The translations under genes were made by a program, and so were the position numbers. Positions 1 to 38,086 of a DNA stretch of 38,086 nt are shown piece by piece (within the stretch, counting starts at the first letter, position 1; each line of letters starts with the position of its first letter). The stretch comes from Methanosarcina sp. (lineage in GTDB: Archaea; Halobacteriota; Methanosarcinia; Methanosarcinales; Methanosarcinaceae), in contig NZ_JAQUVZ010000035.1 of the NCBI RefSeq assembly GCF_028693135.1, positions 1 through 38,086 on the forward strand, given 5' to 3'. The notes beneath the pieces were generated by a model. That model worked only from the letters and a program-made list of their open reading frames with translations, searched no databases and had not been told where the DNA came from.

Positions 1-816
1 GGTCGCAGAAACTTGCACTAACAACTAGCAATTCAGTTAGTTCTATTTCGCGATAGATGTAAAAAACATCAATCACCCAGAATTAACCGAACCGACAAAA
101 TCCTCGTCAGACAGGAAACAACTCCTGGCCCCACAAAATTAATAATGAGTAGTAATTGCTGCATGTATGATGCAGGAAATTATAGTTACTCGCTCATAGT
201 ATTTATAGGTATCGAATCCCCCCTTTGACAGGAAGAACTTTTCACCAGACCACGATGAGTAAACCTCCTAGCAGGACTTGAAATCCACACCAGAAAGGGA
301 ATACATATATACGCACTCATGGCATATAAAGATTTGCACCATCCCTTTTGAAAAAAAGAGACATCAAACCATATAACTATGAGAGAACCAACCAACACAA
401 AGAGATTCGTGATGGTACGGGAAACATATATACATCAGTTTTAGTATATAAAGCTTTGTATTCAGGCAACATTGTAAAGAAAAACAAACATAACATATAA
501 TGAAATGTTGTATTTTCAGTCCCTGAATTCCACCCTGGAATTAATAATTCGAGAGCGGGGCACGCTTGTTTCACGTGTAAGACATACAAACACGCATCCG
601 GTATATATACCTGTCGCCATGCAGATCACATAGATAAAAATAATAATAAGAATGGATAAAAAGAAAGCCGAAAAGCACAGCATTAAAATAACAACAGGAA
701 GTTGAAAGCGGCACGACGAATAACCTTAAAGCCCGAAAAAAGAGATATAGGAGATATAGAGTATAAAAATAAAAAATACTATAAGAATTGCAAACTACAT
801 ATAACGAGGTATCACA
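1..816. other. Non-coding AT-rich region upstream of eIF1A
   Basis: I see no convincing gene here. Open frames on either strand are short, lack recognisable domains and have no good ribosome binding sites. A small frame at 653-706 (17 codons) has no recognisable product. The stretch carries several TATA-like blocks: GGGAATACATATATAC at 297-312, GGGAAACATATATAC at 419-433 and the palindrome GGTATATATACC at 600-611. It may hold promoters for an untranslated RNA or a gene outside the window. I found no tRNA or rRNA signature. Confidence 0.6.
762..770 (+). promoter_or_regulatory. Candidate TATA box for the eIF1A-rio1-KH operon
   Basis: TATAAAAAT lies about 50 bases before the proposed CTG start of eIF1A. 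With the usual archaeal spacing of roughly 25 bases from TATA box to transcription start, the leader would be about 25 bases and would include the GAGGT ribosome binding site at 806-810. Assigned from position and composition only. Confidence 0.4.
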
Positions 817-1146
817 CTGGCAGACTTAAAGAAACCTATATCAAACGCCAACCCCAGCGCAGAAGAGGCAGTTACAAAAATACGTACTCCGCAAAGGGAA
901 AATAACGAGATTCTGGCAACCGTTGAAAGTCTCCTTGGTGCAAACCGTCTTAAGCTCCGTTGCATAGACGGAGTCATCCGTATGGGGAGAATTCCGGGTT
1001 CGATGAAGAAGAAAACCTGGATTAGAGAGGGAGATGTTGTCATTGTTGTGCCATGGGAATTTCAGAACGAAAAGGCAGAAGTTATCTGGAAATACACAAG
1101 GCCACAGGTAGACTGGCTAGAGAGAAAAGGGTACTTTAAAGGATAA
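817..1146 (+). CDS. eif1A: Translation initiation factor eIF1A, apparent CTG start
   Basis: Archaeal eIF1A is an OB-fold protein that binds the small ribosomal subunit A site and promotes scanning or start selection. The 109-residue product carries the typical basic N-terminus, the OB-fold core ([23 protein letters not shown]) and the [12 protein letters not shown] strand. The frame is closed by TAA at 802-804 and contains no ATG, GTG or TTG before the core; the first plausible initiator is CTG at 817, six bases after GAGGT (806-810), giving LADLKKP as the N-terminus. The next ATG lies inside the OB fold and would destroy it. It is followed 6 bases later by rio1, a common archaeal arrangement. 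The product is certain; the start codon is inferred. Confidence 0.9.
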
Positions 1147-1152
1147 CATAGG

Positions 1153-1935
1153 ATGGACCAGAACGAGAAAATAAGGCGCCTTGACAGCGCCACAGATAAA
1201 GCACGTGCCAGGGAGAAAGACTCCGAAAGGCTGAGGGTGGAAGAAAATGTATTCGACGTGCCCACCCTTAAAGTCCTTTATACCCTTTCCAATAAAGGCA
1301 TAATAAAGGCTCTTGGAGGCTCCATCAGTACTGGAAAGGAAGCAAATGTCTTCTATGCAGAAGGTGATAACAGAGAACTGGCAATAAAGATATATAGAAT
1401 GGCCAGCAGCACTTTCAAGGCGATGGATGCCTATATTATGAAAGACCCTCGCTTCACAAACATTAGAAATAACAGACGAGACATAATTTTTGCATGGACA
1501 CGCAAGGAATTCCAGAACCTGACGCGTGCAAAGAGCGCAGGAATACGAGTGCCTGAGCCACTGGTTGCGGAGAAAAATATTCTTATCATGGAGTTCATGG
1601 GAGAAGAAAAGGTGCCCTATCCCCTATTGAAGAACACGCACCTGGAAAATGAGGAAGCAAAGATTGTTTATGACAAAATCGTCGAATATATGCGCCTCCT
1701 CAATAAAGAAGCGAATCTCGTTCACGCCGACCTGAGTGAATACAATATCCTCATTGATCCGGCAGATACGACCCCGATTTTCATCGACATGGGGCAATCT
1801 GTGACTCTGGAACACCCTAATGCCAGAGAGTTTCTCTACAGAGACGTACTAAATATACTAAGGTTCTTCAGCCGCTATGGAATAACAGACAAACCTGAAG
1901 ACCTACTTTCAAAAATACAGGCGGAAACAACATGA
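1153..1935 (+). CDS. rio1: RIO1-type serine protein kinase
   Basis: An atypical kinase/ATPase that acts in late maturation of the small ribosomal subunit. The 260-residue protein has the RIO glycine-rich substitute loop STGKEANVF (59-67), the ATP-binding lysine in LAIK (Lys79), the catalytic loop HADLSEYN (191-198, Asp193) and the metal-binding IDMGQ (211-215, Asp212). The STGKEA and HADLSEYN forms mark RIO1 rather than RIO2, and no N-terminal winged helix is present. It starts 6 bases after the eIF1A stop and overlaps the next gene by 4 bases (ATGA), so the three genes are probably co-transcribed and serve translation and ribosome assembly together. Confidence 0.95.
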   Translation: MDQNEKIRRLDSATDKARAREKDSERLRVEENVFDVPTLKVLYTLSNKGIIKALGGSISTGKEANVFYAEGDNRELAIKIYRMASSTFKAMDAYIMKDPRFTNIRNNRRDIIFAWTRKEFQNLTRAKSAGIRVPEPLVAEKNILIMEFMGEEKVPYPLLKNTHLENEEAKIVYDKIVEYMRLLNKEANLVHADLSEYNILIDPADTTPIFIDMGQSVTLEHPNAREFLYRDVLNILRFFSRYGITDKPEDLLSKIQAETT

Positions 1936-2480
1936 CTCAGTATCTCAAAATTCCCAAAGAGCGAATCGGAGCAATTATTGGTCCTAAAGGAGAAACAAAG
2001 AAATTTATCGAGGAAAAAACCGCTTGTCAATTGGACATAGACAGCGAAAGCGGAAAAATCGATATTACCTGTGAGGGAGATCCATTAAAAGAATTCAGGA
2101 TTCTTGAAACAATCAAAGCCATAGGAAGAGGTTTTAGTCCTGAAAAAGCCCTTGGGATCCTTGAAGACGACATGCTAATGCTTGAAATAATTGACCTATC
2201 CGACGTTGCCACCACTCCAAAAGAGCTCCAGCGCATAAAAGGCAGGATTATAGGAAGAGGCGGGCGAACCAGAGAGCTTGCGGAAAGCCTGATAAATGTC
2301 AAGATATCCGTATACGGAAAAACCGTATCCGTACTTGGGTACGCTGAACAGAACACCATAATGCGAACAGCCATAAAAATGCTGCTTGACGGAGCTGCAC
2401 ACGGCGCTGTATATAAATTCCTTGAAAAGAAACATCAGGAGCTGTTACATTCACAGCTGGACTCAATTGACTTTTACTGA
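1932..2480 (+). CDS. KH-domain RNA-binding protein (Dim2/Pno1 type)
   Basis: A two-KH-domain protein of 182 residues, the usual archaeal size. KH1 has GPKG at residues 17-20 within RIGAIIGPKGETKK; KH2 has GRGG at 108-111 within KGRIIGRGGRTRE. This pattern matches the archaeal homologue of eukaryotic Dim2/Pno1, which binds the 3' end region of small-subunit rRNA during maturation. The ATG overlaps the rio1 stop codon, indicating translational coupling. Function is inferred from the family and from the eIF1A-rio1-KH order, which is conserved in archaea. Confidence 0.9.
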   Translation: MTQYLKIPKERIGAIIGPKGETKKFIEEKTACQLDIDSESGKIDITCEGDPLKEFRILETIKAIGRGFSPEKALGILEDDMLMLEIIDLSDVATTPKELQRIKGRIIGRGGRTRELAESLINVKISVYGKTVSVLGYAEQNTIMRTAIKMLLDGAAHGAVYKFLEKKHQELLHSQLDSIDFY

Positions 2481-2512
2481 AAAAAGTATTTAAAAAAGGA
2501 GAGTTCCGGAAC
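2479..2512 (-). terminator. T-rich terminator between convergent KH gene and pyrC
   Basis: Read on the minus strand downstream of the dihydroorotase stop, the 33-base gap has a short palindrome, GTTCCGGAAC (2503-2512), followed by two T runs (TTTTTT at 2492-2497 and again at 2480-2485). Oligo-T tracts on the non-template strand are the normal archaeal termination signal. Nothing comparable is seen for the plus-strand operon in this gap. Confidence 0.45.
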
Positions 2513-2513
2513 C

Positions 2514-3926
2514 TTAATCTGATCCGGCCTCTTCAGAATTTTCGTCATCTTCCTCATATTCTTCTTTTGATTTTTTTCCGCCGCCTTCAAGGAAATTGCC
2601 CCTTCCAGGCCTTGCATTAATGCACTCTTCAATCCAGATTACCTCGCCTCTAGAGAGTGTATATTGCGGAAAAACCGCATCCATCCCTTCAAATGGAGTC
2701 CATCCGGCTTTACTGTGCAGCATTTCAGCTTTTATGGGTTGAAGGTTGCGTGGATCTACAATCATGAGGTCTGCATCAAAACCCACCTCAAGCTTGCCTT
2801 TGCCCTGGAGATCCAGCCCAAAAGCCTTTGCCGGGTTCCTGCTTGTAACCATTATCATCTGCGAAAGGGGCAGAATATTTTTTTTGACCGCAGCAAGCAT
2901 GAGAGGCATAAGGGTTTCAACCCCCGGCACTCCGGAAGGAGCAAACCTGACATCGACATCCTTTTCAGACTCAAGGTGTGGAGCATGGTCCGAAGCCACC
3001 ATGTCAATAGTCCCGTCATTCAGCCCGTTTACAAGCGCTTTGATGCTGTGGCTCCCCCGCAAAGGAGGGTTCATTTTGCCAAAAGCCCTGAGCCTCTCCC
3101 AGTCCTTCGTGGAGAGAAACAGGTGATGAGGAGTAACCTCACATGTAAAAAGGGGTTTTTTGTCTTCTCTTTTTGCAAGATATTTTTCTTTTCGGACCAT
3201 TCCCACAGCTTCAAGCGTACTTAGATGACAGAAATGTGCCCTTACCTGGAGTTTGGAAATGAGTTCAAGCGCACTCTGGACAGCCGATGCCTCACATGCA
3301 TTTGGGCGTACCTTTGAATGGTACTCATAAGAAACATCATCCTTCAACAGCTGTTCCAGTTCAAGGCGCATCTTTTCGTCCTCGGCATGAATTGTAGCAA
3401 GGGCTCCAAGACGTTTGATCTCAGCCAGGGCTTCTTCAAAGGTTTCTTCATTGATGTTTAGCCCGCCTGTAGACTCAGCCATGAAAATCTCCCCGAAAGC
3501 CGTGACTCCCAGCCTCCAGAGTTCTTTGAGCTTCTCTACATTTCCTGTAACCCCACCGTTAATCCCGAAATCAACAATAGACTTATTTCGGGCAAATTTG
3601 AGCTTCTGTTCAAAAGAGCGCCTGTCCGTTGTAGGAGGCATGGTATTTGGCTGGTCAATAACAGTGGCAATGCCCCCGGCAGCTGCAGAGCATGACCCTG
3701 TATACCAGTTTTCCTTAAGGGTCATGCCCGGTTCCCTGAAATGGACATGCACGTCAATTCCGGCAGGCAAGGTAAGGGAGCCCCCTGCATCTATTACCAT
3801 ATCCGAACTCGAGACCCTGAAGTCCTTTCCGATTTTTGTGATTTTGCCGTTCTCAATAATGATTTCGGCAGGCTGAAGAGAGTTATTATAATAAATTCTC
3901 GTATTTTTGATATGAATATCAGGCAT
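2514..3926 (-). CDS. pyrC: Dihydroorotase
   Basis: Catalyses reversible cyclisation of carbamoyl-aspartate to dihydroorotate in pyrimidine synthesis. The 470-residue product is an amidohydrolase-fold enzyme: DVHVHFREPG at 59-67 supplies the first metal-binding histidines (His60, His62), followed by a histidine near 180 (TIHAEDE), HFCHLS at 231-236, VTPHH near 265 and the metal-binding aspartate in SDHAPH (Asp313). The body ends near residue 447; the last 20 or so residues are a Lys/Glu/Asp-rich tail that most homologues lack as far as I recall. The ATG has no Shine-Dalgarno sequence, and an A/T box (ATATTTATAA on the minus strand, 3941-3950) lies about 20 bases upstream, so the transcript may be leaderless. 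Confidence 0.92.
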   Translation of the reverse strand: MPDIHIKNTRIYYNNSLQPAEIIIENGKITKIGKDFRVSSSDMVIDAGGSLTLPAGIDVHVHFREPGMTLKENWYTGSCSAAAGGIATVIDQPNTMPPTTDRRSFEQKLKFARNKSIVDFGINGGVTGNVEKLKELWRLGVTAFGEIFMAESTGGLNINEETFEEALAEIKRLGALATIHAEDEKMRLELEQLLKDDVSYEYHSKVRPNACEASAVQSALELISKLQVRAHFCHLSTLEAVGMVRKEKYLAKREDKKPLFTCEVTPHHLFLSTKDWERLRAFGKMNPPLRGSHSIKALVNGLNDGTIDMVASDHAPHLESEKDVDVRFAPSGVPGVETLMPLMLAAVKKNILPLSQMIMVTSRNPAKAFGLDLQGKGKLEVGFDADLMIVDPRNLQPIKAEMLHSKAGWTPFEGMDAVFPQYTLSRGEVIWIEECINARPGRGNFLEGGGKKSKEEYEEDDENSEEAGSD

Positions 3927-3940
3927 GGGCGTCTATATGC

Positions 3941-3950
3941 TTATAAATAT
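3941..3950 (-). promoter_or_regulatory. Candidate TATA box of pyrC
   Basis: ATATTTATAA on the minus strand is centred about 20 bases before the pyrC ATG at 3926. With normal archaeal spacing, transcription would begin at or next to the start codon. No Shine-Dalgarno sequence precedes the ATG, which agrees with a leaderless message. Confidence 0.4.
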
Positions 3951-3979
3951 ACTTAAAACATGCACATCACTGAAGATTG

Positions 3980-4017
3980 AAAAATAAGAGAAAAGAGGGG
4001 GTGAAAAAAGAAAAAAT
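3980..4017 (-). terminator. T-rich terminator after pst-phoU operon
   Basis: Directly downstream of the phoU stop, the minus strand reads as a series of T runs (complement of A tracts at 3980-3983, 4004-4009 and 4011-4016). This is the expected form of an archaeal terminator and lies just before the pyrC promoter. Confidence 0.45.
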
Positions 4018-4042
4018 GAAGAAAACTGGCCAGAAAGTCTGT

Positions 4043-4693
4043 TTAGTTTAACTTAACACGTTCAGCCGTCGTTAGATAAATAACACTTTCACAGATATTA
4101 CAGCAGTGATCTGCAATCCTTTCCAGATAGCGAACCAGGAAGAGCAAATGTGTGGCTTTGGAAATAATACTTGTGTCTTTTGCCATCATCTCCAGAAGTT
4201 CGACCCAGACTGCATAAAAGATCTTATCGACCTCTTCATCCCGGGCGGCTGTCGTTCGTGCAAGTTCAGAGTCTCGAGTCTCGAACGCCTTGAGGGAATT
4301 TGCAATCATATCTGCGGTGATATCTGCCATTCTTTTGGTATCTATGAGTGGTTTGATATGCCCCCCTTCGATTCTCCCAGGGATTTTGGCAATATTGATT
4401 GAAAGCCCCACGACCCTTCTAAGGTCTGCCGCAATCTTAAGAGCCGACACAACAAGCCGGAGGTCACTTGCCATAGGTTGCTGAAGCGCCAGCAGGTCAA
4501 AAATGGAAACCTCGATCCCTTCCTCAAGTTTATCTGCTTCCGGCTCAAGGGCAAGAGTCTTTCTGGCAAGCTCAACATTGAGGTCTATAACCGCCTCCAT
4601 AGAGTCGTGAAAAATCAGTTCAGACAGTTCCCCAAGAGAAAGTACGGACTCCCTGAGCAGATCCAGCTGCATTAGATATCGTTCTCGAACCAT
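4043..4693 (-). CDS. phoU: Phosphate uptake regulator PhoU
   Basis: PhoU links the Pst transporter to phosphate signalling and restrains uptake when phosphate is sufficient. The 216-residue product is all-helical with two PhoU repeats, each with acidic metal-site motifs (EPEADKLE in the first, TTAARDEEVDKIF in the second). I chose the ATG at 4693 because GGTGAT sits about 5 bases upstream; a GTG at 4702 would add three residues and overlap the pstB stop. It is the last gene of the pst operon. A second, different PhoU-domain protein with an AbrB domain lies at 30201-31205. Confidence 0.93.
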   Translation of the reverse strand: MVRERYLMQLDLLRESVLSLGELSELIFHDSMEAVIDLNVELARKTLALEPEADKLEEGIEVSIFDLLALQQPMASDLRLVVSALKIAADLRRVVGLSINIAKIPGRIEGGHIKPLIDTKRMADITADMIANSLKAFETRDSELARTTAARDEEVDKIFYAVWVELLEMMAKDTSIISKATHLLFLVRYLERIADHCCNICESVIYLTTAERVKLN

Positions 4694-4698
4694 TTTAA

Positions 4699-5475
4699 TC
4701 ACCCAAACCTGCCAGTAATGTAATCCTCAGTGCTCTGTTCCTTTGGATTTTGGAAAATCTGCCTTGTCTGACCGAACTCAATCAGTTCCCCCATAAGGAA
4801 AAAGCCTGTGTGATCTGAAATCCTTGCTGCCTGTTGCATATTATGAGTTACAATTACTATGGTATAATCTTTTTTAAGGTTCATGATCAGTTCTTCGATC
4901 CTTGATGTTGAAATTGGATCAAGAGCACTGCAGGGCTCATCGAAAAGAATGATTTCGGGCTTTACTGCCAGAGTCCGGGCAATACAAAGCCTTTGCTGCT
5001 GCCCCCCACTCAGGGAAAGGGCAGGAGACTTGAGCCGATCTGAAGTCTCATCCCAGATGGCAGCCGAACGAAGGGCACCCTCGACAACTCCATCCAGACC
5101 TTTCTTAGTTACACCATGGATACGCGGCCCATATGCGATGTTGTCATAAATGGACATCGGAAAAGGGTTGGGCTTCTGGAAAACCATTCCGACCTGTTTC
5201 CGGAGGTCAACAACATCCACGCCTGTTCCGTAGATATCCTTGCCTTCAATTGAAATTTTACCTTCGATCCTGCAGTTCTTGATAAGATCGTTCATCCTGT
5301 TTAAGCACCGGATGAAAGTAGACTTTCCGCAGCCTGAAGGGCCTATAAGAGCGGTTACGCTGTTTTTGGGGATATGCATGGAAATGTCCTTAAGGGCCTG
5401 CTTTTCCCCGTACCACAGATTCAGGTTTTCGACCTCTATCTGGGGCTGAGCTACGTTTTGAACAGCTTCAGTCAT
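4699..5475 (-). CDS. pstB: Phosphate ABC transporter ATPase PstB
   Basis: The ATP-hydrolysing subunit of the high-affinity phosphate importer. The 258-residue protein has Walker A GPSGCGKS (45-52), the Q loop in [12 protein letters not shown], the signature LSGGQQQRL, Walker B IILFDEP followed by the D loop CSALD, and the H-loop in [20 protein letters not shown] is diagnostic for PstB among ABC ATPases. It lies 53 bases downstream of pstA and its stop nearly touches phoU. Confidence 0.97.
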
Positions 5476-5528
5476 TTATGGACCTCGATTATTATATAAA
5501 CACTGATACGTTATTAATAAAACTCAAA

Positions 5529-6386
5529 TCAAATTTTCAATTTTTGCCTGTAATGCCTGCGGATCAGAACTGCTATGAGGTTCAAGCCCAACACGATCAT
5601 CAACAGGACCAGAGCCGTACCATACTGAAGGGGCCTGGTTTTGGCAATGTTTGTCCCGGCGGTGGCCAGCACGAAGAGGTGGTAGGGGAGAGCCATGAAC
5701 TGGGAATAGATCGAATCAGGCAGCCTTGGCAGGTAGTAAGCTGCACCTGTAAGAAGAATGGGAGCAGTTTCTCCTGCAACCCTTCCAATACTCAGGATGG
5801 AACCTGTAATAATTCCCGGAATAGCTGCCGGCAGGACCACATGCCTGATTGTCTGCCATTTGCTGATCCCAAGCGCAAGAGAGGATTCCCGGTATTCCTT
5901 CGGAACTGTGATCAGGGCTTCCTGGCTGGAACGGATAATCACCGGAAGGATCAGAAGAGAAAGGGTGAGGGAGGCTGAAAGTATAGAAGGACCAAAGCCA
6001 AAGTACTTAACAAACATTGCCAGCCCGAAAAGCCCGAAAACCACAGATGGAGTTCCTGCAAGATTATTAATTGCCATTTCTATAATCCAGGTAATCCGGG
6101 TATCTCCTGCGTACTCGTTGAGGTAGATGGCAGCCATAATCCCCATGGGAAGAGCAACAGCCATTGACCCGAGGATAAGAGTTAAAGTACCCACGATTGC
6201 CGGATAGATCCCACCTTGAGTCATCATCCGTCTGGGCATCTCGGTAAGGAACTCAATGCTAATTACACTGTACCCATTGTAAACAATATATGCAAGGATA
6301 ACCAGCACAAACCCTGCCACCATCAGTGTTGCAAGCCTGAGCAGTGTAAAGGCGATTTTTTCACTTGTTCTTGCATTCAATCCCAT
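5529..6386 (-). CDS. pstA: Phosphate ABC transporter permease PstA
   Basis: An integral membrane subunit of the phosphate importer, 285 residues with six predicted membrane segments. The coupling loop that contacts PstB is visible as EYRESSLALGISKWQTIRHVVLPAAIPGI, and the AGTPSVVFGLFGL segment is typical of PstA/PstC. It begins 2 bases after the pstC stop, so the permease subunits are co-translated. The gene ends in TGA at 5529-5531. Confidence 0.96.
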   Translation of the reverse strand: MGLNARTSEKIAFTLLRLATLMVAGFVLVILAYIVYNGYSVISIEFLTEMPRRMMTQGGIYPAIVGTLTLILGSMAVALPMGIMAAIYLNEYAGDTRITWIIEMAINNLAGTPSVVFGLFGLAMFVKYFGFGPSILSASLTLSLLILPVIIRSSQEALITVPKEYRESSLALGISKWQTIRHVVLPAAIPGIITGSILSIGRVAGETAPILLTGAAYYLPRLPDSIYSQFMALPYHLFVLATAGTNIAKTRPLQYGTALVLLMIVLGLNLIAVLIRRHYRQKLKI

Positions 6387-6388
6387 GC

Positions 6389-7279
6389 TCAGTCCACCTT
6401 GAACCTGTATCGCTTTTTAATTGAATCCGCAAGCAGGTTGATCAGGAAAGTTATGATGAAAAGTACAGACCCAACCGCAAAGAGGGCATGGAAGTGGGCA
6501 CTTCCCTGGGGAACCTCCCCCATCTCAAGTGCGATTGTAGCAGTCATTGTCCTCACAGGATCCAGAATGCCTCCGGGAAAAGAAGGAATTATTGCAGTAT
6601 TTCCGGTTACCATCATGACAGTCATTGTCTCCCCTATAGCCCTCCCCATGCCGAGCATTACGGCTGCGGAAATTCCGGAAAGGGCTGCAGGGATTATGAC
6701 CTTGTATATAGTCTGCCATCTTGTAGCCCCAAGAGCAAGAGAACCCTGTTTGAGAGTGCTGGGAACAGAACTTATGGCGTCCTCTGAAATAGTGATTATA
6801 GTTGGAAGCGCCATAATCCCAAGCATAATGGAGCCTGTAAGAGCAGTTTGCCCTGTCGGCAGGTTAAAGGTAGTCCGCACAAACGGGACCAGTATAACAA
6901 GCCCGAAGAACCCGAAGACAACCGAAGGAATACCTGCCAGAATCTCGATAAAGGGCTTAAGGAAATCCGCAACCTTTGGGTGTGCAATCTCGGAAATATA
7001 GATGGCAGAAGCAATCCCCAGAGGCACAGCAAAAAGAATTGCTCCGGCAGTAACAAGAAGTGAACCGAAAAACAGAGGCAATAGCCCGAACTGCCTATTT
7101 ACGGATGTCGGGTACCAGAACTTCCCTGTAAGAAAGTCCAGAAGAGACGTAGCTTTAAAAAGAAGTAAACCGTCCCTGAATAAAAAGAGGCAGATAAGGA
7201 AAAGGATGATGACCGTAAGGGCGCTTACTGAAAAAAGCACCGATTCGATCGATTTTTCCTTATAATTTCTATCAAACAT
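6389..7279 (-). CDS. pstC: Phosphate ABC transporter permease PstC
   Basis: The partner permease of PstA, 296 residues with six membrane segments. It shows the PstC coupling loop (LKQGSLALGATRWQTIYKV), AGIPSVVFGFFGL, and the GRAIGETMTVMMVTGN segment that distinguishes PstC. It lies 28 bases downstream of pstS and 2 bases upstream of pstA. The sequence is intact and of normal length. Confidence 0.96.
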   Translation of the reverse strand: MFDRNYKEKSIESVLFSVSALTVIILFLICLFLFRDGLLLFKATSLLDFLTGKFWYPTSVNRQFGLLPLFFGSLLVTAGAILFAVPLGIASAIYISEIAHPKVADFLKPFIEILAGIPSVVFGFFGLVILVPFVRTTFNLPTGQTALTGSIMLGIMALPTIITISEDAISSVPSTLKQGSLALGATRWQTIYKVIIPAALSGISAAVMLGMGRAIGETMTVMMVTGNTAIIPSFPGGILDPVRTMTATIALEMGEVPQGSAHFHALFAVGSVLFIITFLINLLADSIKKRYRFKVD

Positions 7280-7307
7280 TTTATTCCCTTGAAATTGTTT
7301 TCCGATT

Positions 7308-8213
7308 TTACGAATTTATCGGGAAGTACCCGACTTCACTTACTATGCTCTGCCCATCTGCACTCATAACATAGTCTATGAATTCCTTTGTGAGGCCTGA
7401 AGGCTCCCCGTTGGTGTAAAAGTAGAGAGGTCTTGAAAGTGGGTATGCACCACTTATGATGTTGTCAGGACTTGGGGATTCAGAGCCGTTTCCACTATCC
7501 AGGCTCAGGGCCTGTACACTTTCATCGAGGTATGCAACGCCGATGTATCCGATTGCGTTGGGGTTCTGAGATACCTCGCCCACAATTCCCCCTGTGGCAG
7601 GCTGGGTAAGAGCGTCAGGCCGGTATTCGTCCCCGAGCAACACGTCTTCCTTGAAGTATTCATAAGTTCCGGAACTGCTGTCTCTAGAGATTACGGCAAT
7701 AGGCCTGTCATCTCCACCAACATCCTTCCAGTTGCTGATGCTCCCGTTATAGATGCCACGCAGCTGGTCAAAGGTAAGTTCGGAAACAGGATTCTCGGGG
7801 TTTACAATCACTGAAATGCCGTCAATGGCAATAGTGTGCTCCACCGGATTGATTCCATTTGCTTTGGCAGCTTCGATTTCTTCAGCTTTCATTTCTCTGG
7901 ATGCGGTAGCAATGTCCACCTCACCATCAATGAGTGCAGCAATCCCAACCCCGGATCCGCCCCCGGTAACTGTTACACTCTTTTCAGGATAGGCAATCAT
8001 AAATTCTTCAGCTTCAGCCTGAGCAAGGGGGAGAACTGTATCAGAACCTTTCAGAAAAATGCCCTGTGAATCGGCTTCAGGAGCTCCCTCGGAAGAGGTT
8101 TCCTGAACAGGGGAAGAATCACCACTATTCTTTTCAGCACATCCAATTCCCAGAAACACAAGCCCGATCACCAGTAACGTGAGGACTGTATATGCTTTCA
8201 ATTTATTCGCCAT
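7308..8213 (-). CDS. pstS: Phosphate-binding lipoprotein PstS
   Basis: The extracytoplasmic phosphate receptor for the Pst importer. It has a hydrophobic signal segment with a lipobox (LGIG before Cys25), a Ser/Glu-rich linker, and the phosphate-binding fold: KGSDTVLPLA, the glycine loop TVTGGGSGVGIAALIDGEVDIATASR, and SRDSSSGTYEYF. I chose ATG at 8213 (MANKL, 301 residues) because GGAG lies 10 bases upstream; the ATG at 8222 is only one base from that motif. First gene of a pstSCAB-phoU operon that is probably induced by low phosphate. Confidence 0.95.
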   Translation of the reverse strand: MANKLKAYTVLTLLVIGLVFLGIGCAEKNSGDSSPVQETSSEGAPEADSQGIFLKGSDTVLPLAQAEAEEFMIAYPEKSVTVTGGGSGVGIAALIDGEVDIATASREMKAEEIEAAKANGINPVEHTIAIDGISVIVNPENPVSELTFDQLRGIYNGSISNWKDVGGDDRPIAVISRDSSSGTYEYFKEDVLLGDEYRPDALTQPATGGIVGEVSQNPNAIGYIGVAYLDESVQALSLDSGNGSESPSPDNIISGAYPLSRPLYFYTNGEPSGLTKEFIDYVMSADGQSIVSEVGYFPINS

Positions 8214-8222
8214 GTTACACAT

Positions 8223-8420
8223 ACTCCATAAATAAATAATAATAAATCAACAATCTATATTTATCAAAATCGTTTCTAGTACAATGGAGAATAAAAGATA
8301 AGGAAGATATAAAGATTCCCCACATATAATGTATTGTGGTACATATAAATAATAAACACAAAAGAAATAAATTTGCTAAATAGAAACTATATAAAATATA
8401 TAGCAACCTCCCGATAACCT
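8223..8420 (-). promoter_or_regulatory. pst promoter region with candidate TATA boxes and dyad
   Basis: The 200 bases upstream of pstS are very AT-rich. Minus-strand TATA candidates are CTTTATATC (8305-8313), the complement of ACATATAAAT (8341-8350), and an AT block at 8387-8402. A dyad, CCACA (8320-8324) and TGTGG (8335-8339), and a direct repeat ACATATAA (8322-8329 and 8341-8348, 19 bases apart) overlap these boxes and could be a phosphate-responsive operator. This is positional inference; I know no defined consensus to test it against. Confidence 0.35.
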
Positions 8421-9094
8421 TCAAGATAGAGGGACTGAGAATATAAATAAAAGGATTGAGGAATAAAAAAAGGGCATAAATCGAGAGCTGGAATGTGTAG
8501 ATGAAGCAAGCTCGTTGGCAGTCCCTGATTAATTAGTTGCTCTATTCTAGCCCCAGAAGGAAAATTCCCATTTTTCCCTCCCGGCGCCGTAAGGGATTTG
8601 GGCCGGCCTGCCAGCCAGATAAATACATTCCTTAAACCCGGAAATCGCTTTTCAATTCAGGTAAATATAAGCGCCTCCGCCAGCTTGTCTGGAGGTCCTT
8701 CAAAAAAAGAAGTGAAAAAGAGACTTGAAAAAGAATGCCTTTAATATGTATTTAATTCTGGTTTGTGATCATTTATACAGGTTTTTCTATATTTTTTAGT
8801 ATTTGCTCATATTATGTCACATTTACTTCATGGTTTGTATTTTCTGTTCTTTATTCCTTTGTAAGGCCGCTCTCCTGCGTCGAGCGTGGCAAGAACGACT
8901 TGATGTAGCAACTGACGTTGTATGGGTCAGAGAGATTAGAACTTAGCTCTCTTGAGTGAAGCTCACCCGTAACACAAAATAAGCCCTCTTGGCGAAGTTC
9001 ACTGCTAAAACCCATCAAGTAGTCCTCTTGAGCGCAGCGAAAAGGACCTCGTGCTCCCGAAGCGAAACTCGGGTGCCGAAGCGCAATTCGGGCG
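8421..9094. other. Intergenic region between polB and pstS
   Basis: No gene is supported here. The left two thirds hold GC-rich segments with short self-complementary stretches (for example CCTCC and GGAGG flanking 12 bases near 8675-8695) next to T-rich DNA at about 8760-8860. The right third, from about 8940 to 9094, is a string of related repeat units of the form CTCTTGAGnGAAGnTCAC and CCGAAGCG..TTCGGG, described as a separate repeat feature. It has no tRNA features that I can see. Confidence 0.5.
8946..9094 (-). repeat. Hairpin-rich repeat after polB
   Basis: Immediately past the polB stop, the minus strand carries CCGAA-TTGCGC-TTCGG and CCCGA-(loop)-TCGGG hairpins, then a 26-base unit at 9022-9047 with GTCCT/AGGAC ends, then two more divergent units (about 8946-8967 and 8984-9002). 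The 26-base unit is repeated exactly at 30135-30160, also right after a minus-strand gene. The position and form suggest a 3'-UTR or terminator element that has spread or been copied in the genome. Confidence 0.6.
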
Positions 9095-11902
9095 TTAGAA
9101 ATCGAACAGGGAACGCTGCTCTACACGCCCGTTCTCCGGGCACTGGATCTTCTCTTCCTGTACTAACCCTTCGTGCTCCCTTTGAGAGGATAATTTATCT
9201 TTTTCCTGTGTTTTCACATCAGGGTTCTTCACTTCAAAATCAAAGAGGCCTTTCTGCTTTGAATCAAAGTCAAGGGAAGACATTTTGACTCCAAAAACCC
9301 CCAGAATGCGCTCCACGGGGGGCAGAATCTGCTTCTTAATATAGTAATCCACATCTATAGGCACATTGCGTTCCCGGACATAGTCGGGGTCCTCGGCTCG
9401 CTCAACAAAGAGGCCTTTTCCTGCGATGATGACAAAAGGAATCCTTGTCCCTATCGAAGGCATGATCCCAGTCCGCGTCCTCAGATTTTCTACAACGGTC
9501 AGGTGAGGCTGCTTATTTTTGTAGCTGTCAGGTTTTCGGGTAAGGGTCCGGGTCAGGATAAGTTTTTCAATAAGCTCGGCATCTCTTCCAGGGTCAAGGT
9601 TTCTGACATCGTTGACAACCTTACGGACGTGTTCTACAGCCTGGTCAACATCACCCTCTATAAGCACAAGCTCAAGAACCCTGTTAAGAGTTATTGAAGT
9701 CAGTTCGCACCAGTCCCTGCGCACAGTTTCCATGCCTTTGACCTTGATTTTGTTTTCCCAGCCTGAATTTTTGGGCTCAAAAAGCCAGAGTGCATAGCGC
9801 TTCTTTGCAATGAGAAGAGCACGTTTTGCAACAGATTCAAACTCAAGCTCCATCGGGTCAGGTAGAGAAGCCGAAACAATCTCTGAAAGCCGGTCCCCTA
9901 CAAGGCTGATCTCTTCAAGGGAGAGATCTCCACTTGACCTGCAGTGCACAAAAACACTGTCTGTATCCCCGTAAGCAACTGACAATTCGACTATTTTGTC
10001 CTGAGAGGAAAGTTCCCCTGCTTCTTCGAGAAGTAAAGCTGCCGAACCCCTTAAAACGATTTTACCTATAGTAGTATTTATGAGGTCCCGGGTATTCAGG
10101 ATATTATGTCTCCCAAAACTGGTTACGGCATTTGCAAGCGTCAGGCTGTAGAGCCTTGCCCGGGCATACCCCGAATAGCCGTAAAAACTGTTAAGCAGGA
10201 TTTTTAAGGCAAGCTGGGTAGCATCAAGCACACGACACTCGTTTTCATCCGAGGCCCGCTTCATCCTTTTCTTTGTCTCCCCCCTCTGGTTAAGCAGGTC
10301 TTCGAGAATGGAAGGCACAATGCCCCTGAATACCTCAGGAGGAACAAATTCTCCCCCCGACGGAGGCTTGATCGTTTCCCCATCAGGCCGGTCTCGAGTC
10401 ACAACAGTTGTGTAACACAGGTTGTGAGCCATCATGATAGTAGGATAAAGAGACTTGTAGTCAAGGATCAGCACATTTTCCAGAAGGCCCTTCTTCGGTT
10501 CAAGTACCTCTCCACCTTTCAGGTCCGAACTCATATCGTACCTTTCAGCCGAAAGCTCGTCCCCTGGCTTTGGAAGAATAACCCGGTCCTTCAGCCTGAA
10601 TTCCCTGAGGAGAAGATTCTCAACCATGGAAGTTTGACCCCCGTCAACAATCTCCTGGAGCAGGCTCCCGCTTACCTGAGCAAGAGCGATGTATTTATCA
10701 AGGAGCCTCAGCTCAAGAACAAGCTCCAGGGCAAGCTCGGAGTCCCTGCGTGAATAATCAACAAATTTTTTAAATTTATCCCCTGAGTCATTCCAGTACT
10801 CTTCCATCTCCATAGGAGCAACATCAAGTTTTTCACGGTTCAGAAGTTCTTTTGAAACGACTCTCAGGGTATACTGTTTCAGGCTGAAAGCTCTCCTTAT
10901 AAGAGGAAGGGCATCCACAACCACCCTGCCTTTCAGTTCAGTCCGGGTAATGAGCCCGAACCTTCTATAACCCATCTGGCTGCCGTCCCTCCCAACAACC
11001 GGATTGATCACTTCCCCTTTTGCAATCAGGGTTTTAACCCTGTCCGTGATATAAGGAATATCGAAGTCCTGGTGGTTATACCCTGCAACAATGTCAGGGT
11101 CATATTCGCAAATAATCTCGAAAAAACGGTTCAACATCTCGGTTTCATCCCTGCAGGGAATGACATCGTCATCCATTCCGGCAGCAGGTTTTGCCAGCAG
11201 AATAAGGGTCTTATGCCCATTATATGCGGGCTCGAAAGAGAAGCTGATCATGATTATGGGCGAGACATCAGGAGAAGGCATCCCTCCGTCATGGGGCAGG
11301 CACTCAATATCAAAAGAGAGGTACTTCAAAGGAGCAATTGCCAGGCTTTCAACCCTCTTTAACCCGGATGCAAGGATTGCAGAATCACATGCAAAGTTTT
11401 CGCGGAGGGAACTGCCTGCAGAACCTGCCCGGAAATATCTGGGGGGTTCTACGGACTTTCCTTCTACAGAAACCCAGACCATGCCTCCAAGATCCCTATC
11501 AATTAAAAAGCGGTTTCTGAAGAGAATATCACTTTCATAAACCTGCCAGTCCCCTTCGGCTCTCAAAACATCCCGAACCTTCAGAATCTCGTCCCTTATC
11601 TCAGGCACATCCCTTGGCAGGCGGGTAGTAATCCTGAGCATTTCTTTCTTTGTTTTCTGGTATCCAACAGGTTCAAACTTTTCGACAATTTCGACCTTCT
11701 GGACCTGCTCAAAAGTATCTTTTATAAGCCTCGCTACAGCGTGCAGGTCTCCAGAGGCCTTGAGATAAAAGTAAGGCTCAAAATCCGGGACAAAGCAGCA
11801 TACACTTTTTCCGTCCGCCGCCCTGCCAAAGAGGCGAATGACAGGCCCGCTGCCATTGACGATTTGGTAATCTGCATCCAAGATCTGAAAATCCATAGGC
11901 AT
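9095..11902 (-). CDS. polB: DNA polymerase family B (PolB)
   Basis: A replicative or repair B-family DNA polymerase with proofreading, 935 residues. Exonuclease motifs: SFDIE with Asp198/Glu200, NHQDFD at 276-281 and YSRRD at 383-387. Polymerase motifs: A, DYKSLYP at 481-487; B, KILLNSFYG at 567-575; C, YGDTDS at 644-649; then KKRYAL. The C-terminus carries two short PCNA-binding-like motifs, QKGLFDF (9236-9256) and, at the very end, QRSLFDF. No intein is visible. No Shine-Dalgarno sequence precedes the ATG, and an A/T box (GCTATATGTC on the minus strand) lies roughly 20-30 bases upstream, so the message may be leaderless. All catalytic residues are present. Confidence 0.97.
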   Translation of the reverse strand: MPMDFQILDADYQIVNGSGPVIRLFGRAADGKSVCCFVPDFEPYFYLKASGDLHAVARLIKDTFEQVQKVEIVEKFEPVGYQKTKKEMLRITTRLPRDVPEIRDEILKVRDVLRAEGDWQVYESDILFRNRFLIDRDLGGMVWVSVEGKSVEPPRYFRAGSAGSSLRENFACDSAILASGLKRVESLAIAPLKYLSFDIECLPHDGGMPSPDVSPIIMISFSFEPAYNGHKTLILLAKPAAGMDDDVIPCRDETEMLNRFFEIICEYDPDIVAGYNHQDFDIPYITDRVKTLIAKGEVINPVVGRDGSQMGYRRFGLITRTELKGRVVVDALPLIRRAFSLKQYTLRVVSKELLNREKLDVAPMEMEEYWNDSGDKFKKFVDYSRRDSELALELVLELRLLDKYIALAQVSGSLLQEIVDGGQTSMVENLLLREFRLKDRVILPKPGDELSAERYDMSSDLKGGEVLEPKKGLLENVLILDYKSLYPTIMMAHNLCYTTVVTRDRPDGETIKPPSGGEFVPPEVFRGIVPSILEDLLNQRGETKKRMKRASDENECRVLDATQLALKILLNSFYGYSGYARARLYSLTLANAVTSFGRHNILNTRDLINTTIGKIVLRGSAALLLEEAGELSSQDKIVELSVAYGDTDSVFVHCRSSGDLSLEEISLVGDRLSEIVSASLPDPMELEFESVAKRALLIAKKRYALWLFEPKNSGWENKIKVKGMETVRRDWCELTSITLNRVLELVLIEGDVDQAVEHVRKVVNDVRNLDPGRDAELIEKLILTRTLTRKPDSYKNKQPHLTVVENLRTRTGIMPSIGTRIPFVIIAGKGLFVERAEDPDYVRERNVPIDVDYYIKKQILPPVERILGVFGVKMSSLDFDSKQKGLFDFEVKNPDVKTQEKDKLSSQREHEGLVQEEKIQCPENGRVEQRSLFDF

Positions 11903-12007
11903 GGTTTACAGCTTTAGATAGACATATAGCTTTTGTTGTATTTTTGAGAGATAAAACTCTGTTTTGAAAAAGGTTTTCAGGGCCGAAAATAGGCGATCTA
12001 AAAGGAC
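11903..12007 (-). promoter_or_regulatory. Short gap holding the likely polB promoter
   Basis: This 105-base gap separates the chelatase gene from polB on the same strand. On the minus strand GCTATATGTC (about 11918-11927) is a plausible TATA-like box close to the polB start. No strong T-run terminator for the upstream chelatase gene is seen, so read-through cannot be excluded. Confidence 0.3.
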
Positions 12008-14116
12008 TCAAACTGAAAAATCACCTGAAGGTGACCGGATATCAAAAGGGGCTGAAGCTCGAACCGCATCGACTATAGAATCTGATTTTAAATTTTCAAG
12101 GGTCAGGTACGTGGCTCCAAGGGCAGTAGAAATCTGCTGTGCAAGCCCGAATTTGATCATGCTGTTTTCCGTGTCAATTACGGCAGATTGTATGCCTTCC
12201 TCCCTTAACCGGGAAGCAACTGTTTTTGTTTCCTGAAGAGGGGATTCCCCATTCATACTGACATTAGCCCTGCCGTCAGAGATAAGAACCATAAAAGGGC
12301 AGGTATCGGGATCACGCTGGAGTTCGATTTTTATGACCTCATACCCTTTTACAAGTCCCTGGGAAAGAGGCGTCTTTCCCCCCGTAGGCATTTCCTGTAA
12401 ATACTTTTGAGCCAGTTCTATACTGGAGGTCGGAGGCAGCAGCAGTTCCGCACTATCCCCTTTAAAAGCGATAAGCCCCACTTTGTCGCGTTTCTGGTAG
12501 GCATCCATAAGCATTGACAGGACTGCACCTTTGGAAGCAACCATACGCTGCCGGGCTCCCATCGAACCACTGGCATCAACCACAAAGAGTACAAGGTTCC
12601 CTATCTTTTTCTCCCGTATTTTTTCCCTAAAATCGGATTCATGGATTGCCATGGAATTGCCATTCTTTTCCCGCGTAAGCTGGAAGGGAGCAGCAGCCCT
12701 CAGGGTGGCATCAAAAGCAAGGTCTGTGGTTTTTTCGTGAGGAATTGAACTTTTTATGTACCTGCCTTTTTTAGATCTGGTCAGGGTTTTGCTGCGCCTG
12801 CCTGATCCGTTTCGCTGATCTCTGCGAAATTCAGGAGACAATTGTTTTACCTGATAGTTTTCCCCGATTTCAAAAGTAGTTTCCGAAGAAGCGTCCGGTT
12901 GCTCTGTATTCTTGTCTCCGGACTCTTCAGGGCGATGACCTTCAGCCTGTTTAGGCTGCTGATCCGGGCCTTCGTTCGGTTCTTTTTTTTGCTGCTCGGG
13001 TTTATCTTTCTCATTTCCGCCCTCATTTTTCGGTTTATCTTCCTGATTTTTCTGTTTTTCCTTCTGTTTTTCCTTCTGCTTTTCTTTATGTTTCTCAATA
13101 CTGTCGTCCAGTTTATCCTGTTTATCGGGCTGATTATCAAAAGGCTTTCTGCGCATGCGGTGAGAAAGGGTAAGCCCCGCAGCCTCCCGGACATCTTCCT
13201 CGGTTACTTCGGTTCTTCCATAAAAAGCTGCAAGCGTGATTGAGGTCTTCATCATGGTAAGGTCTGCCCTGTGCCCGTCCACTCCCATGTCAATACAGAT
13301 CTGGCTGATCAGTTCAAGCATGTCATCTGAAATCCTGACCTCTGGAAGCAGTTTCTGCGCCAGAAGGATCTGCCCGCAAAGCTCGGCTTCGGCAGCCTGC
13401 CAGTTTGCTGCAAAAGCTTCAGGGCCTGCCTCATAACTGAGCCTGTATTTTATAAGTTCAACTCTTCGGGACACGTCACTGATGCCCTTTATATCCACAC
13501 ATAAACCAAACCGGTCCAGCAACTGCGGCCGCAGTTCCCCTTCTTCCGGGTTCATGGTGCCTACAAGCACAAAGTTAGCAGGATGGGAATAGGAGATTCC
13601 TTCCCTTTCAATAGTGTTTACCCCCATTGCCGCAGAGTCCAGGAGCACATCTACAAGGTGATCATCGAGAAGGTTAATCTCATCCACATACAGGATACCC
13701 CTGTGAGCCATTGCAAGCACTCCGGGCTCAAAACGCTTTTCCCCTGTTTTTATGGCATGTTCGATATCAAGGGTCCCGACAACCCGGTCTTCGGTGGCAC
13801 TTACAGGCAGGTCCGCAACTTTCATTTTTACCCGGGAAATTTTCAGAACTCCTGCTTTTAGTTTTTCAAGGCATTCCTCACACAGGTCGCTTCTATTATT
13901 TGGGTTGCATTTGAACTTGCAGCCTTCAACCACCTCAATTTCAGGCAGGAGGTTGGCAAGCGCCCGGACGGCGGTTGATTTGGCAGTTCCTTTTTCCCCC
14001 CTGATCAAAACTCCTCCCACTTTAGGGTTGATGAGATTTAAGATCAGGGCTTTTTTCATTTGTTCCTGCCCGACTATAGCGGTAAAAGGGTATGGAGTAA
14101 TATTGTGGTTCCTCAT
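12008..14116 (-). CDS. Fused BchI/BchD-type chelatase AAA+ and vWA subunit
   Basis: A 702-residue motor subunit of the kind that drives metal insertion by CobN/BchH-type chelatases. The N-terminal AAA+ half has Walker A GEKGTAKS (40-47), four cysteines (66, 70, 79, 82) in a CxxxC...CxxC arrangement, Walker [11 protein letters not shown] (141-150) and the arginine-finger region QLLDRFGL. A highly charged Lys/Glu/Gln linker (about 345-425) contains several KEKQ repeats. The C-terminal vWA domain has the MIDAS motif DASGS (about 513), TGGKTPLSQ and [10 protein letters not shown]. It thus combines the separate I and D subunits of bacterial magnesium or cobalt chelatases. It lies 20 bases after the S-layer-like gene and opposite the cobN operon, its likely partner. 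Confidence 0.92.
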
Positions 14117-14136
14117 GGTTTTGCCTCAAGAAGTTT

Positions 14137-15894
14137 TCAGATTCCGACCAGGTATTCTTCAATGCTCATAGCGGGTATGGATACGGGAGTGGTGGAAGGA
14201 AGAATGGATTCCACATTTTCCACCCTGTTCATGTAAGGGTAAAAGGTCACGTAGAGATTCCCTGAGGTCTTCTTTTCAAACCGGCCAATCCAGGTTTCTT
14301 CCATGACATTGATATCCGAACCGGACCAGACCACATGTTTATTTTCGAGCCTGAGTTTCGGATAGGTCTCAACAACAGTAAGCTCTCCGATCTCATCCCC
14401 ATAATTCAATTCCAGAGGGCTGTCAGAGAAATGCAGAAGATACTTCAGATTAACAGCAGAGAGCTCCTCGCCCTGTATGACGCTGTCAACATATACCGAA
14501 AAGAAGGGCACTTCAACCCCATTTAATTCCTTTGTGTAGAGAAGGGTGTGGGTACCCAGGTCTGCCGATTTGCCGGGAGAGATTATGCTTGAATACACCG
14601 GGAGGTTGTTCCTGAAAACAGTCAGGCAGGCACTATCCGAATTTAAATCGGTGACTTTCAGGGTATACCCTTCTTTCAGGTAATATTCTTCACCCGGATG
14701 GAGGAGTTTCTTATCTTCATCCAGAAGGATATTTACAATTCCCTGGTCACTCCCAAGATATGCACATTTTTCACCATTCCAGCCAAGCACGGAATATCCT
14801 TCATTAAACCATTCTTCCCCGTAATCGCTCATCTCCGGGTTTTTATATGCTATCTTAACAGGCAGGGATTCGTAAACCAGGCCCCCTTCAGGAATCCAAT
14901 CATTTCCAGCATCAAGGGAAAGTTCAAGGCTTTCAGTACTGAGATCGTACTCAGGGTCGTAAAAAAGCATACCAAAAGAATCAGCTGTCCAGATGCAGAA
15001 ATCCATAGAGGAATCCGAGCGGTTTACAGCCAGGGATGTACCCCTGATCTTATACGATTTGATAGTATCCTTAGTCATGTTGTAAGAACATGCCCGGTAT
15101 ACATTATCGGCAACCTGGAAATCGATCAGGTCGTCGAGGATGGTAGCATAATCTCCGAACTGCAGCCTGATAGGCACGCTGTTTTTCAGCTCAATATATT
15201 TACTCGTGACCGCAGTGACTTCGAACTTGCCGTATTCGTCTCCTTTTTCGAGCTTAAGAGGTGTATCTGAATAATGATTTACGCTTTTAAGGCGCACAAC
15301 GGGGTCCTTGCTGTCAAGAACCTTTTCCAGGGTCCCTTCCAGGATCACATATTCTGTGCCGTCGACCTCTGTCTTGAAACTAAATTTTGAGCCCTCTTCT
15401 ACGGATTCCGTAGTAACGGGGACAGAATTTTTCTGGAACTCAAGCAGGGCGTAGTTCCCGTTTATACCCTGAAGCACCAGTTTACAGCCGTTCCCGAGAT
15501 CAAAATCATTCCCCTTTTGAAGATCCCGGCTTCCGTAACTCACCAGGCTTTCACTGAGCAGCCCGTCCTCAAGGACCTTATATTTCTTCCCGAAAAAAGC
15601 AGTTGAACCGGAACTGATTTTTGAGGTATAGATGGCATCTCCTGTTTCAATAAAGCCATCCTCTGAAAAAGAAAGTTCCAGTGATTCATAGTATGTTCCG
15701 GAAGTGGTTGAATAATAAAATCCGGGGCAGTTTTCTGCATTGAGAATGTGATGATCTCCTCCTGCAATACTTATGAGTTGTCCTCGCTGTTCAATAGCAC
15801 CTTCTGATGGGATAATAATACATAAAAATATAAATATAAAAAAAAGTACACGAAATATTTGTAAAATAGAATATTTATTACCAATGATAGTCAT
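14137..15894 (-). CDS. Secreted S-layer-family protein, duplicated domain
   Basis: A 585-residue exported protein. An N-terminal signal segment (about residues 8-32) precedes two divergent copies of a Methanosarcina S-layer-type domain, at about 50-275 and 305-560. Shared landmarks are a start like GFYYS..SGTYYESLELSF / GMLFYDPEYDLSTESLELSL, a middle segment GKKYKVL / NEGYSVLGWNGEKCAYL, and an end like HYSDTPLKLEKGDEYGKFEV / HFSDSPLELNYGDEIGELTV. The major S-layer protein of this genus has the same two-domain plan, but here there is no C-terminal membrane anchor after the second domain. It is upstream of and probably co-transcribed with the BchI/BchD-type gene, and divergent from the cobN operon, so it may be a surface component of that system. 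Confidence 0.8.
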   Translation of the reverse strand: MTIIGNKYSILQIFRVLFFIFIFLCIIIPSEGAIEQRGQLISIAGGDHHILNAENCPGFYYSTTSGTYYESLELSFSEDGFIETGDAIYTSKISSGSTAFFGKKYKVLEDGLLSESLVSYGSRDLQKGNDFDLGNGCKLVLQGINGNYALLEFQKNSVPVTTESVEEGSKFSFKTEVDGTEYVILEGTLEKVLDSKDPVVRLKSVNHYSDTPLKLEKGDEYGKFEVTAVTSKYIELKNSVPIRLQFGDYATILDDLIDFQVADNVYRACSYNMTKDTIKSYKIRGTSLAVNRSDSSMDFCIWTADSFGMLFYDPEYDLSTESLELSLDAGNDWIPEGGLVYESLPVKIAYKNPEMSDYGEEWFNEGYSVLGWNGEKCAYLGSDQGIVNILLDEDKKLLHPGEEYYLKEGYTLKVTDLNSDSACLTVFRNNLPVYSSIISPGKSADLGTHTLLYTKELNGVEVPFFSVYVDSVIQGEELSAVNLKYLLHFSDSPLELNYGDEIGELTVVETYPKLRLENKHVVWSGSDINVMEETWIGRFEKKTSGNLYVTFYPYMNRVENVESILPSTTPVSIPAMSIEEYLVGI

Positions 15895-16244
15895 AAGAAT
15901 TATGACAATAATAATACTAAATAACCCTTTCGTTTTTTAGATGCAGGAAATAACTTTTATTTATTGTAAAAACCCATAAACAAAATAAAATTTTAACTTT
16001 TAGGGATTTTACCTTCGAGCTACAGATTTGAAATGAAAGCCATTGATGCCGAAAATTAAACGCACAAGATTCAAAAAATGATTGTTTACTGATTACTGCG
16101 AAAATTTAGAGTTAGTTATTGAAAACACAAATGTAAAAATCAGTACTAATAAGTAATCATAATTTGTAAAAAAGTATAACTATATTTGTAAAAGATAAAT
16201 TTATTTCGAAATCTTTATTAACTTCCAGACAATGATTACCTTTC
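15895..16244. promoter_or_regulatory. Divergent AT-rich promoter region of the chelatase locus
   Basis: This 350-base gap separates the left-going S-layer/chelatase-motor arm from the right-going cobN operon. It contains repeated TTTGTAAAA-like words (for example near 16162-16170 and 16184-16192) and TATA-like segments such as AACTATATTTG (16179-16189) and GATAAATTTATTT (16194-16206). No gene is seen. Shared operators here could co-regulate both arms, but I recognise no defined binding site. Confidence 0.4.
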
Positions 16245-16838
16245 ATGATGCCAGGAAGAAATACTGTGTCAGGATTCATGTTCCTGCTTTTTGCAGTTCT
16301 GGCAATATTGTATTTTCAAACAACGTCTGCTGAAAAGATAGTATACGAGGGAAATTTCGAAGATAACTGCAACCTTGAAGGAGACTTTCTTAGCTGTAAA
16401 GGCAACGAACTTTATCTTGATACTCAAACCCCTTTCCTGACCGGGGAAGGCGTGTGGAATCAAAATGTAAGCCTGTCTCCGGGAAAAATTTCATGGAACT
16501 GGAATGGCGAAGACCTGGACAACTTCAGCCTCTGGTTAAAGATCACATTCAGCGACCATAAGTCAATTTATTATGTTACTGCAGGGAGCATGAATCCGCA
16601 ATCAGAAGGGGATTATTACCGGGATCAGGAAAAAAGGCGGCGCTTTTCCCCTTCCGTTGTAATCGCAGGGATTCCCCTGAGTTCTGTTGAAAGAGACCTC
16701 GTTGAGGATTATACCAGGTACTGTGGCCCTGCTGAAAATATTAAGGTCGTAAGCGTGAGTGCAGGGCTTGGGGATAACAGTACCCGGTGCAGGAATGTGT
16801 TGAAAATATCAGACCTGAAGATCTACGGCCAAGCATAA
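16245..16838 (+). CDS. Secreted protein of unknown function
   Basis: I do not recognise the family. The 197-residue product has a clear signal segment (MMPGR then FMFLLFAVLAILYF, about 11-24) with likely cleavage near TTSAEK. The mature part has four cysteines (two early, CNLEGDFLSC; two late, YCGPAE and TRCR), which could form disulfides, and aromatic beta-strand-like segments (ISWNWNGEDLDNFSLWLKITF), suggesting a small beta-sandwich. It opens the run of genes leading to the lipoproteins and cobN. The start lacks a Shine-Dalgarno motif; an internal ATG at 16278 would give a shorter but still exported protein. Confidence 0.7.
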   Translation: MMPGRNTVSGFMFLLFAVLAILYFQTTSAEKIVYEGNFEDNCNLEGDFLSCKGNELYLDTQTPFLTGEGVWNQNVSLSPGKISWNWNGEDLDNFSLWLKITFSDHKSIYYVTAGSMNPQSEGDYYRDQEKRRRFSPSVVIAGIPLSSVERDLVEDYTRYCGPAENIKVVSVSAGLGDNSTRCRNVLKISDLKIYGQA

Positions 16839-16877
16839 AAGGAATCAAAGGAGCCTGAAAACCAGAGGGGACTGAAA

Positions 16878-18383
16878 ATGAAAAAGAATATTGTTGTATT
16901 GGTGCTCATTTTTTTAATTGTTTTTTCAGTCGGTTCGGGATGCATATCTTCCGATGTAATGTCTTCCACGAATACGTCTTCAGATGAAGCTGATGAAAAC
17001 CCGGGAAAGAGTGCAGACAGTGAGCCGAACCAGGAAAATATAACGCCTTATGAAAAATCATCCCCCTACCTTTACTGGGAATATGAACTTGGAGATGTGA
17101 CCCCTGAAAATATCCTGGTCGGAAGATCGAGCATCCAGGACTGTGTAAGTTTTGCTCCGGATGGGAAATCCGTGGCTGTCGGGACAGGCTCGAACCTTAT
17201 AGTTATTGACGTGCCGGAAAAAAATGTGCTCTGGAAAAAGGCCCTCAAAGGAAACATTTCATCTATAGCATTCTCAAAAGACGGAAAGTACCTGCTTGCG
17301 GGGGAGAGGAGTGCTGATGGCTACATATACTCCCTGGATGCCGGCACAGGAGACGAGATCCGGATATACAGGACTGCCGATGATCTGGGGACAAGTACCA
17401 ATCCAAAATACCAGCCCTGCATATACCGGATAACGGCTGCAGAGGATGCTGTGTACATTGCGGCAGGCAGATACTGGAAAGATTCCGGATACGGGCTGGC
17501 TTCAAGGGTTTACAGGTTCAGCTCCGATGGCACCTTCTGCTGGAAACTCCCGGCGGCAGAAAATTACGCCCGGAGTGTGAGCTGGGTTGATTCAAGCCAG
17601 GACGGAAAAAATGTAGTATTTTCAACAGGGGACTGGACAAATTCCCTTGAAACGGATGCAGTCGTCTACTCTGTGGATGAAAACGGAAATCGCCGCTGGA
17701 AATACGAAATTCCTGCCCTCAGACCTTATTTTGTTTCTGCAGCCATCTGGCACGGGCTTGATGTTTCGGAAGACGGGTCCCTTATAACGGCCTATACAGG
17801 GGACGGGAGAAAATACCTCTTTTCTGACTTAGAGATGAAAGAGCCGGGAGACGGAGAGTCCGAGTGGTACTCCGAAGAATATCAGTCCAATGTGACAGTT
17901 CCGGAGGAACTTGAAGGAAGTATCATCTACACTTATGGTGAAAACGCAAAAATCACTGCCAAAAACGAGATGCTCTACCTTACGGGAGCCACACTTCCCG
18001 CATATTATCCCGATAATGTCCCCATGGCGCATCCTCTTGAAAATTCCCTCATATTCTGTGATGCAGAAACAGGAGAAGTTTCCTGGACTTATAGCCTGGG
18101 AGGGCGCTGTGCAGGGATCTTCTTCTCTCCGGATATGAGGTTCTTTGTCCTGCCAGTCGGCAAAGATACATCCGCGGGCAATACTCAGGTCCACGGGGTC
18201 CATGCCTTTGATAACCAGAAATCCGGGAATGGGAATTCAAAGCTGCTCTGGACCTTCAATACCGAAGGGGTTGTTGTGGATGCTGCGATTTCTTCGGACT
18301 GCACCGTAGCCGCAGTTGAAGTCCCTCTGCAGCTCAAAAATGGGGATGTAACCGGAAAACACAGATTAATAATTGTCAGGTGA
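16878..18383 (+). CDS. Beta-propeller lipoprotein 1
   Basis: A 501-residue exported lipoprotein. The signal peptide ends in a lipobox (VGSG before Cys22), followed by a Ser/Glu/Asp-rich linker of about 35 residues. The rest is made of repeated propeller blades, visible as YSLDAGTGDEIRIY, VYSVDENGNRRWKYEI, CDAETGEVSWTYSLG and ISSDCTVAAVEVP, similar to PQQ-like or WD-like blades. It is paralogous to the next gene over the whole propeller. Such lipoproteins act as extracytoplasmic binding or scaffolding modules; the ligand is unknown. It ends 4 bases before the next start. Confidence 0.85.
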   Translation: MKKNIVVLVLIFLIVFSVGSGCISSDVMSSTNTSSDEADENPGKSADSEPNQENITPYEKSSPYLYWEYELGDVTPENILVGRSSIQDCVSFAPDGKSVAVGTGSNLIVIDVPEKNVLWKKALKGNISSIAFSKDGKYLLAGERSADGYIYSLDAGTGDEIRIYRTADDLGTSTNPKYQPCIYRITAAEDAVYIAAGRYWKDSGYGLASRVYRFSSDGTFCWKLPAAENYARSVSWVDSSQDGKNVVFSTGDWTNSLETDAVVYSVDENGNRRWKYEIPALRPYFVSAAIWHGLDVSEDGSLITAYTGDGRKYLFSDLEMKEPGDGESEWYSEEYQSNVTVPEELEGSIIYTYGENAKITAKNEMLYLTGATLPAYYPDNVPMAHPLENSLIFCDAETGEVSWTYSLGGRCAGIFFSPDMRFFVLPVGKDTSAGNTQVHGVHAFDNQKSGNGNSKLLWTFNTEGVVVDAAISSDCTVAAVEVPLQLKNGDVTGKHRLIIVR

Positions 18384-18387
18384 GAAA

Positions 18388-20106
18388 ATGAAATGGAAAC
18401 TTTTGATAGCCCTGCTTATACTGGCTTTAATGACTGCAGGATGTGCTGAAAAAAATCAGGAGTCCGGCAGCAGCGGATCGGCCCAGGCTTCGGGGTCAGG
18501 AATACAGGATACGCAGGAAAGAAGTAATTCCGAATCTGGGGTGCCCATAGACTCGGTAGTTTTCTCAAGGACCGGAGCCCTGCTAACCCTGAAAGATGAG
18601 GTGGAGATCTTAGAGATCAGGATTTCTTCAGACAACAATCCGGTGGCTTCGCTGGGTATTGAAAAAACCGAAGCCCAGGTCTTTGTAGCTTTTGATTGGA
18701 ACCCTGAAACCCGGTATAAGTTTGAGGTGATAACGGGTTCAGGAACATCCAGTGCTCTTGAGGTATATGCGCCTGAAAAACCGGCTTTGAAAGAGGAGTA
18801 CACCATAGAGCTTGAGGATGTAACTCCCGGACCCATCGAAAAAACTTCAACGAATATAAAAGGTGTGACGAAATTCTCTCCTGACAACAGTTATCTTGCC
18901 ATTGGAACTCATGGGGGTGCTCTGAAACTTATAGAAGTTGCAACAGGAGAAAAGGTATGGGAAAAGCAGCTTGTTAAAGGGATATCGGATGCGAGAATCG
19001 CGGACATAGAGTTTTCAGAGGACAGTAAACGCCTTATTGTAGGAGAAGAGAGCCCTGATGCTTATATATATTGTTTTGACCTCAACGGTACCGAACTCTG
19101 GAAATTTGGGGCAAGTGAAGACCTGGGTTCAGACCTCAAGTACATGCCTGCCATGAAAAAGATAAAAATTGATTCAAATGGGAATATTTATGTCGCTGCC
19201 AGCAGGGCCTGTGGCTATATAGGTGAGAAATACAAGTACCTCGGAAGGGTTTATTCTTTTGACCCTGAAGGCAACATGCGCTGGAAATTCCCTGAAACCG
19301 AACTCATGGACTCAGGAGTTACATGGATTGATTCCACTCCTGACGGAGAATACGCAGCTTTTGGCACCACCTGTTTTACAAAGGCAGATAAATGGCAAGA
19401 TGGAACCGTGCATGTCCTGAACGGAAATACGGGAGAAGAGCATTGGAGCTACAAAATCCCACCAATTGAACCATTCTTTGACTATTCTGCAATCTGGTAC
19501 AGCACACAGATCACCCCTGATGGGGAACAGGTAATAACAATGACAAGTGATGGCCGGGCCTTTTTATTCAATAATTCCCGGATAATTGAGACAGGAGTTC
19601 CTGAGATTACGTGGCAGCAGAACATCTCAACCCCGATAGTCGTAAGTGGAGTCCCCATCTACGGCAGTGCGAATTATGCTTACATTGTCAACGACACCCT
19701 GATCTTTTCAATAGGGAGCACTTTTTCCAAAGATAAGAATAAGGATGCTCCTTTTGAACACCCCAATGGAAACAGCCTCTTTGCCTATGATTATGACGGA
19801 AACCTGCTGTGGAAATGGAGACTGGACGGCTATGCAGGGGAATGTGCTCGGAATGACCGTTATCTTGTGATACCTATTGCCCAGAACCTGGTAACCGAGG
19901 ACAGAAGCGTTCACGGGGTCTATGTCTTTGACGTCTCAAAAAGCGGAGGGGCAAGCTCCAGGCTCAGCCAGATCTACGGCACCGAAGGAATAACGGTATC
20001 AGTTGATATATCTTCTGACGGCAGGTATATTGCAGCCTTAGAAGCCCCCGCAAGGCTTGATGACGGCACGGTACTCGGAGAATACAGAGTTCATATCCTG
20101 ACCTGA
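18388..20106 (+). CDS. Beta-propeller lipoprotein 2
   Basis: A 572-residue exported lipoprotein with lipobox MTAG before Cys19. I chose ATG at 18388 since GGTGAG, formed around the stop of the preceding gene, is well placed; a TTG at 18373 is possible but would overlap. After a Ser/Gly-rich linker comes a domain absent from the first lipoprotein (about 50-135), then a propeller whose blades match those of the preceding protein (CFDLNGTELWKFG, VHVLNGNTGEEHWSYKIPPIEPFF, YDYDGNLLWKWRLDGYAG, ISSDGRYIAALEAP). The pair looks like a tandem duplication followed by divergence. It lies 9 bases before cobN. Confidence 0.87.
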   Translation: MKWKLLIALLILALMTAGCAEKNQESGSSGSAQASGSGIQDTQERSNSESGVPIDSVVFSRTGALLTLKDEVEILEIRISSDNNPVASLGIEKTEAQVFVAFDWNPETRYKFEVITGSGTSSALEVYAPEKPALKEEYTIELEDVTPGPIEKTSTNIKGVTKFSPDNSYLAIGTHGGALKLIEVATGEKVWEKQLVKGISDARIADIEFSEDSKRLIVGEESPDAYIYCFDLNGTELWKFGASEDLGSDLKYMPAMKKIKIDSNGNIYVAASRACGYIGEKYKYLGRVYSFDPEGNMRWKFPETELMDSGVTWIDSTPDGEYAAFGTTCFTKADKWQDGTVHVLNGNTGEEHWSYKIPPIEPFFDYSAIWYSTQITPDGEQVITMTSDGRAFLFNNSRIIETGVPEITWQQNISTPIVVSGVPIYGSANYAYIVNDTLIFSIGSTFSKDKNKDAPFEHPNGNSLFAYDYDGNLLWKWRLDGYAGECARNDRYLVIPIAQNLVTEDRSVHGVYVFDVSKSGGASSRLSQIYGTEGITVSVDISSDGRYIAALEAPARLDDGTVLGEYRVHILT

Positions 20107-20115
20107 GGGGGAAAA

Positions 20116-23100
20116 ATGAAAATCGTTTCAATAACCTGGAATTCATACATCCCCACGCTTCTTGAAGCAGCAGAGGAACGTGGAATAGAGCTTGAAGCCT
20201 ACTACTCAAAAATCCTGGAAGAAAACCCTGAAGAAACGGAGAAGGTGCTTTCTGCATGTGAGCACGCTGATGCCATCTTTATTTACCATGTAGCCAACCC
20301 GTTCTGGGAAGAATTCTATGAAAAGCTCGAACCCTTAAAAACAAGGATACCCGTAATCTGCGTGGGGAGTAACCCCTCCAGTTTCACCCTTTCTTCCGTA
20401 AAACTTGAGATTGCAGCTACATGTTTTTCTTACATAATATACGGGGGAAAAGAAAACTTTGGAAATATGCTGTGCTACCTCCTAAAAGAGGTTTTTGGGG
20501 CTGAGCTTGAAGTAAAACCCCCGGAAAAGATTCCATGGGACGGGCTCTATCACCCGGATGCCAGGGAAATGTTCTCAAGCCTCCGGGACTACCTGAACTG
20601 GTACGGGCCCCTGAAAGGTAAAACCGTGGGGCTGCTCATTTCCAGGACTTCCTGGGTAAACAATGACCTTGAAATTGAAAAGACCCTCATAAGAGATTTC
20701 GAAAACCTGGGCCTTTCTGTCGTCCCTGTTTTTGCATATTCGTTAAAAGATGAAGAACTCGGGAGCAGAGGCATGAATGAGGTCATTGAAGATTACTTTA
20801 TGGATAACGGAAAAACCGTCATAGACGCTCTTGTGAAGCTCTCCCCGTTTTTCATAATGAGCAGCAAAAACAAAGAAGATGAAAACTCATGTGCAGAAAG
20901 AGGCGTCGAACTGTTACAGAGCCTCGACGTCCCTGTTTTCCAGCCTGTGATTTCCCACTACGTTACCTTAGAACAGTGGCAGGAGTCTCAGGGATTGAGT
21001 ACAGAGATCGGGTGGGGGGTAGCCATGCCTGAGTTTGAGGGGGTAATTGAGCCCATCCTCATAGGGGCAGGCAAAAATGAAGGAAATTACATAGGGCGTG
21101 CTCCTATCCAGGAACGCTGCTCAAAACTTGCATCCAGAATCCTTAAATGGATAACCCTTCGGAAAAAACCGGTAAACCAGAGAAAAATTGCCTTTATCCT
21201 GCACAACAGGCCCTGTACAGGGGTTGAAGGCTCGATTGGGGATGCTGCAAACCTTGATTCCCTCGAAAGCGTGGCAAAGATATTAAACCGGATGCAGGAA
21301 GCAGGCTATACTGTCAGTCCTCCCCAGAACGGGAAGGAGCTTATCGAGACCATTCTCAAGAAAAAAGCGATTTCCGAGTTCAGATGGACCCCAATTAATG
21401 AAATTGTAAAGAACGGTGGGACTCTCGCTTTTGTGGAAAAAGAAGAATACGAGAAGTTTTTCAACACCCTGAGCCCGGTTGTCAGGCAGAGGGTAATTGA
21501 GAGCTGGGGGAACCCACCCGGGGAAGAAGTCAACGGCATTCCTGCTGCAATGGTCTATGAAAACAAAATCGTTGTGACAGGGATACAGTATGGAAACGCT
21601 GTAGTCTGTGTACAGCCGAAGCGCGGGTGTGCAGGAGCCAGATGTGACGGAAAAGTCTGCAAGATCCTGCACGACCCTGATGTCCCTCCAACCCATCAGT
21701 ACCTTGCTACCTACCGGTATCTGGAAAACACTTTTGGAGCGGATGTACTCGTACATGTGGGGACCCACGGAAACCTTGAGTTCCTGCCCGGAAAAGGGGT
21801 GGGGCTTTCAGGAGACTGTTATCCTGACATCGGAATCGGGACTATCCCCCACCTCTACATTTACAATTCCGATAACCCCCCGGAAGGCACCATTGCCAAA
21901 CGTAGGAGCCTTGCCTGCCTTATTGACCATATGCAGACAGTCATGACCTCAGGAGGGCTTTATGGAAGCCTTGAAGAACTTGACAGGCTGCTCGGGGAAT
22001 ACGAACAGGTAAAATACGATAAAGGACGGGCACATGCCCTGAAGCATCTGATCCTTGACGAGATTAAAAAATCGAACCTGGACTCCGAGATAAAAGCCGA
22101 CCACCAGACTCCTTTTGAGGAGATTATAAGGAAAGCGCATGAAGTCCTTGGAAAGATCAGGAACAGCCAGATCCACAACGGAATGCACATCTTCGGGCAG
22201 CTCCCCGAAGGCGAGAAGAAAGTTGAGTTCATAAACTCTATTTTAAGGTATGATGAGCAGGAAAGTGAGGGAAAAGGGGTTTCGATCCGGAGGCTGATTG
22301 CAGGGCTTCTTGGGCTTGACCTTGATGAACTGATCTCTGACCAGAGCCTGATTTCAGCAAATGGAAAGTCAAATGGGCAAAGGCTTGAGGAGATTGATTC
22401 GCTCTCAAAAGATTTCATCAGGACATTCATAAGTAACCCGGAAAAAGAGTCTGCCTCGATAATTAAAGAGGTTCTTTCAGGGCAGAGTTTTGCAGAGCAG
22501 AATATTACAAAACAGGTTTTGATAGAGCAGGATTTTACAGGACAAAGTATTGCAGAAAAAAGTTTTATAGAGCCAATTATTACAGAACCGGGATTCAAAG
22601 AACAGCGTTTTGAGGTTCAGAGCATAGACCCGACCTCATCCCGGATCGCTTCTGCAATCTGTGAAAGGATTCTTGACCTTGAGTCCAGAATAGATGCCTC
22701 TCTGGAGATTGAAGCTCTTCTCCATGGTTTTGACGGAGGGTACATCCCGGCCGGACCTTCAGGCCTTATCATGCGCGGAAGAGATGACGTACTGCCAACT
22801 GGCAGGAATTTTTATTCTCTTGACCCAAAACGGGTCCCGACAAAAGCTGCCTGGAGAGTGGGACAGCAGCTCTCAGGGGTTTTGATCGATAAACACCTCA
22901 GAGATGAGGGGCGTTATCCTGAAAACGTAGCATTTTACTGGATGGCAAACGACATCATGTGGGCTGATGGAGAGGGTATGGCCCAGATTATGAGCCTGCT
23001 CGGGGTTGAACCGCTCTGGCTTGGCAATGGGCGCCTTAAGGGGTTTTCCGTGATCCCCCTGAAAGAGCTGGAAAGGCCCAGGATTGATGTTACTATCAGG

Positions 23101-24078
23101 ATCTCGGGAATCCTCAGGGACAACTTCCCGAACTGCCTGGAGGTAATAGATGAGGCAATTCAGGCTGTGGCTTCTCTTGACGAACCTGAGGACATGAACT
23201 ACCCACGAAAACACAGCCACAAGATGATTGAGGAAGGCGCGGATCCCAGAGAAGCTACTTTAAGGATCTTTTCAAGCAAACCCGGGACCTATTCCGCCGG
23301 GGTGCAGCTTGCAGTCTATGCAAGTGCCTGGAAAGATGAAAAGGACCTGGCAGACATCTTCCTTTACTGGAACGGGTATGCCTACGGAAAAGACGTAAAG
23401 GGCCAGGAAGCCCACACCCAGCTTGCTTCAAACCTCAAGACGGTTGATGCTACCTTTAACAAAGTCGTCAGTGACGAGTACGACCTCCTTGGCTGCTGCT
23501 GTTACTTTGGGGTTCATGGGGGGCTCACGGCTGCCGCCAAACAGGCTTCGGGCAGGGACGTGAAGGTCTATTTTGGGGATACGAGAGAACCACAGCATGT
23601 CGAAGTTCGGGACATGGCTGATGAACTGCGGAGGGTCGTAAGAACCAGGCTTTTAAACCCCAAATGGATCGAAGGCATGAAACAGCACGGGTACAAGGGC
23701 GCACAGGACATTTCGAAGAGAGTCGGAAGGGTCTACGGCTGGGAAGCTTCCACGCAGGAAGTGGACGACTGGATCTTTGATGATATCACAAAGGCTTTTG
23801 TGCTTGATGAAGAGATGCGCAAGTTCTTTGAAAAGAACAATCCCTACGCTCTTGAGGAAATGTCCCGCAGGCTCCTTGAAGCGCAGTCAAGAGGGCTCTG
23901 GAACCCTGACCCGCAGGTGTTTGAAGACCTGAAAAACTCTTACCTTGAGATCGAAAGCTGGATGGAAGAGCTAGCAGGGGAAGGAGAGTTTCAGGGAGGG
24001 GCTGTGGACATCATGAGCTTTGAAGATGTCCCTGACTGGGATCGGAAAATGCAGGAAATCCGAAAAATACTCAAATGA
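20116..24078 (+). CDS. cobN: CobN-type metal chelatase large subunit
   Basis: The tetrapyrrole-binding large subunit of a CobN/BchH-type chelatase, 1320 residues, normal for the family. Conserved blocks include a cysteine cluster in GCAGARCDGKVC (about 507-518), HVGTHGNLEFLPGKG starting at 547, GGYIPAGPSG (about 874), and the C-terminal YFGDTREPQH and VGRVYGWEAS segments. In cobalamin synthesis CobN inserts cobalt into a corrin ring, powered by AAA+/vWA partners; the fused partner is encoded divergently at 12008-14116. Paralogues can serve other tetrapyrroles (bacterial HmuS, linked to haem use, is one), so the metal and ring are not settled by sequence. Residues about 790-838 are an unusual insert of ten 15-nt repeats. 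GAGGGGG precedes the ATG. Confidence 0.93.
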   Translation: MKIVSITWNSYIPTLLEAAEERGIELEAYYSKILEENPEETEKVLSACEHADAIFIYHVANPFWEEFYEKLEPLKTRIPVICVGSNPSSFTLSSVKLEIAATCFSYIIYGGKENFGNMLCYLLKEVFGAELEVKPPEKIPWDGLYHPDAREMFSSLRDYLNWYGPLKGKTVGLLISRTSWVNNDLEIEKTLIRDFENLGLSVVPVFAYSLKDEELGSRGMNEVIEDYFMDNGKTVIDALVKLSPFFIMSSKNKEDENSCAERGVELLQSLDVPVFQPVISHYVTLEQWQESQGLSTEIGWGVAMPEFEGVIEPILIGAGKNEGNYIGRAPIQERCSKLASRILKWITLRKKPVNQRKIAFILHNRPCTGVEGSIGDAANLDSLESVAKILNRMQEAGYTVSPPQNGKELIETILKKKAISEFRWTPINEIVKNGGTLAFVEKEEYEKFFNTLSPVVRQRVIESWGNPPGEEVNGIPAAMVYENKIVVTGIQYGNAVVCVQPKRGCAGARCDGKVCKILHDPDVPPTHQYLATYRYLENTFGADVLVHVGTHGNLEFLPGKGVGLSGDCYPDIGIGTIPHLYIYNSDNPPEGTIAKRRSLACLIDHMQTVMTSGGLYGSLEELDRLLGEYEQVKYDKGRAHALKHLILDEIKKSNLDSEIKADHQTPFEEIIRKAHEVLGKIRNSQIHNGMHIFGQLPEGEKKVEFINSILRYDEQESEGKGVSIRRLIAGLLGLDLDELISDQSLISANGKSNGQRLEEIDSLSKDFIRTFISNPEKESASIIKEVLSGQSFAEQNITKQVLIEQDFTGQSIAEKSFIEPIITEPGFKEQRFEVQSIDPTSSRIASAICERILDLESRIDASLEIEALLHGFDGGYIPAGPSGLIMRGRDDVLPTGRNFYSLDPKRVPTKAAWRVGQQLSGVLIDKHLRDEGRYPENVAFYWMANDIMWADGEGMAQIMSLLGVEPLWLGNGRLKGFSVIPLKELERPRIDVTIRISGILRDNFPNCLEVIDEAIQAVASLDEPEDMNYPRKHSHKMIEEGADPREATLRIFSSKPGTYSAGVQLAVYASAWKDEKDLADIFLYWNGYAYGKDVKGQEAHTQLASNLKTVDATFNKVVSDEYDLLGCCCYFGVHGGLTAAAKQASGRDVKVYFGDTREPQHVEVRDMADELRRVVRTRLLNPKWIEGMKQHGYKGAQDISKRVGRVYGWEASTQEVDDWIFDDITKAFVLDEEMRKFFEKNNPYALEEMSRRLLEAQSRGLWNPDPQVFEDLKNSYLEIESWMEELAGEGEFQGGAVDIMSFEDVPDWDRKMQEIRKILK
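22483..22632 (+). repeat. Ten degenerate 15-nt in-frame repeats inside cobN
   Basis: Starting with CAGAGTTTTGCAGAG, ten consecutive 15-base units encode a five-residue period: QSFAE, QNITK, QVLIE, QDFTG, QSIAE, KSFIE, PIITE, PGFKE, QRFEV, QSIDP. The third position of each block is always F, I or L, giving a pattern like that of pentapeptide-repeat proteins. The block lies between two conserved CobN regions and looks like a lineage-specific insertion. Confidence 0.85.
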
Positions 24079-24091
24079 AAAAGGTTGCGGA

Positions 24092-25666
24092 ATGAAAAAC
24101 ATAGTTTTTTTCTTCCTTATACTGGTGCTGGCTATACAACCTGCAGCAGCCCAGGTACAGGAGGAATTCAAACCTGAAGATATGACCACATTCATGATTC
24201 AGGTCCCACATGGTGTGGAAGGAAGCGGTCTTGCAGTCGGAGGCAGCAACCTTTCTGCATATCTTTTTTTTGAGAGTTATTATGACGGAAATATGAATGT
24301 GACAATGGAACTTGACTTACCTGAAGGTTTTGTGCTTCAGGATACCTCTGTCTATTCCTTTTCGCTTCAGACCGAGTATGAGGACTGGTACAGGCTCGTT
24401 GATTTTTATGTGCCTGCTAACCTCTCCTCCGGGACCTATAACATAACGGCAACTGCGGTTGTCGAAGTCGGAGGAAATAAGCATACCATTGTGCGCAAAA
24501 CCCGGCTTAAGGTTGCTTCGAAAGAGGAAATTGCAGAAGAAATCGAAATATCCGGACTTACAGTGCCCTCCGATGAGGACGGGTACGGAGACCCAAGCCA
24601 TCCTTCCAGCACCCTGGTTGTCCGGGAAAACTCCCCAGCGCTCAAAAAGCTACTTAAGGTCACAGACCTCCGGATCGATAGGGAGGAACTCACTTCAACC
24701 TACATAGGAGTGGAGCTTACCAACAAAGGAGACAGTACAGTCCCTGTTATAATCACCTATGATGTCCTGGACATTAAGACCGGAGAACCGGTAAAAGCCT
24801 TCAAACCAGCAATTATGGGAATGAACTCGGATACCCTGTGCTATGCCACTTTAACACTTAGCCCGGGTTCAAGTTCGCTGGTAAGCCTCCCCCTCTATAT
24901 ATCTGAGGATGCGATGGGAGGAGAGTACCTGCTAAGAGTTAAGGTAAAGCTCACAGGCAGCGACTGGGTTGCAGTAACACAGGATCAAAAAATAACTGCG
25001 ATCTCAAGGAAATGGGGACCCATAATAATTACTCTGGTCTCCTCTTTACTTGGACTAACTACCGTAAGCCTCTTCTTTTCAAGATCAAAGGAGATAATGG
25101 ACAGGTTTAAGACCCGTAACCTTGTGCTGATATCCCTTTTTGGAACCGTTTCTTTTGCAGCCATAAACCTGCCTATGACTATTCTTTGGGAGCTGTCCCA
25201 TGCAGTATTCGGGCCATTCAGTTTCCTGTTTACGGGGCTCTTCTATGAGATTCTTCTTTATATGCTCATTGCCTCTCTTGTTGTCCTGATTCCAAAACCC
25301 GGAGTTGTAAGCCTTTTTATGATGGTAAGGTTCCTGCTTGGAGGCTTTATAACCGGGAGTTTCACCCCGATCACTTTCATAACATTGTCCCTGAGCGCGG
25401 TACTGCTGGAGGTCATGATGTACACTGCAGGCATAACCAGCAAAAACCCGAACCCGGAAAACAGGTTCAGAATGGGGATTGTCTGCGGAATTGCCGATAT
25501 GGTCAGCGGATATGCATCCTTCAGTGTCTGGATGGTGCTCTACAGGCTGTTCTATAGCGACTGGTATATTATGGCAAATATCCTGATCGATGGCTTCCTC
25601 TACACTTTCATAGGAGCCTGGTTTGGAATAAGCCTCGGAAACAGGCTGAAAAAGGTGGCAGAATAA
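24092..25666 (+). CDS. Membrane protein with ectodomain, candidate ECF S component
   Basis: A 524-residue protein with three parts: a signal peptide (about 1-20, ending QPAAAQ), an extracytoplasmic beta-rich region (about 25-305) with segments like GVELTNKGDSTVPVIITYDV and YLLRVKVKLTG that resemble immunoglobulin-like domains, and a C-terminal block of six or so membrane segments (about 308-518). It sits directly before genes for the ECF ATPases and T component, where the substrate-binding S component is expected, and the size of its membrane part fits. It does not start with the MHIPDG motif of the cobalt S component CbiM, so the substrate is unknown. ATG 24092 was chosen because it begins the signal peptide, 13 bases after cobN. 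The S-component role is inferred from context. Confidence 0.75.
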   Translation: MKNIVFFFLILVLAIQPAAAQVQEEFKPEDMTTFMIQVPHGVEGSGLAVGGSNLSAYLFFESYYDGNMNVTMELDLPEGFVLQDTSVYSFSLQTEYEDWYRLVDFYVPANLSSGTYNITATAVVEVGGNKHTIVRKTRLKVASKEEIAEEIEISGLTVPSDEDGYGDPSHPSSTLVVRENSPALKKLLKVTDLRIDREELTSTYIGVELTNKGDSTVPVIITYDVLDIKTGEPVKAFKPAIMGMNSDTLCYATLTLSPGSSSLVSLPLYISEDAMGGEYLLRVKVKLTGSDWVAVTQDQKITAISRKWGPIIITLVSSLLGLTTVSLFFSRSKEIMDRFKTRNLVLISLFGTVSFAAINLPMTILWELSHAVFGPFSFLFTGLFYEILLYMLIASLVVLIPKPGVVSLFMMVRFLLGGFITGSFTPITFITLSLSAVLLEVMMYTAGITSKNPNPENRFRMGIVCGIADMVSGYASFSVWMVLYRLFYSDWYIMANILIDGFLYTFIGAWFGISLGNRLKKVAE

Positions 25667-25720
25667 AGGTGGCAGGTAGAATAAGGTGGTACATTGAGGC
25701 AGAATAAAGGTGGTAAAATG
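25651..25720 (+). repeat. Array of AAGGTGG repeats ending in the ecfA ribosome binding site
   Basis: Four degenerate units occupy the end of the membrane-protein gene and the whole gap before the ATPase gene: AAAGGTGGCAGAAT (25651-25664), a variant at 25665-25682, a longer one at 25683-25705, and AAAGGTGGTAAAATG (25706-25720). Each has an AAGGTGG core, a good Shine-Dalgarno sequence, but only the last is spaced correctly for the ATG at 25718. Confidence 0.75.
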
Positions 25721-27538
25721 ATAGAGATCAAAGACCTGTGGTACACCTATCCCGGAAGAACAGACCCGACGTTAAAAGGGGTCAATCTGAAAATAGAGGA
25801 GGGGGAATTCGTCCTCCTAACAGGACCTACCGGCTGCGGGAAGAGCACTTTACTAAAAACCCTTAACGGCATAATTCCCCACGAATCCGGAGGAAAATTT
25901 TCAGGCAGCATCCGAATCAACGGGATAGAAACCCGAGATTCAAACCAGATGGAACTTTCAAGAGGTGTAGGCCTTGTTTTCCAGAACCCCGATGACCAGA
26001 TCTTTTCGACGACCGTTGAGGACGAGGTAGCCTTTGGGCCCGAAAACCTCTGCCTGGAAAGGGAAGAGATTGATAAGAAGGTAGAAGAAACCCTTCAGAT
26101 GGTCGGAATGTCCGGGCACCGGCTGGATTCCACGAATTCACTTTCAGGGGGGCAGAAACAGAGGATTTGCATTGCAAGCATGCTTGCGATGATGCCTGAA
26201 ATCCTTGCCATGGATGAACCCGTAAGCCAGATGGACCCGGTGGGCACCCGGGAAGTCCTGAATACTGTGAGGGAACTTAACAGGAAACTGAAAATAACCA
26301 TTCTGCTGGTTGAGCACAGGATACACGAGCTTGCACCTTTTGCAGATAGGATTGTCATTATGGACGGCGGAGAAATAATCTTTGACCAACCCGCTTCAAA
26401 AGCTTTTGATCATCTCGAGGTCTTTCACAGGCTGGGACTTCGGGTTCCTGAACCCGTTGAACTCTGCCACCGACTGGGAATAAGGGCAAGTCCCCTCAGT
26501 GTCAGGGAAACTCTTGCCGTGCTGAACAGGAAACACTTTAAAGAAAATATGAAAACTCCTCAGTTCTTTTCAAACCCGAAAGAAGATACTGAAGCACTAC
26601 CTGAAGCACGAGCTGTCTCTCCCGGAAATAATGATCCTATCGGAAATAACGATTCTGTAGATTCTGTAATATCTATCCGGGATATGTGGTCCGGATATGA
26701 AAAAAACAGTATGGTGCTTAAGGGGATAAACCTGGAAATCCGTAAAGGGGAAAGAGTTGCGGTCATGGGTACAAATGGCTCAGGCAAATCAACCCTGCTT
26801 TTGAACCTTGCAGCCATGCTTAAACCATATAAAGGAAGTGTAAAGGTCTTTGGGGAGGACACCAGATCCAGAAATCCGTATTCCTTTGCAGGTAGAGTTG
26901 GGTTCGTATTCCAGAATCCTGACCTTATGCTCTTCTGTGATTCAGCTGAGGAGGAGGCAAGGTTTGGACCTGTTCAGTTAAAATTTGAGAATATAGAGGA
27001 AAGGGCAAGAACCTCCCTTGAAGCCATGTCAATTCTAAACCTCAAGCAGGACCTCCCCCAGTCCCTGAGTCGGGGGCAGAGGCTCAGGACAGCCGTTGCC
27101 TCGGTACTTTCCATAAATCCGGAGATTATTCTCCTTGACGAACCTACAACAGGGCAGGATAGAGTGAATATAGAACAGATGATGGATTATTTCAAAAATA
27201 ACCGTTCCACACTGGTTTTCTGTACCCATGATATCGAGATTGCAATGCTCTATGCTACAAGAATCCTTGTGATGAATGAGGGCCAGATTATAGCAGATGG
27301 AAAGGGAAGAGATGTCATAAAGGACATTGAGATCCTCAGGAAAGCCTCCCTTACCCAGCCCCCGGTTGTTGAGATTGCTAAATATCTGGGAGTGGATGCT
27401 TTTTCGGTCACAGAACTTGTGGAAATGCTGACCTGTAGAAGTTCTGAAGCGAGAAAATCTGAAGTGATAAATTCTGAAGTGATAAATTCTGAAGTGATAA
27501 ATTCTGAAGGGATAAAATCAGAAGGGATAAAATGCTGA
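25718..27538 (+). CDS. Fused double ECF ATPase (EcfA-EcfA')
   Basis: The energy-coupling ATPases of an ECF-type importer in one 606-residue chain. The first domain has Walker A GPTGCGKS (36-43), VFQNPDDQIFSTTVEDEVAFGPEN, signature LSGGQKQR, Walker B ILAMDEP and the H-loop LLVEHR. After a linker rich in acidic residues and asparagine, the second has GTNGSGKS (about 350-357), VFQNPDLMLFC, a modified signature LSRGQRLR, Walker B IILLDEP and FCTHD. The FQNPD..F pattern is typical of cobalt/nickel/vitamin ECF ATPases. ATG 25718 was chosen for its AAGGTGG site; an upstream TTG is less likely. The C-terminus is a 15-nt repeat tail. Confidence 0.94.
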   Translation: MIEIKDLWYTYPGRTDPTLKGVNLKIEEGEFVLLTGPTGCGKSTLLKTLNGIIPHESGGKFSGSIRINGIETRDSNQMELSRGVGLVFQNPDDQIFSTTVEDEVAFGPENLCLEREEIDKKVEETLQMVGMSGHRLDSTNSLSGGQKQRICIASMLAMMPEILAMDEPVSQMDPVGTREVLNTVRELNRKLKITILLVEHRIHELAPFADRIVIMDGGEIIFDQPASKAFDHLEVFHRLGLRVPEPVELCHRLGIRASPLSVRETLAVLNRKHFKENMKTPQFFSNPKEDTEALPEARAVSPGNNDPIGNNDSVDSVISIRDMWSGYEKNSMVLKGINLEIRKGERVAVMGTNGSGKSTLLLNLAAMLKPYKGSVKVFGEDTRSRNPYSFAGRVGFVFQNPDLMLFCDSAEEEARFGPVQLKFENIEERARTSLEAMSILNLKQDLPQSLSRGQRLRTAVASVLSINPEIILLDEPTTGQDRVNIEQMMDYFKNNRSTLVFCTHDIEIAMLYATRILVMNEGQIIADGKGRDVIKDIEILRKASLTQPPVVEIAKYLGVDAFSVTELVEMLTCRSSEARKSEVINSEVINSEVINSEGIKSEGIKC

Positions 27539-27563
27539 CCTGTAGAAACCCTGAAGTGATAAT
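27423..27563 (+). repeat. 15-nt repeat tail of ecfA and 18-bp flanking duplication
   Basis: Five near-identical 15-base units starting TCTGAAGTGATAAAT run from 27458 to 27532 and encode SEVIN, SEVIN, SEVIN, SEGIK, SEGIK. They are flanked by an exact 18-bp direct repeat, AAATGCTGACCTGTAGAA, at 27423-27440 and 27530-27547. In the second copy the reading frame is shifted so that its TGA becomes the stop. Another unit-like segment (CTGAAGTGATAAT) follows just before the next ATG and provides its ribosome binding site. Confidence 0.85.
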
Positions 27564-28457
27564 ATGATAGGTGCCAGATCAATTGCAGAACCAACGATTA
27601 AAGACACAATTATTCACAGGATGGACCCACGGGCAAAGATACTGGTCCTCATCTCCACTGCTTTTATCGCAGTAACCCTTGACAATCCTGAAACTACGTT
27701 TTTGTTGTTTCTGATCGTACTTTCGGGATTTGCACTTGCAAGGATGCCGGCAATAAAGATCAAAACCCTGACTTTACTACTTGTGCTGTTGATCTGGGGA
27801 ACTATCTACTCTCAGGCTCTTTTTTATTCCCAGCTTCCAAGAACTGTGATTTTTACTATAATCCAGCCTGATTTCCCGGTTCTGGGCTGGCTGACAAACG
27901 GAGGGCTGTTCGTATATGAAGAAGGGCTCCGGCACGGCGCAATTCAGGGATTAAGATCGGCTTCAATCCTGTCCCTTGGGCTGTTGATGTGCTGGACCAC
28001 GGACTCGAGGGATATGCTAAACGGCCTGGTGGGACTCAGGGTTCCTTACAGTGTAGCCTTTATGGTGGTAACAGCAGTCAGGTTCCTGCCAATAATAATC
28101 ACTGAAGTGGTTACTGTAGTAACAGTCCAGAGACTCCGGGGGTTTAATCCGAAAAGGTTTGGGCCAGGGATCGTCAAAACGTCCCTTAATATACTGACCC
28201 CCACTCTCTCAAACTGCGTAAGGAGAACCGGCACCCTTGCAGTTTCAATCCAGAGCCGGGCTTTTAGGGCAAACCCGGACAGGACATACCTCAAAAAACT
28301 GAAGTTTTCGGAACTTGATAAGGCAATGGTCACGGCCTGTATTTTTGCTGCCATAAGTATTGTCATCATAAAGCTTCTTTATAATATGTACACAAGTGGA
28401 ATTTACTATACTTCAGGTTTAAGGCCTGTTTATGCGATTGCAAGGGGATACCTGTGA
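27564..28457 (+). CDS. ECF transporter T component (CbiQ/EcfT family)
   Basis: The membrane scaffold that couples the ATPases to the S component. The 297-residue protein has an N-terminal IHRMDPRAKI motif typical of the family, several membrane segments (for example LVLISTAFIAV, TLLLVLLIWGTIYSQALFY and the last near 258-275) and the cytoplasmic helices with two arginine-containing coupling motifs: QRLRGFNPKRFGPG and SIQSRAFRANPDR. These contact the two ATPase domains. It starts 25 bases after the ATPase gene and its stop overlaps the next GTG start. Confidence 0.92.
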   Translation: MIGARSIAEPTIKDTIIHRMDPRAKILVLISTAFIAVTLDNPETTFLLFLIVLSGFALARMPAIKIKTLTLLLVLLIWGTIYSQALFYSQLPRTVIFTIIQPDFPVLGWLTNGGLFVYEEGLRHGAIQGLRSASILSLGLLMCWTTDSRDMLNGLVGLRVPYSVAFMVVTAVRFLPIIITEVVTVVTVQRLRGFNPKRFGPGIVKTSLNILTPTLSNCVRRTGTLAVSIQSRAFRANPDRTYLKKLKFSELDKAMVTACIFAAISIVIIKLLYNMYTSGIYYTSGLRPVYAIARGYL

Positions 28458-29221
28458 TAGAAATAAAAAAATTATCCCGATCCTTCGGAAACCTGATTGC
28501 TGTTGATAATCTCGACCTTGATGTTGGAAACGAGATCTTTGGCCTCCTGGGTCCCAACGGGGCAGGCAAAAGTACGACAGTAATGATGCTTACAACCCTG
28601 ATAAAACCAAGCAGTGGCACTGCAAAGGTCTGCGGGTATGATGTTGTAAAGAACTCAAAAAAAGTAAGGTCAAAGATAAGCTATGTCCCCCAGGACATGG
28701 CAGTGGATCGAAAGCTCACAGGCAGGGAAAATGTGATGCTTTTTGCAAAGCTCTATGGAGTTCCGAACCGAAACTCAAAAGTTGATGAAGTACTTGAAAT
28801 GATGAACCTCTCAGACCGTGCAGGCGACCTTGTCAAAACATACTCAGGAGGAATGAGAAGGCGCCTTGAACTTGCCCAGGCGCTTGTGCATGAGCCCGAA
28901 GTTCTTTTCCTGGACGAACCCACCCTCGGCCTGGACATAAGTGGCAGAAGGAAGATCTGGGAACATATAAGGATGCTGAAAGCCGAAGGGATGACCATAT
29001 TCATGACCACCCATTACCTCGAGGAGGCAGAAAAGTACTGCAACAGGGTTGCCATTATTGATAAAGGTAGAATCGCAGCTGTTGGATCCCCGGAAAACCT
29101 GATAAGCGACATAGGAGAAAATGCGTCTCTTAATGATGTTTTCCTTGAGAAAGTCAAGACCCCTGAAGAGCAGGCAGGGTTCAATTCAACCCAGTATAGA
29201 AACCTTCTGAGGAGGAGATAA
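28454..29221 (+). CDS. ABC-2-type transporter ATPase
   Basis: A 255-residue ATPase of the NatA/CcmA/drug-resistance exporter class. It has Walker A GPNGAGKS (33-40), signature YSGGMRRRLELAQAL, Walker B VLFLDEP with TLGLD, and MTTHY as the H-loop; SGGMRRRLE is typical of this class and unlike the ECF ATPases upstream. It starts at GTG, overlapping the T-component stop (GTGA), and its TAA overlaps the permease ATG, so it works with that permease. Likely an exporter module; substrate unknown. Confidence 0.93.
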   Translation: MIEIKKLSRSFGNLIAVDNLDLDVGNEIFGLLGPNGAGKSTTVMMLTTLIKPSSGTAKVCGYDVVKNSKKVRSKISYVPQDMAVDRKLTGRENVMLFAKLYGVPNRNSKVDEVLEMMNLSDRAGDLVKTYSGGMRRRLELAQALVHEPEVLFLDEPTLGLDISGRRKIWEHIRMLKAEGMTIFMTTHYLEEAEKYCNRVAIIDKGRIAAVGSPENLISDIGENASLNDVFLEKVKTPEEQAGFNSTQYRNLLRRR

Positions 29222-29946
29222 TGAAAGCCTTATTCTACTATTTTGAAAGGGACCTCGTAAAATGGCTAAGAGGAAGGATAACCGTCATTTCCTCACTTGT
29301 CATGCCTGCAGCCTGGCTGGTATTTGTCGGGCTTGCCCTGCCCACAAAGTTTACTGATAACTATCTTGAGTTTATCACCCCTGGCATCCTTGTCATGACG
29401 ACTCTCTTTTCCTCCCTGCAAGGCGGGTCTCTTATGATTTTTGATAAAATACTGGGTTTTTTGAATAAGTTTCTCGCCATGCCCTCCCCCAGAGAAAGCA
29501 TGCTATACGGAAAAATTCTCTTTATCAGCGTAAGGGGCCTGCTGCAGGCAACTGTGATCCTCCTGATGGCTACCCTCCTTGGAGTAAGGGTACTGAACCC
29601 GACAAATATAGTTCTGATATACCTAACGCTCTTTCTGTTCTCGGTATTTTTCTCTGCCCTCTCAACTATGATAGGGCTGTACTTAAGCGACCATGACAGC
29701 TATGCAGCCGTAAACAGCATGATCAGCATGCCTCTATTTTTTACGAGCAGTGCGCTTATGCCCTATGATGTCATGCCCGTCTGGTTGAGAACACTTGCAA
29801 GGTTCAACCCGGTCAGCTATGCCATAGACAGTACAAGGCTGCTGTTTGAAGGAACGGTCCCCGTGTACGGAATCCTTGGCCTCGCCGTCGGAGCCGGAAT
29901 CATGGTTCTCCTCGGGACATATCAGTTCCGGAAGGCAGTTGTGTGA
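29221..29946 (+). CDS. ABC-2-type transporter permease
   Basis: A 241-residue integral membrane protein with about six membrane segments and the ABC-2 family features: an N-terminal amphipathic stretch (YYFERDLVKWLRGR), FITPGILVMTTLFSSLQGG, and a late FTSSALMPYDVMPVWLRTLARFNPVSYAID segment diagnostic for the family. Its ATG overlaps the ATPase stop (TAATG). It is the last gene of the plus-strand run starting at 16245. No T-rich plus-strand terminator is evident after it. Confidence 0.92.
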   Translation: MKALFYYFERDLVKWLRGRITVISSLVMPAAWLVFVGLALPTKFTDNYLEFITPGILVMTTLFSSLQGGSLMIFDKILGFLNKFLAMPSPRESMLYGKILFISVRGLLQATVILLMATLLGVRVLNPTNIVLIYLTLFLFSVFFSALSTMIGLYLSDHDSYAAVNSMISMPLFFTSSALMPYDVMPVWLRTLARFNPVSYAIDSTRLLFEGTVPVYGILGLAVGAGIMVLLGTYQFRKAVV

Positions 29947-30101
29947 AAAATAGAAAAAAGGAGAAAGGAGAAAGGAAAAATACTCCCCTGACCCGAGAAA
30001 TACTTTCCTTGATACCGGAAAATGTTTCTAATCCACTGTCATTAAGTGCCCCAGCCAGCCTGTCTGACCGGCCCTTCACTCAATTCGTCTTCTTAAACGG
30101 C

Positions 30102-30118
30102 AAAAAAATTAAAAAATT
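30102..30118 (-). terminator. T-tract terminator downstream of the AbrB-PhoU gene
   Basis: After the hairpin repeat, the minus strand reads AATTTTTTAATTTTTTTG-like DNA (complement of the A runs at 30102-30108 and 30111-30116). Together with the hairpins it would terminate the leftward gene that ends at 30201. Confidence 0.4.
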
Positions 30119-30134
30119 GATTTACCCATAATTA

Positions 30135-30200
30135 GTCCTCTTGAGCGCAGCGAAAAGGACCGCGGGCTCCCGAAGCGCAATTCGGGTGGCAACTCGGGGT
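30135..30200 (-). repeat. Hairpin-rich repeat after the AbrB-PhoU gene
   Basis: Second copy of the element found after polB. The 26-base unit at 30135-30160 matches 9022-9047 exactly. Next to it is the perfect 6-bp hairpin CCCGAA-TTGCGC-TTCGGG (30170-30187). Both copies begin directly at the stop codon of a minus-strand gene and have the same orientation relative to that gene. Confidence 0.75.
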
Positions 30201-31205
30201 TTAGACCTGCTTTATGTTCATGTTGAGGGCAACTTCTGCGATATCGGCGCTGTATTCCGAAACCCTCCGCAGGCTCTCGAGGATCATGCTGAACTCGATG
30301 TTACCAGAGCCTTCTCCACCCTTGGTTTCAAGAGAAACTCCGAACTGGGAAACTTTTTTGGCTTCAACAACTATTTTGTTTATAGCCTGGAGATCTTCTT
30401 CCTGCATTGAATCTATTGAGCTCTCAAAAACTTTCCGGGAAAGGTCAGCCATCTTGAAAATAGGGTTATCAGTACTGATTCCGGAGTCCATCTTAAGTAC
30501 ATTTGTAGCTATCTTAACCGCGTGATCTCCTACACGCTCTATGCTCTTGGTAATAAGCCTGTACCCAAGACATTCCCGCGGATGCCTGATTCCTATTTTA
30601 TCTGAAAGTTCGATATCTTCAATTGAAGCCTTGAGCTGGCGGACTGCGAGAAGGTAGAAACGGTCCACATCGTCATCCCTCTGGATGACGTCCTCTGCGA
30701 TCTCCACATTGTGGTCCCGAAGGGCAGTCATGGAGTCCTCAAGCATGGAAAGGACAAGCCCATACATGTTTTTGATGACACGGCCGAGAGGGAGGTCGTT
30801 GTAGTTCAAGAGGCACTGGAAAACAAGTTCATTTCGGGATTCTTCCACAAGTTCCAGGCCTATAAGTTTCTGGCGCACAGAATCTTTTATAAACTTGCGG
30901 TCATAGGCGCTGAACCCTTTTTTGGTAGTTAACCTGATTACATCATAACCTACCAGATAATGTGAAATAAGGATTCTCAGATTGTTTTCCGCACTATCGG
31001 AGTGAAGGTAATCTATAGTTGCCTTAAGAGCAGAATAGTCTTTTGAAACTACACTGGAGGAAACCAGCAGGGTTTTGTTAGGCATTGGTGTAAGGGTAAG
31101 TGTGTCTCCGGCCTCAATCCCTATATCTCGGACCCATTTAATGGGAAGAGACACTATATAGGTAGAATTTCCGGTAAACTGGACTTTTCGTTTATCCTTG
31201 GTAAT
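30201..31205 (-). CDS. AbrB-PhoU fusion regulator, apparent ATT start
   Basis: A phosphate-response regulator with an N-terminal AbrB/SpoVT-type DNA-binding domain (RKVQFTGNSTYIVSLPIKWVRDIGIEAGDTLTL) and C-terminal PhoU repeats (motifs EDVIQRDDDVDRF and YRLITKSIERVGDHAVKIATNVL). The AbrB strand RKVQFTGNSTYIV lies upstream of GTG 31154, the first standard start codon. Read back in frame to the stop at 31314-31316, no ATG, GTG, TTG or CTG appears, so I place the start at ATT 31205 (MTKDKRKVQ, 334 residues). Starting at GTG would remove half the AbrB domain. A TATA-like CTTTATATATC (minus strand, 31263-31273) is well placed. Family assignment is firm; the start is inferred. Confidence 0.88.
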   Translation of the reverse strand: MTKDKRKVQFTGNSTYIVSLPIKWVRDIGIEAGDTLTLTPMPNKTLLVSSSVVSKDYSALKATIDYLHSDSAENNLRILISHYLVGYDVIRLTTKKGFSAYDRKFIKDSVRQKLIGLELVEESRNELVFQCLLNYNDLPLGRVIKNMYGLVLSMLEDSMTALRDHNVEIAEDVIQRDDDVDRFYLLAVRQLKASIEDIELSDKIGIRHPRECLGYRLITKSIERVGDHAVKIATNVLKMDSGISTDNPIFKMADLSRKVFESSIDSMQEEDLQAINKIVVEAKKVSQFGVSLETKGGEGSGNIEFSMILESLRRVSEYSADIAEVALNMNIKQV

Positions 31206-31262
31206 AAATAAGCCCCCTGAGGAGATACTAATGAATATTATAAAATCTATATAGACAAACGT

Positions 31263-31273
31263 GATATATAAAG
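31263..31273 (-). promoter_or_regulatory. Candidate TATA box of the AbrB-PhoU gene
   Basis: CTTTATATATC on the minus strand is a close match to the archaeal TATA consensus. It would place transcription start near 31240, leaving about 35 bases of leader before the proposed ATT start at 31205. Confidence 0.5.
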
Positions 31274-31316
31274 GTATCCTGAAAGTCGAAGATAAAAATA
31301 AGAAATACCATGATTA

Positions 31317-32026
31317 TGTCGTCTAAGTATAGTATATAGGATCAAAGATGAATCATAAAATATATAGAATTACTTCAGACATTACCGATAATTTGTAGAT
31401 AAAATGGATTTTATAAAAAATGCATCTTTCTATAAATTCCCTTTACTGAGAACTGAAAAACTGTTTCCAGAGGCAAGAAGAGTATTTTCGCCATACCGAT
31501 AGGTGTATTTTCCATATTATTGGGCCCTTTATTACTGAAATCAGTTCGCTTGTTGTTATTCTTAGCTGGCAACAGCCGGCTACAGTCCTGTGCAGCGCAA
31601 GAAAAGACAGCCCGAAGATCTCGTTAGTGGCATTTTTAATATCGACCGATTGATCAAAAACTGAAAAGAAATAAGAGAAAAAGAGAAAAAAATCAAAAAT
31701 ATAAAAGAAATAAAAAAATAAAAAGAAATAAAAAAATAAAAAGATAAATAAGCCATTACTTCCATTTATTTGGAAAGAATTCAGTATTTTAAACACAGGC
31801 ATTTCCTGAGTCTCAGAACAGAAAATTCCCAGGGAACTCGGTTGTAGAAATTAAAAAAGCCTTAAAACCCTTTTGCGGGTATATCCCGTAACCCTCAATA
31901 TTACAGTAGCTCAAAACCAGTGATTTACGTAGAGTTTGTTCCCTGAACCCTGAACATGCCAACATTTCAAGTCTATTGTTCATGGAAATGGGTAATCCAT
32001 AGAATTAAAACAAAGGAATTGGATCG
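31317..32026. other. Intergenic region upstream of the sensor kinase
   Basis: No gene is supported. From about 31657 to 31750 the plus strand is an almost pure purine/AT tract built of GAAATAAAAAAATAAAAA-like units, repeated at least twice. A minus-strand open frame across 31443-31802 is mostly the complement of this tract and is not convincing. The right end carries AAGGAATTGGAT just before the kinase ATG, an acceptable ribosome binding site. Confidence 0.5.
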
Positions 32027-34942
32027 ATGAAACAATTCGATATAAATCTGGAATCGCTTATAAATAGCAGCCCTATAGTCATTTTTTTGTGCAAATCAAC
32101 AGAGAACTGGCCTGTGGAACTTATCACGGAAAACATCTGGCAGTTCGGCTACGCAGTTGAAGACTTCATCTTCGGAAATATCCGGTATCTCGACATTGTC
32201 CATCCTGAGGATATTAAAAGGGTAAAATCTGAGATTGCCAGATGCTCTGAAAAGGGATGTACTGAGCTGACACAGGAATACAGGATAGTGACAGCTTCGG
32301 GGGAAACGCGCTGGATTGAGGTAAAGATTCTGATCCGGAGAGATGAAGATGGACGTGTGAGCCATTACCAGGGCACTCTCTGCGATGTTACCCAGCGCAA
32401 AAAAGCCGAGGAGTCGATGCAAAAAGCGCTGAAAAAGAATAATGAATTGAAAAATGTCATCAACAGCAGCCCTGTATTCGTATTTTTATGCAAGCCAGAA
32501 GAGGGCTGGCCCGTTGAATTTGTATCTGAAAATATCACAAAGCTGGAATATACCCCTGAAGATTTCACCTCTGGAAAAATAAAGTTTGAAGACCTGATAC
32601 ACCCTGAAGACCGTGAAAGAATCCGCGCGGAAGTGGCAAAGTTTTCCAGAGAAGGACATAAGGACTGTACCTAGGAGCACCGGGTCCTGACAAAATCGGG
32701 AAAAGTGCGATATATAGATGATAGGAGCCTCATCAAAAGAAACGAGAAAGGAGAAATTGTCCATTACCAGGGGATCGTTCTGGACATCACCGAACGCAAG
32801 CTGGCCGAGGAGATGGTGAAAGGACAGAATCTGGTGCTCGGGCAGCTGGCTTCAGGAGCTCCACTCGAAGAAGTGCTTCTCCTTCTGATTCAAAATATGG
32901 AAAAAATCAGACCAGGCTCTATATGCTCGGTAATGCTGCTTGACAGGGAGAAAAAGCATCTCTTTTACTGCGTTGCTCCCGGACTTCCTGAGTTTTACAG
33001 GCAGAAGACGGACGGAATCGAGATTGGTTTTGGAGCGGCTTCCTTCGGAACCGCAGCCTTCTTGAGAAAAAGGGTAACCGTAGATAATGTAATGGAGCAC
33101 CCCTACTGGACTAAATACAGTGAGCTTGCAACTGAGGCCGGATTGAAAGCCTGCTGGTCAGAACCTGTAGTCTCATCCTCCGGAGAAGTCCTTGGTGTTA
33201 TTTCCATGTACTACGGCGATGTGCACAGGCCAGAGAAAGAAGATCTGGATTTTATGAAAACAAATGCCCAGCTGGCAGCTATCGCAGTAGAACATAAACT
33301 GGCAGAAGAGACCCTCTGGGAGTCCGAGCATAAGTTCAGGACCATTTTCAATAATATCAATGACCAGCTGTACATCCGCGAACCTGAAGGAAAAAGTTAC
33401 ATGGATGTAAACCAGGCAGTGGTAAACCGGCTGGGATACGATAAAGAAGAGATCCTGAAAATGGAGCCTGAGGAGATTATTCCTGCCGAGTACTGGGACT
33501 CTGTCCGGGAAAATCTAATAAAAATCCAGAGCGAGGGATCCCGGGTATATAAATCAGGAGCAGTATGTAAGGACGGCACAATTGTTCCCCTTGAAGTCAG
33601 TGCCAGAATTATTGATTATGACGGCAAGAAAACGATCCTCTCGGTTGCCAGGGATATTACCGAGCGCAAAAAAGCCGAAGCTGCACAGAAACTTAACGAA
33701 TCCCGGCTTGAAGCCCTTGTAAAACTTAACCGGATGGCAGGGGCTTCCTTAAAAGAAATAACAGATTTTGCTCGCGAAGAAGCGGTCAGGCTTACAGATA
33801 GCAAACTCGGGTACCTCGCTTTTATGGACGCCTATGAGACCTCCCTCATCATGCATTCCTGGTCAAAGAGCGCAATGGAAGAATGTACAATCGAAGACAA
33901 GCCCTTTATCTACCCTATAAAAACAACAGGGCTCTGGGGAGAGGCAATCCGGCAACGTAAGCCCATTATAACCAATGATTATCCAGCTCCTAGTTCCCTG
34001 AAAAAGGGATACCCGAAAGACCATGTGCACCTTACCCGCCATATGAACGTGCCAATTTTTGACGGGGACAGGATAATTGCAGTTGCAGGAGTTGGAAATA
34101 AGGATGAGCCCTATGATGAATCGGACTTACGCCAGGTGACCCTTCTCATGCAGGGCATGTGGCAGCTTATCCAGAGAAAACAGCTTGAGGACGCCCTTAA
34201 AACCTACTCGGAAGATATGTCAAAAGTCAATGATGAACTCAGGTCCCTGAACCGGATAAAAGCGGAATTTATGGCTGAAAGCCTCCCCCAGATAAAGGTG
34301 AATTACAGCGACCTTATGGATTTCGAGACCCTGGAGACTATCGAAGACCAGCAGCATAAAGCTATAGATGCCGTAATCAACAGTTCGGAGCGGTTGAAGC
34401 AGATGGTGGATTCCCTGCTCTATCTGAGCCTTGAACAGGCAGGAAAGATCGAGTACTCTTTTGCCGAAGTAGAGATTAAGAAGATACTTTCGGATGTTTA
34501 CCTTAACCTGGTCCTCCTGATAGATGAAAAAGAACTGAAGGTCGAAAAGGAACTGCCTGCAAACCTGCCACCCATCCTTGGCGACAAGCAAAAATTGACA
34601 GACCTCTTCACAACCCTCATGGGCAATGCCATCAAGTTCACACCCCACGGGGGGACGCTGGAAGTAAAAGCCACAGAGGAAGAAGAGAACATCCACATAA
34701 CCGTAAAAGACAGCGGAACAGGCATTCACAAAAGACTGATCCCTCACCTTTTCCACAGGATCTACCAGATTGACGATTCCATGACCCGCAGGTACCAGGG
34801 ACTTGAATCAGGGTTCTATATCTGTAAAAACATTGTCAACGCCCATGAAGGGGAAATCTGGGTAGAAAGCGAGGAAGGTTCGGGAACCACGGTGCATGTC
34901 AGGCTTCCAAAAAAGAACGTTGAAACCGGAAATGTGAATTAA
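32027..34942 (+). CDS. PAS/GAF sensor kinase-like protein with in-frame TAG (candidate pyrrolysine)
   Basis: One 971-codon gene interrupted by a TAG at 32672-32674 (codon 216); the frame continues directly as EHRVLTKSGKVRYIDDR, completing the second PAS domain. Order: PAS1 (about 5-130), PAS2 (143-262), GAF1 (272-432), PAS3 (434-560), GAF2 (572-725), a dimerisation-like helix region, and HATPase_c (about 820-968) with N box NAIKFTP, DSGTGI and GLESGFYICKNIV. PAS1 has Gln (TQEYRIV) where PAS2 has TAG (T-TAG-EHRVL), one base from CAG. The expected H-box histidine is replaced by Pro754 in EFMAESLPQIK. Cys620 in GAF2 is a candidate haem or redox residue by analogy with MsmS/RdmS of M. acetivorans. 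It lies before the Msr-type regulator and mts gene. Alternatives to pyrrolysine: readthrough, a truncated 215-residue product, or recent pseudogenisation. Confidence 0.88.
32672..32674 (+). other. In-frame TAG codon in the sensor gene
   Basis: TAG at codon 216 lies in the second PAS domain, with sensor sequence continuing in the same frame for 755 more codons. No other gene that ends in this window uses TAG as its stop: the 24 stops are all TAA or TGA. In Methanosarcina TAG can be decoded as pyrrolysine. Whether this codon is decoded cannot be seen from sequence. Confidence 0.85.
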
Positions 34943-34991
34943 ATATAGTCGAAGTTGAAAAATGTTCAAATTAAGTGGCTGGAGATTTACG

Positions 34992-35792
34992 ATGAAACTG
35001 GAACTACTGGGTACTCTTTTCCTTTCGGACAAAAGGAAAGACCTTCTTTTGCTACTGATGGAGGAACCCCGAAACATTGACGATATAAAAAACATACTCA
35101 ATGTGACTTCAAGTGCGATCATGACCCAGGTCAAGATCCTCATCAGCCAGGGGCTTATCATTCATGAGGACGACCTTTACAAACTTTCTGATATCGGGAG
35201 GGTAGTAGTTAAGAAAATGAGGCCTCTTCTGAACACCCTGAACGTGTTTTCAGAGCATATGGACTACTGGGAGAACCACAATATCAGCGCAATCCCTGTT
35301 CCCCTTCTGGACCGAATAGATGACCTCGGGCACTGCGAATTCATCGAACCCGACCTTGACAGGATGTATGAGATCCCCCAAAAAATCGAAGAAAAGCTGA
35401 CCATTTCAACCCATGTTATGGAAGTTTCTTCTTATTTTAATCCTGCTTACCAGTCAACCTATGTCGAACTCGTGAAAAAAGGAACTGACGTATCTCTGAT
35501 AATCACAAAGCCAGTATTCGAAAGGCTGAGAAGGGAATATAGCACAGCCCTCATGGAATATCTGGATAGAGACAATGCAAAAATCTTCGTCTGCGACTGC
35601 GCTGTAAAAGTAGCTTCAAGTGTGGTAACAGACCATTTTCTGGCTCTCTCCCTCTTCTATAGAAACGGGATATACCACAATCATGCCATGATGAGTATGG
35701 AAAAAACAGCCCTGAAATGGGGAGAAGACCTCTTTTTGCATTACATGAAAAATTCAAAGGAAATAAAAGAAATCGAATGCGAGAAAACCTGA
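34992..35792 (+). CDS. Msr-type transcriptional regulator (wHTH plus FilR1 domain)
   Basis: A 266-residue archaeal regulator: an N-terminal winged helix (about 8-75; DDIKNILNVTSSAIMTQVKILISQGLI) and a C-terminal domain of the DUF1724/FilR1 type (about 140-262, with PVFERLRREYS and GIYHNHAMMSMEKTALKWGEDLF). Members called MsrA-MsrG control methanol and methyl-sulfide methyltransferase operons in M. acetivorans. I chose ATG 34992, 7 bases after GGAG; ATG 34962 has no good binding site. It lies 49 bases after the sensor gene and about 700 bases before the mts gene, its probable target. The exact Msr member (MsrF in the mtsD locus is my best guess) is not certain. Confidence 0.88.
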   Translation: MKLELLGTLFLSDKRKDLLLLLMEEPRNIDDIKNILNVTSSAIMTQVKILISQGLIIHEDDLYKLSDIGRVVVKKMRPLLNTLNVFSEHMDYWENHNISAIPVPLLDRIDDLGHCEFIEPDLDRMYEIPQKIEEKLTISTHVMEVSSYFNPAYQSTYVELVKKGTDVSLIITKPVFERLRREYSTALMEYLDRDNAKIFVCDCAVKVASSVVTDHFLALSLFYRNGIYHNHAMMSMEKTALKWGEDLFLHYMKNSKEIKEIECEKT

Positions 35793-36176
35793 GAGCTTCA
35801 TCAGGAAATTAAATTCTACAGGATATAAAGAGATAAAACACTCCAGAATGTGATGCATATGGATCGAAACCGATGACCTCCAGCCTCTTATTTTTCGATC
35901 CACTTAACCATCTGCATCCACTTAAACATCTGCAAATTTTACTCAATCAATTCACTAAATATACTCAATCCATTAACAACACTACTCAATCCATTAACGA
36001 ATCCTGGCTTTCCTCCAAGCTTATCTTTCTGCCGAGAAAAAAATCCATTCAGGATTTACCAGAAAAAGGGAAAAATATAGAGTTCGTCTGGCAGCTCATA
36101 TTTTGAGGGGGTTCATTGTTTTTCCGTTACATTGTTTTTCCATTATATCCTGACCACTAAGATCCCCTTTCCCAGA

Positions 36177-36229
36177 TGATCAGGTCCCTGTGTGATCAAA
36201 GGCTTTGATCAGATGAAAGCCCCTGATCA
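36177..36229. promoter_or_regulatory. Nested TGATCA dyad, candidate operator
   Basis: A perfect palindrome with one central base, TGATCAAAGGCTTTGATCA (36193-36211), is flanked by the inverted pair TGATCAGG (36177-36184) and CCTGATCA (36222-36229). It lies 65-120 bases upstream of the TATA candidate at 36295-36303, a suitable place for an activator such as the adjacent Msr-type protein. It could also form an RNA hairpin if transcribed. Confidence 0.5.
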
Positions 36230-36294
36230 AATGAGAGTGCCACACGAGATCATGAAGGTTAACAAAATCAGGAAATACTACCGGATCAGGGGGA

Positions 36295-36303
36295 TTTATA
36301 AAA
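36295..36303 (+). promoter_or_regulatory. Candidate TATA box of the mts gene
   Basis: TTTATAAAA in GGGGATTTATAAAATC is a good archaeal TATA candidate. It implies a transcription start near 36325 and a leader of about 175 bases. GGTTATATG at 36371-36379 is an alternative that would place the start near the first arm of the 36405-36465 inverted repeat. Confidence 0.4.
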
Positions 36304-36404
36304 TCAGGAGAATTAGTAAAATTAAGCATCAAGAGATATGTTAACTGCGTTAATTAAATCTCTGCGTTTAGGTTATATGTTTTGCAGTAAATGTATCAGT
36401 AGAA

Positions 36405-36465
36405 GTTAACAGTTATACAGAGGCTTACTGAGCAATGAGCCTTAATTGAGCTACTTACTGTTAAC
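36405..36465 (+). repeat. Inverted repeat in the mts leader
   Basis: GTTAACAGT (36405-36413) and ACTGTTAAC (36457-36465) are perfect 9-base complements. Between them AGGCT (36421-36425) and AGCCT (36438-36442) can form an inner stem. The structure ends 19 bases before the ribosome binding site at 36484, so it could affect mRNA stability or translation. No known riboswitch class is recognised. Confidence 0.5.
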
Positions 36466-36500
36466 CGGGACAAACCTGAAAAAAAGGAGGACGTTTTTTT

Positions 36501-38086
36501 ATGGCAGCAGATATCTTAAACCAATTAGCGGAAGCTGTCGTCGACGGAGACGACGACCTTGTAGAAGAACTTGCACATAAATCACTGGCTGACGGCGTTG
36601 ACCCCTACGACGCAATCGTCAATGGGCTGGCAAGAGGAATGGCAATTGTCAGCGACCAGTACGAAAAGGGAGAAGCCTTCGTACCCAACCTGCTCCTTGC
36701 CTCTGGCGCAATGTATGCAGGTATGGACATCCTTACCCCCTACATGAAGGCAGCAGACTCAGGCCTGCAGGCAGTGGGTGTTATAGGAACCATTGAGGGA
36801 GACGTGCACGACATCGGAAAGAACCTCGTCAAGACGATGCTCAGTGCCGGTGGTTTCAAAATGATCGACCTGGGAGCAGATGTCCCGATCGAGAAGTTTA
36901 TCGAAACCGCAAAAGAGAACAAGGCTGACCTGATCTCCATGAGCGCCCTGATGACCACAACCATGACCAACATGGAAAAAGTCATTGAAATCCTTCAGGA
37001 AGAGGGAATTCGCGACTCCATGGTTGTAATGGTCGGAGGTGCCCCTGTCTCTGAAGAGTATGCCGCAGGAATCGGTGCAGACTCAACTCACCCTGATGCA
37101 ATGCACGCAAACGCCTGGGCATCCGAAGCTGTAAAAGAACTTGAGCCCAAAGAAGCAAGGTGGAGCGAAGTGAAGGTCAACCTTGGGAAGATTAAATACA
37201 GGGAAATCCTCGCAAAGAAAGTAGTCTCCGAAAAGGTTGACATCGGGCTTGAGACTGCAAACAGGATCAAGGAAGAATTCGAAAGCATTGGCGTGAAGAG
37301 CAAGGAGGAAATGACCCACATCGACAGGACCGTATCCGCCATGTCCGACAAGAAGGTCGACCGCCTGCCTGTCTACCCACTCGCCTGTGGTGTGCTCAGG
37401 AAGTTTGCCGGGGTCAACTACAGGGACTATGCCACAAAAGCAGAACCTTTCACCCAGAGCGCTTTCCTTGGCTGTAAATACCTGGACCTTGATATGTTCG
37501 TGGGTCTCGCCGACCTTTCAGCCACATCCGCAGACTTCGGATGTAAGATCAAATACCCCGAAGACGACACCCCGTCCTCCGAAGGGCACATTAAAGATTA
37601 TGAGAAGATCGAAGTTCCTGAACTTAAAAAAGGAACCCGCGGCTATGAACTGGTCATGGCCTCAAAGATGGCAAAGGAAAAACTCAACAAGGAACTCAAC
37701 ACCCCCTTCGTCGGTTTCCACGAGGGCCCACTCCTTACCCTTACCCAGCTCATGGGTGCAGACCGCGTGCTCATGGACATGAAGACCCAGCCGGATGTTG
37801 TCCTTGAAGCAGTCCAGAAATGTACCGACTACATCTGCCAGCTCTCAGAGCTCTTCTTCAGTGAAGGAGCCTGTGACGCTCTCTGTATCGACAACCTCTG
37901 GTCAAACAACGTCATCATGAGCGAACAGGACTACTGGAAGTTCGACGGCAAGTTCGTCTTCGACCAGCACATCCCGATTTTCAAGCAGTACAACCAGCCA
38001 TACGTAATCCACAACTGTGCTGATGCCGTGCACTTCGAGACCCAGATCAGGAAGTTCGGAACCTCCCTGTACAGCTACGCCTACTA
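36501..38086 (+). CDS. mtsD: Fused corrinoid protein/methyltransferase, Mts type (partial)
   Basis: The first 528 codons of a gene that runs off the window. Residues 1-212 are a corrinoid-binding domain with a helical cap and the cobalamin motif DVHDIG (His103 as lower ligand), SMSALMTTTM and VGGAPVS. After a charged linker (about 212-240) comes a uroporphyrinogen-decarboxylase-type methyltransferase domain (GFHEGPLLTLTQLMG; zinc-site start HNC at 504-506). Fusion of both parts in one chain is the hallmark of the MtsD/MtsF/MtsH methyl-sulfide methyltransferases, which move methyl groups between methylated sulfides or thiols and coenzyme M; methanol enzymes use separate MtaC and MtaB. The neighbouring sensor and Msr-type regulator favour mtsD, though mtsF or mtsH cannot be excluded. 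Start supported by AAGGAGG at 36484. Confidence 0.88.
   Translation, partial: MAADILNQLAEAVVDGDDDLVEELAHKSLADGVDPYDAIVNGLARGMAIVSDQYEKGEAFVPNLLLASGAMYAGMDILTPYMKAADSGLQAVGVIGTIEGDVHDIGKNLVKTMLSAGGFKMIDLGADVPIEKFIETAKENKADLISMSALMTTTMTNMEKVIEILQEEGIRDSMVVMVGGAPVSEEYAAGIGADSTHPDAMHANAWASEAVKELEPKEARWSEVKVNLGKIKYREILAKKVVSEKVDIGLETANRIKEEFESIGVKSKEEMTHIDRTVSAMSDKKVDRLPVYPLACGVLRKFAGVNYRDYATKAEPFTQSAFLGCKYLDLDMFVGLADLSATSADFGCKIKYPEDDTPSSEGHIKDYEKIEVPELKKGTRGYELVMASKMAKEKLNKELNTPFVGFHEGPLLTLTQLMGADRVLMDMKTQPDVVLEAVQKCTDYICQLSELFFSEGACDALCIDNLWSNNVIMSEQDYWKFDGKFVFDQHIPIFKQYNQPYVIHNCADAVHFETQIRKFGTSLYSYAY

Follow-up and report, generated by a model that had tools for sequence, protein, structure and literature searches.

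A conserved in-frame UAG codon, probably decoded as pyrrolysine, in the PAS/GAF sensor RdmS of Methanosarcina and its relatives

Our analysis of a 38,086-nucleotide stretch of DNA from Methanosarcina sp. (the window, below) indicates, with a probability that we put at about 90%, that it carries an orthologue of the sensor RdmS whose codon 216, a UAG, is translated as pyrrolysine (Pyl) in competition with the release factor, that the product is one 971-residue protein, and that the codon has a single origin. Pyrrolysine in the RdmS orthologue of M. acetivorans is already known. What is added here is the presence of the codon throughout the sampled RdmS clade, its likely single origin and its link with a methyl-sulfide methyltransferase locus, and also that the conservation of the RdmS TAG is unlike the sporadic UAG cases that we encountered. 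Pyl beyond the methylamine methyltransferases is usually regarded as rare or neutral, and a signalling protein that has UAG in 16 of 16 orthologues, against Gln, Lys or His outside the clade, offers a test case for use of the 22nd amino acid outside methylamine catalysis. The features of the locus are collected in Table 1.

Table 1. Features of the rdmS locus, in positions of the window.
Feature	Position	Strand	Remarks
rdmS orthologue	32027..34942	+	971 residues, counting the TAG as pyrrolysine; domains: two PAS_3, GAF, PAS, GAF, HATPase_c
In-frame TAG	32672..32674	+	codon 216 of 971; inside predicted PAS2 strand 213-221
CAG, Gln 83, PAS1 counterpart of codon 216	32273..32275	+	from PAS1/PAS2 alignment
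Regulator, ArsR-type HTH + FilR1_middle	34962..35792	+	domain match
Corrinoid (B12-binding) protein fused to URO-D-type methyltransferase	36501..38084	+	runs off window

The sensor ORF contains a single internal stop, the TAG at codon 216, and its terminal stop is TAA. Past the TAG the frame remains open for 755 residues that cover the rest of PAS2 and the GAF, PAS, GAF and HATPase_c domains, so that the first-pass annotation, which had been made from the sequence alone and had claimed a TAG at this codon with an intact frame downstream, was correct on this point. It was also right in placing a Gln (CAG) at the PAS1 counterpart of the codon, and in stating that no gene in the window terminates in TAG: the window has 78 mechanically called ORFs, from which we picked 22 likely genes besides the sensor, and none of these does so (0/22), a count in which the stop of the methyltransferase ORF is unseen, as it lies beyond the window end.

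The codon was compared among relatives in two overlapping collections, the first of which returned 17 loci while the second consists of 111 family genomes. In the first collection TAG occupies codon 216 in all ten loci that are at least 80% identical; the eleventh locus, 60% identical, has AAG at the site, and six bacterial loci (28-53% identical) either align weakly at residue 216 (two loci, with TAT and AAT) or do not align there (four loci). An orthologue at least 80% identical (80-100%) was found in 16 of the 111 family genomes, from two genera, and every one of these 16 sequences has exactly one TAG, always at codon 216. The orthologues of the 15 genomes besides the source genome are 80-95% identical, and L035, which repeats the letters of L011, stands outside the 16-sequence set. 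A paralogue about 60% identical has AAG (Lys) at the site in each of the three genomes that hold it (L016 and L065 represent one record, hence three genomes in the Lys clade), and TAG is present in 0 of the 31 rows of 48-57% identity that cover residue 216; in the 19 of these rows where the codon was read it is CAG 18 times and CAT once. The comparison across related genomes that the first-pass annotation had proposed thus gave TAG in 16 of 16 orthologues and CAG in none; the homologues in which we saw CAG or AAG all lie outside the 16-sequence RdmS clade. TAG is one of 76 invariant codons among the 964 gap-free codons of the 16 sequences, and its presence in all of them is beyond chance. A sequencing error or a pseudogene as the source of the TAG was set aside because 16/16 orthologues carry it; the codon is real, and reflects neither error nor decay.

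In a protein tree the 16 TAG-bearing sequences, which include L031, the copy in the genome that we take to be M. acetivorans (G001), form one clade with a support of 99, and this clade is sister to the AAG paralogues with a joint support of 100. With a single TAG clade that is sister to AAG paralogues, one origin of the TAG is the simplest reading, and since homologues outside the clade have AAG, CAG or CAT, the codon likely arose on the RdmS stem by a one-base change from Gln (CAG) or Lys (AAG) and would then have been kept in the sampled lineages. The sequence from the window groups with this presumed M. acetivorans copy and has the multi-PAS/GAF and HATPase_c architecture of an RdmS orthologue. 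RdmS of M. acetivorans (MA0863), as found in G001, is 88% identical and likewise has TAG at codon 216; it differs in belonging to another species. The AAG paralogue, which also lies beside a related regulator, is presumably MsmS (MA4561), the heme-based sensor of M. acetivorans, and differs from RdmS in having Lys AAG instead of TAG in 3/3 genomes. The available part of one report describes MsmS as highly similar to RdmS (PMC11784639).

Coding constraint was measured by region on both sides of the TAG in the 16 sequences. Upstream, dN/dS is 0.12 and 0.08; downstream, region by region, it is 0.07, 0.08, 0.04, 0.03, 0.07 and 0.06. The regional means of pairwise dS are 1.09-1.45, and pairs whose dS was undefined or large were excluded (85-115 of 120 kept). 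Both flanks are under purifying selection (dN/dS 0.03-0.12), and the low values downstream indicate that the sequence after the TAG is under selection at the protein level. One could still imagine that the TAG terminates translation and that the remainder is a second gene or the remnant of a decaying one, given that mechanical ORF calling breaks the gene at the TAG and that an in-frame ATG stands at codon 263 in 11/16 sequences. We find this extremely unlikely in view of the identical TAG position in 16/16, the dN/dS of 0.07 immediately after the TAG, a break that would fall within a predicted PAS strand, and the fact that codons 217-290 hold no start codon common to all 16. The best candidates in that interval are the ATG at codon 263 already mentioned (11/16) and the GTG codons 227 and 270 (8/16 each); reinitiation after the TAG was rejected, as start codons there are present in at most 11/16.

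The structural context was taken from an AlphaFold2 model of residues 1-430 with Lys placed at position 216 (mean pLDDT 87.3, pTM 0.55), from which, because of the pTM of 0.55, only the placement within domains was used. Residue 216 is predicted to lie within the PAS2 strand 213-221, in a ten-residue block with a mean pLDDT of 91, so a stop at this position would leave a broken domain: termination at the UAG would yield PAS1 and a PAS2 interrupted within its sheet, and the product would lack any output domain. The 50 matches listed in a fold search were PAS-containing or phytochrome-type proteins (DosP, LOV-HK, FixL and others), with low overall TM-score.

The means to read UAG as pyrrolysine are present in the source genome, which has a tRNA-Pyl (anticodon CTA) followed by an adjoining PylS match; a PylS match was found in 15/16 rdmS genomes, and the exception, G026, is 60% complete. 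The mtmB matches of the source genome are four fragments at contig ends (G000 contigs C32, C37, C47 and C76, perhaps because a duplicated gene was left unresolved in assembly); their matched parts, which are without TAG, carry no weight as a control. Both mttB matches (2/2) have one internal TAG each. Given the TAG in 16/16 orthologues, the purifying selection on its flanks (dN/dS 0.03-0.08 downstream), the presence of tRNA-Pyl and PylS and the TAG-bearing mttB, pyrrolysine at codon 216, which had been put forward as a candidate, is well supported on genomic grounds.

We infer that tRNA-Pyl decodes UAG 216 as pyrrolysine, and that it would do so by plain competition with the release factor and with no special signal in the mRNA. 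The product would be a single 971-residue RdmS, probably the cytosolic PAS/GAF sensor that serves the methyl-sulfide methyltransferase locus. Two reviews, in the parts available, describe Pyl insertion as such a competition between tRNA-Pyl and release factor for which no mRNA motif is needed, and the PYLIS element as not required (PMC9499178, PMC8211752). A sliding scan of the 16 sequences gave no synonymous constraint near the TAG, and the 120 nt from the TAG showed no unusual folding in the 5 of 16 sequences that were folded (z-scores -0.30 to -1.45). No PYLIS-type downstream RNA element was seen in the scan or in these five foldings, and a cis RNA element around the TAG was rejected, as neither approach gave a signal.

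Pyrrolysine is written O in the one-letter amino-acid code. An RdmS_O216K variant of M. acetivorans was produced, with reference to the 2019 RdmS paper, according to the available portion of PMC7542351, so that residue O216 is named in the literature at the same position as here; despite this name, the word pyrrolysine is absent from that portion of the article. As the letter stands for pyrrolysine and the position is the same, specialists already know of the M. acetivorans case, and the question raised in the first-pass annotation, whether pyrrolysine in RdmS had been reported, can be answered with yes. PMC7542351 is the single article with O216K among the literature matches listed, and a literature search for RdmS together with pyrrolysine found no paper. 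The accessible main text of PMC11784639, in which RdmS is no longer regarded as a redox-dependent autokinase but as an ATP-binding kinase whose substrate is unknown, contains no pyrrolysine, Pyl, amber or O216; excerpts of PMC11619418, PMC6944256 and PMC7278568 mention RdmS without pyrrolysine; the reviews PMC9499178 and PMC8211752 do not mention RdmS in the sections at hand; and PMC1242214 and PMC11363022 gave no match for this sensor. For M. acetivorans RdmS, covalent heme, ATP binding and the lack of H-box autokinase activity are reported in the available parts of PMC11784639 and PMC7542351. A 2013 article, in its accessible part, lists for M. acetivorans, M. mahii and M. barkeri a UAG-containing sensory histidine kinase under the name 'cluster 16' (PMC3639795), which may be RdmS or another TAG-bearing sensor; in the one other such sensor that we saw (in G063) the TAG lies in a different region from the RdmS TAG.

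RdmS may be set beside other genes with in-frame TAG. The 2021 review, as far as available, gives transposases and Thg1 as the only other Pyl proteins known beyond the methyltransferases, and Thg1 of M. acetivorans resembles RdmS as a non-methyltransferase gene with an in-frame TAG (PMC8211752). Thg1 differs in that its TAG occurs in 1/26 full-length genus matches against 16/16 for RdmS, where the Thg1 codon was read in G000 and G001 and the other 24 matches were judged by open-frame length; a Thg1 fragment in G016 also contains TAG. In the presumed M. acetivorans copy of Thg1 (L077, G001:C1:950800-952700) the TAG stands where the source genome (L081, G000:C1:54200-55600) has Trp. The methylamine methyltransferases MtmB, MtbB and MttB share the in-frame TAG, in the source genome too (MttB, 2/2), but their Pyl is in the active site according to the same review (PMC8211752, in part), whereas no catalytic role is known for the Pyl of RdmS. 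A separate GAF/HATPase sensor of genus g10, L063 (G063:C1:1469662-1471305, minus strand), has TAG before HATPase_c at a position whose RdmS counterpart is Gln, and its relatives (up to 78% identical) have no other TAG among the matches listed.

Why the codon is kept is a different matter from how it is read. There are three potential reasons: first, a UAG point mutation is tolerated in a Pyl-decoding cell and Pyl adds nothing over Gln or Lys; second, the codon acts as a regulatory switch; and third, Pyl contributes its own chemistry. Neutral retention, which concerns the keeping of the codon and is compatible with its decoding as Pyl, is in our estimate a serious possibility that falls somewhat short of even odds. 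Homologues bearing Gln or Lys have open frames across the site, and the O216K protein could be produced and binds heme, as stated in the available part of PMC7542351. A neutral control, in which a two-state T/C model was fitted at 115 two-fold pyrimidine sites on the 16-sequence tree, gave about 3.2 substitutions per site across the tree. Under it, a free T would remain T in all 16 sequences with a probability of 0.03 when one rate is used and 0.07 with gamma rates, values that still leave room for neutrality, as do the numbers of invariant two-fold sites (14/115 pyrimidine, 27/115 purine) and of Gln-invariant sites with a single codon kept (10/18). The sporadic UAGs elsewhere, in Thg1 (1/26 full-length and the G016 fragment) and in the genus g10 sensor, also speak for tolerance of the codon; however, these are confined to single genomes, while the RdmS codon persists in 16/16 over about 3.2 substitutions per site. 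Leu sites, where a first-base T/C change can be silent, likewise do not fit easily with neutrality, as 0 of the 21 sites having any T are all T (33/54 are all C). Selection against reversion to CAG is therefore suggested, though a marginal value at one site is modest evidence.

The second reason, that full-length RdmS tracks the supply of Pyl-tRNA, as the first-pass annotation had suggested, and so ties methyl-sulfide control to methylamine or Pyl status, would be in keeping with the TAG in 16/16 orthologues, with the marginal outcome of the neutral test and with the finding, in the accessible part of a review, that UAG in Acetohalobium is Pyl only during trimethylamine growth (PMC8211752). 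We consider such a switch unlikely, as there is neither synonymous constraint near the TAG nor unusual folding after it, and UAG read-through of up to 97% is given for some methylamine methyltransferase genes in the same part (PMC8211752); with read-through this high, a graded switch would have little scope except when the Pyl supply falls. The third reason, that PAS2 uses Pyl for chemical sensing, a small nucleophile or amine reacting with the imine ring so that the residue itself takes part in signal input, appears quite improbable. It could draw on the predicted position of residue 216 in the PAS2 sheet, on the TAG having been retained instead of reverting and on the active-site location of Pyl in methylamine methyltransferases (PMC8211752, in part), but the structure model carries Lys, not Pyl, at 216. 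That Pyl in RdmS is kept by selection, with methyl-sulfide control depending either on Pyl supply or on Pyl-ring chemistry in PAS2, seems to us doubtful. If it were true, biochemistry on Lys-substituted RdmS would have missed that input. The published Lys substitution is a ready comparison for the role of Pyl in RdmS, and M. acetivorans is genetically tractable.

The first-pass annotation had claimed a methyltransferase neighbour, and the ORF at 36501, with its B12-binding and URO-D domains, bears this out. We take this fused protein to be an Mts-like methyl-sulfide methyltransferase and the regulator between it and the sensor to be Msr-like; the location of the gene with these two is that of an RdmS orthologue. 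The ArsR-type/FilR1_middle regulator follows rdmS directly in 10/10 orthologous loci, and the fused methyltransferase is present at 9/10, the tenth contig being just 4.3 kb. In a sample of 30 genomes of the genus, a comparison that does not extend to the four g5 genomes, the fused methyltransferase (at least 90% identity) and rdmS occur in the identical 12 genomes, and none of the other 18, some of which are incomplete, has either at that level. The two genes co-occur as if they were one module.

Two minor observations concern the surroundings of the sensor gene. The regulator beside one orthologue (L019:9185-9999) matches in two mutually out-of-frame pieces, possibly from a frameshift or an assembly error. 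Upstream of the sensor locus, positions 16878-28457 of the window contain CobN, CbiQ and paired ECF-type ATPase domain genes, which are related to cobalt or corrinoids, together with two beta-propeller proteins.
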